A DNA stretch of 64,000 nt from Solibacillus sp. FSL R7-0668 (GTDB lineage Bacteria > Bacillota > Bacilli > Bacillales_A > Planococcaceae), in the NCBI RefSeq assembly GCF_038006205.1, contig NZ_JBBOUU010000001.1, positions 2,420,001 through 2,484,000 on the forward strand, written 5' to 3'. The notes beneath the pieces are model-generated. The model worked only from the letters and a program-made list of their open reading frames with translations. It was not told the origin of the DNA and ran no database searches. Below, in pieces: positions 1 to 64,000 of this stretch. Made by a program: the position numbers and the translations under genes. Every line of letters begins with the position of its first letter. Position 1 is the first letter of the stretch.

Positions 1-2
1 TT

Positions 3-917
3 TTAGCGGGGGATTTAGCAGCCATCATTAATTACGCATTCCGCATGACTTCAGCGTTTTCGATGTTTTCATTTATCATTATTGCTTATGCCCGTGCAAA
101 GGCTTCTGCTGAACGAATTGAGGAAGTGCTGATGATTGCAGATGGTACAGAAGAGATTGACGTATCTAGCCCCCCCTTTTTACCAAGCTTTAAAATTCGT
201 TTCGACCAGGTATCCTTTCACTATCCAAATGCTACGGACGCAACATTACGCAATTTATCATTTACTATTGAAAGCGGAGAAAAAATCGCGATTATGGGGG
301 CAACCGGCTCAGGGAAATCCACCATTTTACAGCTTGTTGAACATTTTTACGAAGCAACGTCGGGAGCTATTTTTATTAACGAGCAAAAAATTCAGGACAT
401 TCCCTTACAGCAGCTACGGCATTCCATTGCCTATGTCCCACAGCAATCGCTATTATTTTCGGGAACGATTTTAGAAAATTTACGCTGGGGACGTCAGGAT
501 GCTACTTATGAGGACATTATTGCTGCGACAAATAAAGCGCAAATTCATGAGTCTATTGAAGCCTTTGAGCATCAATACAACACAATAATTGGTCAGCGCG
601 GCATTAACCTATCTGGTGGTCAAAAGCAGCGGTTAGCGATTGCACGTGCATTACTCAAGCCATCTGCGCTCTTAATTTTAGATGATAGTACGTCGGCACT
701 TGATGTGAATACGGAGAAAAAACTATGGCAAGCATTGGACGAAGAGCGTCTCACAATGCTCGTTGTGACCCAAAAAATCCATACTGCGCAAACGGCAGAC
801 CGTATCATGCTCATTGATGAAGGAAAACTAAGTGGATTCGCTACGCATGAGGAGCTGTTGCAAACAAATGAATTATACAAGAAAATTGTCGCTTCTCAGC
901 AGGAGGTGCTGGCATAA
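3..917 (+). CDS. ABC exporter half-transporter, first subunit (5' end outside window)
   Basis: C-terminal 304 residues of a fused membrane/ATPase ABC exporter; the reading frame is open to the left edge, so the gene starts outside the window. The tail of the membrane domain is followed by a complete nucleotide-binding domain: Walker A GATGSGKST, Q-loop YVPQQ, signature LSGGQKQR, Walker B LLILDDS. The usual catalytic Glu after Walker B is Asp, and the switch His is replaced by Gln (VVTQKIH). These changes mark the degenerate ATP site of heterodimeric exporters. Its stop overlaps the start of the next gene by one base, so the two are translationally coupled and presumably form one transporter, resembling YfiB/YfiC-type drug exporters. 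Substrate unknown. Confidence 0.93.
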   Translation, partial: LAGDLAAIINYAFRMTSAFSMFSFIIIAYARAKASAERIEEVLMIADGTEEIDVSSPPFLPSFKIRFDQVSFHYPNATDATLRNLSFTIESGEKIAIMGATGSGKSTILQLVEHFYEATSGAIFINEQKIQDIPLQQLRHSIAYVPQQSLLFSGTILENLRWGRQDATYEDIIAATNKAQIHESIEAFEHQYNTIIGQRGINLSGGQKQRLAIARALLKPSALLILDDSTSALDVNTEKKLWQALDEERLTMLVVTQKIHTAQTADRIMLIDEGKLSGFATHEELLQTNELYKKIVASQQEVLA

Positions 918-2713
918 TGAAATTTTTCAACTACAAACCGATTATTACAAAAGAGCAAATTAAACAAGCAAGCGGCAAAAAGAAAAAAGGCGCACGTGCC
1001 GAAAACTGGACATACACAATCAAGCGTATTTTAGATTTCGTCGCCGAGCAAAAGGCCTTATTAATCGTTGTGTTACTTTTAGTTGTGGCAAGCTCTCTCT
1101 TAGCACTCATCGGCCCATTTATTATCGGACGATTAATTGACCGCTTTATTGATGGTAGCTCTTTAAGCACGCTGGATTTATGGCTATACGGCTTAGCTGT
1201 AATCTATTTGCTGTACGGTCTTGCTAGCTATTTTCAAAACTATTGGATGGTCAGCATCGCACAGCAAACGGTATATCGTATTCGTACACAGCTATACGAG
1301 CATTTCTTTAAGCTGCCATTGCGCTTTTTCGATAAACGCAAGCATGGTGAACTGATGAGCCGCGCAACGAATGATATCGAAACAATTAGCTCCACATTAA
1401 ACAGTGCGTTCATTCAAGTCGTTTCAAGTATATTAACGTTAACTGGTACGGTCGCTGTTATGCTTTGGCTAAGCCCACTGTTAACGCTTGTAACGATGCT
1501 TATTATTCCATTGATGTTTTATGGGATGCGCTGGATTACGAAACGGACTAGCTTGCTCTTCAAACAGCAACAAGCCGCCATTGGTGAGATGAATGGATTG
1601 ATTGAGGAATCCATAAATGGGCAGCATGTCGTAAAGGCCTTTTCACAAGAGCAGGAAATGCTACGTCAATTCGATGAAAAAAATCAGCGCATTCGAACAG
1701 TAGGCTTTTGGAGTTTAACGTATTCGGGCTTCATACCAAAAGTGATGAACACATTAAATAGTTTAAGCTTTGCGATTGTGGCCTGTGTTGGCGGCGTTTT
1801 CGCGTATTATGGCCATATTTCTATTGGGACGATTGTTATTTTTACGGAATATGCCCGTCAATTCACCCGTCCATTAAACGATTTAGCGAACCAATTTAAT
1901 ACCGTGTTATCTGCACTAGCTGGCGCTGAACGTGTCTTTTTAATTTTGGATGAAAAGCCCGATCACGTGGCAGGCAATAACGTCCTCTTATCCGGTGATG
2001 TTCGATTTGATCAAGTATCATTCCAATACGATGCGGATGCGGTGAAGCCTACTCTTTCAAATGTTTCATTTACGATTGAATCGGGTCAATCGGTTGCGTT
2101 AATTGGGCAAACGGGCGCCGGGAAAACAACGATTATGCAGCTGTTAACAGGGCTCTATGAAAAGACTAGCGGACGGATTTTATTTGATGGTGTGCCCATT
2201 GAGGAAATTTCAAAAGCCCATTTACGTGAACAAATGGCCTTTGTATTGCAGGATCCATTTTTATTTGAAATGTCGATTAAAGACAATATCCGTTACGGTA
2301 AGCTGGATGCAACCGACGCGGAAATTATCGAGGCCGCTAAAAAGGCCAATGCGCATAGCTTTATTGAGCGATTGCCAAATGGTTATGAAACCATCATTTC
2401 AGGTGATGGCAGTCAAATTTCACAGGGACAAAAGCAGTTAATCTCCATTGCCCGTGCATTTGTCGCCAATCCGAAAATTTTATTACTAGACGAAGCGACA
2501 AGCAGCATTGATACCGTGACCGAGCTGCATATCCAGGCCGCGCTTGAAAAACTAATGCAAGGGCGAACAAGCTTTATTATTGCCCATCGCCTGAATACGA
2601 TTTCGAAGGTCGATTATGTCATCGTACTCAATCAAGGAAAAATTGTCGAACAAGGCCCGCGTCATCAGCTCATTGAGGAGCAAGGGATTTTTGGACAAAT
2701 GTTGAATGTTTAA
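917..2713 (+). CDS. ABC exporter half-transporter, second subunit
   Basis: A 598-residue ABC exporter with six predicted membrane segments (about residues 45-320) and a nucleotide-binding domain (about 355-590). Walker A GQTGAGKTT lies near residue 396, Walker B LLLDEATS near 522 with the catalytic Glu, and the switch His in IIAHR near 553. The signature motif is ISQGQKQ instead of LSGGQ. Paired with the upstream subunit, the consensus site would use this subunit's Walker motifs and the partner's LSGGQ, while the degenerate site combines the partner's Asp/Gln with this altered signature. Role: ATP-driven efflux across the cytoplasmic membrane; the substrate cannot be told. A terminator follows directly. 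Confidence 0.95.
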   Translation: MKFFNYKPIITKEQIKQASGKKKKGARAENWTYTIKRILDFVAEQKALLIVVLLLVVASSLLALIGPFIIGRLIDRFIDGSSLSTLDLWLYGLAVIYLLYGLASYFQNYWMVSIAQQTVYRIRTQLYEHFFKLPLRFFDKRKHGELMSRATNDIETISSTLNSAFIQVVSSILTLTGTVAVMLWLSPLLTLVTMLIIPLMFYGMRWITKRTSLLFKQQQAAIGEMNGLIEESINGQHVVKAFSQEQEMLRQFDEKNQRIRTVGFWSLTYSGFIPKVMNTLNSLSFAIVACVGGVFAYYGHISIGTIVIFTEYARQFTRPLNDLANQFNTVLSALAGAERVFLILDEKPDHVAGNNVLLSGDVRFDQVSFQYDADAVKPTLSNVSFTIESGQSVALIGQTGAGKTTIMQLLTGLYEKTSGRILFDGVPIEEISKAHLREQMAFVLQDPFLFEMSIKDNIRYGKLDATDAEIIEAAKKANAHSFIERLPNGYETIISGDGSQISQGQKQLISIARAFVANPKILLLDEATSSIDTVTELHIQAALEKLMQGRTSFIIAHRLNTISKVDYVIVLNQGKIVEQGPRHQLIEEQGIFGQMLNV

Positions 2714-2715
2714 CG

Positions 2716-2760
2716 AAAAAATCGCTCATTTTGTGAATTAGGCAAAATGAGCGATTTTTT
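2716..2760. terminator. Bidirectional intrinsic terminator
   Basis: Perfect 18-bp inverted repeat (2716-2733 with 2743-2760, 9-nt loop) with A-run and T-run at the two ends. It lies between convergent genes and can end the ABC transcript on + and the CPBP gene on -. Confidence 0.92.
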
Positions 2761-2767
2761 ATTATAC

Positions 2768-3658
2768 CTAAAGGTCGTTATTGTCTATAACTGTATCGAT
2801 TTCTTGTCGTTTCTCTATATTTTGCAATGGATTTTTTAGTTGTTGGAACTGTTTATAATATTTTATAAGTAAGAATACAAGAATGAAAGATATGACTAAA
2901 AAGATAGCAACACTAATATACAATTCATGGCGAACCGCTTCTATTGTTGGTAAATCGACCGTAGTTGTTTGATTCGCATAGCAAAATTGAAGAAATGCTA
3001 GAAAATTGCTAAAACTATGTAAAAGGATTGGAACTACTATATTTTTTGTTTTTAAATATGCATAACCAAGCACACATCCTAACGCAAATGCGAATACAAT
3101 ATTAATTGGATTTAGATGAATAATACCAAAAATAACCGAAGAAATGATTATACTTTTTTGTGGACTCCATTTTAATGTGAATCGGCGTAATAAAATCCCT
3201 CTAAATAACAACTCTTCCCAAATTGGCGCGAGAATACAAATATTAATAAAAAATAAAACATAAACGATGAGCGGTGTATCCACAATCTCTAGAGAATTAA
3301 ATTGAAATAAATCAAAAAATGAACGAATTTGCTCTTCAAATAATAGATAAAGAACGGATAATAATATAGTTGTTAAAACAACTGTGATAATTTGAAAACA
3401 TGCGGTAATCGACAAATACCTTACCCAACGACCTTTAGACATCGTCATTTGGATGGTCTGCTCATTATAAGAAATATTCCATTTTTTTGTTTGAAACAAG
3501 ATATAAGCTAAGCTGCAGATTGATACAATAAATGTAATCCATTCCTCACTTGCTGGTATTGTTAGAAAGAATAGCATTATAAAGCTTGTAATGAATATAA
3601 CAATTGCAAATAGAACAAAATAACGTAATTTAAAATTCCTTAACTGTAAATAATCCAT
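2768..3658 (-). CDS. CPBP-family intramembrane metalloprotease
   Basis: 296 residues with about eight hydrophobic segments. The C-terminal half carries the CPBP (Abi) signature: WEELLFRG around residues 147-154 (the EExxxR motif), FGIIH with His near 181, and HSFSNF near 215. Family members are membrane-embedded glutamic/metallo-type proteases related to Rce1; in bacteria they are linked to bacteriocin immunity or processing, but no peptide gene is seen nearby. Start supported by AGGAGGTGCATCAAA before the ATG. Transcribed convergently to the ABC exporter. Function beyond family assignment is unknown. Confidence 0.85.
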   Translation of the reverse strand: MDYLQLRNFKLRYFVLFAIVIFITSFIMLFFLTIPASEEWITFIVSICSLAYILFQTKKWNISYNEQTIQMTMSKGRWVRYLSITACFQIITVVLTTILLSVLYLLFEEQIRSFFDLFQFNSLEIVDTPLIVYVLFFINICILAPIWEELLFRGILLRRFTLKWSPQKSIIISSVIFGIIHLNPINIVFAFALGCVLGYAYLKTKNIVVPILLHSFSNFLAFLQFCYANQTTTVDLPTIEAVRHELYISVAIFLVISFILVFLLIKYYKQFQQLKNPLQNIEKRQEIDTVIDNNDL

Positions 3659-3888
3659 TTTGATGCACCTCCTAGTATTAGCATATCATGAATCAGAAAA
3701 TTCAACCTAATATTTGGAAGTAAATTTTATTTCCTCTCTATCTACATAATGAATTGTATAATAATAGCCGAAATCATTAACGTTGCATAAAAATTTTTAA
3801 CGTTTGTCAAAAGAGATAAAATACCTATTTAATATTAATTCCAGAATTTTCTGAACAATTGTTCTTCCTAGATTTTAAAAAAAGTCAA

Positions 3889-5270
3889 CATGCGCATAAG
3901 CGGTAGCTCTTATCCACAAATTGTAAATTATTTACATCCGATACAGCTTAGAAAATTGGATCATACGTTAATTCGTCCAGATGTTCCACCTCTCTTTCGT
4001 GGAACTGTCTGACGATGTGCTGAAATTCTCTGTTCCAATCGTACTTTTTCCGTCCTTTTGATTTTCTGGTTGGCGCCCTAAATAGCGCTTTTATAAATAC
4101 TTCAAATGGCTTAAAGAGTAGATTTTGGAGCGTTTCTTTTAAGTCTAAAAGAGGTCCATTATGGTTCAATTTCAGTTTTAATAATACCTGTAAGCAATAC
4201 GTAATTAAGGCGATCCAAATTTGTGTATACACAGCGTTTTGACTTTTTCCGTAGAAGCTTTTGATTCTTAGATGTTGTTTCATCCATTTAAAAAACGTTT
4301 CGATTTTCCAACGATAGCGATAGAGGTCACCAATTTCTTTCGCCGATAAATCGAAACAACTTGTAAGAATGATAATTTCATTCCCTTCACTGTCCTTCGT
4401 TCGAATTAAACGTAGTGTATTCTGCATTTTCGTTCGGTTCTGCTCATCACCTAGAAAGACTTCTTGATCAGAAAAGATGTTATTTTCAACGTCTGGGACT
4501 TGTTCATTCAACACTTCGATTTTTGCATTTTTCTTCAGTCGTGTGATAAAACGAATTCCTCGATCGCAGAGTTTATCGTATTGTCGATAGTCCGTATAGC
4601 CTCGGTCAAACAGATGAATCGCATCGGAATCGACATCAATTAACTTGTTCATTTGCGTGCGATCTGCGTGTTTCGCTGGTAAAATGACCGCTTGATCAGG
4701 AAGTGTCACATCTTTTGTGACAACCACGCGCAAATGTAGACGAACGCCTGCCTTTGTTTTTCGAAACGTTGCCCAAGGATATTGGCTTAGACTCATCGAC
4801 ATCGTAGAAGAATCGATGACAAGTAATTTCCCAATATCACGAAGAAACGGTGAGTTTCCTTTCATTTTCACCTGAATGGAAACGGCGAGATGGCGAAAGA
4901 CTTTTTCGAATATTCTAGGGGTGAGGCAGGATTGTTTACGCGAAAGCTGCGACGAACTAATGGCATCCATTTGAATAAATGTATGAAGTTCTTCGGTATC
5001 TTTCAGCTGTTTCGCTAATTTTTTAAGCGAACTTTTTTCATTCAATTGCGCAATGATGAACAGCTGAAGAAACTTATAAGCTGTCAACTTTTTAATGTAA
5101 GAGTCGAGATTTGAAACGTTCACAACTTTTAAAAATGTTTTCTCATCGAGTACTTTTAACAATTCATTTAATGTGGATTTTGTGGTATCCTTGTCCATGG
5201 GTAAGCTCCTTTAAATTGGGATTTGGACAGAACTACCAAACCTAATTATAAGGAGTTTTTTCGTGCAATG
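3889..5270. mobile_element. IS4-family insertion sequence (ends approximate)
   Basis: A single transposase gene with short flanks. Imperfect inverted similarity is seen between the two sides (CATGCGCATAAG at 3889 against CATTGCACGAAA read inward from 5270; also GGTAGCTCT at 3902 against GGTAGTTCT inward from 5239). No clear target duplication was recognised, so the boundaries are tentative. Confidence 0.5.
3948..5198 (-). CDS. IS4-family DDE transposase
   Basis: 416 residues, apparently intact. The DDE triad is visible: Asp129 in VIDSS, Asp198 in LFDRGYTDY, and Glu300 in the family YREK signature (Y-x2-R-x3-E-x6-K, in YRYRWKIETFFKWMK). The N-terminal part up to about residue 110 is the helical DNA-binding region. 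It catalyses cut-and-paste movement of the element. It sits between the CPBP protease and the sigma-factor operon and does not disrupt a recognisable gene. ATG start with AAAGGAGCTTACCC upstream. Confidence 0.93.
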   Translation of the reverse strand: MDKDTTKSTLNELLKVLDEKTFLKVVNVSNLDSYIKKLTAYKFLQLFIIAQLNEKSSLKKLAKQLKDTEELHTFIQMDAISSSQLSRKQSCLTPRIFEKVFRHLAVSIQVKMKGNSPFLRDIGKLLVIDSSTMSMSLSQYPWATFRKTKAGVRLHLRVVVTKDVTLPDQAVILPAKHADRTQMNKLIDVDSDAIHLFDRGYTDYRQYDKLCDRGIRFITRLKKNAKIEVLNEQVPDVENNIFSDQEVFLGDEQNRTKMQNTLRLIRTKDSEGNEIIILTSCFDLSAKEIGDLYRYRWKIETFFKWMKQHLRIKSFYGKSQNAVYTQIWIALITYCLQVLLKLKLNHNGPLLDLKETLQNLLFKPFEVFIKALFRAPTRKSKGRKKYDWNREFQHIVRQFHEREVEHLDELTYDPIF

Positions 5271-5399
5271 GAATACCTAATTTTGGGATATTTTTAGATA
5301 GAAAGACTCTTGATATAATGTGTTTTAAATTAATGCAATGTTAATGAGCCGAAATACAAATATTCCATGCATTCCGGCTATCTCAATTTGATTTTCCAA

Positions 5400-6932
5400 T
5401 TACTCACGATTTCCGGATATAGTTGAATACACAACTTTCCAGCCTTGATCTGTTTTTGCAACTTTATATTGATTCACAATACTTTCAGACATCGGATCGG
5501 TAAATCGTAGCTTTGAGTTGTCTTTTGTTAACTGTGCAAAGCCCATTTCATAAATATCCTTTAATAAATGCTGCTTATTCGTCTTTGCAACCTGTTGCTG
5601 CCATTGTTCAAATGATGGCAATTCTTCTGTTTTGTCCAGTAATGCATACATCAATTGATAATCCTCTACATAATTTGCATATAAATACAAGCGGACAACT
5701 GTATTCACGGAGAAATTCTTTACTAATGCTTCCACTTTCCCCTTTGCGCGCTGTAATTGAGCAAATAATTGCAGCTCCTCGTCTGTTAATGTATTCGTTA
5801 GCTGTGTTAAGTCATAGCCCAGTACCTTACCGACCAATTGTTCTTTATTAATAATCCCCTGATAGGCATCACTTGCCCAGTTATCTGGAATAACAAGGAG
5901 CTCATCACGATTTGGTTTATCATATTTTTTCGACAGGCCTTTATAAATGCCGCTATCTCCGTCATATGTTGGCCACATGTAAAAGAGGCCGTCCAATTCT
6001 TGTAAATAATCTCCGTTAATCAGCGTATCATCGACTAAACTAATATTGCCATCGTCCGTTGCTAAAATACGACTAATTTGCAGCTTGCCTTCCTGTTCAT
6101 ATGCAATGACGTCCCCTATCCTATAGCTTTCCTGTGCATAATAATATGGATCAATGACAACTGGAAACTTTGTATATTCTTCATTGCCACGATGCATTGT
6201 AGGGTCCTCATAATGAAAAAGCTGTAAAGTATCAGCTATTGGTTCGATAATTGGCACAACCGAATCTACGCGGAATCGATGAGTTATTAAACGTGATTTC
6301 TTACCATCAATTACCTCGTACACTGGCTTTTCATACGTATCGACAAAACCAAACCATACACGTTCCCCTGCTTTCGATTCAACAATCGTTGCCTGCTCCT
6401 CTCCTAAATAAATTGCCTCTACTGCTGGATTGTCAATTATGCCAATTTTCAAATGGGCTGAGGAAACAACAAAACTCGTAGCTTTTGTCGAGAACGGTTC
6501 ATTTAAAACCACTCGCTCATCCGTCCACCACCGCTGTTCTTTTTCATTATAATGTCCAAACGCAAAGTGAATCTCTTTTTCCTCGACAGTGTTTTCTTTC
6601 ACAATAACAAACTCATCATTATTCGAACGGACATTGTGCTGCTCATATAGCACCTCTGTATTTTCCAAATGATTATCTTGGATAAACCTTTCGGCAAAGG
6701 ATTCACGAATTTCCGGTTGCTCGGTTTCGGATGTGACAGGTTGCTCAGGTCCTTGTTCAATCAGTAGCAAAAATGAACTTGCCGCAACCACGCCTGCAAA
6801 AGTCGCGGCAGGAACCCATTTTTTTGCTTTCCGATTCGGTGCATGAACAGCTTGAATAACTGTACGTTTCCTGTCTTCACTTAATCCTTTTTTGGGCATT
6901 AGCTGCTTGCGTTCCTGTTGAAATTTATTCAT
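5400..6932 (-). CDS. Probable membrane anti-sigma partner of ECF sigma factor
   Basis: About 510 residues from the ATG at 6932, which has GGAGGGAG upstream; this start overlaps the sigma gene by 8 bases, so they are translationally coupled. A short basic cytoplasmic N-terminus is followed by one hydrophobic segment (VPAATFAGVVAASSFLLL) and a large extracytoplasmic part. That topology fits an anti-sigma factor holding the sigma factor at the membrane. The middle of the outer part (YRIGDVIAYEQ ... LINGDYL) resembles the non-catalytic beta region of S26 signal peptidases, but no Ser/Lys catalytic pair was identified. No close family recognised; role inferred from position and topology. Confidence 0.6.
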   Translation of the reverse strand: MNKFQQERKQLMPKKGLSEDRKRTVIQAVHAPNRKAKKWVPAATFAGVVAASSFLLLIEQGPEQPVTSETEQPEIRESFAERFIQDNHLENTEVLYEQHNVRSNNDEFVIVKENTVEEKEIHFAFGHYNEKEQRWWTDERVVLNEPFSTKATSFVVSSAHLKIGIIDNPAVEAIYLGEEQATIVESKAGERVWFGFVDTYEKPVYEVIDGKKSRLITHRFRVDSVVPIIEPIADTLQLFHYEDPTMHRGNEEYTKFPVVIDPYYYAQESYRIGDVIAYEQEGKLQISRILATDDGNISLVDDTLINGDYLQELDGLFYMWPTYDGDSGIYKGLSKKYDKPNRDELLVIPDNWASDAYQGIINKEQLVGKVLGYDLTQLTNTLTDEELQLFAQLQRAKGKVEALVKNFSVNTVVRLYLYANYVEDYQLMYALLDKTEELPSFEQWQQQVAKTNKQHLLKDIYEMGFAQLTKDNSKLRFTDPMSESIVNQYKVAKTDQGWKVVYSTISGNRE

Positions 6933-7437
6933 GTAATAACTCCCTCCAATCCTCATTTGTAATATGTATCTTTAACCTTTCACGCGCTCGTCTTAATCGG
7001 GTCTTCACCGTATTGTCCGATAAACTAAGTAATATGGCGATTTCAGATGTCGTTAATTCCTCGTAATAATAAAGGATAATCATTTCCCGGTATTTCATCG
7101 GTAATTTCAGTACATATTGCATAACTTCACTTTGTTCCATAGGGCTTTGAATTTCATAACTAATCGGCTGCTTTAGTGTGATGAGCTTCATCAGCGTCCT
7201 TTTTCGTGACGCGAAGCTTCGTAAATCGTCATAGCATTTATGAATGGTCATTTTCGTTAAATATGTTTTTACACTTGCCCTTTGTTCGTATTGATCAAAT
7301 GTTCTAAAAAACTGAATAAATACTTCCTGCACAATATCCTCTGCACGGCTCCAATCCTTTACATACATAAAGCTTAGCTGTAGCAAGTATGGGCTATGCG
7401 TATCCATATAGTGATGCATTTCTTCATTTGTTAGCAT
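6925..7437 (-). CDS. ECF (group 4) RNA polymerase sigma factor
   Basis: 170 residues. Region 2 (SYMYVKDWSRAEDIVQEVF-like segment, residues 20-45, binding the -10 element) and region 4 (helix-turn-helix LTTSEIAILLSLSDNTVKTRL, about 128-150, binding the -35) are both present, and sigma 1 and 3 are absent, as in extracytoplasmic-function factors. ATG start with AGGGGGGTGCAAGC upstream. Co-transcribed with the downstream membrane protein, presumably its anti-sigma factor. A promoter-like sequence of ECF type lies just upstream, suggesting autoregulation. Inducing signal unknown. Confidence 0.92.
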   Translation of the reverse strand: MLTNEEMHHYMDTHSPYLLQLSFMYVKDWSRAEDIVQEVFIQFFRTFDQYEQRASVKTYLTKMTIHKCYDDLRSFASRKRTLMKLITLKQPISYEIQSPMEQSEVMQYVLKLPMKYREMIILYYYEELTTSEIAILLSLSDNTVKTRLRRARERLKIHITNEDWRELLHE

Positions 7438-7462
7438 GCTTGCACCCCCCTTTTTTCACTAC

Positions 7463-7493
7463 ATAGACGAAAGTAAGCGCCCTTTCCGGTTCA
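7463..7493 (-). promoter_or_regulatory. Possible ECF-type autoregulated promoter
   Basis: Read on the minus strand: TGAACC, an 18-bp gap, then CGTCTAT, 26 bp upstream of the sigma start. CGTC is the usual -10 core for Bacillus ECF factors. The gap is slightly longer than the usual 16 if TGAACC is the -35. The second ECF operon at 16418 carries the same CGTCTAT. Confidence 0.5.
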
Positions 7494-7567
7494 AAATCTG
7501 TCAAACTTTCTTTGTATTTTTTTCAAATATCCACTACCATTAAAGCAAATGAAAGGCAGGGAATGAC

Positions 7568-8266
7568 ATGACGACTATTTTAATCGTTGAAGATGAACAA
7601 CAAATCGCGCGTGTACTGCAGCTTGAATTATCATTCGAAGGCTACGAAACGATCGTGACACATACCGGAACAGATGGTCTACTTGCTTTTCATGAGCAGC
7701 CAGTCGACTTAATATTACTCGATGTGATGCTTCCTGAAATGAATGGCTTAGACGTATTGAAGCGTATTCGTAAACATAACGAAACGATTCCAATCATTTT
7801 ATTAACAGCCAAAAGTGACATCCAAGATAAAGTAAATGGGCTCGATTACGGAGCGAATGATTATGTGACGAAGCCGTTTGAATTTGAGGAATTACTCGCT
7901 CGCATTCGTGTGGCGCTACGTTTTGCTACAAAGGCTGTCCCCCAGCAAGAGCAAGCACTCGTGTTTGAGGATATTACATTAAATGAACAAACGCGAGAGG
8001 TGTGGCGTGCGGGTCATTTAGTGGAGCTGACGGTGCGCGAATTTGATTTATTAACTCATTTTATGAAACACCCAAAGCTTGTGCAATCCCGCGAACAAAT
8101 TTTGAATGCGGTATGGGGCTATGACTATTTTGGTGATACGAATGTTGTTGATGTGTATATTCGCTATTTGCGTCAAAAGCTTGACCAACCATTTCAGCTC
8201 CCATCGCTCCTCTATACAGTGCGCGGTATTGGCTATGTTTTAAAGGAAGCGACCCATGAAGCTTAA
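7568..8266 (+). CDS. OmpR/PhoB-family response regulator
   Basis: 232 residues: receiver domain (1-120) with acidic pocket EDE near 8-10, phospho-acceptor Asp52 in LILLDVMLPE, conserved Thr near 80 and Lys near 102 (VTKPF), followed by a winged-helix DNA-binding domain (about 130-230, ending VRGIGYVLKE). ATG start preceded by AGGCAGGGA. Overlaps the histidine kinase gene by 11 bases and leads an operon with a PepSY protein. A likely target is the second PepSY gene downstream, whose promoter carries four heptamers at 11-bp spacing. Confidence 0.95.
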   Translation: MTTILIVEDEQQIARVLQLELSFEGYETIVTHTGTDGLLAFHEQPVDLILLDVMLPEMNGLDVLKRIRKHNETIPIILLTAKSDIQDKVNGLDYGANDYVTKPFEFEELLARIRVALRFATKAVPQQEQALVFEDITLNEQTREVWRAGHLVELTVREFDLLTHFMKHPKLVQSREQILNAVWGYDYFGDTNVVDVYIRYLRQKLDQPFQLPSLLYTVRGIGYVLKEATHEA

Positions 8267-9608
8267 CACAAAAGTAAATATTGTTTCGATCGCATTAACG
8301 ATGATTATTTTAATTAGTAGCTTTACCGGTGTTTATTTTTTATACGAGCATTTTGCCATTACGACCGAGGCGGAGCAATTGCAAACACGCGCATTGGAAC
8401 TTACAACAGCCATTAGTGCACTCGAGCAAACAGAAGGAATCGACACCGTATTACGTGCCTATATCCCTACAGAAGGTGCGATTATCGTGCGTGACGCAAA
8501 CGACCAGCCCGTCACGCGTCTGCAAACAACGGCCGAAAAAATTGATATAACACTCCAGAAAAACGAGCTCTACACGGTCAAAATAATCGATGGCATTCCC
8601 TATATTGCAATGGGCACACCGATGATTTGGCCAGATGAGCAAATTGTCGAGGCAAAATTTATTCAACCATTACCGACCATTACCGAAAATTTAAATCGCT
8701 TATTCATCATTTTATTAGTAATGACTCTACTCGCCCTCATTCCGATTTATTTGGCGAGCCAATTACTCGTCAGCTTAATTGTTAAACCGGTTACAAAGCT
8801 TACAACAGCGATGGAGCGAAATATTCAGCAATCGAGTTTTGAGCAATTAGCCGTAAATAAGCGCTCAAAGGATGAGATGATGCAGATGACTGCCACATAC
8901 AACCTATTAATGGCACAGCTAGAAGAATTACACGACAAGCAGCAGCAATTTATAGGCAATGCCTCCCATGAGCTAAAAACACCGTTAACCGTCATCGAAA
9001 GCTACGCCAAGCTATTAAAGCGGCGCGGCACCGAAAATGTAGCTGTTACAGAGGAGGCGCTGCAGGCTATCATTCAAGAAAGCGCGAATATGAAGCATCT
9101 AATCGAACAAATGCTCACACTTGCTAAATCAGCAGAAACAACAAAAATAACAGTTCGTTCATTTGAGCTCGTACCTTTTTTACAAGCGATTGCTGCCAAT
9201 GTACAGACCGCCTATCACCGAGAAATTCATGTCAAAGCGCCTGATGCCGTTATTACAACGGATGAAGCAATGCTTAAGCAATTGCTCTTTATTTTTATTG
9301 ATAATGCAAGAAAATATAGTGATGATGTCATTGAATTGCTCGCTACGATAGATGAGCAATTGCATATTCAAATTCGCGACCAGGGCATCGGGATACCCAA
9401 GCAAGATTTACCACATATCTTTAACCGCTTTTACCGCGTTGATAAAGATCGCAACCGAAAAACAGGTGGCGTCGGCATTGGATTATCCGTTGCACAGGAA
9501 TTAGCACTGCACCTGCAAGCAACGATTGACGTGGAAAGCGAACTCGGTCAGGGAACGATTATTCGTCTATCACTACCACTTCATGGAGGACATTCACATG
9601 AGGCTTAA
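8256..9608 (+). CDS. Sensor histidine kinase
   Basis: 450 residues: transmembrane helix 1 (about 8-30), extracytoplasmic sensor loop (31-148), transmembrane helix 2 (149-172), HAMP linker, then the dimerisation/phosphorylation domain with His238 in NASHELKTPL, and the ATPase domain with N-box (IDNARKY, about 347), G1 (DQGIGIP) and G2 (GGVGIGLS). Cognate kinase of the overlapping response regulator. No recognised sensor family in the loop, so the signal is unknown. Layout (RR, HK, PepSY) resembles CssRS- or PhoPR-like Bacillus systems but is not close enough for a name. Confidence 0.95.
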   Translation: MKLNTKVNIVSIALTMIILISSFTGVYFLYEHFAITTEAEQLQTRALELTTAISALEQTEGIDTVLRAYIPTEGAIIVRDANDQPVTRLQTTAEKIDITLQKNELYTVKIIDGIPYIAMGTPMIWPDEQIVEAKFIQPLPTITENLNRLFIILLVMTLLALIPIYLASQLLVSLIVKPVTKLTTAMERNIQQSSFEQLAVNKRSKDEMMQMTATYNLLMAQLEELHDKQQQFIGNASHELKTPLTVIESYAKLLKRRGTENVAVTEEALQAIIQESANMKHLIEQMLTLAKSAETTKITVRSFELVPFLQAIAANVQTAYHREIHVKAPDAVITTDEAMLKQLLFIFIDNARKYSDDVIELLATIDEQLHIQIRDQGIGIPKQDLPHIFNRFYRVDKDRNRKTGGVGIGLSVAQELALHLQATIDVESELGQGTIIRLSLPLHGGHSHEA

Positions 9609-10116
9609 ACCTATTTTACTAGTCGCTGCTATTCTTACACTAACGCTCGTTGTCATCCTTGCAGTAAAGCAATTGGCAACACCGCAGCAGCTCACCGTCG
9701 CTGAAATGAAGAAGCAAATCGAACAAAGCTATAACGCTGAAGTATTAACGCTTGTTGAAAAGTCTGAGCATTTCGTTGCCTCGTTTAAACAGAACGGCTC
9801 CATTTTTGAAGTGTCGATTGACGATGAAACCGGGCAATTATCCGAGCTCGTGCTTATTCAACAAAACAGTGCACCACCAGCCGAAAACAAGCCCGAACAG
9901 CAGGCGAGCCAGCCGCAACCCCCTACCGTTCTAACAAAGCAGCAGGCGATTGACATAGCACTGAAGGAAGTGTCTGGAGAAATCGATTCGGTTGATTTTG
10001 AGAATACGTCAGATGGCGGGTATTATTTTGTGGAAGTCGAGCAAGAACATCAGGAAATTACGGTTCAAATTCATGCCATTACCGGAAAAATTTTATCAAT
10101 TCAATCGGATGATTAA
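9598..10116 (+). CDS. Membrane-anchored PepSY domain protein
   Basis: 172 residues from the ATG at 9598, chosen because GGAGGA lies 7 bases upstream; it overlaps the kinase stop. N-terminal signal anchor (LKPILLVAAILTLTLVVILAV), then two PepSY-like units separated by a Pro/Gln-rich linker (about residues 83-112): the first around residues 25-80, the second (KQQAIDIALKEVSGEIDSV onward) at the C-terminus. PepSY domains are small extracytoplasmic modules linked to protease inhibition or envelope sensing. Co-transcribed with the two-component system, so it may modulate the sensor or be part of the same response. Confidence 0.85.
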   Translation: MRLKPILLVAAILTLTLVVILAVKQLATPQQLTVAEMKKQIEQSYNAEVLTLVEKSEHFVASFKQNGSIFEVSIDDETGQLSELVLIQQNSAPPAENKPEQQASQPQPPTVLTKQQAIDIALKEVSGEIDSVDFENTSDGGYYFVEVEQEHQEITVQIHAITGKILSIQSDD

Positions 10117-10118
10117 TT

Positions 10119-10174
10119 TTCTCATCAAATTCTAATTTACTTCTCATATTGTTCTCATCTTCATTTCTTATACT
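10119..10174 (+). promoter_or_regulatory. Promoter with four 11-bp-spaced heptamer repeats
   Basis: TTCTCAT (10119), TTCTAAT (10130), TTCTCAT (10141) and TTCTCAT (10152) are spaced exactly 11 bp apart, followed by a -10-like TATACT (10169-10174). The last copies cover the -35 region. Helical-turn direct repeats over a weak -35 are the classic binding pattern of OmpR/PhoB-type activators, so the regulator at 7568 is the obvious candidate. Confidence 0.7.
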
Positions 10175-10206
10175 AAGCTTACAAACAAGTTAAGGAGCGG
10201 ATGAAA

Positions 10207-10749
10207 ATGAAGATGAACAAAAAATTAATAATTATTCCAGCATTATTACTCGCGATTGGCGGTGGGGCGGTACTTGCACAAACCAATTATTTTGAAGCAG
10301 CTGGATCCAATCCCAAAGTAACGGCTAGTGAAGCAAAGGCAATCGCTTTAAAGGAAATTGATGGTGAAATGATTAGTCTAGAATATGATGGCGATGATTT
10401 CAAGCCACATTATGAAATTGATATTGTTAAGGATCAAGAAAAAATCGAGCTCCACATCGATGCCAATAGCGGGGCTGTGAAAGTGACAGAGCGTGAAGTT
10501 ATCTCGCAATACGTAAAATCACCGAATTCGACCGTTTTACCGACAACAACCGCTACGATCTCTGAGCAGCAAGCCATAGATATCGCGCTTGCTAAAGCTA
10601 ATGGTACACTTACAGAAATTGAGCTAGATGATGAGGATAACACGCTCGTTTATAAAATCGAAATCCGCAACGGTAAGATCGAGTATGATTTCAAAATTGA
10701 TGCTGCTAATGGTAACATTGTTGAATACAAAGAAGATTTAGAGGACTAA
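10207..10749 (+). CDS. Secreted or anchored tandem PepSY protein
   Basis: 180 residues if the third codon ATG at 10207 is used (AAGGAG lies 9 bases upstream; the ATG at 10201 is only 3 bases from it). A signal sequence (KLIIIPALLLAIGGGAVLAQ) is followed by two PepSY units: about residues 35-95 (ASEAKAIALKEIDGEMISLEY) and 115-180 (SEQQAIDIALAKANGTLTEI). Acts outside the membrane. It has its own promoter with repeats that suggest control by the neighbouring two-component system. The product could be a feedback modulator of the sensor or a stress-response inhibitor of exported proteases. Confidence 0.85.
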   Translation: MKMNKKLIIIPALLLAIGGGAVLAQTNYFEAAGSNPKVTASEAKAIALKEIDGEMISLEYDGDDFKPHYEIDIVKDQEKIELHIDANSGAVKVTEREVISQYVKSPNSTVLPTTTATISEQQAIDIALAKANGTLTEIELDDEDNTLVYKIEIRNGKIEYDFKIDAANGNIVEYKEDLED

Positions 10750-10785
10750 CCCCTCCGTATTCTCTTATCCACTAAAGTAAAATAA

Positions 10786-10821
10786 GGCATGAATCGCAAG
10801 TACGGATTCATGCCTTTCTTT
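10786..10821 (+). terminator. Intrinsic terminator
   Basis: Ten-bp perfect stem (10786-10795 with 10805-10814) followed by TTTCTTT; ends the PepSY transcript. Confidence 0.85.
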
Positions 10822-10848
10822 ATGATGGTAGAATGGACTCAACCAATA

Positions 10849-12639
10849 CTATGCTTTTAAGCTTGTGGAACTACTATCAAATGTGACACAGTCTCGCCCA
10901 TTATGTTTGGAAATATATAAGCGCTGATCGGCTATCTCAATGAAAATCAGTTCATTCTCTACGTTGTCCTCTGCTGTTAATTCCACGCCTCCAATACTTA
11001 TCGTCACAATTCCTTCCTTACGTCCTAAATGTTTGAATTGCGCCTCTTTTACGAGCAAACGAATCTCCTCAGCAATTTGCCACAAAGATTCCTTTGAATA
11101 ATTGGGCAAAATAATAGCAAATTCCTCACCACCATAGCGGGCAAATTTCACATTCTGTGGTAAATTCGTTTGAATGAGCTGCACAATGTTTTTCAATAGC
11201 TCATCCCCAAGGACATGACCATAATAGTCATTATATTTTTTAAATTCATCCACATCAATCAATAATAAACCAAGCTGGCTATACGTCTTCTTTGCCTTGT
11301 AGAAATATTGATTCAGTAGCTCGTTAAACGTATGGCGATTATGAATGCCTGTTAACCCATCGATTAATGCTAATTCAGAAAGACGTTTATTCGATTCAGT
11401 TAGTTGCTGTGTTCGTTGCTGTACTTTATCTTCAAGCGTTTTATTCATTTCAAGCAATTCTTCATTTAGCTTTTTCACTAAAATCAACTGCTTTGCATGA
11501 CGATAACCAATAAAAAATAAAATTAATAAGACATTTCCCGCAATCGTATACAGTGACATCGGTGGTGCTGTCATATAGCCCATCCCACTTAATAAATCAA
11601 TAATTAAGCCTATAAAAACAAATATAACACCTAAAAATAACGGTTTCGCCAGCTCTAAATTGTGTTTCAATGCAAGGATAATAATACCCACACTATAAAC
11701 GACAAATGCCAACATTAGAAACGAAGTACGGAAAAATAATGTTTGAAAAAATACCGGCTCCGTTACAAGAGAAATAATCGCTAATGTTGCTAAAATCGAT
11801 ACACTACCATAAATAATAACTTTTGATACAAGCTCTTTAAACAGCAAGTAAATAAACCAAACATAGAGTAAAAACACTAAATTCGTTGTCATATACTCCA
11901 TTTTCGTTGCCCATATGTACGAAATATCAAACGGTAAATCATGATAAATAAATGGCACGCTAAATACCGAGCGAATGGCTACGCCCGTACAAAAAAAACC
12001 AAATGTCAACAATAGTTGTTGCCCTTTCGCCAATAAACCAATGACAAACGATAATACCCCAACAACTAATACAACGCCTGTTACAAATGAAACAACCATC
12101 CGTTCAAGATAATAAGCCTTGCTTAATTCATCCCACTCGCCTAACTTAAAGCCTTCTGAAAAACCACCTCGAATATGTTGGAAGCTTGATAGCTGTACAG
12201 CTAACGTGATTTGATGTTCGTTAAATGTCACTGGCAGTAAAAGTGGCTTTAAATCGGTGTCATGTTCGTTCGCAGACGTCCCTACTGTTCCAACCTCAGT
12301 TAGCAATTGCCCATTCGCATATATTTTCATTGCCCCGTATATGTATGGAATTTCAAGTGCAAGATTTTTACCTACATCTTGTTTAGAAATTGTAATTTCT
12401 TTCACAAAGGTTCCGTACGTCGAAACCTCCCCAGTGATTTCCTCAAATTCCACTGGTAAATCAACTATTGTATCTGCCAGCCTACCACCAGCCTCTGTTA
12501 ATAATTGTTGGTCATAAAACTGCCAATCCGTATTGATTGACTCATAATCAATCCCCTTAGTAGCAGCATGTGTTTGCATAGGTAGTAACAGCGCAAAAAT
12601 ACATAGCGTGATGATAAATAGATAATCTAGTATTTTCAC
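10849..12639 (-). CDS. 7TM diguanylate cyclase (7TMR-DISM plus GGDEF domain)
   Basis: 596 residues. Signal peptide (1-25), an extracytoplasmic 7TMR-DISM sensor domain (about 30-175), seven membrane helices (about 180-385), a coiled-coil linker (390-425, with LEDKVQQRTQQL) and a C-terminal GGDEF domain. The active-site motif is GGEEF in ARYGGEEFAI near residue 500, a functional variant. The product would make cyclic di-GMP from two GTP in response to an external ligand. No PilZ or EAL gene lies nearby. Monocistronic; transcribed away from the small secreted protein at 12817. Confidence 0.92.
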   Translation of the reverse strand: MKILDYLFIITLCIFALLLPMQTHAATKGIDYESINTDWQFYDQQLLTEAGGRLADTIVDLPVEFEEITGEVSTYGTFVKEITISKQDVGKNLALEIPYIYGAMKIYANGQLLTEVGTVGTSANEHDTDLKPLLLPVTFNEHQITLAVQLSSFQHIRGGFSEGFKLGEWDELSKAYYLERMVVSFVTGVVLVVGVLSFVIGLLAKGQQLLLTFGFFCTGVAIRSVFSVPFIYHDLPFDISYIWATKMEYMTTNLVFLLYVWFIYLLFKELVSKVIIYGSVSILATLAIISLVTEPVFFQTLFFRTSFLMLAFVVYSVGIIILALKHNLELAKPLFLGVIFVFIGLIIDLLSGMGYMTAPPMSLYTIAGNVLLILFFIGYRHAKQLILVKKLNEELLEMNKTLEDKVQQRTQQLTESNKRLSELALIDGLTGIHNRHTFNELLNQYFYKAKKTYSQLGLLLIDVDEFKKYNDYYGHVLGDELLKNIVQLIQTNLPQNVKFARYGGEEFAIILPNYSKESLWQIAEEIRLLVKEAQFKHLGRKEGIVTISIGGVELTAEDNVENELIFIEIADQRLYISKHNGRDCVTFDSSSTSLKA

Positions 12640-12816
12640 ACAGCTAGCCCCCTGAGTATCAAGTAATTTATTTGTTCTACTAGTTTATTCATTAAATTTA
12701 TTTCAGTATAGCATAACCTCTCTTTGCCTGTTACAAGCATTTTATAATATTTTCCATTATATTTAATTGCATCGTTTTTTGTTATGATGGTATGAGAACA
12801 TATTAGAGGTGACATC

Positions 12817-13272
12817 ATGATTTTAAAAAATAGCAATCGTTTATTTGTCGTAATCGGGCTCATCATTTTAATCATTGCTGGCCGTTACGTCATTATGAGC
12901 CAAGAAGTAGTGGAAATACCCACTGTACAGGTCGTAACGCAAACTGAGGTCATTCCGTCCGTTGCGGGGAGCTATTGTTGGCATTCGGCTGGTGAAGGAA
13001 AATGTGTAGATACAGCAGCGCCACACGAAATGATTGAAAGTAAGCAACTTCCATACGTAACTGTTGCACCAAACGAAACAATCGAATTTCAATATAGCCA
13101 AAAACCAACGAGTATTTCGGTACAACAATGGATAGAAGATTTTAACTATGAAGAAATTTCTACAAGCGCTCGCTTTACCGCCCCAAGCGAAAAGGGAACA
13201 TACATCATTTCAAGCATAGCACGCTTTAGTAATGGAGACCGCACAGATTCGATTGCCATTGAAGTAAAATAA
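12817..13272 (+). CDS. Hypothetical membrane-anchored extracytoplasmic protein
   Basis: 151 residues: N-terminal anchor (LFVVIGLIILIIAGRYVIM, about 9-27) and an outer domain with two Cys (in SYCWHSAGEGKCVD) that could form a disulphide, then a beta-rich C-terminal part. ATG start with AGAGGTGACATC upstream. Not recognised as a named family. It is the only gene between the divergent diguanylate cyclase and the transporter and has its own terminator, so it is a single-gene unit. Confidence 0.75.
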   Translation: MILKNSNRLFVVIGLIILIIAGRYVIMSQEVVEIPTVQVVTQTEVIPSVAGSYCWHSAGEGKCVDTAAPHEMIESKQLPYVTVAPNETIEFQYSQKPTSISVQQWIEDFNYEEISTSARFTAPSEKGTYIISSIARFSNGDRTDSIAIEVK

Positions 13273-13277
13273 CGATA

Positions 13278-13322
13278 AAAAGCATCACAGCTAGGCATAA
13301 AACCTAATTGTGATGCTTTTCG
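13278..13322 (+). terminator. Intrinsic terminator
   Basis: Twelve-bp perfect stem AAAAGCATCACA (13278-13289) with its complement (13309-13320), 19-nt loop, T-run at the end. The A-run on the other side makes it usable on both strands, but the - strand transporter ends later. Confidence 0.88.
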
Positions 13323-13378
13323 CTGGTGAAAAATAATTGTGTGCCTGAATAACAAGTGATTTTTTTCCAGCTAATTGC

Positions 13379-14728
13379 TTATTTGTATTGCAAAACTAAA
13401 TAAACTAGCACAATGACAATTACTGTTGGTACAATAAATGTCATTAAGAAACGATAAACCTTATAGAAGCCCTCACCCATTTTACTGCCTTGTAATAGCT
13501 CCTTCTTTACGACTTGCTTATCCATAATATGAATAATGAAAATCGCAATGAGTAAGTTGCCAATAGGCAAAATCACATTCGACACTACAAAGTCTGTAAA
13601 GTCAAAAATATTACGCCCAAAAATCGATACATCCCCTAACGTACTATACGTCAACGTAGAAGGAATTGCCGCGATAAATACAAGCAGCCCGATGACCACT
13701 GTAATTTTGGCACGCGAAATGTTCCACTTTTCAACAACTGCCGCTACGATAATCTCGTACAAGCTAAATGAAGAGGTTAACGTGGCAAATAAAAATAAAA
13801 CAAGGAACATCGCTAAAAATAGTTCACCAAATGGCATTTGTGAAAACGCAGCCGGCAGCACCATAAAGAGTAATGGTGGCCCACTTGTCACTTCCATATC
13901 AAAGGCAAACACGACCGGGAAAATGGCTAAGCCTGCTAAAAACGACACAAAAATACTTAAGCCAACGACAGAGCCTGCTGAATTCGGCAAGCTAACATCC
14001 TTCTTCAAGTACGAGCTATATGTAACAAGACATGAAAACCCGACTGCTAATGCGAAGAACGATTGCCCTAACGCATACAAAATCGATTCCCCTGTAATGT
14101 TCGAAAAATCAGGATATAGGAAGAACTTAATCCCTTCCATCGCCCCATCTAACGTAACCGCGCGCACTACTAAAATAAAGAACATAATGAATAATAGCGG
14201 CATCATAAATTTATTCGCTTTTTCGATTCCATTTTGAACACCTAACGCAATGACAATCACATTGGCAAGCGTAAATAACGCCAGTCCCATTAATGCAATC
14301 TTCGGTGTACCCGTCACTTGCCCGAAAAATACCCCGGGATCTACAGCTGGATCAATGACATTACCGACAACCGATACGCCACTATACACAATAATCCAGC
14401 CACCTACGACACTGTAAAACGAAAGCAGTAAAAAGCAACCGATGATGCCGAGCTTACCAATCCAAGCCCATGCTTTCGTATTGGGGGCTAGTATTTTATA
14501 AGCCGTTACCGCTTCCTTTTGCGCGGCACGTCCGATAATATACTCTGATAAGAGCATTGGTAAACCAATTACTAATGTTAATACGACAAAAATTAAAAAG
14601 AATGCCCCGCCACCGCTTTGACCGGCTACATAAGGCATTTTCCAAATCGCCCCAAGCCCAATCGCTGCACCGGCAGACGCTAATACAAACCCTAACTTAC
14701 TTGACCACTGTCCTTTACTCTTCTCCAT
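13379..14728 (-). CDS. Sodium-dependent transporter, NSS/SNF family
   Basis: 449 residues from the ATG at 14728 (GTGGAGTGA upstream; the start codon further out at 14767 has no clear ribosome site). Eleven to twelve predicted helices. The N-terminal signature LGFVLASAGAAIGLGAIWKMPY includes the unwound TM1 segment that binds Na+ and substrate, and the amphipathic N-terminus WSSKLGF is typical. Family members import amino acids or related solutes with Na+; bacterial examples include LeuT, TnaT and MhsT. Substrate not predictable. A long leader with a possible structured RNA lies upstream. Confidence 0.93.
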   Translation of the reverse strand: MEKSKGQWSSKLGFVLASAGAAIGLGAIWKMPYVAGQSGGGAFFLIFVVLTLVIGLPMLLSEYIIGRAAQKEAVTAYKILAPNTKAWAWIGKLGIIGCFLLLSFYSVVGGWIIVYSGVSVVGNVIDPAVDPGVFFGQVTGTPKIALMGLALFTLANVIVIALGVQNGIEKANKFMMPLLFIMFFILVVRAVTLDGAMEGIKFFLYPDFSNITGESILYALGQSFFALAVGFSCLVTYSSYLKKDVSLPNSAGSVVGLSIFVSFLAGLAIFPVVFAFDMEVTSGPPLLFMVLPAAFSQMPFGELFLAMFLVLFLFATLTSSFSLYEIIVAAVVEKWNISRAKITVVIGLLVFIAAIPSTLTYSTLGDVSIFGRNIFDFTDFVVSNVILPIGNLLIAIFIIHIMDKQVVKKELLQGSKMGEGFYKVYRFLMTFIVPTVIVIVLVYLVLQYK

Positions 14729-14734
14729 CAAACT

Positions 14735-14896
14735 CACTCCACTCAAACTGACTAATCTCTCAAGCATTTCGCATTAAGCGATTTGCTTTCTTCTACTATG
14801 TTGACCCGCTATTGCATTATTCAGCCAGAAAGCCAATCACTAAATTCAATCGCACTCCCACGCTGTTTTACCAGGCACTTGCAATAAGGTCGCCAT
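14735..14896 (-). ncRNA. Candidate structured leader RNA of the Na+-dependent transporter
   Basis: About 165 nt lie between a predicted start of transcription (about 14896) and the transporter. A long closing helix pairs GACC and TGCAATA-type segments at 14803-14816 and 14880-14891, enclosing about 63 nt. A second hairpin (AGCA, CGC arms) follows at about 14764-14790. No known riboswitch consensus was recognised. A regulatory RNA is inference from leader length and pairing only. Confidence 0.4.
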
Positions 14897-14902
14897 CATT
14901 CT

Positions 14903-14930
14903 ATAGTACCGAAAAATGATAATTAATCAA
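14903..14930 (-). promoter_or_regulatory. SigA-type promoter for the transporter leader
   Basis: On the minus strand TTGATT (14925-14930), 16-bp spacer, TACTAT (14903-14908), about 175 bp upstream of the transporter start. Confidence 0.55.
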
Positions 14931-15058
14931 TGTAAAATTATGATAGGGAGTGAAACCAATTTGACTAAATCCGGAATTTTAAAAAACAATTTATACATAC
15001 CTTTTTAACTAAGGTGATTCATCACATAACAGCTTTTTCTCCCTGAAAATCTGTCAGT

Positions 15059-15949
15059 TCATTGCAGTTGAACTAGCAAATATAAATAAGTTGGAAGCAT
15101 CAATGAAACATTTACAAAACGTAGCTTTCGCCAGCCGTTGTTATCATTTTGTTGCTCAATGAAAATATTCACAGCCATCATCACAAAGCTCACTACATAA
15201 ATTCCTCCAATATGAATAGGTGCATTACCATTCATACCGCCAGCAAAAAGTAGAAATAGTACAAAAGCAAAACCAATTGTTACAATACTTTGTGTGTAAT
15301 GTGAATGCATCGGTAGCTTTCGTTTCTTATCGCCATCGACTCGCATTTTCTTATCAATATATAGATTGCCTCCAAATAATAGGAAGAAAAGCAGCCCGAA
15401 CAACGCATATTGCCATGGTTCCGAACGTGTTTGCTTAATCGGTATGATGTCAGAACCTTCTTGAACTTGATAATAGTTCCCAGTAGCAGCATCTTCATAA
15501 TAAACTTTATTTCCCGCTAGATATTCATATAATACAAAGTCGGAACCATCGCTATAGGTAAAACGATACGATTTAAATACTTTTGGCTTTACGGATGGTT
15601 TATCAATGGGTTGCAAGGTATCAAGTATCGTTTGCATAACCTGTAAATCCTCTTTATCCGTAGTGCGACTAACACCTAAATAATAGATCGATTTCGGGTC
15701 GCCTTTACCATCTCGCTCTAAAATAGAGGTCAAATACGCATCTGAAGAAAGATGGACAGTTTTATCATAAACAGGCATCGTTGCAACTAAAAATAGCAAA
15801 AGCAGCACCATTGAAAAAGCAACAGCTGGTACTTGCCAATGAAATGGCTTTTTATTAAGGCGTTGTTCCATTTGTTCAAAATCAGCCTGTTTTTTATCAT
15901 CACTAACTTTTATAGACTGCAAATTCTCTAGCTGCTTTTCATCAAACAT
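15059..15949 (-). CDS. Membrane protein, likely regulator of the adjacent ECF sigma factor
   Basis: 296 residues. A charged cytoplasmic N-terminus (1-36) leads into a first membrane helix (VPAVAFSMVLLLLFLVATM), an outer domain (about 60-175), and then four hydrophobic segments (about 178-296). Its start overlaps the sigma gene by 8 bases, implying coupled translation and a stoichiometric partner. A cytoplasmic N-terminus before a single helix is the usual anti-sigma arrangement, but the sequence is not a recognised anti-sigma family. Role inferred from context. Confidence 0.6.
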   Translation of the reverse strand: MFDEKQLENLQSIKVSDDKKQADFEQMEQRLNKKPFHWQVPAVAFSMVLLLLFLVATMPVYDKTVHLSSDAYLTSILERDGKGDPKSIYYLGVSRTTDKEDLQVMQTILDTLQPIDKPSVKPKVFKSYRFTYSDGSDFVLYEYLAGNKVYYEDAATGNYYQVQEGSDIIPIKQTRSEPWQYALFGLLFFLLFGGNLYIDKKMRVDGDKKRKLPMHSHYTQSIVTIGFAFVLFLLFAGGMNGNAPIHIGGIYVVSFVMMAVNIFIEQQNDNNGWRKLRFVNVSLMLPTYLYLLVQLQ

Positions 15950-16418
15950 CGCGTACCCCTCCCAATAACTCGCGTAACGCCCTTAAGCCACGCGCGGTAT
16001 CATTTTTTACTTTGACTTCCGTTGTATTTAAAATCTCCGCCGTTTCTTTCACCGAATATTGCTCGATATAGCGTAAAATCACCACTTCACGGTAATTGGT
16101 TTTAATTTGCTGCAAAGCATGATAGAGCGCTTCATTATCTGCATTTTGAATCGTGACTTCTTCTGGTAGCTTTGCGGTAGCTATTGGCTCCTTTTTCAAC
16201 GTAAAAAAACTGATTAATTTTTTCCTGCGATAATGATCGTACACTAAATTACGCGCAATTTTTAATAAGTATAGACGCTCATTTGTATCATAATTTTTTT
16301 GATAATAGCGGTAAAAGGTTTCTTGCAGTAAATCATGTGCTAAATGACGGTCATTTGTTAAGTAAAGTATGTATTTAAAAATCGCATCATAGTGCGTATC
16401 AAAGACGTCTCGTCGCAA
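15942..16418 (-). CDS. ECF (group 4) RNA polymerase sigma factor
   Basis: 158 residues with region 2 (HDLLQETFYRYYQKNY, about 28-43) and region 4 (YSVKETAEILNTTEVKVKNDTARGLRAL, about 117-144). Short of region 3, as usual for ECF factors. ATG preceded by GAGGGGGAGATAC. Coupled to the downstream membrane protein. The upstream sequence carries the same CGTCTAT box as the other ECF operon at 7437, pointing to autoregulation or cross-talk. Confidence 0.92.
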   Translation of the reverse strand: MRRDVFDTHYDAIFKYILYLTNDRHLAHDLLQETFYRYYQKNYDTNERLYLLKIARNLVYDHYRRKKLISFFTLKKEPIATAKLPEEVTIQNADNEALYHALQQIKTNYREVVILRYIEQYSVKETAEILNTTEVKVKNDTARGLRALRELLGGVRDV

Positions 16419-16440
16419 AGTATCTCCCCCTCTCAGCTGT

Positions 16441-16469
16441 ATAGACGAATGAGTGTAAGTTTGGAATCA
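16441..16469 (-). promoter_or_regulatory. Possible ECF-type autoregulated promoter
   Basis: Minus strand: TGATTCC, 15-bp gap, CGTCTAT, 23 bp upstream of the sigma start. It is similar in layout to 7463-7493. Confidence 0.45.
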
Positions 16470-16486
16470 CTTTATTTGTGAAATTA

Positions 16487-16523
16487 TGTAAAATAAAAAC
16501 CCGAACATGGATTTCATGCTCGG
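16487..16523 (-). terminator. Intrinsic terminator of the small gene at 16532
   Basis: Stem CCCGA/TCGGG plus CATG/CATG (16500-16523) followed on the minus strand by TTTTTATTTT. Confidence 0.85.
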
Positions 16524-16531
16524 GCAATTGG

Positions 16532-16714
16532 TTACACACCCATTTTACGGCGCGTATTACTTGTTTTCTTTGTTTGTTGGCTCTTCATTTTTTTCGTTGA
16601 CGTATCACCTTTTAGATTGTTTTTACCGCCACCCGCATTGTTTTTCTTGGCTTCTAATTGCTGCTTTACAAGCTCTTGTAAGCTTAACTTTTTCTTTTCT
16701 GTTTGCTCAGACAT
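16532..16714 (-). CDS. Small basic hypothetical protein
   Basis: 60 residues, highly charged and low complexity: an N-terminal helix (KLSLQELVKQQLEAKK) followed by a Gly/Asn- and Lys-rich tail ending NTRRKMGV. Strong AAGGAGG upstream and its own terminator mark it as a real gene. No domain recognised; composition would suit nucleic-acid or spore-related binding, but that is only a guess. Confidence 0.75.
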   Translation of the reverse strand: MSEQTEKKKLSLQELVKQQLEAKKNNAGGGKNNLKGDTSTKKMKSQQTKKTSNTRRKMGV

Positions 16715-16809
16715 TTGGCAAACCTCCTTTTAATTACATGTTCACTAAGTATAATGCAAAATACCTCGTTTTGTAAAAGGAATTCCGCGCATTTACACAG
16801 AAAAGCCCC

Positions 16810-17520
16810 CTACGAATTGTAAGAGACTTCCTGTGCTTTTTCATTAAAATAATAGCCGATGCCACTTTTAGTTTTTATCCACTTTGGTGAGCTTGGCTGT
16901 TCTTCAATTTTCTCTCGCAGTCTTCGAATATGTACATCGACTGTACGCTTATCGCCTTTCGTAAAATCAAGCATTTCTATAATTTCTTCACGAGACTTGA
17001 TATCCCCCGGTTGTTCTAATAAGTGCAGCAACAGCTTAAACTCACGCTTTGTTAATGGAATCTCTACTTCTCCCTTATACACCTTGAGCATGACTAAATC
17101 CACTTTAAACGGACCAATCACTAGCTCTGATACACGTTCCTGTTGCTGTTGTGCTTTTTCATAGCGTTTTAAATGGATTCTTAAACGTGTCAAGAGCTCG
17201 CGAAATCCAATTGGCTTACGAATATATTCAGTGGCCCCCATCTCAAGAGCGAGCACCGCATCTAATTCATCTGTTCTCGAACTAATCATCATAATTGGGA
17301 TATCAGATTGATAACGAATTTGTCGACAGATCTCGATTCCCTCTAGATCAGGTAATGTCCAATCGACTATGATTGCATCAGGTCCATATTGTACAAGCGC
17401 CTCTAATCCAAGTTTACCAGCTCTCTCGATACGCACCTCATAACCATCTTTGATTAAATATAGCTGCAATAAGCTCCCTAAATTTTTATCCTCTTCTACA
17501 ACTAATATTTTTCTCGCCAT
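16810..17520 (-). CDS. Orphan OmpR-family response regulator
   Basis: 236 residues: receiver domain with EED near residues 9-11, phospho-acceptor Asp in IIVDWTLPD (about 54), Lys in IRKP (about 105), then a winged-helix domain (about 130-230, ending KSGIGYYF). ATG with GAGGAA upstream. There is no histidine kinase next to it, so the partner must be elsewhere. It stands alone between a small gene and a 400-bp gap. Confidence 0.92.
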   Translation of the reverse strand: MARKILVVEEDKNLGSLLQLYLIKDGYEVRIERAGKLGLEALVQYGPDAIIVDWTLPDLEGIEICRQIRYQSDIPIMMISSRTDELDAVLALEMGATEYIRKPIGFRELLTRLRIHLKRYEKAQQQQERVSELVIGPFKVDLVMLKVYKGEVEIPLTKREFKLLLHLLEQPGDIKSREEIIEMLDFTKGDKRTVDVHIRRLREKIEEQPSSPKWIKTKSGIGYYFNEKAQEVSYNS

Positions 17521-17929
17521 TAGGGATTCCTCGCTTCTCTAGTTTAAGTCAAATTTTCTATCTCCCTTAACAATACCTGTCCTTTTTTAATATTCTGTAC
17601 GAAATGTGTAAACTTTCTGTAAATTGTGAAGGCGGATTAGAATTTTGATACAACTAAATCGATTATTTTCAGAATGTTTAATCACATAGAGAATATTAGA
17701 TTTTTTTGTACCTATCATGCAAATCCACGCTCAAATCTTGCCCTATTTCAAAATAATGATAGGTTCCTATTCCAAACACTTCATCATCGTTTTAGCTTCC
17801 TAGAAAAAGATATTTACATTACTTTTACAAAGTCTTAATTTCTATCCATTGGCGTCGTTTCCGTTATTGTTTTTTATTTCCATTACGTTATACTTAATTC
17901 TAAATCTTAAGTTAAGGACGTGAGCTTTA
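17521..17929. other. Gene-free 409-bp stretch
   Basis: Divergent promoter region between the orphan regulator and the EamA leader. A TATACT hexamer at 17889-17894 could be the -10 for the leader ORF. No RNA structure or ORF with a ribosome site was recognised. Confidence 0.4.
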
Positions 17930-17983
17930 TGTTTTATGCACCATTATTTGAACAAGACGTACCAGCGATTCTTCTTCCTTAAC
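17930..17983 (+). CDS. Candidate 17-residue leader peptide
   Basis: ATG preceded by AAGGACGTGAGCTTT; encodes MFYAPLFEQDVPAILLP and stops 56 bases before the EamA start. The stop lies in the 5' arm of a hairpin (CCTTAACGG with CCGTTAGG, about 17978-18009). Ribosome stalling on the Ile-Leu-Leu-Pro end could change folding and so expression of the transporter. The arrangement is seen; the mechanism is inference. Confidence 0.45.
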
Positions 17984-18039
17984 GGTTGAAGAAACTTTCT
18001 TCCGTTAGGCTCTACTTTTCAAAAAACGGAGGAATCAAG

Positions 18040-18918
18040 ATGAATCAGAAACTATTAGGTGCTTTATTTTTATCAATTGCTGCTAGTATTTGGGGTGGCA
18101 TGTACGTTGTTGTGAAAGTAGTAGTAGAGGTTGTACCACCATTCGAATTAGTTTGGATACGTTATTTCATTGCCGCGATTACATTAGCGATTATTGGGAT
18201 TTTAACAAAACAAGTATGGGCAATTGCGAAAAAGGATTGGTGGATTGTATTTCTTGTCGCATTCATCGGGAATACGATTTCCATTGTCACACAAGAAATA
18301 GGGACGATGCTTTCCAGCGCTCAAATGGGGGCCATTATCACTTCGACAACCCCTGCCTTTATGGTATTATTCGCACGCTTTATTTTAAAAGAATCGTTAA
18401 CATGGAAAAAGTGCTTTTCAATTGCACTTGCCACAATTGGCGTTGGAATCATTGTAGGAAGCAGTGGCATGGATCACGCTTTGCAATTGGGCGGTTTCTA
18501 TTTACTGATTGCTGCGCTTACTTGGGCATTGATGTCCGTACTGGTGAAAAAAATTCCGACACAGTATTCACAAATTGTCGTGACAACGTACACTTCAAGT
18601 ATTGCGGTTCTTTTATTAACGCCCATTGTTCTTCCAAGACTCGCCCAAGTAGACTTTCAAGCAATGCTGCACCCTTCGATTGGGGGCGGTATCCTCTATT
18701 TAGGTGTCATTTCAACGGCGTGTGGCTTTTTACTCTGGAATAAAGGGTTGCAGCTGATGAATGCGGCAAGTGGTGGGCTGTTTTTCTTTTTACAGCCAAT
18801 TGTCGGGACATTTTTAGGCTGGCTGCTACTTGGCGAAACACTTGGCTGGTCATTTTGGATCGGCACCATCCTCATTTTTATCGGGGTCTTTTTAGTAATG
18901 AAAGAGGATGAACTTTAG
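18040..18918 (+). CDS. EamA/DMT-family transporter
   Basis: 292 residues from the ATG at 18040 (GGAGG 8 bases upstream; an in-frame TTG at 17986 has no ribosome site). Ten predicted membrane helices in two EamA repeats, the second beginning about residue 150 (LGGFYLLIAALTWALMSVL). Members export amino acids, purines or other metabolites. The conserved motif IWGGMYVVVK at the start and FFFLQPIVG in the second repeat are typical. Expression may be set by the leader ORF just upstream. Confidence 0.92.
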   Translation: MNQKLLGALFLSIAASIWGGMYVVVKVVVEVVPPFELVWIRYFIAAITLAIIGILTKQVWAIAKKDWWIVFLVAFIGNTISIVTQEIGTMLSSAQMGAIITSTTPAFMVLFARFILKESLTWKKCFSIALATIGVGIIVGSSGMDHALQLGGFYLLIAALTWALMSVLVKKIPTQYSQIVVTTYTSSIAVLLLTPIVLPRLAQVDFQAMLHPSIGGGILYLGVISTACGFLLWNKGLQLMNAASGGLFFFLQPIVGTFLGWLLLGETLGWSFWIGTILIFIGVFLVMKEDEL

Positions 18919-18937
18919 TTGATGGGGGGTGTATCAA

Positions 18938-19087
18938 TTGGGGATTTTATCATTTTTCTTACTTGCAATTTTAACGATTACTGCCATTTCCATTGAGCAT
19001 GCAGTGAAGGACATCTCCAAGCAAAACGAACAAATTATTTCGCTACTTTCCAAAGATGAAGAGAACAAAAAACGCGCGGACATATGA
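18938..19087 (+). CDS. Small membrane protein, 49 residues, TTG start
   Basis: Starts with TTG at 18938, with GGGGGGTG 6 bases upstream, directly after the EamA gene. One membrane helix (ILSFFLLAILTITAIS) followed by a charged amphipathic tail ending in Lys/Arg/Asp. The stop lies inside the terminator hairpin. Probably co-transcribed with the transporter. No family recognised. Confidence 0.6.
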   Translation: MGILSFFLLAILTITAISIEHAVKDISKQNEQIISLLSKDEENKKRADI

Positions 19088-19101
19088 TCCACGCGTTTTT
19101 T
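19067..19101. terminator. Bidirectional intrinsic terminator
   Basis: AAAAAACGCG (19067-19076) and CGCGTTTTTT (19092-19101) form a stem between convergent transcripts: EamA/small protein on + and nrdJ on -. Confidence 0.88.
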
Positions 19102-19112
19102 CGTCTATTTGA

Positions 19113-19733
19113 TTACAAGCCACATTTTAGCTGTGCGCCACAGTTTGTACATGTGTTACAGCCGCCCATTTCTTCTACCGTCCCTTGACGACATACTGGG
19201 CATGTGTTGCCGACCTCTGAACCGATTGTTACGTCTGTGTCTGTTAATGGTTTAATTGTATCCACTAATACGACTTGACGCTTCACCTGTTCTTCAGCTT
19301 GCTTTAATTCTTCAAATTCTAATTGTTCATCATTATTTGCTTCTTCAGCTTTTAGTGTTAATACTTGTGAATCACGAGAGCCGTCTACGTATACCGTACC
19401 GCCTTTTGCGCCGCCTTTGTATAGACGCTCATACACTTGCTGTACTTGTTCGACACCGTAGCCTTTTGGTGCATTCACTGTTTTCGAAATCGATGAATCA
19501 ATCCAGTTTTGGATGATGCATTGTACATCGGCATGTGCCTCTGCTGAAAGCTCCATAGATGATTTGAACCAGCTTGGTAAATTATTTTCATCCGCTTCTG
19601 GATTCGCATCTAAATATTCCTTCACGATTTCCGCTTTTACTTCAATAAACTTCCCTAAACGACCTGAACGGTAATAAGTAAAGCTGAAGTAAGGCTCAAG
19701 TCCTGTTGCAACTCCGACCATTGTACCTGTGCT
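19113..19733 (-). CDS. nrdJ: Class II ribonucleotide reductase NrdJ, exon 4
   Basis: Codons 651-856 of the spliced gene. Starts with STGTMVGVATGLEPYFSF, continuing the phosphate-binding segment that begins APTG at the end of exon 3. The C-terminus carries a Cys-rich zinc-ribbon-like tail (CPVC, then CNTCTNCG, and a final CGL) that in class II enzymes delivers reducing equivalents to the active site. It would probably be annotated as a separate truncated gene starting at an internal ATG if the intron were missed. Ends at a bidirectional terminator. Confidence 0.9.
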   Translation of the reverse strand, partial: STGTMVGVATGLEPYFSFTYYRSGRLGKFIEVKAEIVKEYLDANPEADENNLPSWFKSSMELSAEAHADVQCIIQNWIDSSISKTVNAPKGYGVEQVQQVYERLYKGGAKGGTVYVDGSRDSQVLTLKAEEANNDEQLEFEELKQAEEQVKRQVVLVDTIKPLTDTDVTIGSEVGNTCPVCRQGTVEEMGGCNTCTNCGAQLKCGL

Positions 19734-19815
19734 CACATTTGTTACTCTCTATTGAATAGAGGACGGGATTATTAGTACCCGTTCCATATGTCGCCATATG
19801 GGTCAGACTATATCA

Positions 19816-20121
19816 TCAACCATTATTAGAATGTCTTTTTCTGTGACATGGATATTCACACAATGTAATTAAATTTGAAAGTTCATTTGCCTTTCTCCAG
19901 TCTCCTTTAAATTCTCTAAAAGGAGTTATATGATGTACAGAAAGTTGTTGTCCATATTCTTTCTCAGCGATTCCACAATCCTGGCAAGTATAGTGATCCC
20001 TTTTTCTTGCCTTTTTTCTTTGATTACGCCAATTAGGTCCATAATAGTCAATACTACCACCATTCCAGGTTCCACTTTTTTCACCTGTAAACAATTGGTT
20101 TTCAGCATAATAAATCGCCAT
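19816..20121 (-). CDS. Intron endonuclease, HNH part (downstream of frameshift)
   Basis: 101 residues from an internal ATG. The HNH/His-Me finger module is clear: CQDCG, then LSVHHITPF with the paired His, and LSNLITLC...CHRKRH. In the preceding bases the same frame reads PSTLRKLNFCSQAC, completing the last zinc ribbon begun in the upstream ORF, so this was one protein with 20142-20630. Makes the double-strand break that homes the intron into intronless nrdJ. Whether this fragment alone is active is doubtful. Confidence 0.8.
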   Translation of the reverse strand: MAIYYAENQLFTGEKSGTWNGGSIDYYGPNWRNQRKKARKRDHYTCQDCGIAEKEYGQQLSVHHITPFREFKGDWRKANELSNLITLCEYPCHRKRHSNNG

Positions 20122-20141
20122 GCATGCTTGTGAACAAAAGT

Positions 20142-20630
20142 TTAATTTTCTGAGAGTAGATGGTTTTTTTCAAATTCCTTAGAGCAGTGAATACAATTTA
20201 ATTTAATTTGTTTTTTATATTGTATTTTTCCACGTTCACCGTTTGCTTTTCCCAAGCAACCTTTCGAACAATATCTTGCACTGTTTTCTCTATTTTTAGG
20301 AACCGTAAATTCTTGACTACATTGCTGACAAATTACTTTGACATCTTTTCTTAAATGCTGATTGATTAGATGCCCATTACTTAATTGGTATAATTTTTTG
20401 CACTCTACATTACAAAAATTTGTTTTGTTCACTGTAGATGGCTTTCTCGATATTGGCTGCTTACAATATGAACATTTCACTGTTACTTTTTTATTCATAT
20501 CCTTCCAAAATTGGGGTGGATTTTTCTGCTGATAGTCTGTTTTACACGACCTTGAACAATACTTTTTCCGATCATACTGACTTGGCTTAACATGAATTTC
20601 TTTTCCACATTGAAGACAATTCTTTTTCAT
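20142..20630 (-). pseudogene. Intron endonuclease, zinc-ribbon part, frameshifted at the 3' end
   Basis: From the ATG at 20630 (AGAGGTGATTCAA upstream). Four repeated Cys modules (CxxC ... CxxxC), each about 35-40 residues: CLQCGKEI/YCSRSC, CSYCKQPI/FCNVEC, CQQCSQEF/YCSKGC and CIHCSKEF. The last lacks its second Cys pair because the frame ends HLLSEN. One extra A in the A7 run (20164-20170) would restore reading into the HNH part. Zinc-ribbon arrays of this kind give DNA-recognition reach to homing endonucleases. Confidence 0.75.
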
Positions 20631-20885
20631 TTGAATCACCTCTGTCTGTTTTAATCATTATAAAACAAGAACAAATGTTCCTCAAATAAAATGGTTGCTC
20701 GGCATGTAGTCGTTGAGGGGTCAGCCACGACTTCCCTGCGGATTGTCTGGTAGGTTTTTAAACCAACACTTTTACATTTTTACCTTAATTAGCTGGCAAG
20801 GCTAGGTAGTAAAAGATACGCCAGGGTTTCCCGCATATAGCCAAGTTTACTCTACATTTTTACAAATATAGGGGGCAACTTGTTT

Positions 20886-21401
20886 ACCCGTAGGTGCAAC
20901 GGTTAATAAGTGTGAATTGCGAATACCACTTGCAATGACGCCTTCGCGAATATGCTGTGGCATTTTTTTCATGAAGCCCGTATGAATAAAGGCATCACGT
21001 AAACGCGCTGTTTCTGCTTCTGTTTCACCTTGTAAGAATGGGAAACTGCCGCGCTCTGTAGCTAATTCAATCGATTGTTCATAAGCGGCAATGGCAATTG
21101 TTTTAAAGATTTCATCAACAAGTGCATTCCCTTCATCTGAACCGTATTCTTTTTCACAGTAAATAAGTAAATCGGCAAGACCCATAACGCCAAGACCTAC
21201 ACGGCGTTCGCCAAGTGCTTGCTTTTTGTTATCTTCTAAGAAATATGGCGTTGCATCGATTACATTATCCTGCATACGTACGCCGACTTTCACCGTTTCA
21301 CGTAATGCATCGTAATCCACTGTTTTTGTTTCCTTGTTTGCAAACTTCGCTAAGTTTACCGCAGCCAAATTACAAACAGAATATGGTGCTAGGGGTTGTT
21401 C
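20886..21401 (-). CDS. nrdJ: Class II ribonucleotide reductase NrdJ, exon 3
   Basis: Codons 479-650. Begins EQPLAPYSVCNLAAVNLA, where the first Glu is the catalytic Glu of the Asn-Cys-Glu active site, and ends HLLTVAPTG. Contains the barrel segments LGERRVGLGVMGLADLL and GSFPFL. In frame with exon 2 and exon 4 after removal of introns 2 and 3; 172 codons exactly. Confidence 0.9.
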
Positions 21402-21651
21402 CAATTTTTTGTTATCCTAAAGGCTTTTTATCCTCTAGTTCTTACACTTGTTTTTCGTGCAAGTTCAGCATACATTTTCATTGCATAAGTCTTTACAATG
21501 TCGCGGTCTCGTGGATCGATTATATTCTCAAATGATGAGGTTCACGATCTATGCGTTGCCCCTGTTAGTTCCTTTACTAACTAACTTCGGTTCGGATTGG
21601 CGTCTCAGCTTTCCCGCTTCATCCCGCGATTTTTAACGTGAGGCGAACTCC
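21402..21651 (-). ncRNA. Group I intron 2 of nrdJ (250 nt, no ORF)
   Basis: Inserted between NPCG and EQPL in phase 0. P1 forms between exon GTGTGGT and intron GCCTCAC (U-G at the splice site, one U-U mismatch), loop GGAGTTC. The intron ends in G (21402) before GAA. The core includes GCGGGAAAGCTGAGACGCC. Lacks any endonuclease, so it depends on others for mobility. P1 has the same guide core GCCTC as intron 1, suggesting common origin. Confidence 0.85.
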
Positions 21652-22296
21652 ACCACACGGATTCGTCGCCACGACTTGCTGACCATATGCTTTAGCATTC
21701 GTCATGTCGTTGGCGTTATCAATGAAGAAAATTCCTGGCTCGGCTGCATAAGTTGCGCAAACATTAATTAAGTTCCACAGCTCTTTCGCCTTAATTGTAC
21801 GATAGGTGCGCACTGGGTAGCCTAGCTTTTCCCACTCACGAACATCGCCAATTTCATGCCACTTTTCGTTATACTCAAGCATTTGTGACGGTGTGTAATT
21901 CGCCACATCTGGGAAACGTAACGGGAATTCCTCGTCATTTTCAACGGCTTTCATGAATTCTTTCGTTAATGTTACTGAAATATTCGCACCCGTTAAGAAA
22001 TCTGGGTTATGAACAGAATACGTACCACCATCACGTAGCTTTGTTTCGGCATCGCGAATAATGGATTCATTAAAACCACCGAAGCCTTCGATGTTTTTAT
22101 AATTGACAATCCCTTGATACATCGCTTCTTCTTGCTGCGATAAAGGCTTGAATTTTAACTTTTCTTTCGCTAGACGAATGATGGATTCATCGCTTGTATT
22201 TTCGATTAAATAACGTAAAATACGTGGATTTTGCATTTTTGAAATAATAAATTCTACAATATCCGGATGCCAATCTGCTAGCATGATCATTTGTGC
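21652..22296 (-). CDS. nrdJ: Class II ribonucleotide reductase NrdJ, exon 2
   Basis: Codons 264-478, beginning AQMIMLADWHPDIVEFI and ending VVATNPCG. Cys477 in NPCG is the expected site of the thiyl radical that starts ribonucleotide reduction; Asn475 is the active-site Asn. Exactly 215 codons and in frame with both neighbours. No ribosome site precedes its first internal ATG, which supports expression only by splicing. Confidence 0.9.
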
Positions 22297-23512
22297 CAAT
22301 TTCCTTAGGCAGAGTCGTTACTTCCGCACTCTTTATGTCACCATAAAGTTGAGACCATATCTTGCGTATCTTTTACGCCCTCGCACTTCGGAGTGACTTC
22401 ACCCCTACTCTACTCACTTCCGCAAAAAGCGTGTTTTCGATGGTCGTTGAACCTTCTCCTATACGGAGCTTGGCTGCTGATTGTCTTTGTCCCACTATCA
22501 TTTTTAGGCATTCACGCTGACCATTTCTAGTTACGTTGTAGCTGATAGTGCATTTATAATACTTTTTTCAACAAACTCGAAATTATTCATAATGTCATCT
22601 TCCCAAAAACGTAATAATGTCATGCTCAGTTGCTTGGCTATTTCGTTTTTCACCAAATCTTTTGCACGAATACGCTTTTGTGTGTGATACCATTTAGTCT
22701 CATCTGGGTAGAACTTTGGATTTGCATGCCAAAAGTCTCCATCACATTCGATTAATATATTTGATTCCATTAAATAAAAATCAAATTGAACTTTATTTGT
22801 AATAAATGAATATTTATAAGGAATATTTTTTTCAATTAAAAACTTCTCAAGCCTTACTTCAATTCTTGTTTTGCGATAAGCTTCTAAACCTAATTGCTTT
22901 AGAGTAGCATTTCTAATTTTTGCAATTGTTTCTTCTGAATAAATACCCGTTTTCCCACTATTCCAAGAAGGTGTATTATTTTTTCTTCTTGTAATGGCGG
23001 TTTTCGAGATGATATTTTCAAAATGCTTAATTTTATCTTCTTCATTCATTTGATTGTGCCAATTTGATGTGTTTTTCGAACGAAGTATTTTTGCACATTT
23101 CTTGCTGCAAGTCTTCGTATTTCTATTCTTTTCATCAAATTTAGTCAAACAAACTTCACAAACTAAAGGAGTTCCTTTGCCACCACAGCTTATGGTGCAA
23201 AACAAATTCGGGATACCTCTTCGTAAGCTTACTTGTTTGTCACACAACTCATAACTACAAATTAGTTGTTTTTGGTCATAAAAGAATTGAATTAAATATT
23301 CATTTAAAGTTAAACCATGTTCATTTTTTAAATGTGAGGTAAATCTACCTTGCTTATTATGATTGATTTGAAAACCACATATTTCGCATGTTTGTTGAAT
23401 TTTTGCATCATAAACTTTCATACGCCACCTCTTAATCAGTGTTCCATAATCCAGTTAAAGAGTTCCCAGCAATTCACGAGGTTTATTTAAAGACGAGGCA
23501 CTAACAAATTTT
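22297..23512 (-). ncRNA. Group I intron 1 of nrdJ (1216 nt, with endonuclease)
   Basis: Splits GSRRG from AQMI in phase 0. P1 pairs exon AGACGTGGT with intron GCCTCGTCT (U-G at the splice site, one U-U mismatch) with a 13-nt loop. Core elements include GAATTGCTGGGAAC near the 5' end and AAGATATGGTCT near the 3' end; the last base is G (22297). Encodes the endonuclease at 22531-23421. Confidence 0.88.
22531..23421 (-). CDS. Intron homing endonuclease, Vsr-like (EDxHD) fold
   Basis: 296 residues, intact. N-terminal zinc-ribbon and helix modules (CEICGF...H, CEVC...CSKKC), a NUMOD-like middle (NTPSWNSGKTGIYSEETIAKI, SxxTxxKI style), then a C-terminal nuclease with VQFDFYL, ILIECDGDFWHANP and LLRFWEDDI. 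This pattern matches the Vsr-related family that includes I-Bth0305I from a Bacillus phage recA intron. ATG preceded by AAGAGGTGGCGT. Expected to cut intronless nrdJ near the exon 1/2 junction and so spread intron 1. Confidence 0.85.
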   Translation of the reverse strand: MKVYDAKIQQTCEICGFQINHNKQGRFTSHLKNEHGLTLNEYLIQFFYDQKQLICSYELCDKQVSLRRGIPNLFCTISCGGKGTPLVCEVCLTKFDEKNRNTKTCSKKCAKILRSKNTSNWHNQMNEEDKIKHFENIISKTAITRRKNNTPSWNSGKTGIYSEETIAKIRNATLKQLGLEAYRKTRIEVRLEKFLIEKNIPYKYSFITNKVQFDFYLMESNILIECDGDFWHANPKFYPDETKWYHTQKRIRAKDLVKNEIAKQLSMTLLRFWEDDIMNNFEFVEKSIINALSATT

Positions 23513-24301
23513 ACCACGTCTCGACCCACCCTGTTCCACAAGATGTGTCAGCTTTGCAATATCATCCAACCAGCTAACCGAGCCACTTGATTTACCGTTG
23601 ACACCGCGCGCTAATGTGTTGCGGGGACGAAGCGTAGAACCGTTCGTACCAACACCACCACCACGGCTCATAATTTCCATTACTTGCTTACGGTGATCAC
23701 TAATGCCTTCACGCGAATCCGCTACAAATGGCATTACATAGCAGTTAAAGAATGTTACTTCTGTTTCAGAGCCAGCACCATAAATAACGCGCCCTGCTGG
23801 AATGAAGTTCATCGCTACGAGCTGCTCATAAAATTTTTCAAACCATTCTTGACGTTTTTCTTCTGTCGTTTCAACAGAAGCTAAGCCTGTTGCATTACGC
23901 TTTGCAATTTGCTCATAATAAATTTCGAGTGGCTTTTCAATAATATCTAAAGAACGTTCAATTATGCCTGTCGTTTGCTCATCGCCCTCTAATACATGAC
24001 GATAATCTTCTTCAATACGAATAGTGGCTGTTTTTTTGTCCTGATTAATAGCCTCGATAATCCCAAGGCCACGTGCCGGGAATTTTGGATCTTGTTTCAC
24101 TGTTAAGACAACAAAATCTCCTGCTTTTAAAGTTTTCTTTTCCGTATCTTTAAAAGAATAACGGTCAATCATAACAAGACGTGAAACTCCTTTATGCGTA
24201 AGGTGCATATCCGATGTAATCGGGTGCACTTGCGGAAATAGTTCAATATCTTGATTGAGTTGATTGATTGGGATGGATTGCTCTATAACACTTGCCACCA
24301 C
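23513..24301 (-). CDS. nrdJ: Class II ribonucleotide reductase NrdJ, exon 1
   Basis: Codons 1-263 of an 856-residue adenosylcobalamin-dependent ribonucleotide reductase, which makes deoxyribonucleotides without oxygen or a partner radical subunit. Start is GTG at 24301 (or GTG at 24298) with AAAGGGGG upstream. Contains FFNCYVMPF with one of the redox Cys and RGGGVGTNGSTLRPR, a nucleotide-binding loop. Ends LVEQGGSRRG at the intron 1 site; without splicing translation would stop four codons later (KIC, stop). Controlled by likely NrdR boxes upstream. Confidence 0.92.
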
Positions 24302-24353
24302 TTAAGCCCCCTTTGAACGATTTAATAATATTAAAGTTCCCAACAAAAATGAG

Positions 24354-24407
24354 AATCAAACACAATATCTTGTGTTTGATTCTATAGGACTACCCCATAT
24401 GTTGAGA
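24354..24407 (-). promoter_or_regulatory. Likely NrdR operator (one strong, one weak box)
   Basis: A 16-bp box ACACAATATCTTGTGT at 24360-24375, inside a longer perfect inverted repeat (24354-24381), matches the NrdR box consensus. A weaker match (ACCCCATATGTTGAGA, 24392-24407) is 32 bp away centre to centre, the usual spacing of paired NrdR boxes. NrdR is the ATP-cone repressor of ribonucleotide reductase genes. No cobalamin riboswitch was recognised in the 250-bp leader. Confidence 0.65.
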
Positions 24408-24551
24408 TGTTTTTATATACTTTTAAAAGATTACAACAAATTTTTTTTTCAAACAAGGGCTTGATTTTTTTAAAGTTTGAGTAAATGTAAGTATATCAAC
24501 GTTTCGGGACCCAAAAAATTTTTTCAAAAAACTAAAACACATGTTCGTTTT

Positions 24552-25385
24552 TCACTTTTTATAATTCCACTCATCTGTATCATATTTATTTTTCATTAAA
24601 TGTTCAACATATTGCTGTTGTGTTTCATTCAGTTTGTATGGCACCAGCTCAATATCAAGCGCTTCTTTAAAGCCATTTGAAAACGCATCAACACAATCCG
24701 CAATCGTAAAGGGTGTATCGACAAATTGATTCATCGCAACAGCCTTTTGAGGTAATTTTTTTCGCATTCGCTCTTTCGCTTCAGCCGATTCAAAATTAAA
24801 CACCGACAGCAGTAGCTCCTCGTTCAAATCAAGCAATATCGCTCCATGCTGTAAAATAACACCCTTCTGACGTGTTTGTGCACTGCCTGCAACCTTTTTG
24901 CCTTCTACGACTAATTCGTACCAGCTAGGAGCATCAAAGCAAACCGCGCTTTTTGGTTTTTTTAAATCATCAAATTGCTCCTTCGTTTCTGGCACGCTAA
25001 AATACGCCTCTAAGCCAAGCTTTTGGAATCCTAGTAAAATACCTTCACTAATCACACGGTAAGCTTCTGTCACCGTTGCAGGCATATTTGGATAGCTTTC
25101 GGATACAATGACAGAATAGGTCAACTCCTGATCATGTAAGACAGCTCGCCCACCTGTAGGACGACGCACAAAGCCCAAGTTTTGTTCCTTTACGCTTTGT
25201 AAATTAATATCTTTATGTACCTGTTGGAAATAACCAATGGACAAGGTGGCAGGATTCCATTCATAGAAACGAATAACAGGAGGAATTTCGCCCACACTAT
25301 GCCAATCTAACAACGCTTCATCTAATGCCATATTATATGCTGGGTGACACGGACCCGAATTGATAAAATACCATTGTTTTTTCAA
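24552..25385 (-). CDS. lipM: Octanoyl-ACP:protein N-octanoyltransferase
   Basis: 277 residues, the length of Bacillus LipM. BPL/LPL-type fold: [18 protein letters not shown] (lipoyl substrate loop, about 75-92), VAGSAQTR with the conserved Lys just before, and the catalytic Cys in SAVCFDAP near residue 148. It moves octanoate from ACP to GcvH, the first step of lipoate assembly. Its position beside the glycine cleavage operon and a YqhL-type rhodanese matches Bacillus subtilis gene order and suits the supply of lipoyl-GcvH. Divergent from yqhL. Confidence 0.88.
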
Positions 25386-25485
25386 AATTTCCTCGCCTCC
25401 AATTGTTCATTTTAACAAACTAGCTCGACTATCTCTAGTTCTTCTCTTATAATAGAAAGTACAGAAAGAAAGGGGCAATAACGCT

Positions 25486-25869
25486 GTGACAATTTTATAC
25501 ACCATTCTCGCAATCCTCGTTGTGATCGTTGCATATATCGTGATCAACTCGATGCGCTTAAAAAAAGCCGTAACAAATTTAACACAAGAACAGTTTATCG
25601 AAGGCTACCGTAAAGCACAATTAATTGACTTACGTGAACCAAAAGAATTCGAGGCAGGCCATATTTTAGGTGCTCGTAACATTCCGATGACGCAATTCAA
25701 CACGCGCCATAAAGAAATCCGTCCAGACTTACCAGTATACCTTTACTGCCAAAACTCTGGCCGTAGTGCACGTGCAGCTTTAACATTAAAGAAAAAAGGC
25801 TACAGCCAAATTTACCAATTACAAGGCGGCTTCAAAACTTGGACAGGTAAAGTGAAATCTAAAAACTAA
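25486..25869 (+). CDS. yqhL: Membrane-anchored rhodanese-like protein (YqhL-type)
   Basis: 127 residues; GTG start with AAGAAAGGGGCAATAAC upstream. One N-terminal membrane helix (ILYTILAILVVIVAYIVI), then a rhodanese domain (about 35-125) with DLREPKEFEAGHI and the active-site Cys in YLYCQNSGRSA. Sulfurtransferase or redox role on the cytoplasmic side; the physiological substrate is not known. Next to lipM as in Bacillus. Confidence 0.88.
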   Translation: MTILYTILAILVVIVAYIVINSMRLKKAVTNLTQEQFIEGYRKAQLIDLREPKEFEAGHILGARNIPMTQFNTRHKEIRPDLPVYLYCQNSGRSARAALTLKKKGYSQIYQLQGGFKTWTGKVKSKN

Positions 25870-25875
25870 CCTAAC

Positions 25876-25906
25876 AAAGCTCTCTAGCAATTTAGAGAGC
25901 TTTTTT
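25876..25906 (+). terminator. Intrinsic terminator
   Basis: AAAGCTCTCTA with its near complement around a short loop, followed by six T; ends yqhL. Confidence 0.88.
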
Positions 25907-25968
25907 CGCGTTTCAAAATGAGTTTCTTCTATTATATAGTAAATATGTTAGAAGTCTTACCTCTGAAT

Positions 25969-26004
25969 GTAAAAAAGAGCCAGTAGATATACTATCTGGC
26001 TCTT
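25969..26004 (-). terminator. Intrinsic terminator, likely of the gcv operon
   Basis: Perfect nine-bp stem AAGAGCCAG/CTGGCTCTT (25975-25983 with 25996-26004) followed by a T-run on the minus strand, about 200 bp after gcvPB. Confidence 0.7.
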
Positions 26005-26200
26005 ATATTAAATCAATTACGCCTCAGCGTAATTGCGTCCAGATTTTTTTCAAGCGCGCTTGAAAAACTCCTCTAAAAAATCTGTGACATCCGCCGGGGC
26101 ATAATTTGATTCAGCTGAGGTTTGAATCATTACTGAATATAAATCGTATTGATAGCATTCATCCCCCACTTATAGTAGTAGGGGACTTTTGCTGAAGCAA
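26005..26200. repeat. Intergenic multi-hairpin element
   Basis: Four successive palindromic units in 190 bp: ATTACGCCTCAGCGTAAT (26018-26035), an AGATTTTTT/AAAAAATCT hairpin enclosing the palindrome CAAGCGCGCTTG (26052-26063), GATTCAGCTGAGGTTTGAATC (26109-26129), and TCCCCCAC/GTAGGGGA arms (26161-26188). No ORF. The regular series suggests a dispersed BOX-like repeat or a structured RNA after gcvPB. Other copies in the genome are expected but cannot be seen here. Confidence 0.5.
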
Positions 26201-26201
26201 A

Positions 26202-27686
26202 TTATACTTCCTGTGCTACCGCTTCAGGCTTTGTGTAACGTAAAACTGGTGTACGTGCAGCACGTGTCTCATCTAAACGGTTAACAACAGTTGTATGAGG
26301 CGCTTCTTGTACGATTGCAGGGTTCTCAATTGTTTCCTGCGCAATTTGAATCATGGCATCACAGAATGCATCTAATGTTTCTTTTGATTCTGTTTCAGTT
26401 GGCTCGATCATAATCCCCTCTTCCACATTTAATGGGAAGTAAACTGTTGGTGGATGGTAGCCAAAGTCTAACAGACGTTTTGCGATATCCAGTGTACGTA
26501 CGCCAAGTTTCTTTTGACGACGACCAGATAAAACGAATTCATGTTTACAATGACGGTTATATGGTAAATCAAAATGCTCCTCTAAACGACGCATCATATA
26601 GTTGGCATTTAATACCGCATATTCTGTTACTGCTTTTAAGCCGTCTGGACCCATTGAACGAATGTATGTGTAAGCACGAACATTGATTCCAAAGTTTCCA
26701 TAGTAAGGCTTCACGCGTCCGATTGATTGTGGACGGTTGTAATCAAAGTGGAATGAACCATCTTCTTTTTTCACTAATACTGGCTTTGGTAGGAATGGAA
26801 TTAAATCCGCCTTTACCCCTACAGGACCAGAACCAGGACCACCGCCACCATGTGGACCAGTGAATGTTTTGTGTAAGTTTAAGTGTACGCAGTCAAAGCC
26901 CATGTCGCCAGGACGTGCCTTAGACATTACCGCATTTAAGTTTGCGCCATCATAGTACACTTTACCGCCAACACTGTGTACGATTTCAGCCATTTCGATA
27001 ATGTTTTCTTCAAATAAACCAAGTGTATTCGGATTTGTTAACATAAGTGCTGCTGTATCTTCACCAACAACGCGACGTAAATCATCTAAGTCAACTAAGC
27101 CGTCTTCACCAGATTTGATTGTAATTGTTTCAAAGCCTGCAACAGAAGCAGAGGCTGGGTTTGTACCATGAGCTGAGTCCGGTACGATGACTTTGTTACG
27201 GTGGCCTTCACCATTTGCTTCGTGGAATGCACGAATCATCATTAGTGCTGTCCACTCACCATGCGCACCTGCTGCAGGTTGTAATGTTACTTCATCCATA
27301 CCTGTAATTTCTTCTAATGAAGTTTGTAAATCATATAATAATTCCATTGCCCCTTGAGCTGTTGACTCGTCTTGTAATGGGTGGAGGTTCGCGAAGCCAG
27401 AATAACGTGCAACCGCTTCGTTAATTTTTGGATTGTATTTCATCGTACAAGAACCTAATGGGTAGAAGCCTGAGTCTACACCGTGGTTACGACGTGAAAG
27501 TGCTGTGTAGTGACGCATAATATCTAATTCAGATACTTCTGGTAATTCCGCTACTTCCGTACGCACTAATTCTGCTGGTAATAGTTCTGTTAGGTCGAAA
27601 TCAGGTACATCTAACGCTTCTAAATTATAGCCAACGCGACCTGGTTTTGTAATTTCAAAAATAAGTGATTGGTTTTCGTTAAGCAT
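26202..27686 (-). CDS. gcvPB: Glycine dehydrogenase (decarboxylating) subunit 2
   Basis: 494 residues from ATG 27686, which overlaps the gcvPA stop. Carries the pyridoxal-phosphate Lys in [14 protein letters not shown] and the glycine-rich loop [11 protein letters not shown]. With subunit 1 it forms the P-protein that decarboxylates glycine and passes the aminomethyl group to lipoyl-GcvH. Last gene of gcvT-gcvPA-gcvPB, controlled by the upstream glycine riboswitch. Confidence 0.97.
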
Positions 27687-29025
27687 TGTAAGCCCCCATC
27701 TCCGCAACTAGTGCATCAATTTCTTCTTTCGTACGAATCTCTGTAACAGCGATTAACGCATGGTTTGCTAATTCTGGGTAAACGCGTCCTAAATCGAAAC
27801 CACCGATAATGCCCTTTTCAATTAACTTTTTATTGATATCTGTAACGCTTGCAGTTGTTTTCACAACGATTTCGTTAAAATGTGCACCTTGATAAACGAC
27901 TTCAAAGCCAGCCGCTTCAAATGCATTTTTCGCATAGCGTGTTTTCACGATGTTTTGCTTCGCCATTTCCTGTACACCTTGTTTACCAAGTGCTGTCATT
28001 GCCACAGAAGCTGCTAATGCCAGTAATGCTTGGTTCGAACAGATGTTAGAAGTCGCTTTGTCACGACGGATATGCTGCTCACGTGCTTGCAATGTTAATA
28101 CATAACCACGACGGCCATCTTGGTCAACTGTCTCACCAACTAAACGTCCTGGCACTTTACGCATTAATTTGTTTGTCACGGCGAAGAAACCACAGTGGGG
28201 ACCACCGAATGCTTCAGCAATACCAAAGACTTGTGCATCACCAACTGTAATGTCTGCACCTAATTTACCTGGAGGTGTTAATATCCCAAGTGCTAATGGG
28301 TTAGAAGAAACGATGAATAACCCTTTGGCATCATGCGTAATATCCGCTAATGGCTGTAAGTTCTCCACTTGACCAAAGAAGTTTGGATATTGAACGATAA
28401 CACCAGCCGTTTGATCATCAACTAAGCCCTTTAATGCTTCGATATCTGTTACACCGTCTTTTGTTGGGATTGTAATGATTTCGATTGATTGACCATAGGC
28501 ATAAGTCGCCACAACGTCTTTATATTCAGGGTGTACGGCACCAGAAACTAATAATTTTTTTCGACGTGTATGACCTGCCGCTAGCATACCTGCTTCTGCT
28601 AAAGCTGTACCGCCATCATACATAGAAGAGTTCGCTAAATCCATCCCTGTTAATTCAGCAATCATTGTTTGGAATTCAAAAATCGCTTGTAATTCCCCTT
28701 GAGAAATTTCAGGTTGGTATGGTGTGTAGGCTGTATAGAATTCTGAACGTGAAATGACATGGTCTACGATAATTGGTTTGTAGTGGTTGTATACCCCCGC
28801 ACCAAGGAATGATACATTTGTCGCTGTATCTTTGTTTTTGGCTGCTAATTGTGCTAGCTCTTTCATTAAAGCAGCTTCCGATTTCGCTGCTTTAATATTG
28901 TATTGCCCTTTAAAACGTACTTTTTCTGGAATGTCTGCGAAAAGCTCATCGATTGTCGCAACACCAATCGTTGCTAACATTTCTTGCTGATCAAGTTCTG
29001 TCATTGGTAAATAACGATGTTTCAT
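27679..29025 (-). CDS. gcvPA: Glycine dehydrogenase (decarboxylating) subunit 1
   Basis: 448 residues, full family length. Begins [21 protein letters not shown] and holds [11 protein letters not shown] and [12 protein letters not shown], typical of the N-terminal half of P-protein. This half lacks the pyridoxal Lys, which is in subunit 2, and builds the dimer interface. The start codon follows AAAAGAGGGTTATGTA, and it is 112 bp after gcvT. Translationally coupled to gcvPB. Confidence 0.97.
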
Positions 29026-29137
29026 TACATAACCCTCTTTTCAAAAGTTTAATTTGGTGGATTGGAGCATATACATTTTCGTTAAAATCCACCTAAGAAA
29101 ATAGACGATTCCGCGCTATTTTAGCACGAAATGGTAT

Positions 29138-30238
29138 TTATGAACGTTTATAAAATGGCTTTTTCACAATTTGCGCTTTTGCAAGTTTTCCACGAATTTC
29201 AACTTCTATTTCATTTCCGACTTCTGCAAATTTTGCGTCAATTAAAGCTAAACCGATATTGCGTTTTGTCATAGGTGATTGTGTACCCGTTGTCACGATA
29301 CCGATTTCTACACCGTCTTTAAAGACTTTATAGTCATGACGTGGAATCCCTTTATCAATCATTTCGATCCCTACTGACTTACGTGGCAACCCTTGTTCCT
29401 TTAAATCGATTAATGCTTGCTGACCGATAAATTGTGGATCTTTCGTTAATTTCACTGCAAAGCCGATACCTGCTTCAAGTGGTGTAATATCTTTTGATAA
29501 TTCTTGACCATAAAGTGGTAAGCAAGATTCAAAGCGTAATGTATCACGAGCACCTAAGCCTGCTGCTACAACACCCTTATCTTTACCAGCATCTAATATT
29601 TTGTTCCACAGATCTGTGATAGCTGCCGGTGTACCGTAAATTTCAAAGCCGTCTTCCCCAGTATAACCAGAGCGAGATACAAGCACGGCATGGCCGCCAA
29701 CTAGAACGTTCTCTTGGAAATGGAAATACTTAATCGTTGTTAAATCAGTATCCGTTAACGTTTGTAAAACCTCTTCAGCTAAAGGACCTTGCAATGCAAT
29801 TTGAGCATAGTCATCAGATGCATTTGTTACGGTAACGTCACCTTCAACATGTTGTTGCAACCATTCGAAGTCTTTTTCAGTATTCGCTGCGTTGACGCAA
29901 AGTAAATAGCGATTGTCTGCTAAACGGTATGTTAATAAATCATCGACAACGCCACCGTTTTCATAGCAAAGCGCACTATATTGCGCACCACCAATTGCAA
30001 TTTTTGAAATATCATTTGATAGCATTTTTTGTAAATAGTTTAGCGCATCTGGTCCTTCTACAAAAATTTCACCCATATGCGATACATCAAAAAGCCCTGC
30101 GCGATTTCGAACGGCATCATGTTCTTCTTTAATTGATGAAAATTGAACAGGTAATGCCCAGCCACCAAAATCAATTGTTTTACCACCATATTTTGCATAT
30201 TCATCGAAAAGCGGTGTTCTTTTTAACTCATTTGTCAT
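29138..30238 (-). CDS. gcvT: Aminomethyltransferase (glycine cleavage T-protein)
   Basis: 366 residues from ATG 30238 (AAGGAGGACTTGAAC upstream; the longer frame to 30280 lacks a ribosome site). Folate-binding aminomethyltransferase fold: [22 protein letters not shown] at the start, [10 protein letters not shown] near 50, [11 protein letters not shown] in the middle, TRRNIGLA-type tail. Transfers the methylene group to tetrahydrofolate and frees ammonia. First gene of the operon, about 160 bp after the riboswitch terminator. Confidence 0.97.
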
Positions 30239-30363
30239 GTTCAAGTCCTCCTTATTGTTATGTATTTTTGCTAGGTTCATTCATTTTAAACCTCATGGAA
30301 AAACACTTTTGGTGCCAAAATAATGTTTTTCCTGTGGCTCGTAACATTCGCTATTTTATACCA

Positions 30364-30410
30364 CAAAAAAAAGACAGACGAACCCCTTAGATAAGAGATT
30401 CTCTGTCCTT
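30364..30410 (-). terminator. Expression-platform terminator of the glycine riboswitch
   Basis: On the minus strand GGACAGAGAA pairs with TTCGTCTGTC and is followed by a run of T. The GGACAGAG arm is also the closing strand of aptamer 2, so aptamer folding and the terminator exclude each other, giving an ON switch with glycine. Confidence 0.85.
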
Positions 30411-30600
30411 GCACCTGAAAGTTACACCGATTGTTGAATTCTGTTCACACAATTGGCTTTCCCCTTTGGTGGCTGCATTGTACTAATACAGCGCTCTCCA
30501 GAGTTGCGTCCAATACGAGTCTTTTTGCCTGAGAGATTCATAGCCCTTGCTATTTGCTCCTTCGGCGACGTGACTTCACGTTCTCTCCCCGTATCATCAT
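30400..30600 (-). promoter_or_regulatory. Tandem glycine riboswitch (gcvT leader)
   Basis: Both aptamers are clear on the minus strand. Aptamer 1: GGGGAGAGAACGTGAAG, GCCGAAGGAGCAA, CTCTCAGGCAAAAAGAC. Aptamer 2: CTCTGGAGAGCGCTG, CCACCAAAGGGGAAAG, CTTTCAGGTGCAAGGACAGAG. These match the Bacillus gcvT leader almost motif for motif. Glycine binding lets the gcvT-PA-PB operon be transcribed. Confidence 0.96.
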
Positions 30601-30619
30601 CCGCGTTCACTATAATTCA

Positions 30620-30646
30620 ATTATACATTAAGATTACTCTCAGCAA
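30620..30646 (-). promoter_or_regulatory. Promoter of the glycine riboswitch
   Basis: Minus strand TTGCTG (30641-30646), 15-bp spacer, TATAAT (30620-30625), 20 bp before aptamer 1. The spacer is shorter than ideal. Confidence 0.5.
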
Positions 30647-30729
30647 TATCCTAACATTGAACACTATATAAACGCAATCTTTTTTTAAATTAAGTTAAAA
30701 GACGAACATTTTTTTAATAAAATTAATTT

Positions 30730-31242
30730 TCATTCGCCTTTCAGACGATTTACTTGGAACGCGATATACTCAACAACTTGGCGTAATGTACGACCCGCAG
30801 TTAAAACTTGAATATGGCCTGCCTCACGATAGTATTTCCGTCTGTTATTATACAGTTCCTCTAATTCTTGCTCAGTAGATTTTTGAACAATCGGACGATT
30901 TTTATCATGACGGATTCGCATATAAATATCTTCAAATTTTGCATCCAAAAAAAATACTAAACCTGAGCGACGCATAATTTTGCGGTTTACTTCATTGACC
31001 GCCACGCCACCACCAGTCGCAATAATGCATGCTTCATCACGAAAATTTCGTAAAAACTCTGTTTCAATTTCGCGGAATCGTGCTTCACCATATTTTTCAA
31101 ATAGCTCAGGAATCGACATCCCCTGCTGTCGCACGATTTCATGATCCATATCATAATACGGCATTTTTAAGTAATAACTTAAACGTCTACCTATGGCACT
31201 CTTTCCGCAACCCATAAATCCTACTAAATATATTTTTCGCAT
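30730..31242 (-). CDS. aroK: Shikimate kinase
   Basis: 170 residues from ATG 31242 (AGAAGG upstream; a GTG at 31251 is possible). P-loop GFMGCGKSAIGRRLS, shikimate-binding DMDHEIV and ARFREIETE, GGG in ATGGGVAVN, lid RNRP-type NRPIV. Phosphorylates shikimate for aromatic amino acid synthesis. Between the comG operon and gcvT, as in related Bacillales. Confidence 0.95.
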   Translation of the reverse strand: MRKIYLVGFMGCGKSAIGRRLSYYLKMPYYDMDHEIVRQQGMSIPELFEKYGEARFREIETEFLRNFRDEACIIATGGGVAVNEVNRKIMRRSGLVFFLDAKFEDIYMRIRHDKNRPIVQKSTEQELEELYNNRRKYYREAGHIQVLTAGRTLRQVVEYIAFQVNRLKGE

Positions 31243-31282
31243 GCCATTCACCTTCTTCTAATTACGACTACTCCATCTAATT

Positions 31283-31447
31283 TTACTCACTATTTAATAT
31301 ATTTATCGTAGCACGAACGTAAATAGATTCCAATGAATTATATATCTGAATTTGATTAGAAAATGTATTTGTATAGAATAAAGCAGCTCCTGTAACAATA
31401 AATAGCAAAAAAACGGCTAAAAGAAACAAAAAACCTCGTTCATTCAC
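31283..31447 (-). CDS. comGG: ComGG-like protein, short
   Basis: 54 residues if the GTG at 31447 is used, overlapping the comGF stop. NERGFLFLLAVFLLFIVTG resembles a degenerate type IV pilin-like N-terminus followed by about 30 residues. Known ComGG is about 120 residues, so this is either shortened or a divergent minor pseudopilin. Last gene of comG; position rather than sequence supports the name. Confidence 0.55.
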   Translation of the reverse strand: MNERGFLFLLAVFLLFIVTGAALFYTNTFSNQIQIYNSLESIYVRATINILNSE

Positions 31448-31898
31448 GAGGTAACGGACGAACAATAACCCTTTCTCGTAATTTCCCATCTTCTGTCACA
31501 ACTTTCATAATAATCTCATTTCCGACTTGTTGATATTGGAAGCTTTGCACATTAGGAAGCATAATTTCATTCCCCCCTTTATTAGAACGTTTACGTACAT
31601 GATTATGGGGCTGTTCAATAAAAAATGCGCGATTCTCTGGATCATTCGCTGCCTCAAACATTAATATTTTTGGCGACACCATTTCACCCGATAATGAATT
31701 TTCATTATATTGGTGCACATCATAAACAAAAAGTTCCCAATTCACATCTTGCTTGATATGATGAATATTTTGAAGTTCACGTAGCCAAATAATAATTAAT
31801 AGACTAATCGAAGCAAATATTAGGAGCACAGCTAAATGAAACAAGCTTTCTAGTAACGTGAAGCCACGCTCATTTTTGATTTTAGAAATTAAATACAT
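31440..31898 (-). CDS. comGF: Competence minor pseudopilin ComGF
   Basis: 152 residues. The prepilin motif KNERGFTLLESLFHLAVLL (cleavage after Gly) and hydrophobic stalk are followed by a globular part with FEAANDPENRAFFI and VTEDGKLRERVIVR. Assembly factor of the DNA-uptake pseudopilus. Overlaps comGE by 10 bases. ATG after AAAGGAGAG, with short spacing. Confidence 0.85.
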   Translation of the reverse strand: MYLISKIKNERGFTLLESLFHLAVLLIFASISLLIIIWLRELQNIHHIKQDVNWELFVYDVHQYNENSLSGEMVSPKILMFEAANDPENRAFFIEQPHNHVRKRSNKGGNEIMLPNVQSFQYQQVGNEIIMKVVTEDGKLRERVIVRPLPRE

Positions 31899-32191
31899 CT
31901 CTCCTTTATCACTCCATTTAGCTCATAGGTTACACAAATTTGCCCTTCGCTATAAATCCATGTATACAATGTTTCATTTATTTGCTGCTCACCTGAAATT
32001 TCCTCATAGCGCTTGTATTTTAAAGCAGCATTGAAGGCTACCTCTGCCGCATATGCCTGCTTTTGCTGAACGATAATCCTTTGCTCCATATTAAAGGTCA
32101 GCGGGATTATTGTGCCCGTTAGAAAGAACAAGATGACTACCGCTAGCAGCGTATCCACAAGAGTTAAGCCGGTCTGATTTTTCAATAACAT
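31889..32191 (-). CDS. comGE: Competence minor pseudopilin ComGE
   Basis: 100 residues. A pilin-like N-terminus (NQTGLTLVDTLLAVVILFFL, with Thr in place of Phe at +1 side) and short C-terminal domain. Frame closed upstream by TGA two codons before ATG 32191, so this start is firm. Overlaps comGD by 101 bases, which is unusual. Part of the comG operon that supports DNA uptake. Confidence 0.75.
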   Translation of the reverse strand: MLLKNQTGLTLVDTLLAVVILFFLTGTIIPLTFNMEQRIIVQQKQAYAAEVAFNAALKYKRYEEISGEQQINETLYTWIYSEGQICVTYELNGVIKERCI

Positions 32192-32633
32192 CTTTCAATA
32201 TATGCCTCCCTTTGCCCATATTAATTGTGAAGCGATATGCATAATCATTAAAATGATACATAATGGAACCACTACTACGAATATTTCCATTATTATTAAA
32301 AATGATTTTTGAATTTGTTGTTGATAAAAAAATCTCAATGCCCTCTGGTAATACTTGATCATAAAGGATTTCCTGACGATTCGAAAAGTTTCTGACCTTT
32401 ATTTCACGGCAATTAAATACGCTAAATTCGTAATTTGATTTGGTCTCAATAGCCTTTACCTGCGCTAAGCGAATTAGCAGTTCCGTTTGGTCAATAAATT
32501 GCTCGTTTGTATAGTTCGTTAATTTTTCGGTTGTGAAAATCACGACCGTGGAACAAATAACGGTAAAAATTGCTAAAACAACTAGCATTTCGATTAATGT
32601 GAAGCCCCTCTCGTTTATTAAGTGATTCTTCAT
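32091..32633 (-). CDS. comGD: Competence pseudopilin ComGD, extended C-terminus
   Basis: 180 residues. Prepilin motif NERGFTLIEMLVVLAIF at residues 7-23. Typical ComGD is near 145 residues; here the last 35 or so (after MGKGRHI) run through the start of comGE in another frame. Loss of the original stop is the simplest explanation. Start overlaps the end of the disrupted comGC by 4 bases. Confidence 0.8.
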   Translation of the reverse strand: MKNHLINERGFTLIEMLVVLAIFTVICSTVVIFTTEKLTNYTNEQFIDQTELLIRLAQVKAIETKSNYEFSVFNCREIKVRNFSNRQEILYDQVLPEGIEIFLSTTNSKIIFNNNGNIRSSGSIMYHFNDYAYRFTINMGKGRHILKDVIEKSDRLNSCGYAASGSHLVLSNGHNNPADL

Positions 32634-32944
32634 TGGTCTGTTTGCGACTTCGGTTTCGATTCCTGTTTTTCTGAAACAAATGCAATATGGTCACCGAAGC
32701 TGATTTCTGTATTATCAGGGCATTTAGGTGCTTCTTCTGTAATATAGTCCTTATCAAATAACTCCTGAAAGCCAGTCGGATACTTCCCTTCATTAATTCG
32801 ATAGGCTTCAATTTGACCATTAAGCATTAACACATAGGAGTCACAGCCCTTCTTATCAATCGACGCAAAATGCTTGGACACATTTGGGATCGTGATCAAT
32901 ATTAAAACAGTAAATTTATAAGTTTTTCTTCTAAAACATTTCAA
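32630..32944 (-). pseudogene. comGC: comGC 3' part, separated from its 5' end by prophage
   Basis: From LITIPNVSKHFASIDKKGC onward this is ComGC, the major pseudopilin. The upstream residues (MKCFRRKTYKFTV) come from prophage sequence and replace the prepilin-peptidase motif and half the hydrophobic stalk, so the product cannot be processed or assembled. The true 5' end should lie at the other prophage end, outside the window. ATG 32944 has no good ribosome site. Confidence 0.85.
32880..32905. other. Prophage attachment junction inside comGC
   Basis: Homology to ComGC starts within LITIPNV, so the crossover lies at or near minus-strand TTGATCACGATCCCAAA (about 32884-32900). The second junction is outside the window, so the duplicated core cannot be delimited. 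Confidence 0.65.
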
Positions 32945-32950
32945 TAAGTG

Positions 32951-32985
32951 TCAAAAGGGACTACCATTTATATAGGTAGTCCTTT
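32951..32985 (-). terminator. Intrinsic terminator at the prophage edge
   Basis: AAAGGACTACC and GGTAGTCCCTTTT pair with one bulge. Stops prophage transcripts just before the comGC remnant. Confidence 0.8.
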
Positions 32986-32991
32986 GTTGTT

Positions 32992-33276
32992 TTACGATAT
33001 AATAGAGCCGATACCAAACACGAATAATCCACCAACTGTTAGTATAATACCTAATATCATACCAATAGGTCCGAGAATACTTAAACCACCAACTACCGCG
33101 AGTGAGACCATCGAATAAATGGCACTTACGAAAATCATCATGAACCACGGCGATCCATCTTTAGCAAACTCGACGTACAAACCAATTTCGAAAATAATTA
33201 CTCCTGCTAAAAATACTAATCCTACTATCCCTGACAGAATATCTTCTTGTGGTTCTTCTTGTACTTTCTTTTTCAT
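32992..33276 (-). CDS. Small prophage membrane protein next to attachment site
   Basis: 94 residues from ATG 33276 (AAGGGG 8 bases upstream). Charged N-terminus then three hydrophobic helices covering most of the protein (SGIVGLVFLAGVIIFEIGL; MMIFVSAIYSMVSLAVVGG; GMILGIILTVGGLFVFGIG). Its own terminators on both sides make it a separate unit between integrase and the phage end, the usual place for lysogenic conversion or exclusion genes. Function unknown. Confidence 0.75.
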   Translation of the reverse strand: MKKKVQEEPQEDILSGIVGLVFLAGVIIFEIGLYVEFAKDGSPWFMMIFVSAIYSMVSLAVVGGLSILGPIGMILGIILTVGGLFVFGIGSIIS

Positions 33277-33323
33277 CTCATTCACCCCTTATATTATTAA
33301 TTTACAATATAAGGTTTTAAATC

Positions 33324-33359
33324 AAATAAAACAAGACCACTCAAAACGAAGTGGTCTTC
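33324..33359 (-). terminator. Intrinsic terminator of the integrase
   Basis: AAGACCACT/AGTGGTCTT stem with 8-nt loop followed by a T-rich tract on the minus strand. Confidence 0.85.
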
Positions 33360-33363
33360 TACT

Positions 33364-34362
33364 TTATTGGGCGTGAAATCGTTTAAATGCCGTTTGTTTA
33401 CGCTCTTCGCTTATTTGTGCGTATCGCGCTGTAGTGTCGGCTTTTTCATGGCCCATCAGCGCTTGCAAATCAGCTAGTTCCATACCATTATCCAAACTCA
33501 ACTGAGCAAATGTGTGACGCATTATATGCGGGTGCAGTGGCTTTTCAATATTAGCAGCTATCCGAATCTTTTTTATTTGATATTGTATTCCCTCATTGGT
33601 TAGCCTTCGAATCGGATGCCTTTGACTTACTATTAACGCTGGGCAATCATCAGTACGTTCTTTCAAGTACTTTCTTAAATAATACTTTGCCTTTTCGCTT
33701 AAGTAAACGCGCCTTTCTTTGCTACCTTTCCCGAATACGATTACACTTCCAGACTGCCAATCTATATCTTTAATATCTAATTTGCGCAATTCATCCAAGC
33801 GACAACCTGTGCTATAAAACACTTCTATCAAAGCTCTTTGCCGTGCATTTTTACACGCTGCACGGACCTTTTCTAGCTCTATTATGGTTAACCCTTCGCG
33901 TACCTTTTTCTCGGTTTTCGGGCGTTTAATTTTCAAACATGGATTTTTTAGAAGCTCCTCTTCTTTAACTAACCACCCATAAAAGCTTGATAAGATGTCC
34001 ATTTTTGTCACTATGGTACTTGTTTTCAAATGACTATGCACCGATAAATATGCCCTAATATCTGCCGTGGTTGCCTGTAACAAGTTTTTATTCAAATAAT
34101 TTTTAAAACGATCCAGCTCATATCGATAATTTTTAAGTGTATGGGCTGAATAATTTTCAATTTGCAATGAGCTTATAAACATGTGTACGTAGTCTGTATT
34201 ATCGTTTTTAATCATTTCACTGTCTTTTGCTTCGATTTTGTAATTCGATAATAAGTCGTCTAAATAAAGTGCTAATTTAATTGGGTCATATTCAGCAGCT
34301 GCAACCATTTTTACAGTTGTTTCAATTTCATTTATTAAATGTAATTTACTCATGTTTTTCAC
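33364..34362 (-). CDS. int: Tyrosine recombinase integrase
   Basis: 332 residues. SAM-like core-binding domain (about 65-150) and catalytic domain (165-330) with the Arg in STGCRLDELR (about 208), HxxR in HPHIMRHTFA (about 295), GHEKADTT and the nucleophile Tyr in ARYAQI (about 320). It recombines phage attP with the comGC attB, about 460 bp away. Orientation is the same as the structural genes. Confidence 0.95.
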   Translation of the reverse strand: MKNMSKLHLINEIETTVKMVAAAEYDPIKLALYLDDLLSNYKIEAKDSEMIKNDNTDYVHMFISSLQIENYSAHTLKNYRYELDRFKNYLNKNLLQATTADIRAYLSVHSHLKTSTIVTKMDILSSFYGWLVKEEELLKNPCLKIKRPKTEKKVREGLTIIELEKVRAACKNARQRALIEVFYSTGCRLDELRKLDIKDIDWQSGSVIVFGKGSKERRVYLSEKAKYYLRKYLKERTDDCPALIVSQRHPIRRLTNEGIQYQIKKIRIAANIEKPLHPHIMRHTFAQLSLDNGMELADLQALMGHEKADTTARYAQISEERKQTAFKRFHAQ

Positions 34363-34373
34363 TCCTATTCAAT

Positions 34374-34550
34374 TTATTTGAATACCCTTTGCAATTCACT
34401 CAGATGATAAGCCTTTTCAACAGCTAATAACAGCTCACAATATTTCATGATACGAGCTAGACGCCTTGTGTGCTTATGAGCATCTGTGACCCGATTCAGT
34501 TGCTTCATTTTGATTCGAATGTACTCATTGCGTCGTTGAGTAGATTTCAT
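34374..34550 (-). CDS. Small basic hypothetical phage protein
   Basis: 58 residues, ATG after AAAGGAGAATTCC. Rich in Arg/Lys/His (STQRRNEYIRIKMKQLNRV...HKHTRRLARIMKYC), probably a single helical DNA-binding or excisionase-like protein. Directly upstream of the integrase and probably co-transcribed. Assignment as an excisionase is only a possibility. Confidence 0.6.
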   Translation of the reverse strand: MKSTQRRNEYIRIKMKQLNRVTDAHKHTRRLARIMKYCELLLAVEKAYHLSELQRVFK

Positions 34551-34621
34551 GGAATTCTCCTTTCTGTATTTAAAAACTCAATCGCCGGCACTAAACTGGT
34601 TTAATACCAGCTGTTCAGTTT

Positions 34622-34855
34622 TTAAAGTTTGTATAAAGTTTTTTCTTTTAAGAATGTTTCAAGTTGTAAAGGTGTTAATTGGTGAATTCCCCAGTCAGGA
34701 AGGTCGTTGAAAGCACATGGGTATTCTTTATTATTGAAACGATCATTTAAGTTTCTTGCTTCTTCTTCGCTATCCACATATAGTACTCTGTCACCTTGTA
34801 AAAACATGCCACCCATTTCAATTCCATACTCTTCATCGATGTAAAATTTAATCAT
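34622..34855 (-). CDS. Hypothetical phage protein
   Basis: 77 residues from ATG 34855 (TTGGAGG upstream). Acidic, mixed alpha/beta (MIKFYIDEEYGIEMGGMFLQ at the start). Divergent from the HTH gene at 34983, with shared regulatory DNA containing a long inverted repeat. No family recognised. Confidence 0.7.
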   Translation of the reverse strand: MIKFYIDEEYGIEMGGMFLQGDRVLYVDSEEEARNLNDRFNNKEYPCAFNDLPDWGIHQLTPLQLETFLKEKTLYKL

Positions 34856-34874
34856 TTTTATTTCCTCCAATTAA

Positions 34875-34952
34875 ATAATTTATTTGTTAAATTAATAATA
34901 TATCTTTTATATAGATATGTCAAATAAAATATTGATTAAACAAATAAATTAT
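34875..34952. promoter_or_regulatory. Divergent promoter region with 14-bp inverted operator repeat
   Basis: ATAATTTATTTGTT (34875-34888) is perfectly inverted as AACAAATAAATTAT (34939-34952), with a smaller symmetric element ATATCT...AGATAT between. Lies between the two divergent genes, so it probably binds the HTH protein at 34983. Confidence 0.6.
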
Positions 34953-34982
34953 ATTAATATCTAATAAAAGGGGTTGATAATA

Positions 34983-35189
34983 GTGGAGTTAACAAAGGAA
35001 ATTAAGAAAATGCTCGTAGAAAAGGATATGACAGCTACACAACTCGCTGAAAAAATCGGAATGTCACAGGGGAATTTGTCGACTAAAATGAAAAACGAAT
35101 CATACAGCGTGCAAGATTTGATTAAGATCGCGGAAGCTACTGGCTACGAGTTGAAAATTAGCTTTGTAAAAGATGATATGGAAATTTAA
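34983..35189 (+). CDS. XRE/Cro-type HTH regulator
   Basis: 68 residues from GTG 34983 (AAGGGG 9 bases upstream; an in-frame TTG at 34974 lacks spacing). HTH_3 fold: MTATQLAEKIGMSQGNLSTKMKN (about 15-37) holds the two recognition helices. The only long + strand gene in the prophage part of the window, with its own terminator. Could be a small repressor of the divergent gene at 34855 or part of the lysogeny switch. Confidence 0.85.
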   Translation: MELTKEIKKMLVEKDMTATQLAEKIGMSQGNLSTKMKNESYSVQDLIKIAEATGYELKISFVKDDMEI

Positions 35190-35205
35190 TTGCTTAAAAC
35201 AAAAT

Positions 35206-35240
35206 AAACCTTCCACCAATTTTAATAGTGGAAGGCTTTA
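35206..35240 (+). terminator. Intrinsic terminator of the XRE gene
   Basis: AAACCTTCCAC (35206-35216) pairs with GTGGAAGGCTTT (35228-35239), weak T tract. Confidence 0.75.
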
Positions 35241-35269
35241 ATTCTGACTATACACGATGACTATTCCCC

Positions 35270-35578
35270 TTAATTCATTCTCCCTCTGACAAACTCAGAT
35301 AATTTCAAAGGATTTTTTATTTGATCATAAAATTCTTTCGCCAGCTCTAAATTCGGAAACGCTTCAACGATGGCACTATTTTCGATGGCTTCTCTGAATT
35401 TCGTGAAGTCTGTTATACCGTCAAAATCAATATGCGCGTATACAATGCACACGTCATAATTACTTTTATCGAGACTGATGTTAATGAGTGTGGTGCCATT
35501 AACATCCGAATCCAATGTAACAGCTTCAAATTCTACTTCATCACCAAGTACCCATTTTTCCGTTTCAATTTTAATCAT
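35270..35578 (-). CDS. Hypothetical phage accessory protein
   Basis: 102 residues from ATG 35578 (GGAGGTGGAAAT upstream). Acidic, with alternating beta strands (VEFEAVTLDSDVNGTTLINIS) and a C-terminal helix pair. No family recognised. Lies beside the CRISPR-repeat-like RNAs, in a stretch of small accessory genes between integrase and lysis module. Confidence 0.7.
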   Translation of the reverse strand: MIKIETEKWVLGDEVEFEAVTLDSDVNGTTLINISLDKSNYDVCIVYAHIDFDGITDFTKFREAIENSAIVEAFPNLELAKEFYDQIKNPLKLSEFVRGRMN

Positions 35579-35679
35579 ATTTCCACCTCCTGTTAACATT
35601 AAATTACAATAATTAACTTCACATGTAAATAGAATGTGCGAAACTGTCTATTTGGGCATGTATTCGACAATTCGACAAA

Positions 35680-35770
35680 ATAAAAAAGCCACCCAATGAT
35701 GAGTGACTTTTTCGTACATAATAAAAACGGTTTTTCAATCCACATCCCCACTGTTGAGAATGACATTAAC
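35680..35770 (-). ncRNA. Solitary type I-C-like CRISPR repeat transcript, unit B
   Basis: Predicted start at 35770. The repeat (35730-35764) reads GTC, stem ATTCTC, loop AACAGT, stem GGGGAT, then GTGGATTGAAAAAC: the type I-C plan of 5' GTC, hairpin and 3' GTGGATTGAAA, with two extra A. After 17 nt it ends in a terminator with a 12-bp stem (35683-35694 with 35701-35712) and T-run. About 90 nt in all. No array, no cas genes nearby. Similar layout to phage RNA anti-CRISPRs. Confidence 0.7.
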
Positions 35771-35776
35771 GATTAC

Positions 35777-35824
35777 ATTATACCAAATTACCATATTGCT
35801 GCCACTATTTTTGTGTGATATATT
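35777..35824. promoter_or_regulatory. Back-to-back promoters of the two repeat RNAs
   Basis: Plus: TTGCTG (35796-35801), 17 bp, TATATT (35819-35824), placing +1 at 35831, the first base of repeat A. Minus: GTGGCA (35800-35805), 17 bp, TATAAT (35777-35782), placing +1 at 35770. The two -35 boxes overlap by two bases. Confidence 0.7.
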
Positions 35825-35830
35825 AAAAGT

Positions 35831-35926
35831 GTCGCGAGAGCGTGGATTGAAACATATTATAGAGTATGCGTAATTGCATGACTACACAAAAAACCCACCA
35901 GGTATTAGCTTGGTGGGTTTTTGTTT
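35831..35926 (+). ncRNA. Solitary type I-C-like CRISPR repeat transcript, unit A
   Basis: The predicted first base starts a 23-nt repeat (35831-35853): GTC, mini-hairpin GCGAGAGC (GAGA tetraloop), then GTGGATTGAAAC, the canonical 3' part of a type I-C repeat. A 37-nt spacer-length segment follows (35854-35890), then a terminator stem AAACCCACCA/TGGTGGGTTT (35891-35900 with 35911-35920) and T-run. About 95 nt. It would look like a crRNA to host Cas proteins, so a decoy or RNA-guided regulator is likely. Confidence 0.72.
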
Positions 35927-36426
35927 TACTCATCTTGCTTCGCGAATTTGTTGCGCTGTACGCTCATGTAATAAGTGTACATATCCGATAAGGTAACGTT
36001 ATATGCAATGTCCACATCAATAGTTGCTATACGTTCACCGATTTCGTCGATGTAGTACATAACATCATTTAGTTTATGTGAATATTGCGGTTCCAATGCG
36101 ATTTTGTGAAGATATTCAAATACTTTAAAAGGCTCGCGTTTTAATTTTTGGTACAGGTTATAATTACCTTGTAAGCGCTGGCGATCATTGTCTAGTTTAA
36201 AAATCAGCATATCCACTAAAGCAATAGCCTCGGACAGATTACGCTCGACCATGTCGTAATACCAAGCTAGTTTTTCGGCTGTTTTAAGTTGGATTGCTTC
36301 AATTTTTGCTTCTCCTGACCAAATGCGTACAACTGTATTGTTAGGTATACCTGTTATTTTAGAGATGCGGTGAGCCACCGCACCCCACTCTATTAATTTT
36401 TGAATTTTTTCTGATGTAGTTAACAT
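35926..36426 (-). CDS. HTH-containing phage accessory protein
   Basis: 166 residues from ATG 36426 (TAGGAGGAAAATTA upstream). N-terminal helix-turn-helix (KLIEWGAVAHRISKITGIPNNTVVRIWSG cut to about residues 8-36) followed by a long helical region. Second gene of a two-gene operon with two palindromic operators at the promoter, so it may be the repressor of its own operon, as Aca proteins are for acr genes. That comparison is inference; it is longer than typical Aca proteins. Confidence 0.65.
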   Translation of the reverse strand: MLTTSEKIQKLIEWGAVAHRISKITGIPNNTVVRIWSGEAKIEAIQLKTAEKLAWYYDMVERNLSEAIALVDMLIFKLDNDRQRLQGNYNLYQKLKREPFKVFEYLHKIALEPQYSHKLNDVMYYIDEIGERIATIDVDIAYNVTLSDMYTYYMSVQRNKFAKQDE

Positions 36427-36437
36427 TAATTTTCCTC

Positions 36438-36959
36438 CTATTTGTTCGCTTGGCAATCGCCGTAGCAAAATTCACCACAGTGTTTGCAACGTAATGTTTC
36501 TTCTTTTTTCGCTGGCACCACAGTCTTTTCTAACGGACCAAAAACTTCTAGAGAAATTACTTCCGGCATTTCGATTTCAATTTTGCATTTTTTGCCCTTA
36601 AACTCGACTACACCCATACTTAACTTGTGTTCTTTGTACTTGCGATTTGTGTTCCAAGTACTGATTGATTCGCCGTTAAGTACTACTGATTCGATTTTTA
36701 AACCGTTTTCGATTGTTTCTACTAAATCGTCCATTGCGTTGCGAGTTTGTACTGCGCGAGACGTAGAATAAGTCATTTCAACTTGAGCGCCTTTTGATGT
36801 TGTCCATGATTTTACGATTGTATTTACCATTGCTTTGCTCTCCTCCCATGCGATTGAAAGAGATGAAGCTAAGTATTCGCGTACTTTACCGCCGAATTTT
36901 TTTACCCCTTGTTTAGCCAACGTCCAAGCACGTTTCATAATTTCCTTCATCATTTTCAA
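36438..36959 (-). CDS. Phage accessory protein with C-terminal zinc motif
   Basis: 173 residues. N-terminal amphipathic helices (1-45), a central mixed domain (70-150) and a C-terminal Cys cluster CKHCGEFCYGDC that may bind zinc. Start after AAGGGGCGATTGAAA. First gene of the operon with 35926-36426, 11 bases apart. No family recognised. Strong, operator-controlled promoter and location beside CRISPR-repeat RNAs make a counter-defence role worth testing. Confidence 0.65.
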   Translation of the reverse strand: MKMMKEIMKRAWTLAKQGVKKFGGKVREYLASSLSIAWEESKAMVNTIVKSWTTSKGAQVEMTYSTSRAVQTRNAMDDLVETIENGLKIESVVLNGESISTWNTNRKYKEHKLSMGVVEFKGKKCKIEIEMPEVISLEVFGPLEKTVVPAKKEETLRCKHCGEFCYGDCQANK

Positions 36960-36977
36960 TCGCCCCTTTTATTTTAT

Positions 36978-37033
36978 AACCGTTAGCGGTTACTTGATAA
37001 CTTTATTATATAACCGCCAACGGTTAATGTAAA
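36978..37033 (-). promoter_or_regulatory. Promoter with two AACCG-N4-CGGTT operators
   Basis: Minus strand: TTTACA (37028-37033), 17-bp spacer, TATAAT (37005-37010). One 14-bp palindrome (37012-37025) fills the spacer, the other (36978-36991) lies just after the start of transcription; centres are 34 bp apart. A repressor bound to both would block the polymerase. Confidence 0.75.
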
Positions 37034-37074
37034 GAGGTTTGATAAAATATTTTTAATTATTTTTATGTAAACGC

Positions 37075-37119
37075 AAAAAAGCCCGCCACTACTGCGATTA
37101 AACAGTAATGACGGGCTTT
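37075..37119 (-). terminator. Intrinsic terminator of the lysis module
   Basis: AAAGCCCGTCATTACTG pairs with CAGTAGTGGCGGGCTTT (minus strand), followed by six T in total. Confidence 0.88.
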
Positions 37120-37131
37120 AAATTTGAAACT

Positions 37132-37806
37132 TTATCTATTAACCATATTATGAATCATCACAATAACTTCCTCACGAGTAGCTGGGCGCTTTAAATACGT
37201 ACCATCCGATACGCCATTCGCTTTTGCCCATTCAACCGCTTCCTTTGCCCACGCTGCTGGTGCTGCATCTTTTTCGTAAGCTTCTTTTGCTATTGGTGTT
37301 TCCTCCTTATCACTTTTTAATTTATTCAAAGCATCTTGTATTCGTTGTTTAAATGAACCCCATCGTTTCTCATCTCGAATACGGTGAGGGCAATTTTTCT
37401 TGCTCCATTCATAATGCTGCTTTACGCGATCAATACCCCATCCATATTGATGAAGTAATTTAGCGATATATTGCACCGCATTTTCTTCCGCCGCTACGTA
37501 CCGACTTCCACCACTTTTACTGTAGCAAATTTCGATACCAATTGATTTGCGGTTGCCATCACCTTGTCCATCGCCACAATGCCAGGCATTACGGTCAAAT
37601 GGGATACACTGAATAGCCTCTTTGTCATCAATAGCCACATGATACGATACCTGGTTGTCATTGCGATTATGATATGCAGCCTCGTTAGCAGCAGAAGCAT
37701 CATTCGCCGTATTGTGGACCGTAATATATTGCGGTGTCATTGCGTATGGACATTTAATTTTGTGCTTGTTAGCAGGCAACAAAACTCGTTTGAATGTGTA
37801 ACTCAA
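37132..37806 (-). CDS. Endolysin, N-acetylmuramoyl-L-alanine amidase
   Basis: 224 residues. Amidase_2 domain (about 20-150) with the zinc ligands in ITVHNTA (His31 region), His in NAWHCGDG and the NCPHRI motif. The C-terminal part (about 175-224, AAPAAWAKEAVEWAKANGVSDG) is a single SLH-like cell-wall-binding unit. Cuts the bond between muramic acid and the stem peptide to release virions. Overlaps the holin gene by 4 bases. Confidence 0.93.
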   Translation of the reverse strand: MSYTFKRVLLPANKHKIKCPYAMTPQYITVHNTANDASAANEAAYHNRNDNQVSYHVAIDDKEAIQCIPFDRNAWHCGDGQGDGNRKSIGIEICYSKSGGSRYVAAEENAVQYIAKLLHQYGWGIDRVKQHYEWSKKNCPHRIRDEKRWGSFKQRIQDALNKLKSDKEETPIAKEAYEKDAAPAAWAKEAVEWAKANGVSDGTYLKRPATREEVIVMIHNMVNR

Positions 37807-38234
37807 TTTGCACCCTCCTCATTTAATCCTGTTTTATCCTTAATGATTTTTAATAGATTTTTAACAAATGGCGGCATTGGCGCACCCATTTTAACGCCAT
37901 TCTCTGTGATTGAAATAAACTCAATTGCAATGTATGCCCATGCAGCGCCGTCACCAATTGCACCGCCAAAAATATCAAACTCTGTATAGTGTAATGCTGC
38001 AAACTCAAGCGCATATACCATCCCGATTAAAACTAGTATATATAATTTACGTGCAAAGCCGTGCAGCCCAATACGGCTATTAAGCTCTCGATTGATGCCA
38101 GCTGCGACTAAGCCTGTGATGTAATCCACAAGCATAAATAAAATGAGGATAGACACCGCTACCCCCATTAGATCAAACATATACGATATAATTGCCCCTA
38201 TTACTCCACTGATTAATGCTAATTTACTTTCCAT
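37803..38234 (-). CDS. Phage holin
   Basis: 143 residues from ATG 38234 (GAGGTGAGGGCA upstream). Three to four hydrophobic helices with the family feature LVDYITGLVAAGINRELNSRIG, as in TcdE/Phage_holin_4 members. Forms membrane lesions that release the endolysin encoded downstream. Confidence 0.9.
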   Translation of the reverse strand: MESKLALISGVIGAIISYMFDLMGVAVSILILFMLVDYITGLVAAGINRELNSRIGLHGFARKLYILVLIGMVYALEFAALHYTEFDIFGGAIGDGAAWAYIAIEFISITENGVKMGAPMPPFVKNLLKIIKDKTGLNEEGAN

Positions 38235-38314
38235 TGCCCTCACCTCTACATAAAAAATAGCACTGCTCGGTACAGCGCGTTGCTGGTGTCTTGGTGTAAA
38301 AAATAACGCTAAGC

Positions 38315-38692
38315 CTATGCTTGCGTTTCTGTTTCCTCAATATAAGGTTCAGCGTATTGGAATAACCCGCGATTAAATAAAATCGAATCATTAAATAATA
38401 TCCAATCTTGTTTATTCAATGAATCTGTTAAATCGGTAATTACTTTGTCGGTATCATCTACCGCAGTATAAAGTAATTCGTTATTTAATTTAACCACTAC
38501 ATTATTATCCTCAACCTCGATTGACTTTGCTTTTGCAATAAAACCGATAGTGTGTTTTGTAAAACTTTTATTACCGATTTTTACAGCAAATATATTATTT
38601 TTACTCATTAATGCCTTTAATTCAGGTAAATTTACATCTGTTGTCCAAAATTTAATGCCGTCTACTAATGAGACTAAATATTTTTGTTCCAT
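38315..38692 (-). CDS. Hypothetical phage protein between tail and lysis genes
   Basis: 125 residues, acidic, likely alpha/beta (MEQKYLVSLVDGIKFWTT; C-terminus IEETETQA). Starts 15 bases after the tail endopeptidase gene with AAAGGGGC upstream. Proteins in this slot are often minor baseplate or lysis accessory proteins; no family recognised. Confidence 0.65.
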   Translation of the reverse strand: MEQKYLVSLVDGIKFWTTDVNLPELKALMSKNNIFAVKIGNKSFTKHTIGFIAKAKSIEVEDNNVVVKLNNELLYTAVDDTDKVITDLTDSLNKQDWILFNDSILFNRGLFQYAEPYIEETETQA

Positions 38693-38706
38693 TTTAAATT
38701 GCCCCT

Positions 38707-40611
38707 TTATGTTAATTTTACTTGTCCGATTGTTGTACCATTAACCTGTACATATAAAATACCACCCGATGTACTTATACCGATACCACTTGAATTAGCT
38801 CGAGCAACACCTTGAATACTATTTGCATATTGGAAGTTGACGTTACCGCCAATATTAACAGTCGACCCACTACCGCCTATAGTGGCGTTGGTATCTATTT
38901 TGACATTAGGAGCACTTAAAGTCATATTATACCCATCACTGACAAGACGTGCGATACCATCGAATATGACAGCTTTGGACCCACCTCCGTTAGGATTTAG
39001 ATATATATTATTACCAATCGTAATGTCTCGTTGAACATTGATATTGGTTACTCCAGATATATCACCATTTACAATGACAGCACCATTCAAGTTAATTTTA
39101 TCCGCTGAAATGGAAACGGCATATGGATCCTGGTTAATTAATGACGTAATTCGGCTACCTGTATAATCCGTGAAGGAGACGCGCTGCTGAATTTGGTTAG
39201 CCTGCTGCGTAATGCTGCTCTCTGCGCTCGATATGCGGGTACCCTGACTGCTAATAGTCATGTCATGGCTACTTACACGAGATTCAATTAATGATGCTGT
39301 TTGTGTAACGGACGACACGTCATTACGAATGTTTTGCATGTCCTTACCGATACTAGTCACACTTGCATTTACCTCACTACGGATTTGCTGGGCAGTTTGG
39401 CTAATGCTCGAATTGTATTCTGCCGTAATTTTGTTGTACTGTGCTGTGATGGACGTATTGATTGTCTCAACTTTTTGTGACATGTCTGTCCGTAATTCAC
39501 GAGCACTCAATGAAATAGCGGCGTTGTATTCCGTAGTAACGGTTGTGTACTGATCTAATATTTTTTCTTCAGTCTCATGAAATTTAAAAGTCATATTTTT
39601 GTTAATGACTTCTTTCGTTTCATCGATTTTGTCTTTTGCATTGTTCTCGGTATCTTTTATTTGGTCCTGAAGCATTTCATCAGACGTTTTAAAAACGTAA
39701 TTTCCTACAGTCGCGTCCGTTAAAATGAACTCCTCACCATTCCACTCATCTTTCATTTTTAAGATACGAGTTGTTATGGATAAATCATCTAAAGGTTCGT
39801 AAATCGTATGAATCGTTTCGCCCAGCTCGCAATCATTTCCGATTTGCGCAATGTCCAATTCGTACGATAAATCAATATCTTTAAATTCCCTCTCGGCACG
39901 CAAACGGGCTGTTTCATAATCCTCAATGCGTTCGTCATTAATGATGTCACCATAATAGGCACGTGCATAATTACTTGCTGTCGGACTTACAAATGTAGCA
40001 GTTTGACCATGGTCTTCTCCGTAATTAACAATAACGTGCGTCACTACGTCGATGGAATCGGATTTTTTGGTAACATTTTTTAGATTGTACGCATATCTAT
40101 ATTGCTTACCTTTGTCGCCACTCAAACGTTTTCGAAGTTGGATAATGCGACCAGGTAAAACTCTAAATTCCACCTTCAGTAATTCAGCAGCATCTTTTAA
40201 ACATTTCCACCGATTTTTACGACCAAACTCTTTCAATAGCACGCTATCCAATCCTGTTTCATCCAAATCGAGAATAAATCCAGAACCATCAATAATAGTG
40301 GTTAATAAAGCTCTAGGTGTATAGTTACCGCTCAATAGCTCATTGAAAGGAACTCCTTCTAAATCCAATAAGATGTGCTGCGCATTCAAATTTTTGTAGT
40401 GCGACATTTCGGACTCTGCTTTAATACGCCACTCGTGCCCGTCTCCTGTAACGATAATTTCCTCTTCATTTAAAAAAGGATAAGCTGGATTGTTTTCTCG
40501 ATTAATGACAATCATCGAAAGCTCGGGAATATCATTCACAGCAAACTCGCGCCGTGCTGATTTAATATGATTTACGGGATATTCCGTGCCACCACGTTTT
40601 ACGGTTATCAA
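38707..40611 (-). CDS. Tail-associated endopeptidase/minor structural protein (Tal-like)
   Basis: 634 residues. N-terminal part (about 1-310, MITVKRGGTEYPVNHIKSARREF) resembles the gp27-like prophage tail protein that caps the tail tip. It is followed by a long coiled coil with repeated Thr/Ser-rich segments (330-470) and a beta-helical C-terminus (480-634, repeated ..I..N..V..). Sits at the tail tip below the distal tail protein. No peptidase motif was pinned down, so the enzymatic label is by family. Confidence 0.8.
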   Translation of the reverse strand: MITVKRGGTEYPVNHIKSARREFAVNDIPELSMIVINRENNPAYPFLNEEEIIVTGDGHEWRIKAESEMSHYKNLNAQHILLDLEGVPFNELLSGNYTPRALLTTIIDGSGFILDLDETGLDSVLLKEFGRKNRWKCLKDAAELLKVEFRVLPGRIIQLRKRLSGDKGKQYRYAYNLKNVTKKSDSIDVVTHVIVNYGEDHGQTATFVSPTASNYARAYYGDIINDERIEDYETARLRAEREFKDIDLSYELDIAQIGNDCELGETIHTIYEPLDDLSITTRILKMKDEWNGEEFILTDATVGNYVFKTSDEMLQDQIKDTENNAKDKIDETKEVINKNMTFKFHETEEKILDQYTTVTTEYNAAISLSARELRTDMSQKVETINTSITAQYNKITAEYNSSISQTAQQIRSEVNASVTSIGKDMQNIRNDVSSVTQTASLIESRVSSHDMTISSQGTRISSAESSITQQANQIQQRVSFTDYTGSRITSLINQDPYAVSISADKINLNGAVIVNGDISGVTNINVQRDITIGNNIYLNPNGGGSKAVIFDGIARLVSDGYNMTLSAPNVKIDTNATIGGSGSTVNIGGNVNFQYANSIQGVARANSSGIGISTSGGILYVQVNGTTIGQVKLT

Positions 40612-40631
40612 TTTTTCACCCCCTTTTTAGT

Positions 40632-40665
40632 ACAATAAAAGCACCCCCAATTATGAGAGTGCTTT
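40632..40665 (-). terminator. Intrinsic terminator
   Basis: AAGCACTCTC pairs with GGGGGTGCTT (two G-U pairs and loop) before TTTATT on the minus strand; ends the tad2-like transcript. Confidence 0.7.
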
Positions 40666-40693
40666 AGTAAATATTTGGTGTTAAATTATTTTT

Positions 40694-40800
40694 AAGTTAC
40701 TACGCATTTTGGAACTCACTACAAAAATGTAGATAAATGGCTATAAATCAACATTTATAGAGGTTTTTACACATTAATATTTACTTATGTGTAGTAACTT
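40694..40800. repeat. Cloverleaf-like inverted-repeat element after tad2
   Basis: Outer arms AAGTTACTACGCAT (40694-40707) and ATGTGTAGTAACTT (40787-40800) match at 13 of 14 positions and enclose two perfect hairpins, CTACAAAAATGTAG (40719-40732) and CTATAAAT/ATTTATAG (40741-40760). The right arm abuts the stop codon of the Tad2-like gene. Could be a structured 3' UTR or the edge of a cassette. Confidence 0.6.
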
Positions 40801-41181
40801 TTAAACTAGCACCCAATCCTCTGCAAGCATATCTGTTTGAGATGCCAACCAACCAATTACGATTGATCCATCAGCTGCTTTCATGTCGATGTGTGAGTTA
40901 ATTTGAACGGTCTCTAGTGGTGAATCAGCAATTTGTAATGCAGCTTCATTACGTAAATTGCTCTTTGGAATATTGGTACCACGCACCAGGTAAATCCACA
41001 TACCTTTACCGTTCCATCCTTTACGTGCCACCTTTTCTCCTTCTTTCAGGAAACTAATCGCCATACCGAAATCGAATTCAGCTTGCTGCTCCTTCATTTC
41101 TTCCGTTGTTAATCCGACAACACCTGCATCAACCATTGCTTGCTCACATTTTTCGCATAATTCGTATTCTACTGTTTCCAT
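40801..41181 (-). CDS. DUF2829 protein, Tad2-like anti-Thoeris
   Basis: 126 residues from ATG 41181 (GGAGGTATGGAAA upstream). The C-terminal 90 residues carry DUF2829: FGMAISFLKEGEKVARKGWNGKGMW and MKAADGSIVIGWLASQTDM followed by LAEDW. DUF2829 is the Tad2 family; Tad2 binds cyclic ADP-ribose-type signals and blocks Thoeris defence. The N-terminal 30 residues are extra, with CEKC that may bind metal. Preceded by a ribbon-helix-helix regulator. Activity against Thoeris is inferred from the family. Confidence 0.85.
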   Translation of the reverse strand: METVEYELCEKCEQAMVDAGVVGLTTEEMKEQQAEFDFGMAISFLKEGEKVARKGWNGKGMWIYLVRGTNIPKSNLRNEAALQIADSPLETVQINSHIDMKAADGSIVIGWLASQTDMLAEDWVLV

Positions 41182-41223
41182 TTTCCATACCTCCAAAATT
41201 TTTGTATAGAAAAAAGCACCTTA

Positions 41224-41397
41224 TTATAGGCGCTTTTTCTGTTCTTTCAATTCATCTAATAGCTTTTGGTCTTCGATAAATTCTTTCATTTGTGCATTGA
41301 TCCACGTCGATAATTTAATTCCGTGACGAGAAGCATATTTACAAAACTGCTCGTACACTTCTGGCTCGATAGAAATATTTTGCCTTTTCATTGCTGC
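41224..41397 (-). CDS. Ribbon-helix-helix regulator
   Basis: 57 residues from TTG 41397, chosen because GGAAGGGAC lies upstream; the ATG at 41388 has no ribosome site and the one at 41469 lies inside a hairpin. MKRQNISIEPEVYEQFCKYASRHGIKLSTWINAQ shows the Arc/MetJ-type strand and two helices (cited here as about residues 4-37). Probably a dimeric DNA-binding protein controlling itself and the Tad2-like gene 43 bases downstream, playing the part Aca proteins play for acr genes. Confidence 0.75.
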   Translation of the reverse strand, partial: AAMKRQNISIEPEVYEQFCKYASRHGIKLSTWINAQMKEFIEDQKLLDELKEQKKRL

Positions 41398-41500
41398 CAA
41401 TGTAGTCAGTCCCTTCCAAAAGTTGCTAACTACATTGTCGAATAATGATAAATATTTATCAATACACATTCGTGTGTATTACTACACATTTTGTAACGAT
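41398..41500. promoter_or_regulatory. Control region of the RHH/Tad2-like cassette
   Basis: CAATGTAGT (41398-41406) is inverted as ACTACATTG (41429-41437); a related ACTACACATTTTG occurs at 41481-41493, and ACTACGCATTTTG at 40699-40711 beyond the cassette. A perfect hairpin AATACACA-TTCG-TGTGTATT spans 41461-41480. These repeats are likely binding sites of the RHH protein. Confidence 0.55.
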
Positions 41501-41503
41501 TGT

Positions 41504-41659
41504 TTATTTGTTTTTACGGCTATCAGGAATTAAATCACCGTATCCCTCAAGCTCTAAAATTACGTCCGTAGCATATTGGTATCGTTTGTATACGCTCACC
41601 TTGAAAATAGAGTTGTAGTCACGTCCATCGATAATTGATTGTGCAAAATATGCTGCCAT
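41504..41659 (-). CDS. XkdX-like small phage protein
   Basis: 51 residues, ATG after AGGAGATGATTTAAT. MAAYFAQSIIDGRDYNSIFKV and a C-terminal charged tail resemble XkdX family proteins found beside tail-fibre genes. Follows the XkdW-like gene by 13 bases. Exact role unknown. Confidence 0.6.
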   Translation of the reverse strand: MAAYFAQSIIDGRDYNSIFKVSVYKRYQYATDVILELEGYGDLIPDSRKNK

Positions 41660-41672
41660 ATTAAATCATCTC

Positions 41673-42002
41673 CTAATCTGTAGTTGGTAATAATGATGGG
41701 ATTACTTCGAAAAGTAATTCATCTATAATTGCTTGCTGTGAAGTTAATTGTTGCTTCAATAATTCTAATTCACTTGGTTGTATTATCGGATTATTAGCGT
41801 TAAAATCATCGATTTCCTCTTGCGTTAATCCTTCAATCCACTCACCGTTAACTAATACTTTTTTGTAAGCATTGAAGTTGTAATATTGTTGGTGCAACTC
41901 TTCACTAATCTCAATTGCATCAGTCGGTATCTTGTTTATATCATCGTTATAAAACCCGTTGACAGTGTTATCGTTATTTAAAACCACGTATTTTTTAACC
42001 AT
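41673..42002 (-). CDS. XkdW-like tail accessory protein
   Basis: 109 residues: beta-rich N-terminus (MVKKYVVLNNDNTVNGFYND), a middle WIEGLTQEEIDDFNANNP and a helical C-terminus. This arrangement is common for small proteins encoded after tail fibres (XkdW or chaperone-like). Starts 6 bases after the fibre gene stop. Confidence 0.6.
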   Translation of the reverse strand: MVKKYVVLNNDNTVNGFYNDDINKIPTDAIEISEELHQQYYNFNAYKKVLVNGEWIEGLTQEEIDDFNANNPIIQPSELELLKQQLTSQQAIIDELLFEVIPSLLPTTD

Positions 42003-42008
42003 AATTAC

Positions 42009-43475
42009 TTACACCCCTAACGCAAAAATCATGACATCGTGTGGATAGACTTTTGCACCTTCGTTATTTGTATAAATTCCGATAGTAGACAATGGAGTCG
42101 TGGGATTGAAGCTCGCACCAATCACACGTTCTTCACTAGTATAATTAATGGAATTACTTTGAGCAAAAACCACTAAAGATTGTTGCGTAAACGACACGGG
42201 TAAGAAGGTTGTATAAGCACCACCTGCATTAGTTGTAAATCCAGCCGGTATAGTCAACCATTGCAAAATCAGACCGTTAGGTAATTTTTGATATCCGTTA
42301 CCGCTTAAATTCTGTACGAATTCGTCCAAATGCGTAGTAAGGTCGGTCTTAACTTGCTCAAGTGAATCAGAGAAAGTTGTTATATTTTTATCAAATGATT
42401 GCTTTGCTCTTTGAGGCGTCATGTACTTATCATTTGTGGCGCCAGCTTCCGCCTCCGCTTGTGTGGCCACTCCAAAGTTTTGTACATTACCTAGCGCTAA
42501 CTGCTCAGCTGTAACTTGGTGAGGGTTGTCACCCGCTCCAATATGGTTATCTATAAGTGTTTTTAATACTTTACCAGCAGCAGCGGATAAACCTGCATCT
42601 GTCCGGTCGCTTGTTAAATTATTTATATAATCAATAATGAGCTGCACATTACCTAATTCATCCGGCTCAATTCCGTTAACCGTACTAACAGCACCGGACC
42701 CGTCAATTCCACCAGCTGCTAGTAATCGCCAGTTCACTCCGTCATCAGATGGTTGTACGCCTGATACTTCCTGCAATGCTACATAAGATGCGCGCCCAAA
42801 GCGGACAACATTAAAAGGCAAATAAATGCCAGCGGGATTGTACTCCCCCTTGAAATCTAACTGATCAAGCACCACAAGTAACTCCGCTAACTTTTGCTGA
42901 CGAGTCTGTTCGGCTGCTTCTCGTGCACTTTCCGCTGTTGCTCGATTTTGTTCAGCTGTTTCTCGAGCTTGCTCTTTTAATACACGAGCCGCTTCATTTT
43001 CTCTGCGAGTAATTTCTTCTGTTCTACGTTCCGCCTCAGCTGACACCCGTTGACCTTCGTTTGTTACTCGTTGGCTTTCCGCTTGTACAATTCCGTTTAA
43101 ATTGGTTTGTAGTGCTAGTAATTCCGTTTTTAAATTATTTAAAATCTGATTCATTTGGTCAGCATCGTCTGCAGCTGTTTCTGCTCGTTGCGCTGATGCA
43201 TTTGTATTTGAAATTAAAATATCTAATTGCGCCAATGCGGAATTAATCTTGCCTGTTGCTGTTGTAGCATCTGACGTAGCATTTTCTGCATTCGTTATGG
43301 CTTCTTCAATTCTCGCCAATACTTCATCGATTTCTTCGCCACCAGCTAAGATTTTAATTTGTCCTTGCACCGCATTAAAATACCGCGTAATCCGATGCCA
43401 GTTTTCAAGCACTTTCAATCGCTCTTCTCGATCAAGAGGTGAATCGATATCATGCAATGGATATTTTTCCACCAT
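42009..43475 (-). CDS. Tail fibre or baseplate receptor-binding protein
   Basis: 488 residues. N-terminal helix, a long Ala/Glu/Arg-rich coiled coil (about 60-200, repeats such as RAETAADDADQ and REAAEQTRQ), a carbohydrate-binding-like segment FKGEYNPAGIYLPFNVVRFGRASYVAL, and a fibre stalk (DNPHQVTAEQLALGNVQN-type motif, typical of phage tail fibres) before a beta C-terminus. Trimeric host-binding fibre is the likely role. Confidence 0.82.
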   Translation of the reverse strand: MVEKYPLHDIDSPLDREERLKVLENWHRITRYFNAVQGQIKILAGGEEIDEVLARIEEAITNAENATSDATTATGKINSALAQLDILISNTNASAQRAETAADDADQMNQILNNLKTELLALQTNLNGIVQAESQRVTNEGQRVSAEAERRTEEITRRENEAARVLKEQARETAEQNRATAESAREAAEQTRQQKLAELLVVLDQLDFKGEYNPAGIYLPFNVVRFGRASYVALQEVSGVQPSDDGVNWRLLAAGGIDGSGAVSTVNGIEPDELGNVQLIIDYINNLTSDRTDAGLSAAAGKVLKTLIDNHIGAGDNPHQVTAEQLALGNVQNFGVATQAEAEAGATNDKYMTPQRAKQSFDKNITTFSDSLEQVKTDLTTHLDEFVQNLSGNGYQKLPNGLILQWLTIPAGFTTNAGGAYTTFLPVSFTQQSLVVFAQSNSINYTSEERVIGASFNPTTPLSTIGIYTNNEGAKVYPHDVMIFALGV

Positions 43476-43488
43476 TCAAAAACCTCCT

Positions 43489-44388
43489 TTACAAATAATA
43501 AAAAGGAATATCAAAACTAATTGATTGGACAGTACCGCCAGTCAACGAGAAATGATTATCCCCTTTTTTAATGGATATTAATTTTTTGTTTGTAGTGCCA
43601 GTAACGTGCTGATTGTTTTTTAGATAACTCACACCATCCAAAATGAAAGTATCACTAGCAGACATAGAGCCGTTAAACGTAACGGTATCGCCAGTGGAAT
43701 TATTCTTTAAGGTGAAGCCAGATGGAAAAACACCTTTTATAATAATCTTCATTGGCATATGACGTGGATCTAATTTAACGTTTCCTAAATTTTTTATGGT
43801 AAATGAATTACTTGCAAATGTATATTGTGGCATAGCACCGTCCCACTCGAAACCTAGACCCCATGCCAATAACCCAATATCCCACGACTTTTCATTATTC
43901 TGCAAATCTAAACTTCTAAATGGTGTTTCACCAAATGGCAAATCGCTTGTTTCAAATTCAATAACACGCTTACCCTTTAACCAATTCCATTCGATTGCAT
44001 CGTTATTGATACGTTCAACGCGCCATCGCTTGTACATGTGTGGTTTCCATTGCAATTGGTCAATAGCTTTTTTAAAGGAGCTCTCGCCCGGAATTTCGAA
44101 AGCAAGCCCTTTCGAAACCTGTTCATAAATATAAAAATCTTCTGCATCGTCCAATATTTCGGCTAAGCAATCACGCAGCATGATGGTATCCGTTTCATCA
44201 ACTGCATCCAACAGAATTTTTAACTGCAGTTTACGAATACCATAATAACGAGTTGTTCGATTACGCCCAGCTCGTCCTTTAATATTTTCGGAATCGTATA
44301 CAATGTCAACTGGCCCGACTTTAAGAATAGGAATGCCGTATTGCGTTAAATCAAAACGCTCCCCGTTCATTTTTTCGATGATGGTCAT
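43489..44388 (-). CDS. Distal tail protein (Dit)
   Basis: 299 residues. Siphovirus tail component family: N-terminal ring domain (about 1-130, RTTRYYGIRKLQLKILLDA, LRDCLAEILDDAEDFYI) and a galectin-like C-terminal half. Forms the hexameric hub between tail tube and tip. Located between tape measure and tail tip genes as expected. Confidence 0.85.
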   Translation of the reverse strand: MTIIEKMNGERFDLTQYGIPILKVGPVDIVYDSENIKGRAGRNRTTRYYGIRKLQLKILLDAVDETDTIMLRDCLAEILDDAEDFYIYEQVSKGLAFEIPGESSFKKAIDQLQWKPHMYKRWRVERINNDAIEWNWLKGKRVIEFETSDLPFGETPFRSLDLQNNEKSWDIGLLAWGLGFEWDGAMPQYTFASNSFTIKNLGNVKLDPRHMPMKIIIKGVFPSGFTLKNNSTGDTVTFNGSMSASDTFILDGVSYLKNNQHVTGTTNKKLISIKKGDNHFSLTGGTVQSISFDIPFYYL

Positions 44389-44394
44389 ACGACA

Positions 44395-47300
44395 TCACTT
44401 CCTTTTTTTAATGTTTAGTTTTGCTTTAGTTGCATCTGTTTCATCAATCCATGTTTTCACGGAATCGCCGTCCCACATTTGATTGACTGATACATTTACA
44501 GGTGCTTGAGCAAGTTCATTTTCGTTGTATAAAGAAGTATTTATTTTAGCGTTACCGTTAAACGATAGCTCCGGAACATTTGTAGTCGCGTTAAAATGCT
44601 CGCCCGAAAGGATACCCGACATCGAATTAGACACATCATTTACAATTCCTTGTAAAGTGGAATCTAACGAGCCTTTCATGGATTTGAAGCCGTCAATTAA
44701 ACCTTGCATTGCCTTACGACCAATTTCAGGTAGAGTCGCTTCAAGATAATCAAATTCATCAACCGATCCATTAACCATTTCATCGATTTCTTTCAGCATT
44801 TCATTTTTCAACTTCTCTATTTCAACGATTGCATTTTCACGAAGTTTGATAATTTCATTTTCCATGTCTTCGCGGGCACTGGCTAATTCATTTGTTGCTT
44901 GAGCGCCAGCTAAATCCATTTTCGTTTTCCACAACTGCTCGTATTCGGATAATTGCTGCGACGACATATTTGCAAGTGCGTTAATTTCTGCAGCAGCTTT
45001 TGGGCCCATGTTCTGCAACTCTTTTAACAAAGCCTCATCAAGACCGAATGACTGCAACCTAAAGATGTCATTCATCCAATTGGACATAGTAGCGACTTGT
45101 TGGCGCATGTTGCCAATTAAATCGACTTGCTTATCAATCGACCCATCATCTTTATACGTAATCATTTCTGTGAGTTTAACCTCATCAAATAAGCCCCAAG
45201 TGTTCGCTAATGTTTCTTTACGAGCTTCGAACGTCTGTTGGTACTGATCGCGAAGTTTTTGCTCCTCGTCACCTAGCTTACTGTAAATATCCTGTACTTT
45301 GGATAAATAGTCAGAAGTAATATTTTTCAAATCTTCGTATAAAGTCTTTTTAGCGTTGTATAACTTTTCTTCGTACGCGACTTGTTGCTCGGTACCAAGT
45401 TTATACTGCGCCATATATTCTTCATACGCTTTTATCTGGTCGGCTAACGACATCATGCCGTACTCACGAGCCGCATCAATAAAGCTGATTTCGTTATTGA
45501 ATTGCTCTTGCAAAATTTGCTGGTGAATATCGCTCGCATTTTTCAAGGCTTTATTTTTCGCGCCGGTACCGTCTTTTAAATACTTAGCTGCTTCTTGCCA
45601 ATAACCATACTCCTCTTCAAGTGTTAAATCTGTCCACTTTTTATAGTCGGATAATGATTTTTCTAAGGCTTCGTAACGATCGGCTTGTTGCTTTTTGGAC
45701 GTAGCTTTTACCGCATCTGACATGGTATTCATTAAGTTTTTAAAGACGGATGATGCTTTATTTACTTGCTTGCTATAGTCTAGCGTAACGCTATCCGACA
45801 TCTTTTTAGCTGCTTCTTTTACTAAGTTAACATTGTCTAAAATTCCTTTAGCTACACCGGCGGGAATCCATTTTGACACGGCTGCCATCGTGCGCGAGGG
45901 ACTAAAAATTTTCAACGGTCCTTTAAGCCAGTCAGGTATAAGGTTAGCAAGTTCAGATACTTTCTTTTTAACCCACTCGAAGCCAGAAGAGATTCCGTTA
46001 ACAAGACCTTGAACGATGTTTTTACCAATAGTCGCTAAGTCGATACTCTCTAAGAAACTAGCGGCTTTATTCCATCCGTCGGTGATAGTTTTGAGGATAT
46101 CCCCCATGAAACCGGAAATACCATCCCACATATCACCAAACCAGCCAACTACAGTGTCATAAATTCCAGCTACAGTAGTCGAAAAGAAGTTAGCAATTTT
46201 AGTCCAAATTGATTTAGCATAAGCCCAAATTTCATCCCAGTTTTTATAAAGTGCGATACCAATTGTAATTAGCGTTGTAATGATGGCAATAGCAATTCCG
46301 ACCGGACCTGTAAGTAACGTAAATCCACGCATTAACAAAGGTAGTGCTTTGCTTGCGAGATTGGTAACGACGCCAATAAAGCGCATCACATCATCGATAA
46401 TTACTCCGAAGTGAGGAGCTAATTTAGAAATGGCGGTTTGGACAGCACGGAAACCGTTATTCGTTTTTGTGATTGCATCTACAATTTGCTTTCCGAATAG
46501 TGTAACTAATCCTACAACTGGCGCCATCAACATCATAAAGCCGCCAATAAGTACAGGGATAATGCCAATAAGATTGCTGAACCACCCGTGCGTTTCCATC
46601 ATAGCGTTCATCCATGCCAAGAATTTATTGACTAAATCCAAGATAATTGCACCAAATGGAGCCATTGCGATTCCAAGGTTAACAAGGAACTGCCATAAGT
46701 TTTTCAACAAGTCTAATACAGCAGGCGTAGATTCACGAATGAAATCTAAGAAACGTTGGAACGAATCGTTTTGATCTAATGTAGATGCCCATTCTCTAAA
46801 ACCCTCTATAATTTCCGCAAGACTGACCATAAAATCACTAGCCATCCCACTGAATGCACTGAAAAACTCAACAATTCCAACAACCAAATCACCAAACATT
46901 TGGCTGATAAGTGGCATATGCTCTTGTACATATGAAATGAATTCTTGGAATTTTTCGCTTTCCGATAAACCTGCTGACCATTCAGCAAAGGATTCCATCA
47001 TCAAGTTAAAATTCTCCGTCCATGCAGCGGCTGCAGGAGCTAACGCGGCAATCAAAGAACCTAATCCCGCTACCAAGTAACCGATGCCAGTAGTGAAGTT
47101 TTCAAAAATAGATGGACCGAATTCATTAAAGGCTTCAAAGATAGCTTGTATTGGCTCTGTATTAATCGAGCGATTGAACGAGTCCATTAATTTAGCTGCG
47201 CTATCTGCTACACCTAAAATCATAGGCTCAAGGGATTTTAAGATTTCCGATGCACCTTGCATAGCGCTTGTAAATGCACTTAATACGGCACTTTCTGTTT

Positions 47301-48147
47301 TAACGACCAATTCGTCATATACATCAATAAAGCCGTCCCACGCATCACGAGCGCGTTGCTGTTCTGCGGTTAGCTTAACCGTCTCGTCAAATAAATCTTT
47401 GATAGTCGGAATGGCAACTGCTGCTAGTCCTACGAAACCAATAGCAGCAATACTAAGTGCTGACGCCAATATTAAAAATTGCCCAGCTAGTACGCCGACC
47501 ATTACACCTAGCGAACCAATCAAACCTACCAACGTACTGATAAGCTGTGAAAGAATAGGAAGCAAGGCAATCATTGCCCCAGATAATTGTGTTGAAAGGA
47601 TTTCTCCCCAGTTTCGCATTTGGTTAGCAACACGAGCCATGTTGTTTTGAAACTCGTTATACTTCAATTTGACACTAACTAAAATTTCTTTTGCATCAAG
47701 TGTCCACAACCGTGCATAGATCATATAGAGAGCACGTGTAAATGCACTTGTATCTAAATCTACCTCTACATCCACATTGGTTCCGTCTAAGTCTTGCGCT
47801 AGTGCTCTGACACGTAACAGGTCGCGTCTGAAATCACCAATAATTGCTTCAATTTCAACGTCAATAACCGAATCGTCAAGATTTTCCGCCATTGCGTAAA
47901 CTTCCATCAAATCACGCATAAATTCTTTCCATGCCAAATCGACTTGCACCGTTAAATCTTCGCGATCTAAATCAGCCATCTCGGAACGAACTCGTTGCAT
48001 TTCTGCATGAAATTCGCCTGCCGCTAATTCTAAATCGACATCTACCCCTGTTGCCAATTGTTCAATTTCACGGTCTACTTCTCTCATTTTCCGTTGAAAT
48101 TCTCGTATATTGGCACCGACGTGCGCTTCAAAGCGTTCTTCCACCAT
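44395..48147 (-). CDS. Tail tape measure protein
   Basis: 1250 residues, the longest gene. Coiled N-terminus (1-170), hydrophobic segments about 190-250 and 520-640 (TLLPILSQLISTLVG-like, FMMLMAPVVGLVTLFG), the WNKAASFLESID / GLVNGISSGFEW repeat region (about 690-760) and further coiled coil (850-1200). Sets tail length and helps DNA entry. Downstream of the G/GT chaperones, the standard order. Confidence 0.93.
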   Translation of the reverse strand: MVEERFEAHVGANIREFQRKMREVDREIEQLATGVDVDLELAAGEFHAEMQRVRSEMADLDREDLTVQVDLAWKEFMRDLMEVYAMAENLDDSVIDVEIEAIIGDFRRDLLRVRALAQDLDGTNVDVEVDLDTSAFTRALYMIYARLWTLDAKEILVSVKLKYNEFQNNMARVANQMRNWGEILSTQLSGAMIALLPILSQLISTLVGLIGSLGVMVGVLAGQFLILASALSIAAIGFVGLAAVAIPTIKDLFDETVKLTAEQQRARDAWDGFIDVYDELVVKTESAVLSAFTSAMQGASEILKSLEPMILGVADSAAKLMDSFNRSINTEPIQAIFEAFNEFGPSIFENFTTGIGYLVAGLGSLIAALAPAAAAWTENFNLMMESFAEWSAGLSESEKFQEFISYVQEHMPLISQMFGDLVVGIVEFFSAFSGMASDFMVSLAEIIEGFREWASTLDQNDSFQRFLDFIRESTPAVLDLLKNLWQFLVNLGIAMAPFGAIILDLVNKFLAWMNAMMETHGWFSNLIGIIPVLIGGFMMLMAPVVGLVTLFGKQIVDAITKTNNGFRAVQTAISKLAPHFGVIIDDVMRFIGVVTNLASKALPLLMRGFTLLTGPVGIAIAIITTLITIGIALYKNWDEIWAYAKSIWTKIANFFSTTVAGIYDTVVGWFGDMWDGISGFMGDILKTITDGWNKAASFLESIDLATIGKNIVQGLVNGISSGFEWVKKKVSELANLIPDWLKGPLKIFSPSRTMAAVSKWIPAGVAKGILDNVNLVKEAAKKMSDSVTLDYSKQVNKASSVFKNLMNTMSDAVKATSKKQQADRYEALEKSLSDYKKWTDLTLEEEYGYWQEAAKYLKDGTGAKNKALKNASDIHQQILQEQFNNEISFIDAAREYGMMSLADQIKAYEEYMAQYKLGTEQQVAYEEKLYNAKKTLYEDLKNITSDYLSKVQDIYSKLGDEEQKLRDQYQQTFEARKETLANTWGLFDEVKLTEMITYKDDGSIDKQVDLIGNMRQQVATMSNWMNDIFRLQSFGLDEALLKELQNMGPKAAAEINALANMSSQQLSEYEQLWKTKMDLAGAQATNELASAREDMENEIIKLRENAIVEIEKLKNEMLKEIDEMVNGSVDEFDYLEATLPEIGRKAMQGLIDGFKSMKGSLDSTLQGIVNDVSNSMSGILSGEHFNATTNVPELSFNGNAKINTSLYNENELAQAPVNVSVNQMWDGDSVKTWIDETDATKAKLNIKKRK

Positions 48148-48159
48148 CTCACCTCCTGC

Positions 48160-48600
48160 TTACTTTTCTTTTGGAACAATTGCTCCACGCCAATCGAAAT
48201 CTTTCAAACCATCCTTCATGCGATTGTATAGTGTAAAGTCTGCTTCTTTTTTAGGTTTACCACCTGAAAGAATTTGCTTACGTGCTTGCTTAGCGTCAAA
48301 GTATTTATCAGGTCCTTTAGGTCGCCCTTTTACTGGACGAGAAACAATACCACTCACCCAAGCAGCTTGTACGGCTAATTCATGTGCATCGATAACGGCT
48401 AAGTTAGCCCCTTGTATGCGGTTTAACCACTGTTTATATGTCCAGCTATACATTAACTGTTCATCGTACACACCTAGTAATCTAGCGGTTTCGCGTTCAA
48501 AATCATCGTAGCTTAATCGGTTGTCGTTTCGATTAGCGTTTTGCCCGTAATTTTCTGATAACCTGTGTTCAGACGCTTGATCATTAACTCCGCTTTTTGC
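48160..48600 (-). CDS. Tail assembly chaperone, T extension (-1 frame)
   Basis: The frame after 48471 begins GVYDEQLMYSWTYKQWLNR and has no ribosome site. Reading back, it remains open through the end of the upstream chaperone gene (no stop to at least 48600), in the -1 frame relative to it. This is the classic G/GT layout in which ribosomal slippage makes a longer fusion. The exact slip site was not identified. Upper coordinate is approximate. Confidence 0.65.
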   Translation of the reverse strand, partial: AKSGVNDQASEHRLSENYGQNANRNDNRLSYDDFERETARLLGVYDEQLMYSWTYKQWLNRIQGANLAVIDAHELAVQAAWVSGIVSRPVKGRPKGPDKYFDAKQARKQILSGGKPKKEADFTLYNRMKDGLKDFDWRGAIVPKEK

Positions 48601-49019
48601 TCGTCTAACTCGTCTGTACGCAGCTCTTTTACGAGACTCATATTCTCCACGAATTTCGCTAACTCGTTGCGTGAAAAAGCCGAGCTGTCGATAGCCTCAA
48701 ATACTTCCGCAAAGATTTTTGTTGCGTCATCATCTTCATTCATTCGATTATCAATGGCTTCTAAAATGTCGTCAAAATTGCCCTTAAACTGCTTATCTTT
48801 CACGGCAATTTTATTAGCCATTTCAAACACTTGAGCTAAAGTTTCAACGTCCATTTCAATCAGCTGCGGCAATACCTTAGAAATACCGCCGGATAGTTTT
48901 TCTTTGCCTTTTTTCGCGTCCGCATCATCGTTATCTTTAATGAATTTATTAAGGACTTTATCCAGCATAATCGAAAACTTCAATTCAAATTCTGTACCTT
49001 TAATAGTTAAAACTGCCAT
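48513..49019 (-). CDS. Tail assembly chaperone (G protein)
   Basis: 168 residues, helical and acidic (MAVLTIKGTEFELKFSIMLD start). Lies between the tail tube and tape measure genes, where siphoviruses encode the chaperone that coats the tape measure. Partner of the -1 frame extension at 48160. Confidence 0.8.
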   Translation of the reverse strand: MAVLTIKGTEFELKFSIMLDKVLNKFIKDNDDADAKKGKEKLSGGISKVLPQLIEMDVETLAQVFEMANKIAVKDKQFKGNFDDILEAIDNRMNEDDDATKIFAEVFEAIDSSAFSRNELAKFVENMSLVKELRTDELDEQKAELMIKRLNTGYQKITGKTLIETTTD

Positions 49020-49104
49020 GTATATATCAACCTTTCATATTTGGGATTTAAGATAAAAAGAGACGAGCATTAGCCCGCCCTTTAAAAAATATTTATTTTG
49101 TTGC

Positions 49105-49626
49105 TTACGGTCCTGGTGGTGCTTCGGCCTTTTTACGATTTAAATGGTCGCCAGTGTATTCACCTGGTGACTCAAATCCAAACTCAGCGAACTCTTCAAG
49201 ACCATCGGGCAATGTATCAAATTGACCTTTAACCATCTTTATTTGAATAGCTAATTCAGATGAGATTTCTTCAACGCCCTCATAAGGATAAGTGAAAGAA
49301 AGCTCCCCAAGCACCGCATAGCCGAATGATGCATCGTACTTGTCGTCAGCGTTTTTCTCTGTATCGACAATCCAAATTTTCACCTCAAGCCCTTTTTCCA
49401 TAGCACGGCGTAATTCTTCTTGTCCCTCGTCACCTTTCTTAAATAAAAATGACGCTGAAATTGTTTCAGCTAAAGTACCGATTTGTGTAAACGACCCCAT
49501 TTTAGAGCCTTCTGTTGAATTCGAACGGCTCATTGAATGCTCTAAATCACGTTGTAAACCGGGCACCAAAGCATCTGCACCCAGTACATTGTCTACCGCT
49601 TGGATTAATAAGATTTTTTTACCCAA
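49105..49626 (-). CDS. Major tail tube protein
   Basis: 173 residues using the TTG at 49626, which has AGGAGGAATTTTC upstream; the ATG at 49665 would overlap the previous gene without a ribosome site. Tube-like beta protein: QLQRDLEHSMSRS, IKIWIVDTEKNADD, FTYPYEGVEEISSELAI. Polymerises into the tail tube. Position before the G/GT chaperones supports the call. Confidence 0.85.
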   Translation of the reverse strand: MGKKILLIQAVDNVLGADALVPGLQRDLEHSMSRSNSTEGSKMGSFTQIGTLAETISASFLFKKGDEGQEELRRAMEKGLEVKIWIVDTEKNADDKYDASFGYAVLGELSFTYPYEGVEEISSELAIQIKMVKGQFDTLPDGLEEFAEFGFESPGEYTGDHLNRKKAEAPPGP

Positions 49627-49637
49627 GAAAATTCCTC

Positions 49638-50084
49638 CTATACTTTTAATAGTTTGTAGGTACATGAAAGGACACCATGCTTTACATCAACATTGGTGTC
49701 CTCGAATATACGTTCATTTGTAATTTTCACTTGCATTACTTGATAGCTGGGCATTAGCAATTTGAAGCGTAACGCCTGTTTCACCGCTTGTAATAATAAG
49801 GCCGGTGTATGATTCCCATATTCACCTGTAAGCTGTTGATTGTGCCATATATGCAACGTTAGGCTTACGTCTACTAATGAATGCGGCGCAACGTAAACCT
49901 TTGAAATAACAGGTGCATCAATATGGATATATGGACTTAACGCATCCTCGGGAATGTAGTCATACAATCGCCGGTCTTTTTCTTCTGCTGCCATTAAATC
50001 AATCGGCATGAGGGCTAACAGGTCACTGTCGCTCGCTAATCGTTGCACAATGGCACTCTGTAATTCGAGTAATGGTGAACTCAT
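49638..50084 (-). CDS. Tail completion/terminator protein (DUF3168-like)
   Basis: 148 residues. SPLLELQSAIVQRLASDSDL and LYDYIPEDALSPYIHID match the DUF3168 tail terminator family, including the AVKQALRF helix. Caps the tail tube for joining to the head. Lies between HK97-gp10-like and tail tube genes. Confidence 0.8.
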   Translation of the reverse strand: MSSPLLELQSAIVQRLASDSDLLALMPIDLMAAEEKDRRLYDYIPEDALSPYIHIDAPVISKVYVAPHSLVDVSLTLHIWHNQQLTGEYGNHTPALLLQAVKQALRFKLLMPSYQVMQVKITNERIFEDTNVDVKHGVLSCTYKLLKV

Positions 50085-50088
50085 ACTG

Positions 50089-50529
50089 TCACCTTCCTAG
50101 CTTTCTCATTTCATTTTTAAAATAATCGCGTGCAATATCAACAGCAGGAAACCAAAATGGCTGGGCATGCATACCTTTTGTCCATATCCACAATGGTTGT
50201 CCATTTTCGTCAAGACGTCCTTTGGGATCTAAATAGCCCCACGGTGTTTTACGACCATTTCCTTTCACTGCGTAAATACCCGTGCCGAACTCGATATAAA
50301 TCGCGTAATGAGCGCCAACTGTGACGATTGCCGTCAACCCATCAGCAAGAACGGTGACTTCAATTGACCGTTTCAAATCACCTGTATCATGTGGAGCTCT
50401 CGCAACTGCCTCTGTTTTCAAAAGTTCGGCCGTTTCAACAACTATTCTTTTAACATCAGCAATTATATTGTCTCCCCATCTATCAAGGGCTTTTGAAAGT
50501 TGCCTGTTACCGAATCTAGTAATACCCAT
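50089..50529 (-). CDS. HK97 gp10-like tail connector
   Basis: 146 residues. RAPHDTGDLKRSIEVTVL and GAHYAIYIEFGTG are signature motifs of the HK97-gp10 putative tail-component family. C-terminal AQPFWFPAVDIARDYF is also typical. Head-tail interface protein. Confidence 0.85.
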   Translation of the reverse strand: MGITRFGNRQLSKALDRWGDNIIADVKRIVVETAELLKTEAVARAPHDTGDLKRSIEVTVLADGLTAIVTVGAHYAIYIEFGTGIYAVKGNGRKTPWGYLDPKGRLDENGQPLWIWTKGMHAQPFWFPAVDIARDYFKNEMRKLGR

Positions 50530-50846
50530 CAGGTCACCTTCTTTAATGGGATGCGTAACACTTCATGCATGCCACCTTGGTCTTCTGTATCGCCCGACAT
50601 GACATAGTCAATTCCTTCATATTCGATGCGCACTGTAGTCGGAATTTCTTCGCCGTATTCGCAATATAAATCCCGATGAATGGTGATGCCGAGCTTACTT
50701 GCTTCGACCAAACGGTTCGTTGATGGCGTATCTACAAAACAATCTACATTTCTTTCAGGTACCCATTTCTTAGTGACTCCGCCAGAACCATTAGGAACAT
50801 TCTTTAGCACCTTCAATGTTACTTCATGCGGAAATTCATCGTACAT
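50529..50846 (-). CDS. Head-tail joining (head closure) protein
   Basis: 105 residues, SPP1 gp16-like beta-barrel size and position. MYDEFPHEVTLKVLKN start and C-terminal YEGIDYVMSGDTEDQGGMHEVL. Overlaps the next gene by one base. Confidence 0.75.
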   Translation of the reverse strand: MYDEFPHEVTLKVLKNVPNGSGGVTKKWVPERNVDCFVDTPSTNRLVEASKLGITIHRDLYCEYGEEIPTTVRIEYEGIDYVMSGDTEDQGGMHEVLRIPLKKVT

Positions 50847-50847
50847 A

Positions 50848-51180
50848 CTACCACCGCACCTTTCTATAAGGCTTCAATGGCTTATAAATAATGGACGGGA
50901 TTTCTTCTGCAAAAGAATAAGCCACGCTCCCCATTTTGCGGGAAACGAGGCCTACTTTTAATTCGTAATATTGAGCCGCTTTTGCAATGAACAATTTTAC
51001 TGCTGATTGTTTTTTACGGTCGGCATCTGCTGCCATATCAAACAATTGATTACACCAGGCACAAGCAACGTCATATAGAACTGGTGCTAGCTCCGTGTAA
51101 TGGGCTGTACGTTTAGCATTAGTTTTTTCACCGGCTAAAACGATTAAATGAGTGATATCTTCTTCATTCGGTTCCCACAT
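50848..51180 (-). CDS. Head-tail connector protein (gp15/gp6-like)
   Basis: 110 residues from ATG 51180. Helical, starting MWEPNEEDITHLIVLAGE; size and place between capsid and head closure genes fit the connector ring. Overlaps the preceding small gene by 17 bases. Confidence 0.7.
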   Translation of the reverse strand: MWEPNEEDITHLIVLAGEKTNAKRTAHYTELAPVLYDVACAWCNQLFDMAADADRKKQSAVKLFIAKAAQYYELKVGLVSRKMGSVAYSFAEEIPSIIYKPLKPYRKVRW

Positions 51181-51376
51181 CATCAACACCACCCAAAAGC
51201 AATTCAATTAAATCTGCTTCATTCATTCTGGAATAACCTTTTAAGCCGCGTTCTTTGCATAACTCTTTAAGCTCTTTTACGCTCATTTCAGCGATGGATG
51301 TGAACTTAGGTGAGTCGATTGGAACACCGTAGCCACGTGTGGTCGGTTTACGGTTATGATAGCGACGTAATAACAT
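51164..51376 (-). CDS. Small phage protein with SAP/Rho-N-like domain
   Basis: 70 residues from ATG 51376 (AAGGGGTGATTGATT upstream). C-terminal MSVKELKELCKERGLKGYSR...LIELLLGG is a helix-extended-helix SAP/Rho-N motif that binds nucleic acid. Such small genes commonly follow the capsid gene; role unknown. Confidence 0.7.
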   Translation of the reverse strand: MLLRRYHNRKPTTRGYGVPIDSPKFTSIAEMSVKELKELCKERGLKGYSRMNEADLIELLLGGVDDVGTE

Positions 51377-51390
51377 AATCAATCACCCCT

Positions 51391-52266
51391 TTAAGGTCCA
51401 GCAGTAATTTTTACAACACCATTATCGTTAAATAAATTGATGCCGTAATGAGCGTTTGCGGCTAATACATGTGTACGAGCTAAAATATCATAGTCCGTTT
51501 TTACATCAACTTTTTTCTTGTTAATAATTTCAATCGCGCCGATTTTTTGTAGGAAACTTGTTCCTTCTGTTAATCGCTTTGTTTTAACGATATCTTTAAC
51601 ACCAACTACCTCAGCGACTTGCCCTTTTGTGATGGCTGTTTCTTGCGTTTTACCACCCACCGTAAACAAGTTCTTCACTAGTTTTGTGTAGTCTTTTGGG
51701 TGGATAAATAACACTAATTCCGTTTCATCTTCATCGCCAAATACATCGATGGCATCTAAGATTGCTCCTGGTGTAGTAGGTGCACCTGTAAACGATAGTA
51801 GTGAGGTGTTTAATGCAGCTAAGTAATCGATTTCGATTTTATCGGACATAGCTAATTTCAATTGGTTTTCTGCTTCAGATAACGTACCAGTAACGTTTGT
51901 AATGATGGCGGTTTGAGTGACTTCGATAGCTTTACCCGCCTCTTTAACAGTCACTTGCGTAGTTGTCATAGACATTTTAGTTGTATCCATTGCCACACCT
52001 TCAACTAAATCTGCCGCTGCACCAACATAACCGTATTTCGGTCGTGTAATTGTGTCACCTGGTACACCAACTAAAGTATCGTCCATTTTGGCATATGGAG
52101 CAAAACGAATGGCTTGCGGTAATTTGGCTGAAATTTCATCAGCCATTACCTCGGGATTGATTAGATCCGACTTCTTTGTTTGGGCAAAGAATTGTAACCC
52201 GTGTTGTTTGTTTAATGGCAAAATTAAATCAATTGGTTCTGGTTTCATAAATTTTGGTTGTTTCAT
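51391..52266 (-). CDS. Major capsid protein
   Basis: 291 residues from ATG 52266 (GGAG with 7-base spacing; the longer frame to 52335 overlaps the scaffold gene). Contains the N4-gp56-like stretch LVGVPGDTITRPKYGYVGAA, VTQTAIITNVTG and LFIHPKDYTKLVKNLF, typical of HK97-fold capsids of this group. Follows the scaffold gene. Confidence 0.9.
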   Translation of the reverse strand: MKQPKFMKPEPIDLILPLNKQHGLQFFAQTKKSDLINPEVMADEISAKLPQAIRFAPYAKMDDTLVGVPGDTITRPKYGYVGAAADLVEGVAMDTTKMSMTTTQVTVKEAGKAIEVTQTAIITNVTGTLSEAENQLKLAMSDKIEIDYLAALNTSLLSFTGAPTTPGAILDAIDVFGDEDETELVLFIHPKDYTKLVKNLFTVGGKTQETAITKGQVAEVVGVKDIVKTKRLTEGTSFLQKIGAIEIINKKKVDVKTDYDILARTHVLAANAHYGINLFNDNGVVKITAGP

Positions 52267-52276
52267 TTTCATTCTC

Positions 52277-52864
52277 CTATTCTGTAAGTGATTTATAAAG
52301 CTCGTAATTCGTGTTATAAAGTTCCGTTTTTTCAACGATGTTCATAGCAGCGAACTGTTCTTTTGTGATTGCCGGCTTTCCACCACCATCTGGATTAGGT
52401 GGAGTTTGACCACGTAATCCATCTTTAACAAATAAATAATCATCAGACGCTTTAAGGGCAGTTAATTGCTCATCCAATCCGAGCAATTTGTCACCATCTA
52501 ATTTAATGGCATCCAAATCAAGATTGGCTCGTACACCTTTAATGTTTCGTGCTTTTGCATCACGTAAAGCCCCATCAAGTGCATGGTCAAAATCGCGTTG
52601 TTTTAGCTGGGCTTCATACTCTGCTTTAGCTGTTTCATTAGCGGTTTGTAAATCAGTGATTGTAGTTTGAAGCGCTTTTACGTCTACCTTTTTAAGTGCT
52701 TCTAGCTGGGTATCTCGGTCAGCTAATTGCCCTTTTAAATCATTTACCTCCTGAATCTTTGTATCAAGGCGAGATTTGGGGATCATTTGACCATAGCCCT
52801 CAATTACTTTATCTGCTTGCTCATCCGTTAAACCCATTTCGACTAACTGCTCTTTTGTAAACAT
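52277..52864 (-). CDS. Phage scaffolding protein
   Basis: 195 residues, almost wholly helical and charged with coiled coil at about 30-110 (LKGQLADRDTQLEALKK). GP20-like scaffold, needed for procapsid assembly. Precedes the major capsid gene as expected. Confidence 0.9.
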   Translation of the reverse strand: MFTKEQLVEMGLTDEQADKVIEGYGQMIPKSRLDTKIQEVNDLKGQLADRDTQLEALKKVDVKALQTTITDLQTANETAKAEYEAQLKQRDFDHALDGALRDAKARNIKGVRANLDLDAIKLDGDKLLGLDEQLTALKASDDYLFVKDGLRGQTPPNPDGGGKPAITKEQFAAMNIVEKTELYNTNYELYKSLTE

Positions 52865-52969
52865 ATAAATTCCTCCTATTTCGCATTATCGTAGTACGCA
52901 CGATAGGTTTTTCACCCATTCTCTTAACGTCTACAGGTGTCCAAAAGACGAAAATAAAAAGCCGTATCG

Positions 52970-53185
52970 CTACGACTCAAAAATATCGTTGTATAGCTGT
53001 TGTGTAGCTTCTTGCAAGGTTTGCGTTAATTTTTGTTCAGCTTCCTCACCTAAATCCTCTGTAAGCTTTGCAATTTTATACTGCAAAAACGCTAGTTCGC
53101 TCGGTGTCAAAGTTGTTTCAATTTCAGAAATATTCATCCCCACTAACGCTGTTGCTAATAGAATTAATTTTTGGGTTTCATTCAC
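52970..53185 (-). CDS. Small helical phage protein
   Basis: 71 residues: MNETQKLILLATALVGMNIS and a coiled acidic helix. Between MuF and scaffold genes. AGGAGAGG-type ribosome site upstream overlapping the previous stop. No family recognised. Confidence 0.65.
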   Translation of the reverse strand: MNETQKLILLATALVGMNISEIETTLTPSELAFLQYKIAKLTEDLGEEAEQKLTQTLQEATQQLYNDIFES

Positions 53186-53200
53186 GTTTTTTCACCTCTC

Positions 53201-54217
53201 CTAACCTGTCATTTTCTTATACCAATCTTCATAACTGATATAGCTGTCAAAAACAACGGACGGCGCATTAACATTCTTGTCAGCTTTAGCAAGCGCCTGC
53301 GCAAACGTTAAATCTTCATCATCCATGTATTTCTTAACCATATCTTTAAATCGTTTTTGATAGTTTGGATCGTTAAAATTACGTCCTCTCCGTACAGTCG
53401 GCAACATCCCATTAACCAAATGGATCACCATACAGCGGCAATTAATATCCATATCTGCGCGCATCCACATCATCGGACCTTTTGCTTTCAACTTTTGGTA
53501 ATGGAAATAACCGTCTTTATCTGCACGTTGGCCATCCAACTTTCTATGAGATGAACGTACACGAAAATCTAATGAGCTCGCCCACATTTTTCCCATTGTT
53601 GCATATTTACTAGCTTGCTCCGATGCCTTTTCAGCTGCAACAGACTGGGCTCGTCCAGCTTCAGTACGTGCTACAGTAATTGCTTTAGTTCGGCTAAATC
53701 CCATCTTTCTTTCGATTTCCCTCGCGATATCCCAATAGCTATCACCGCGGATAAGAGACTGTGTAATTAATATCTGCAAATCATGAACAATTTGATTGCG
53801 ATGATTTGTGAGCACTTTAGGTAGCGATAAAAATTCAATTGGATTAACTAACGCAGCATTAATAACATTAATGGACGGCACTTGGAAACCCATATCGATG
53901 GACGAAAAAACCTCGAACAAATAAGCATGCTGCAAATAAGTCTCGAGGTATACCGTTTTTCTCATATCTGCTATTTCTTTGATGATCACCTTGTATTCAT
54001 CAGATGCCAATTCCGTAATGCGCTCAAAAAGGCTGTGCATACGATTGTATTTATTTAGATCAGTGTAAGAGAGCTCACCCTTCACCTGATATTTCTTATA
54101 CATTTTTTCGATGTCGCTAAGAACCTCTTTCAACATCTTTGCAAAGACTAAATCTAGCTTTGTTTCTGCATCAGCGATTAATTTATTGACCTGCTTGCGA
54201 ATCTCTAATTGATTCAT
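53201..54217 (-). CDS. Minor head protein, MuF (SPP1 gp7) family
   Basis: 338 residues. C-terminal MuF-like module (about 170-290): TVARTEAGRAQSVA, then WASSLDFRVRSSHRKLDGQ and INCRCMVIH. Packaged in a few copies near the portal and may be ejected with DNA. Two bases after the portal gene stop. Confidence 0.9.
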   Translation of the reverse strand: MNQLEIRKQVNKLIADAETKLDLVFAKMLKEVLSDIEKMYKKYQVKGELSYTDLNKYNRMHSLFERITELASDEYKVIIKEIADMRKTVYLETYLQHAYLFEVFSSIDMGFQVPSINVINAALVNPIEFLSLPKVLTNHRNQIVHDLQILITQSLIRGDSYWDIAREIERKMGFSRTKAITVARTEAGRAQSVAAEKASEQASKYATMGKMWASSLDFRVRSSHRKLDGQRADKDGYFHYQKLKAKGPMMWMRADMDINCRCMVIHLVNGMLPTVRRGRNFNDPNYQKRFKDMVKKYMDDEDLTFAQALAKADKNVNAPSVVFDSYISYEDWYKKMTG

Positions 54218-54219
54218 AA

Positions 54220-55620
54220 TTATTCACCGTCTTCAAAATCATTATCGAGTGGTGGGAGGCGTGAATTAAATTCATCTTGTTCACGCTTCAAACGCTCCTG
54301 TTCTTGCGCTGTATCTTTTACCCAAGGGTGATTTTCGCGAATCGTTTCGTTGGAAATGATGCCGACAGAATTATTAGCCATCTCAATGATTTCTTTTTCA
54401 TTCGTGAGCAACATTTTATTAAATGTGTACGTAACATCACGAGAATCAAAGTCACCCACATTTGCCTCTTTGCAATAAACCTCAACAAAAAACATGAACT
54501 CTCGCAATGCAAGCGTAAATTTGCGCTCAAGCATTGAAGCCTTCATGTCCAATAAGCTGTATAAATGTTCTAATGCAACACCGCTTGGAGCATCACCGAT
54601 AACGTCAGGACTTGGGTCAACGCCTTGTCCAGACGTAATGATATTTTTACGCAGCATTTCGGCTTGCAAAGAATAGGCATCGGTCGGTACCTGCGCGTTG
54701 AATGTTTTAATATCGCCATCATCATCTAATTTAACGGTTTTGAAGCGCTTCAAATTGGTACGGTACTCTTGCAAGTTCGTTCCTTCATAGCCAACAAGTG
54801 CCGTAAACACTTCAGGCATATCAGACAACGTATTTTGTGCATCGCTCACAAGTAGCTCAAATGCATCAATAGCACGCTTGTTAAAATGCAAATCGCTCAA
54901 TTCCTCTGCATTGTTCGCAAATTTAATAAACGGTACTTTACCCCATGATTTCCCCTGAGCACCGTCAGCACTATAAAAATGCGCAGCTGGATTAATTTCT
55001 TGCTCGGCATCCAAATAAATCTTATCGTCAATGATTTCGTAATAAGTGACATCATCAGCTGTCCACAATTCAAGCTTAATTTGCTTTTCGCCAACATGAT
55101 AAAAACGGATAACGCCAACTAATTTGTTGCGCTGCTTGTTATCGTATAGTGGGATAACATTTTCAGCATCAGCAATCATGTAATCAAACTCGCCATCTTC
55201 ATTGACGAAAGGGTGAAGCCATTCAAGCCCTTTGTTCGATGCATTTTTAATCAATTCGGGTAACGTATCTTCCCAGCGCTCTCCGATTAAATCCTTTAGT
55301 AGTTCCAGTTGCTTGGCGTTATCGCTATTGCTGCCGAATACCATCGGCTCCCCGGCTAAATAAGCAACCTTTTGATCAACTAGAATCTTATGCAAGCCAC
55401 TCGGAATCTTTTCGTTAGTTGCATCTGGATCATTAACTTTTACCTCATCGATATACGTGTAAATAGGACGGCTTAAAATATCGGATTCATTTTTGTAGTA
55501 GCGTGGACCTTGTAACATCTTGCTACTGTCAAAAGCATCGTAAATCTTTTTAATTTCATCGGTAACTTTTGGGGCATTTTGTTTAATATGCTCCACTAAT
55601 TCATCTGTGTGCATTCTCAT
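54220..55620 (-). CDS. Portal protein (SPP1 gp6-like)
   Basis: 466 residues with the SPP1 family segments YTYIDEVKVNDPD, QKVAYLAGEPMVFG, PVIPLYDNKQ-like VIPLYDNKQRNKLVG, IPFIKFANN and SGVALEHLYSLLDMKA. Dodecameric ring for DNA entry into the head. Lies between terminase and MuF protein. Confidence 0.92.
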   Translation of the reverse strand: MRMHTDELVEHIKQNAPKVTDEIKKIYDAFDSSKMLQGPRYYKNESDILSRPIYTYIDEVKVNDPDATNEKIPSGLHKILVDQKVAYLAGEPMVFGSNSDNAKQLELLKDLIGERWEDTLPELIKNASNKGLEWLHPFVNEDGEFDYMIADAENVIPLYDNKQRNKLVGVIRFYHVGEKQIKLELWTADDVTYYEIIDDKIYLDAEQEINPAAHFYSADGAQGKSWGKVPFIKFANNAEELSDLHFNKRAIDAFELLVSDAQNTLSDMPEVFTALVGYEGTNLQEYRTNLKRFKTVKLDDDGDIKTFNAQVPTDAYSLQAEMLRKNIITSGQGVDPSPDVIGDAPSGVALEHLYSLLDMKASMLERKFTLALREFMFFVEVYCKEANVGDFDSRDVTYTFNKMLLTNEKEIIEMANNSVGIISNETIRENHPWVKDTAQEQERLKREQDEFNSRLPPLDNDFEDGE

Positions 55621-55631
55621 GCGGCACCTCC

Positions 55632-56903
55632 TTATGTTAGGAACGAAAGCCCCTTCTTATTCTTCATATCTTCCTCAAACGCATAGCGCGTGGCGTCAAT
55701 CGTATGATTATCCTTATCCTCTAAACGCGGGATAGGATTGCCATCACGGTCTGTCTGATAATCAATATTTTCGAACTCCCTCGCAATATTTGGCGTGCGT
55801 AATGGGTCAATGTAAATGGCGTCTAAATCATCTAACCATTCCTCACCGTACTCCACCGAGTCAGGGCCTTTTTTAACTGGATAAATCTTTTTAATGCCTA
55901 GTTCATTCTTTAATTCTGCATTCGATTTCGGCTCGGCGCTCTCAGCTGCAATACGGTCATTCTCATAGCCCTTTGCATGTAACTTTTTAGAAAGTTCACG
56001 GTTACTAATCTTAACGCCATACACTTCATCAATCGCAAAGATAGCATTTTTCTTCTTGTCGTAATGCCAGCGCACGAATGCAAGCGGGTCCGTAGCATAT
56101 CCATAGTCAATCCCATTCCGGATATTATCAAAGGCTGCTACCATTTCATCTGTAATAGAGCCTTTTTCAATGGCCAAATTATCAAATGGTACAACACCCG
56201 AGCCGATTGCTTCGCCAAGATATTCCCAGCGGTAACGTAATTCATTACGCTCTTTAGCCGCATTCGCTTCCTCGATAAACTGTTTTGAAATGAACGGGTT
56301 ATCGAGATACGTTGAATGGTGAACAAATGTATTCTTAGGCTGGAACGAGCTCTCAAACTTTTTATTTACCCATGATTGCCTACGTTTCGGTGGATTGTAA
56401 CTGTAAAAGAACTTATAAAAAAGACCATCATCCAATTCGCCACGTAATAACGAGTTAGTGATAGTCGTAATTTCATCTTCTGTTTTAAATTCAGCCATTT
56501 CCTCAATCCAACCAAGTGTAAACGGAAACTGTGCACTTTTTAATGATTTAATTCGCGCTGGGTCCTGTGCACCTCGGAAAATCATATAGTTACCACGTGG
56601 AATGTAAGTAATACGCATAGGTGACTTGTTGATTTTGAACAGATGCGAAACACCTTGCTCATGAATGGCCCATTTCATTTGCTCGAAAATAGAGCCTTCA
56701 ATGGTATTGTCCACCTTACGAATACCCACTGCATTTACTGGGTAACGCATAAGTAACTGCGTAATTATGTGCGCTATATCTGATGATTTACCACTACCAC
56801 GACCACCCTTACAGACGATGTGAAGGATTTCTTCTGCTAATGCAGCTTTCCAAATTGGGTGGAAGGCTTTTGGTAATAGTTCTGAAAGCTTTTTAACTGC
56901 CAT
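55632..56903 (-). CDS. Terminase large subunit
   Basis: 423 residues from ATG 56903. Walker A-like CKGGRGSGKSSD, Walker B LGWIEEMAEF, coupling C-motif SNSLLRGE, nuclease Asp in GIDYGYATDPLAF and D in VEYGEEWLDDLDAI/HTIDATRYAF. ATP-driven packaging motor and nuclease. Overlaps the small subunit by 11 bases. Confidence 0.95.
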   Translation of the reverse strand: MAVKKLSELLPKAFHPIWKAALAEEILHIVCKGGRGSGKSSDIAHIITQLLMRYPVNAVGIRKVDNTIEGSIFEQMKWAIHEQGVSHLFKINKSPMRITYIPRGNYMIFRGAQDPARIKSLKSAQFPFTLGWIEEMAEFKTEDEITTITNSLLRGELDDGLFYKFFYSYNPPKRRQSWVNKKFESSFQPKNTFVHHSTYLDNPFISKQFIEEANAAKERNELRYRWEYLGEAIGSGVVPFDNLAIEKGSITDEMVAAFDNIRNGIDYGYATDPLAFVRWHYDKKKNAIFAIDEVYGVKISNRELSKKLHAKGYENDRIAAESAEPKSNAELKNELGIKKIYPVKKGPDSVEYGEEWLDDLDAIYIDPLRTPNIAREFENIDYQTDRDGNPIPRLEDKDNHTIDATRYAFEEDMKNKKGLSFLT

Positions 56904-57351
56904 TGTTATCACCGCTTATATCGTCTACGAAAATAGGTGTGACATTGGCATTGATTTCTTGCTTGTCTGTGAAAAGAGCGTATCGTTTCCCGATCAATTC
57001 AGCTGCACGGATGCGCTCAGTGGTTGTTGGTGGCATGTATTCTTCAATCACTTGCGCACCCTCACCGATACCACGCAGAACCGCAGAACGAGCTTCACCA
57101 CGTAAAACAGAAGTCAATAGCTCCATCACTTCTTCCTGGTCAGCGATACGTTGAGATTGGATTTCTTTCATCCGATTTTCTATATAAGCAGAAACATTAG
57201 TATTTTTTAGTAATTTGTCTGTATTCTGCGCTGCGTACTTTTGGCTATATCCAGCCTTTTTTGCAGCTTCTGTCGCATTTCCTAACTCAATATAGTAGTC
57301 AGCAAAAGCCTGCTGTTTTACTGTTAATTTACGTTCAATCAATGGCATCAC
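56893..57351 (-). CDS. Terminase small subunit
   Basis: 152 residues. N-terminal HTH LTVKQQAFADYYIELGNATEAAKKAGYS (about 8-35) is the Terminase_2 signature; TERIRAAELIGKRYALF is typical of the C-terminal part. Recognises the packaging site. Confidence 0.92.
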   Translation of the reverse strand: MMPLIERKLTVKQQAFADYYIELGNATEAAKKAGYSQKYAAQNTDKLLKNTNVSAYIENRMKEIQSQRIADQEEVMELLTSVLRGEARSAVLRGIGEGAQVIEEYMPPTTTERIRAAELIGKRYALFTDKQEINANVTPIFVDDISGDNNGS

Positions 57352-57378
57352 CTCATTATGCTAATTGCTGAATATAGT

Positions 57379-57412
57379 AAAAGAGCCTCACTAATTACAG
57401 CGAGACTCTAAC
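57379..57412 (-). terminator. Intrinsic terminator after the YfbU-like gene
   Basis: AGAGTCTCGCT pairs with AGTGAGGCTCT (minus strand) followed by TTTTACT. Confidence 0.75.
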
Positions 57413-57413
57413 T

Positions 57414-57911
57414 TTAAGCGTTTATTATACTTTTTATTTCTTCTGCAGTTAAGTTATCATTATATCTGTCTGCAGTATCTTTCCATAACATCACCATTCG
57501 ACTATACTTTTCCACTCTGTTGCTATGAGAGTTATAACTAAAAGATTCGTTTTCTTTTAATTCTCCGAAACGGTTATAGTCATCTAAAAAGAATTGTGCG
57601 AAAGAATAATATTTTCCTTCTTCATTTCCATCGAACCCTTTGAAAGCAACGTCGAAATCTGTAATATTCTCTTTATCTTCAAGTTGTTCATATGAAGTAT
57701 TTAAAACCCTATACATTTGAAGTACATCAATCACAAAACCCCCTTGTTCACTACTCATAGGTTCCGATAAACGATTGCTAATCTCTGAATATAAAACTTC
57801 ATATCCATTCGCTAAAATATCCCTACATTTCGAATAGTAGTTATCTTCAGGATCTAATTTCGAAAGTATGTCATATTGATTTAACAATAATAATCTTTGT
57901 TCATCATTCAT
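57414..57911 (-). CDS. YfbU-family protein (phage moron)
   Basis: 165 residues from ATG 57911 (GGGAGGTGAGGAA upstream). LLNQYDILSKLDPEDNYYSKC, YEVLYSEI and FVIDVLQMYRVL follow the YfbU domain pattern. The family has no settled function. The gene sits between the late regulator and terminase, with its own terminator, as phage cargo genes (morons) do; a host-facing role in lysogeny is possible. Confidence 0.78.
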   Translation of the reverse strand: MNDEQRLLLLNQYDILSKLDPEDNYYSKCRDILANGYEVLYSEISNRLSEPMSSEQGGFVIDVLQMYRVLNTSYEQLEDKENITDFDVAFKGFDGNEEGKYYSFAQFFLDDYNRFGELKENESFSYNSHSNRVEKYSRMVMLWKDTADRYNDNLTAEEIKSIINA

Positions 57912-58037
57912 TTCCTCACCTCCCATCCGTTAATATTGTAAGATAAATGGAAGGTAAAGAACATCATACAATTTTGACATAACAAAAGACCACACTCAAT
58001 TAAGAATGTAGCCTCATGCGAAAGGAGGTTATTCAAA

Positions 58038-58085
58038 ATGCCCCGCGATAGCTCTCTGCAAAACTATCACACTAACATCATATAA
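58038..58085 (+). CDS. Possible 15-codon ORF with strong ribosome site
   Basis: AAAGGAGG 9 bases before ATG; encodes MPRDSSLQNYHTNII. Opposite strand to all neighbours, in a non-coding gap. Too short to judge; could belong to a small regulatory RNA. Confidence 0.3.
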   Translation: MPRDSSLQNYHTNII

Positions 58086-58135
58086 CGGATTTGCAATAGG
58101 TTCATTAATTTCATTTTGATTTAATTAAAGTGAAA

Positions 58136-58534
58136 TTAAAAAATCTCAGAGAAATATTTGATAGTTTTCATCAGTGCCGCATGTCTATTGTAAATTGTCC
58201 CTTTTGCGTATCCCGTTTGGTCTGCAATGTCATCAAATGATTTTTGTTCAATGTATCTCAAGTATAATATTTGATTATCCAGCCCTTTGAATTTGCTCAC
58301 AGACTTTTTAAAATCATCCATCTCATTCATCTTGTACGCAAGCTTATATTCTAATCCTTCAATAATTTCTTCAACCTTAGCACCTCTACTTTCAGGTGTT
58401 AAAGAGTACCCGCCTAGATCATTTACATTCAGCCATCGACTTAATTCTTTTTTGCTTCGTTCTAATTCGAATTCAATTTCATCAACTTCTTGCTCTAATC
58501 CGCAATAATCATCTACCCACTTGAAACGCGTCAT
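58136..58534 (-). CDS. ArpU-like late transcription regulator
   Basis: 132 residues from ATG 58534 (AAAGGGCGGTGAAGAA upstream). Sigma-70 region 4-like HTH at the end: KSFDDIADQTGYAKGTIYNRHAA (about 95-117) after a coiled-coil N-terminus. ArpU/RinA-type proteins activate late phage genes; position directly upstream of terminase agrees. Confidence 0.82.
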   Translation of the reverse strand: MTRFKWVDDYCGLEQEVDEIEFELERSKKELSRWLNVNDLGGYSLTPESRGAKVEEIIEGLEYKLAYKMNEMDDFKKSVSKFKGLDNQILYLRYIEQKSFDDIADQTGYAKGTIYNRHAALMKTIKYFSEIF

Positions 58535-58548
58535 TTCTTCACCGCCCT

Positions 58549-58773
58549 TTACTGTGTTTTCTTCGTATCTGCATAAACATCTTCCAGCCATAGGAACAGC
58601 ATCACCAACTGCTTATTAACCAATTGATTGTTGCCGTATTTTTTTGAAAGCTCTCCAATCGAATCCGAAACCCACTTCCAAAATACTTGGCTCTCCATTG
58701 AATGCTGCATGGCCATCTGGTTACATTGTTCAATCCATGTAGCGACTTCATTAAAAAAAGTACGATAGTCCAA
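58549..58773 (-). CDS. Hypothetical phage protein
   Basis: 74 residues, TTG start at 58773 directly after the RusA stop. Helical with Trp-rich N-terminus (MDYRTFFNEVATWIEQCNQ). No family recognised; coupled translation with RusA likely. Confidence 0.6.
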   Translation of the reverse strand: MDYRTFFNEVATWIEQCNQMAMQHSMESQVFWKWVSDSIGELSKKYGNNQLVNKQLVMLFLWLEDVYADTKKTQ

Positions 58774-59169
58774 TCAAATCGCCTCAATTCGAATATAGAT
58801 GCCGGGAATCTTTGCCCAAAACTTTTCGACAATCTCAGAAGCTACTAAAGCATCATCTTCCCAGTATCCACAATCTGTCATGCAATCCTTTAACAATTTT
58901 TGAAGGTTGTCGGTATCAGGCTTCGTATATTTGTATTCGCCATCATGGTGATCCGCAGTAATAGGAAAACACCACTTCACCATTAAACGTAAAGTCGAAT
59001 TATATTTTAAAGCTGGTGTATGTTGGCCAAGGTGTCCCATTAACTTTGCACGTGCTGCCTTTAATTCTTCTGGCTCATAAAATGCCGGCTTACCATTTCG
59101 AACAGTCACTTGCTTTTGCTGGTGCGTAGTAGTTGGTGGTTTCATTGGCATAAAAAATTCAATCGTCAT
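58774..59169 (-). CDS. RusA-family Holliday junction resolvase
   Basis: 131 residues. The metal-binding Asp cluster is in KPDTDNLQKLLKDC and YWEDDALV, the RusA signature. Cuts branched DNA before packaging. Overlaps the gene upstream by 4 bases. Confidence 0.9.
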   Translation of the reverse strand: MTIEFFMPMKPPTTTHQQKQVTVRNGKPAFYEPEELKAARAKLMGHLGQHTPALKYNSTLRLMVKWCFPITADHHDGEYKYTKPDTDNLQKLLKDCMTDCGYWEDDALVASEIVEKFWAKIPGIYIRIEAI

Positions 59170-59348
59170 TTACTCACCTCATTAGCAACGGGTCTTGTTC
59201 CAATCCCTTGTACCTTAGTGCCACGATATTTAATTGCACAATCTGCATGTTGTAATCGCCATGAACCGTAACTTCTTTCGAAATGCCCTTCGCCCTTTTC
59301 AACAAAAGTTCCGCATCTGTAGCAATAACCAGGATATTTATTTCTCAC
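59166..59348 (-). CDS. Small zinc-finger phage protein
   Basis: 60 residues with CYRCGTFVEKGEGHFERS and LQHADC, a CxxC...HxxC zinc site. Common in early phage regions; function unknown. Overlaps RusA and the gene upstream by 4 bases each. Confidence 0.7.
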   Translation of the reverse strand: MRNKYPGYCYRCGTFVEKGEGHFERSYGSWRLQHADCAIKYRGTKVQGIGTRPVANEVSK

Positions 59349-59596
59349 TCATCATCATCCTCCCAATAGACGCCCTGCCATTTTCCTGTAGTTGCATCGT
59401 AAATAATTTCACCTTTGTTCTTAGCCTGATCATAAACATATTCAATCAATGCCGGTCTTTCGGCTAACCACTTTAGCACTTCACTTTTACCACGGTTGAA
59501 TTCTTCACTTGGTAATGTGTGGTATAAAGGTGGCATATTTGCAGCAGTCATTAATTTTGCATTTCTATTTTTCGGCTTTCTATTTTTTCTTACCAT
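59345..59596 (-). CDS. Hypothetical basic phage protein
   Basis: 83 residues from ATG 59596 (AGAAGGGAATGCAAAA upstream). Basic N-terminus (MVRKNRKPKNRNAK) and acidic C-terminus (YWEDDDE). Unknown family. Confidence 0.6.
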   Translation of the reverse strand: MVRKNRKPKNRNAKLMTAANMPPLYHTLPSEEFNRGKSEVLKWLAERPALIEYVYDQAKNKGEIIYDATTGKWQGVYWEDDDE

Positions 59597-59689
59597 TTTT
59601 GCATTCCCTTCTTTTTTTATTTTTTTACGCGCGCCTATCGTAGGTAAGAGAAAAATGGTGTGGCGGGCAAAGCTTAAGCCCACCACTTT

Positions 59690-59935
59690 TTTTCTCTACG
59701 ATTTACCGATTAGGGAAATTCTAATATTATAGGAGATAATATTACCCTGTTTCCCTGTGAAATTGTCGAGAATTTCCCGAGAATTTCCCTACCTTAGTGA
59801 GTTAGTAAGGATTGAAGGAAATGAAGGAAATTTACCGACTTTTTCCCTGTGAAATGAAATCGACTTTTTCCTTCTTTCCCTATGAAAACGGATTATTACC
59901 TACTTGTTTAGTATGGAAAGGAAATTCTCGATAAA
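59690..59935. repeat. Repeat-rich gap, possible replication origin
   Basis: On the minus strand TTTCACAGGGAAA occurs twice, TTTCATAGGGAAA once, and GGGAAATTCTC twice in tandem (about 59760-59785), with further GGGAAA-like copies. No ORF. Clustered short repeats next to the primase gene are typical of a phage origin. Confidence 0.55.
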
Positions 59936-59936
59936 A

Positions 59937-62189
59937 CTACTTTTCCTTCCTTGTAACGTTCCCTTCATTAATATCGAATTCCCCGTGCTCTTTAATTCGA
60001 TTTCGAACGGTCCTTTCTGTTATCCCCATATATTCTGCCATTGCCTTTATGGTAATTTCTTCATCTATACTGCAAGCTTCATAGGCTGCATCGACTGCAT
60101 CATTACGTGCTTTTTTGGCTTCTTCAGGTGACTTCTTCTTGTCAAAATTTTGTTTCCAGCTCGGTTTGCTTGGCTCATCTAGCTTAATATCTTTCAAGAT
60201 GCCCGTTTCATCAATCCGATGCACCGGATACTGGAACCACATATTAACAGCTTCAAACTTTGGATATTCACGTAGCGTACCCTCCACGCGCCAAGCTGAA
60301 CGCATATTGATTGTTTGGACGGCTCGACTAATTTCGGCTTCGGCTCGTGCTGCAATCGCTGGATCTGTTAAAATACGTTTCGCATGAGTATACATTTGGG
60401 AAACGCTCTGCTCATCATCTGGCCCAACATTCTCGTCAAAATAATTGAAATTCACTTGCTTAATCGCATTGCTATAAACCTCGCATGTTACTTTTTCAGC
60501 CTGCTGCTTTAAAATATCTTCACTTAATTCTAGCTCTACTAAATCAATAATCGCGTCTGGGTCTCGTGCAAATACACCTGAACCAGAAGAACGGTCCATC
60601 GATTTTTTACCGCCCTGCCCACCTTTAGAATGATGGTGACAATATATAACGCTAGCGCCTAACTCTGTTGCAACTTTGTCGAATTGATTCGTGAAATGGG
60701 CCATTTGCTCTGCACTGTTTTCATCGCCTGTTAAAACTTTATAAATCGGGTCAATGATTACAGCAGTAAAGCCTTTTTTCTGCGCGCGACGGATTAACTT
60801 AGGAGCAAGTTTGTCCATTGGTACTACCTTCCCACGCAAGTTCCAAATATCGATATTGCGAATATTATTTGGTCGTAAGCCCATCGCCTGGTATACATCT
60901 TTGAATCGATGCAAAGCACTTGGGCGATCTAGCTCAAGGTTGACGTATAATACTCTGCCTTGTGTACATTGCCAATTCAGCCACTTAACGCCCTCAGCTA
61001 TGGCAATTGATAAAGCAATAAGCGAGAAGGATTTGCCCGCTTTTGATGGTCCAGCAATTAACATCTTGTGGCCTTGTCGAAGAATGCCTTCAATAATTGG
61101 TGGTGAAAGCTCAGGTAAATTTTCAAATACATCCTCTAGGCTCTCGATATCTGGTAAGTCATCGTTTAAATCCTCAATCCATTCGTGCCACTCTTCCCAG
61201 TCGGCTTTACCAATATTCGTATCAATGATGAACTGCTTTTTACCGTTGCGAACAATACCAGGCAAACGACTTAATCGAGAAGGATTTCGATTTTGATTAT
61301 CTAAGCTCAGACCATTCTTTTTACACACGTTATATAAATAGTCCACTCGTTTACGATATTCGTCATAATTCGGAGCATCTACACGCACGATTGCGTGAAT
61401 ACTACGTTTTCCACTGTGGACGAGTACAGCAATAGGTAGCTCTAATTCTCGTAAAATTGCATTCTGTTTATCAATGGCCATATTGTCAGATTCAACTAAT
61501 GCATACCGAAAATCGGATACGTTCTCATTTTTCACGCCTTTTCCATCTAAAGGATTGAAACGGATCCAGGCGCCGGCTTCCTCTTTATAGTCACCAAGGA
61601 CAGAACCGATATCACCTTCACATTTATTTAATGCCTCAATTAACTGCCCAGCCGTTCTGTCCGAAGCCCCTTTTGTTGGCTTATAAATACTTTCGCCAGT
61701 TTCCTCATCTGTTATTGCATACGTTTCAGTTACATAGCCCACGTTGTCAGTAGACTGGAACAGCGCTTCTAAATAACGGGTAATTTCACTAACGGGATTC
61801 CAATGAACCGGTTCAACAATTTCCTTGCCTTCAATCCAGTTTTTATCAATGAACTTATAATCTGCATCTGCACTGATTTCATCATTCCAATCAAGCTCAT
61901 GAGCATTTTCATCGCTTAAATACTTTGGCTGCCATCCGTTATCCTTGGCCATTTGCGTAATAGTTGCACCGGTAATGCCATTACCCTCGAATGTTGTCCA
62001 TTTTTTGAAGCATTCGCCCGTTTTATAACGGCTATCTGAAACACTCCAGCTATCCCAATCAGCTGCGGTATAGCCCTCTGTTTTGAGAGCCATACCGACA
62101 TTTAGCCATTCCTGATAATCGAGCATTGCAGGATCTATATATTTAAGAAGAGGAATTAAATCCATTTTATTTTCCAAATAACTCACCAA
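59937..62189 (-). CDS. Phage primase-helicase
   Basis: 750 residues. PriCT-like N-terminal domain (about 20-75, MALKTEGYTAADWDSWS), an archaeo-eukaryotic-type primase part (about 180-330; VLVHSGKRSIHAIVRV), a RecA-like helicase domain with Walker A IAGPSKAGKSFSLIA (about 378) and Walker B AVIIDPIYKVL, and a C-terminal HTH (ITIKAMAEYMGITERTVRNRI, about 715-735). Opens and primes phage DNA. Start codon uncertain (TTG 62189 or GTG 62186). Confidence 0.85.
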   Translation of the reverse strand: MVSYLENKMDLIPLLKYIDPAMLDYQEWLNVGMALKTEGYTAADWDSWSVSDSRYKTGECFKKWTTFEGNGITGATITQMAKDNGWQPKYLSDENAHELDWNDEISADADYKFIDKNWIEGKEIVEPVHWNPVSEITRYLEALFQSTDNVGYVTETYAITDEETGESIYKPTKGASDRTAGQLIEALNKCEGDIGSVLGDYKEEAGAWIRFNPLDGKGVKNENVSDFRYALVESDNMAIDKQNAILRELELPIAVLVHSGKRSIHAIVRVDAPNYDEYRKRVDYLYNVCKKNGLSLDNQNRNPSRLSRLPGIVRNGKKQFIIDTNIGKADWEEWHEWIEDLNDDLPDIESLEDVFENLPELSPPIIEGILRQGHKMLIAGPSKAGKSFSLIALSIAIAEGVKWLNWQCTQGRVLYVNLELDRPSALHRFKDVYQAMGLRPNNIRNIDIWNLRGKVVPMDKLAPKLIRRAQKKGFTAVIIDPIYKVLTGDENSAEQMAHFTNQFDKVATELGASVIYCHHHSKGGQGGKKSMDRSSGSGVFARDPDAIIDLVELELSEDILKQQAEKVTCEVYSNAIKQVNFNYFDENVGPDDEQSVSQMYTHAKRILTDPAIAARAEAEISRAVQTINMRSAWRVEGTLREYPKFEAVNMWFQYPVHRIDETGILKDIKLDEPSKPSWKQNFDKKKSPEEAKKARNDAVDAAYEACSIDEEITIKAMAEYMGITERTVRNRIKEHGEFDINEGNVTRKEK

Positions 62190-62209
62190 CTTTCCCTTGC
62201 GTTAATTGC

Positions 62210-62509
62210 TTATAAATCGCTTGATTTAACGAATACGCCATTGACCATTTGACCAGTGCGCCCCTTAATTTCGTCGTAAGCGCATTGCAAGCATTCATGT
62301 AACGTTAGATTATTTTGTTGTGCAAGAATGATTAGTGTTACAACCACATCACCGATTCCATCTTTTAATGCATCTTTGTCATTGCGAGCCAATGCAGCTG
62401 CAACCTCACCAACTTCCTCTGTTACTTTTAAAAATTGTTTACTGGAATCAGCTTGGTGTAAACCTTTCTCGATTGACCATTGCCCGACTTGTGATACTAA
62501 TTTATCCAT
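62210..62509 (-). CDS. MazG-like nucleotide pyrophosphohydrolase
   Basis: 99 residues. KVTEEVGEVAAAL and DGIGDVVVTL give the EExxE and ExxD-type metal ligands of all-alpha NTP pyrophosphatases. Phage MazG proteins may lower alarmone or modify nucleotide pools. Overlaps the next gene by one base. Confidence 0.88.
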   Translation of the reverse strand: MDKLVSQVGQWSIEKGLHQADSSKQFLKVTEEVGEVAAALARNDKDALKDGIGDVVVTLIILAQQNNLTLHECLQCAYDEIKGRTGQMVNGVFVKSSDL

Positions 62510-62862
62510 TAACTTATTTCCTCCTCGTCATTTTCCAAGATTTCTAAGATCATGGCATTTTTACTATTTTCAACTTTTCGTTCATATGATGGTGTGCGCA
62601 TAAATTTCAGCGCCCCCATCGTTTTACCTGTCTGTTCTGCGATATCTTCGAGGGAGCCAATTGCTAGCAAATTATCACCCTTGTATAATGCGTATTCGAC
62701 ATTTTTATAACTTCGCTTTGGCATAACACTTTGAGTAGCTGCGCGTTTGTAATCCCATTTCAAAGATTTAACACGAACTAAAAATGTTGTTGTTGGTATG
62801 CCGTTATTTTTAGCGATTGCAAGCCATTCATGGTGATTTCGATATTCCGCCAACTCTTTCAT
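62509..62862 (-). CDS. HTH-like phage protein
   Basis: 117 residues from ATG 62862 (GGAGGTAGAGACT upstream). Two HTH-like regions, AIAKNNGIPTTTFLVRVKSL (about 15-35) and SLEDIAEQTGKTMGALKFM (about 75-93). Likely DNA-binding, role unknown. Confidence 0.65.
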   Translation of the reverse strand: MKELAEYRNHHEWLAIAKNNGIPTTTFLVRVKSLKWDYKRAATQSVMPKRSYKNVEYALYKGDNLLAIGSLEDIAEQTGKTMGALKFMRTPSYERKVENSKNAMILEILENDEEEIS

Positions 62863-62951
62863 AGTCTCTACCTCCACAATTTTATTTACTACTCATAATG
62901 TTCATTGTGTTTAATAGACCTAAGCTCGTACATCCAAGCGCATTGCTTTTA

Positions 62952-63188
62952 TTAATCGTTTTGATATACCGTTGGCATAGGCATCCATGCCAATACCTCA
63001 CTTACATCAGGTAACAAGATATTGCCAATCTCTCCAAAATGAAATGCATATCCCTCGGCATAAGGCATTTGTATATAATAAACAGGGTATCTTAATTCTA
63101 AACGACCTCTAATATGATCTTGTACCGTGCATATAATACATTCCCCGAGCGGTGGTGATTTTTCATTTATCGGTGTCCAATCATTCAT
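62952..63188 (-). CDS. DUF551 protein
   Basis: 78 residues. NDWTPINEKSPPLGECIICTV and the end VLAWMPMPTVY are the DUF551 pattern, common in phage early regions. Function unknown. Confidence 0.8.
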   Translation of the reverse strand: MNDWTPINEKSPPLGECIICTVQDHIRGRLELRYPVYYIQMPYAEGYAFHFGEIGNILLPDVSEVLAWMPMPTVYQND

Positions 63189-63217
63189 TTTTATTCTTCC
63201 TTTCTACGTATAATTGT

Positions 63218-63583
63218 TCAATATAATCCATTCAGTTCATACCAAAATTTAACCTCAACCTCTTTTTCTTGAATTAATCCGTACCGCTTGGCAACTTTAT
63301 ATTGCGTGGAATCGCGATTTAAACTAACCACATACCCAGCAATAATCTTTCTCCAGGATTCTAAAGGCATTGAATGCTTGTTAATATTACAAGATGCACA
63401 TGCTGGAACTAGATTGCCTTCGTTATCTCGCTCCGGGAAATGAGGTTTACCTGTAACTAAATTTCTCACTACTGGCTCGAAATGATCAGCATGCCAACCT
63501 TTTTCACCTAATTGACAACCGCAATACCAACAATGCCCGTTCGACTTGTCCCAAATTGCTTGTCTCTTTTTATTCATCGCCAT
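63218..63583 (-). CDS. HNH endonuclease-like protein
   Basis: 121 residues. HNH core with CWYCGCQL, WHADHFEPV and NLVPACASCNINK, i.e. zinc pairs and catalytic His. Not next to terminase, so it is more likely an early nuclease than a packaging HNH. Free-standing homing activity is possible. Confidence 0.85.
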   Translation of the reverse strand: MAMNKKRQAIWDKSNGHCWYCGCQLGEKGWHADHFEPVVRNLVTGKPHFPERDNEGNLVPACASCNINKHSMPLESWRKIIAGYVVSLNRDSTQYKVAKRYGLIQEKEVEVKFWYELNGLY

Positions 63584-63635
63584 CCATTAGCACCTCCCCT
63601 TCCTACAAAAAATTGTTCTATAATGAACAAAATGC

Positions 63636-63839
63636 TTATTCTTCAACTTTAAAATAATCGTCAACGTCAATATCATCAACATCTGCATTACGACAAGCAT
63701 CTGACCAATCAATGGCTGCATCTAATATTTCATTTTGCTTTTTCCAACTTAAAGCTTCCCATTGTTCTTCGGTATAATTAACTGAAACAGAGTAATTTAC
63801 TTTTAAAGTAGCTGTACCTTCAACTTTGATTTTTGGCAT
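63636..63839 (-). CDS. Hypothetical acidic phage protein
   Basis: 67 residues. Beta N-terminus (KVEGTATLKVNYSVSVNYTEEQ) and very acidic C-terminus (DVDDIDVDDYFKVEE), which could mimic DNA charge. No family recognised. Confidence 0.65.
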   Translation of the reverse strand: MPKIKVEGTATLKVNYSVSVNYTEEQWEALSWKKQNEILDAAIDWSDACRNADVDDIDVDDYFKVEE

Positions 63840-63920
63840 CGTTAATTCTCCTTTACTTTGCTGAAAAGTTTATTAATTTGGACCGCAATTAAGCCGCTTG
63901 AGCCGCATTTTGGACCGATA

Positions 63921-63957
63921 AAAATGGCTGCATGATAAAAAGTGCAGCCATTTTTAT
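63921..63957. terminator. Bidirectional intrinsic terminator
   Basis: AAAATGGCTGCA (63921-63932) with TGCAGCCATTTTT (63943-63955). Confidence 0.82.
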
Positions 63958-63958
63958 C

Positions 63959-64000
63959 CTATCCTTTGTACTCAGCAGGATTAATCCCATCTGGAATGCG
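63959..64000 (-). CDS. C-terminal end of a gene continuing outside the window
   Basis: Open frame reading RIPDGINPAEYKG then stop, followed by a terminator. Too short to identify. Confidence 0.5.
   Translation of the reverse strand, partial: RIPDGINPAEYKG

Follow-up and report, generated by a model that had tools for sequence, protein, structure and literature searches.

Two short divergent units inside a prophage, RNA A on the forward and RNA B on the reverse strand (35682-35922), probably form a counter-CRISPR module: both would be crRNA-like RNAs working through the type I-C Cas proteins of the host, with RNA B mimicking the autorepressor of the host's own system. Positions are those of the window, the whole stretch of 64,000 nt that was analysed (G000:C1:2420001-2484000), which belongs to a host genome, G000, of 4.2 Mb in 7 contigs.

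The prophage and its two units

The pair lies between the integrase gene (33364-34362) and the endolysin gene (37132-37806) of the prophage. This element appears to split a competence gene, which we take to be comGC-like, whose later part is found at ~32896 of the window and whose start is found at L017 10293; as the two parts are ~41 kb apart, the insert would measure ~41 kb. No tRNA genes were found in the 64,000-nt window. The pair is ~850 kb from the CRISPR arrays of the host, in a mobile element, outside the arrays and away from cas. A small ORF adjoining RNA B (35270-35599, reverse strand) codes for 109 amino acids, or 102 from an inner ATG, and has no Pfam or PHROG match; its position makes it a candidate anti-CRISPR protein. 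A fold predicted from the single sequence of the 102-aa version (mean pLDDT 53.4) was too poor for a structure search. The two proteins flanking the pair have no relatives in viral_contigs, and the one of 168 amino acids gave one weak match in phages and four weak N-terminal matches in the 260 other genomes of the family.

Repeat A, GTCGCGAGAGCGTGGATTGAAAC (35831-35853, forward strand), and repeat B, GTCATTCTCAACAGTGGGGATGTGGATTGAAAA (35764-35732, reverse strand), are present where the original prediction had placed them, which confirms the observation. Repeat B is close to the repeat of host array 1, from which it keeps both stem arms save for one base, a C to T change that still allows pairing with G, and differs in the loop; its hairpin is present in the minimum-energy fold of RNA B. 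The promoter of RNA B (35777..35805, reverse strand) consists of GTGGCA (35805-35800), 17 nt and TATAAT (35782-35777), and in a promoter scan reached 10/12 consensus matches with a TG before the -10 box. After the repeat comes a guide starting ACCGTTTTTATTATGT, whose first 16 nt occupy 35716..35731 (reverse strand), and the terminator scan placed a terminator at 35713-35682 (reverse strand), giving a predicted RNA of ~89 nt.

Repeat A has a shrunken hairpin with a GAGA loop (CGC-GAGA-GCG), as had been described, and this 3-bp hairpin is absent from the minimum-energy fold of RNA A. In its plan, repeat A resembles the CreR-like host units of relatives (see below) rather than array repeats. Its last base is C in the window and T in a second copy on contig C4, the bases in which the repeats of arrays 1 and 2 end. 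The putative promoter (35796..35824, forward strand), TTGCTG (35796-35801), 17 nt and TATATT (35819-35824), with a TG at 35816-35817 making an extended -10 by eye, is weak: its 8/12 consensus matches were counted by eye and it falls under the scan threshold, being absent from the scan list. Its -35 box overlaps that of B by 2 bp; among the features claimed originally, the overlap and the promoter of B are upheld and the promoter of A is recognised by eye below the threshold of the scan. The guide of A, a segment of 36 nt after the repeat (35854..35889, forward strand), leads to a terminator (35889-35922, forward strand; terminator scan), for a predicted RNA of ~93 nt; both units end at a terminator, as proposed. 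The reverse strand of this guide contains TAGTCA-17-TATAAT (10/12 in the promoter scan), a resemblance to a promoter, such as a promoter-aimed guide might have, that is suggestive only.

The 1.5-kb stretch around the pair contains 4 terminator-like sites, versus a mean of 0.9 in shuffled sequences, and 12 promoter-like sites versus 6.4. The distribution of GTGGATTGAAA indicates that the pair is no chance resemblance. Exact copies occur 114 times in the genome, 107 of them in the two arrays; the 7 outside are 3 stray chromosomal places (L001-L003) and 4 that belong to two copies of the pair. The second copy of the divergent pair is located on C4, a phage-like contig of the same genome, and the guides of A and B are unchanged between both copies. 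Since ~340 bp around B are identical in the two phages, this identity may only reflect a recent common origin. In 13 other members of the genus, only 2 (L230, L247) of 52 isolated GTGGATTGAAA places, a count that leaves out 6 more in G012, allow a weak hairpin.

Relatives of the pair were found neither in viral_contigs nor in other genomes of the family. The stretch 35200-37100 has no DNA relatives in phages, exact repeat A does not occur in viral_contigs, and Rfam gave 6 matches with E up to 1, none at gathering score. Compared with 101 related genomes, the 291-bp region showed, besides G000, partial matches of 34-55 bp in 4 genomes, corresponding to an array repeat (L022) and to the terminator region of B (L019-L021).

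The host type I-C system and the guides of the two RNAs

The original statement that no array or cas genes are present is correct for the window and incorrect for the genome, which codes for a type I-C system with open frames for Cas3, Cas5c, Cas8c, Cas7c, Cas4c, Cas1c and Cas2c. These frames are situated between array 1, with 33 repeats (GTCATTCCCTGTATTGGGGATGTGGATTGAAAC), and array 2, with 74 repeats, of which 66 are GTCTCTCCCAACATAGGGAGAGTGGATTGAAAT and 8 have one base changed. The finding of this locus, with a repeat close to B, removes one of the circumstances named beforehand as fatal to the prediction, that the host clade might have no matching type I-C system.

All 107 spacers of the two arrays were compared with the window, with C4 and with 16 kb outside the window. 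TTC is the PAM of type I-C systems, and spacer 3 of array 1 (a1_3) has a TTC-flanked protospacer in the integrase gene of the window phage (33826..33857, forward strand), where its first 15 bases match perfectly and mismatches lie at positions 16, 22, 24, 28 and 31. Spacers a2_20 and a2_27 match the integrase gene of C4 with 2 mismatches and that of the window with 6, with TTT before them, and a2_30 matches C4 with TTC and 7 mismatches; a control with reversed spacers gave nothing below 8 mismatches. Array 2 (L013) contains two near-identical spacer pairs, 14/17 and 20/27, the second being the one that matches the phage integrase genes. Spacers against both phages would make an inhibitor useful, even if interference may be weak anyway, and the phages may survive without one, because these matches have 5-7 mismatches or a TTT PAM. 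With a matching system and phage-matching spacers in the host, the counter-CRISPR role first proposed for the pair is supported in general, and for A it is this general reading alone that stands.

Upstream of cas3, the host carries a unit of its own (L012 2495-2553) made of GTC, a 7-bp stem (ATAACAA/TTGTTAT), a 14-nt loop and GTGGTTTTAAAA; its tail, GTGGTTTTAAA, has 2 changes. Its guide, ACTGTCTTTATTATGT, starts 57 nt downstream of a site, TTC ACTGTATTTATAATGT (L012 2478-2496), from which it differs at positions 6 and 12 only, in 16. A degenerate repeat and guide beside cas, with a PAM-flanked site there, are the features of a CreR element, and this unit shows them. This unit runs in the sense direction and shares a strand with its site, which sets it apart from most relatives, and the folding of its RNA is no better than that of shuffled sequences (z -0.38).

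The guide of B with TTC has one outstanding match in the DNA scanned, and it is this same site, with mismatches at positions 3, 6 and 12 of its first 16 nt. In type I complexes, every sixth base of the guide (6, 12) is flipped out, which leaves the mismatch at position 3 as the only one expected to matter. The guides of B and of the host unit are identical at 14/16 positions, both matching one site. As good a match was reached by 1/3000 shuffled B guides over the 11.3-kb type I-C locus, by 0/5000 over the 980 nt before cas3, and by 1/200 when 31 type I-C loci were taken together. Apart from this site, G000 has no sequence within one mismatch of TTCACYGTNTTTATNATGT, a pattern whose Y was chosen after seeing the site and which still covers all one-mismatch matches with positions 6 and 12 free. 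Places within one mismatch of it occur somewhere in 43/261 genomes of the family, so it is not specific to CRISPR loci. Exact matches to it exist elsewhere in G009, G037, G233 and G234, and no repeat was seen at G009 (neighbouring ORFs inspected) or at G037 and G234 (60 nt on each side). For B, whose guide matches the same site as that of the host CreR-like unit, the role of a Cas-recruiting RNA foreseen in the original prediction is supported.

A promoter-like TTGACA-17-TATTCT ends 12 nt before the site of B, and we regard it as a guess because the scan gave 8 promoter-like sites against 6.8 in shuffled sequences. Between the host CreR-like unit and cas3 (start 3176) lies an IS3-like transposase remnant (L012 2716-3000), and a second promoter-like site (L012 2986-3014) is found between the site of B and cas3. 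As both intervene, cas3 may have a promoter out of reach of this site; the remnant with its promoter-like site may have rewired cas3 expression.

Matches to cas3 at E <= 1e-50 occur in 40/261 genomes of the family, with 30 places taken as loci; a Cas3 pattern scan of genome_contigs gave 44 stretches, none of them confirmed. Short-hairpin solitary repeats were detected at 20 places in 19/261 genomes: repeat A of the phages accounts for 2 and candidate host units for 11, one (L076) lies among array repeats and 6 (L062, L066, L069, L070, L073 and L075) were set aside, having no cas neighbour and being judged unrelated by eye only. We tested 16 units, namely the 11 short-hairpin candidates and 5 others including the host's own, excluding three array-like units of L051 and L029/L030, duplicates of L071/L067; for each, the TTC-flanked site retained was the one within 520 nt that had the fewest mismatches when all 16 positions were counted, with no masking. 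A nearby site with <=4 mismatches was found for 13 of the 16, located 57-108 nt before the guide in 10 cases and 104-152 nt after it in 3, and of the 32 mismatches in these 13 units, 12 fall at position 6 and 10 at position 12. A fourteenth unit, L061, has mismatches at 6, 12, 14, 15 and 16, and L067 and L033 have no good TTC-flanked site within 520 nt. In shuffle controls made for 11 of the 16 units, 7 gave 0/3000, and L061, L065, L063 and L067 gave 5, 13, 16 and 1966 out of 3000, respectively. A first scan for duplicate sites had yielded a match in L037, which was due to chance, and another in L049. Based on the site matches and shuffle controls, we conclude that the type I-C systems of this family carry CreR-like guides, mostly with short hairpins in relatives, and that A shares the short-hairpin plan. 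By analogy with CreR, these units would repress cas. This CreR-like family comprises 11 loci among L061-L079, plus L028, L043, L051 and L052.

The spacer-length segment of A, which the original prediction had suggested searching in phage and host genomes, yielded no target, either in the DNA of G000 scanned or in the 31 type I-C loci. Its match to the type I-C locus is at chance level (310/1000 shuffles as good), and in its own genome the guide has 51 matches with <=3 mismatches, including its own two copies, versus 4 for its pattern read backwards. Matches with <=1 mismatch are present in 92/261 family genomes, none beside known cas3 places as judged by eye; exact matches in genome_contigs correspond to 32 loci (<=8 kb), in which neither homologues of six Cas proteins nor repeat tails were found. 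At these stringencies and in these genomes, A has no guide match to a cas promoter of the kind that defines CreR; TTCATATTNTAGAGNATG before cas genes is the type of site that would give A its target.

Known systems and alternative explanations

The closest known elements on the phage side are Racrs (RacrIC1, RacrIF1), which the available text of PMC10651486 describes as solitary prophage repeats with their own promoter and a subtype matching the host; Racrs, including RacrIC1, inhibit CRISPR, the solitary repeats serving as decoys. The pair shares these traits: solitary repeats in a mobile element, a repeat (B) resembling the host subtype, and promoters shortly upstream, that of B by scan and that of A by eye (8/12 with extended -10). 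Both RNAs might then be ordinary Racr decoys capturing Cas proteins into dead complexes, with meaningless sequence after the repeat, as would fit A, for which no target was found. We nevertheless consider this rather unlikely, since the guide of B matches the host CreR site as only 1/3000 and 0/5000 shuffles do. By contrast with Racrs as depicted in that text, B has, in addition to its repeat, a guide matching a site upstream of host cas genes, and here there are two divergent units with separate promoters and terminators. The discussion of the same paper mentions that repeat-like sequences can mediate Cas-dependent transcriptional repression (PMC10651486).

On the host side, CreR is reported for types I-B, I-E and V-A in the available text of PMC13131331, and for type I and V-A in that of PMC12737573; the host units found here are type I-C. 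Like B, CreR elements in these descriptions combine a repeat with a guide that partially matches a PAM-flanked site upstream of cas, the match being mostly outside positions 6 and 12 (PMC12737573, PMC13131331). B follows this plan at the presumed cas promoter, with its TTC-flanked site and mismatches at 3, 6 and 12. CreR is a host element beside cas, whereas B is encoded ~850 kb from there, in a prophage on whose behalf it would act in trans; because of this location, we do not file B as a CreR, although it would work like one.

Virus-borne mini-arrays against rival viruses are known, according to the available text of PMC11656645, for archaeal viruses, whose repeat-guide units rely, as those of the pair would, on host Cas proteins; the match found here is to host cas DNA and not to a rival virus. 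That A and B aim host Cascade at rival phages is very unlikely: the 23-nt pattern of A's guide has no match in viral_contigs (such collections cover part of phage diversity), A's guide has chance-level matches only in phages and plasmids, and B's guide with the terminator gave one weak match (E 0.08). Two viral contigs do carry longer series. A search of viral contigs with the short-hairpin repeat pattern gave 82 stretches, of which 80 were scanned, most looking like coding sequence by eye, and two contain promoter-led series of repeats. L103 (IMGVR_UViG_3300050645_000051, ~6054-5870, reverse strand) has four different type I-C-like repeats in tandem, with spacers of ~18-32 nt; a TTGACA..TATAAT promoter precedes them, from which transcription would be expected to start at the first repeat, and the series may be a multi-guide cassette of similar style to the pair. 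In L124 (IMGVR_UViG_3300028024_000183, ~8900-8740, reverse strand), three different type I-C-like repeats follow what looks like a strong promoter, and the first of them has a short hairpin. For the 7 guides of L103 and L124, TTC-flanked sites with <3 effective mismatches are absent from the type I-C loci scanned, as are sites with <4 from their own loci. Three patterns for CreR-like guides retrieved 8, 0 and 3 viral_contigs, with a GTGG repeat tail before the match in 0/11, and these viral-contig pattern searches revealed no second phage lineage with a cas-promoter guide.

The units could also be relics, captured fragments of host CRISPR or CreR DNA devoid of present function, an idea compatible with their divergent sequences, the weak promoter of A and the seed mismatch of B. 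It seems highly improbable given that promoter, repeat and terminator are kept by both units in both phages, though the copies are recent. Finally, the CreA RNA of CreTA/CrePA is likewise a crRNA-like RNA that would turn Cascade into a repressor, and the two small RNAs with their overlapping divergent promoters recall such a pair, in which one RNA would be a toxin repressed by the other via Cascade, making the host dependent on the element or on Cas; this is extremely unlikely, as both RNAs are repeat-guide units resembling no toxin gene, no such gene was found, and for both guides the window, the opposite promoter included, has no near match flanked by TTC or TTT through which a partner gene could be repressed.

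Proposed mode of action and significance

Our preferred explanation is that B is a phage version of the CreR-like RNA with which the host would autorepress its Cas proteins. Repeat B, so similar to that of array 1, would be bound and cut by Cas5c in the same way and, with Cas7c, Cascade would be directed by the guide of B to the site with TTC that lies upstream of cas3 and is also matched by the host CreR-like guide. As in CreR, pairing that is only partial would halt transcription without causing degradation and would keep Cas levels low, to the benefit of the phage. Against this mimicry speaks the seed mismatch at position 3. RNA A would most likely tie up Cas proteins as a decoy or, alternatively, might be aimed by its guide at a cas promoter in a host outside the present sample.

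When Cascade is occupied by anti-CRISPRs or by many crRNAs, CreR allows the host to increase its Cas levels, as stated in the available text of PMC12737573. The two RNAs together could counter this response, the derepression of cas that follows when free Cascade is lost. In more general terms, we suggest tentatively, and with somewhat less confidence than we have in the module itself, that temperate phages copy a CreR-like address to shut the cas operon, pairing it with a decoy to block the rebound of host Cas proteins. We found no description of a phage-borne guide to a host cas promoter in the openly accessible literature, bioRxiv preprints being outside this scope.

If true, this would be a third RNA-based counter-CRISPR strategy, beside decoys and viral mini-arrays. 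A phage-supplied guide for the CreR switch would close the escape route of the host with one short RNA. The sequence after the solitary repeat of a phage would become readable, by comparison with the cas promoters of its hosts. The host side deserves attention independently of the phage: a single bacterial family would have a set of CreR-like units of type I-C systems in which positions 6 and 12 give a clean guide-target signature.
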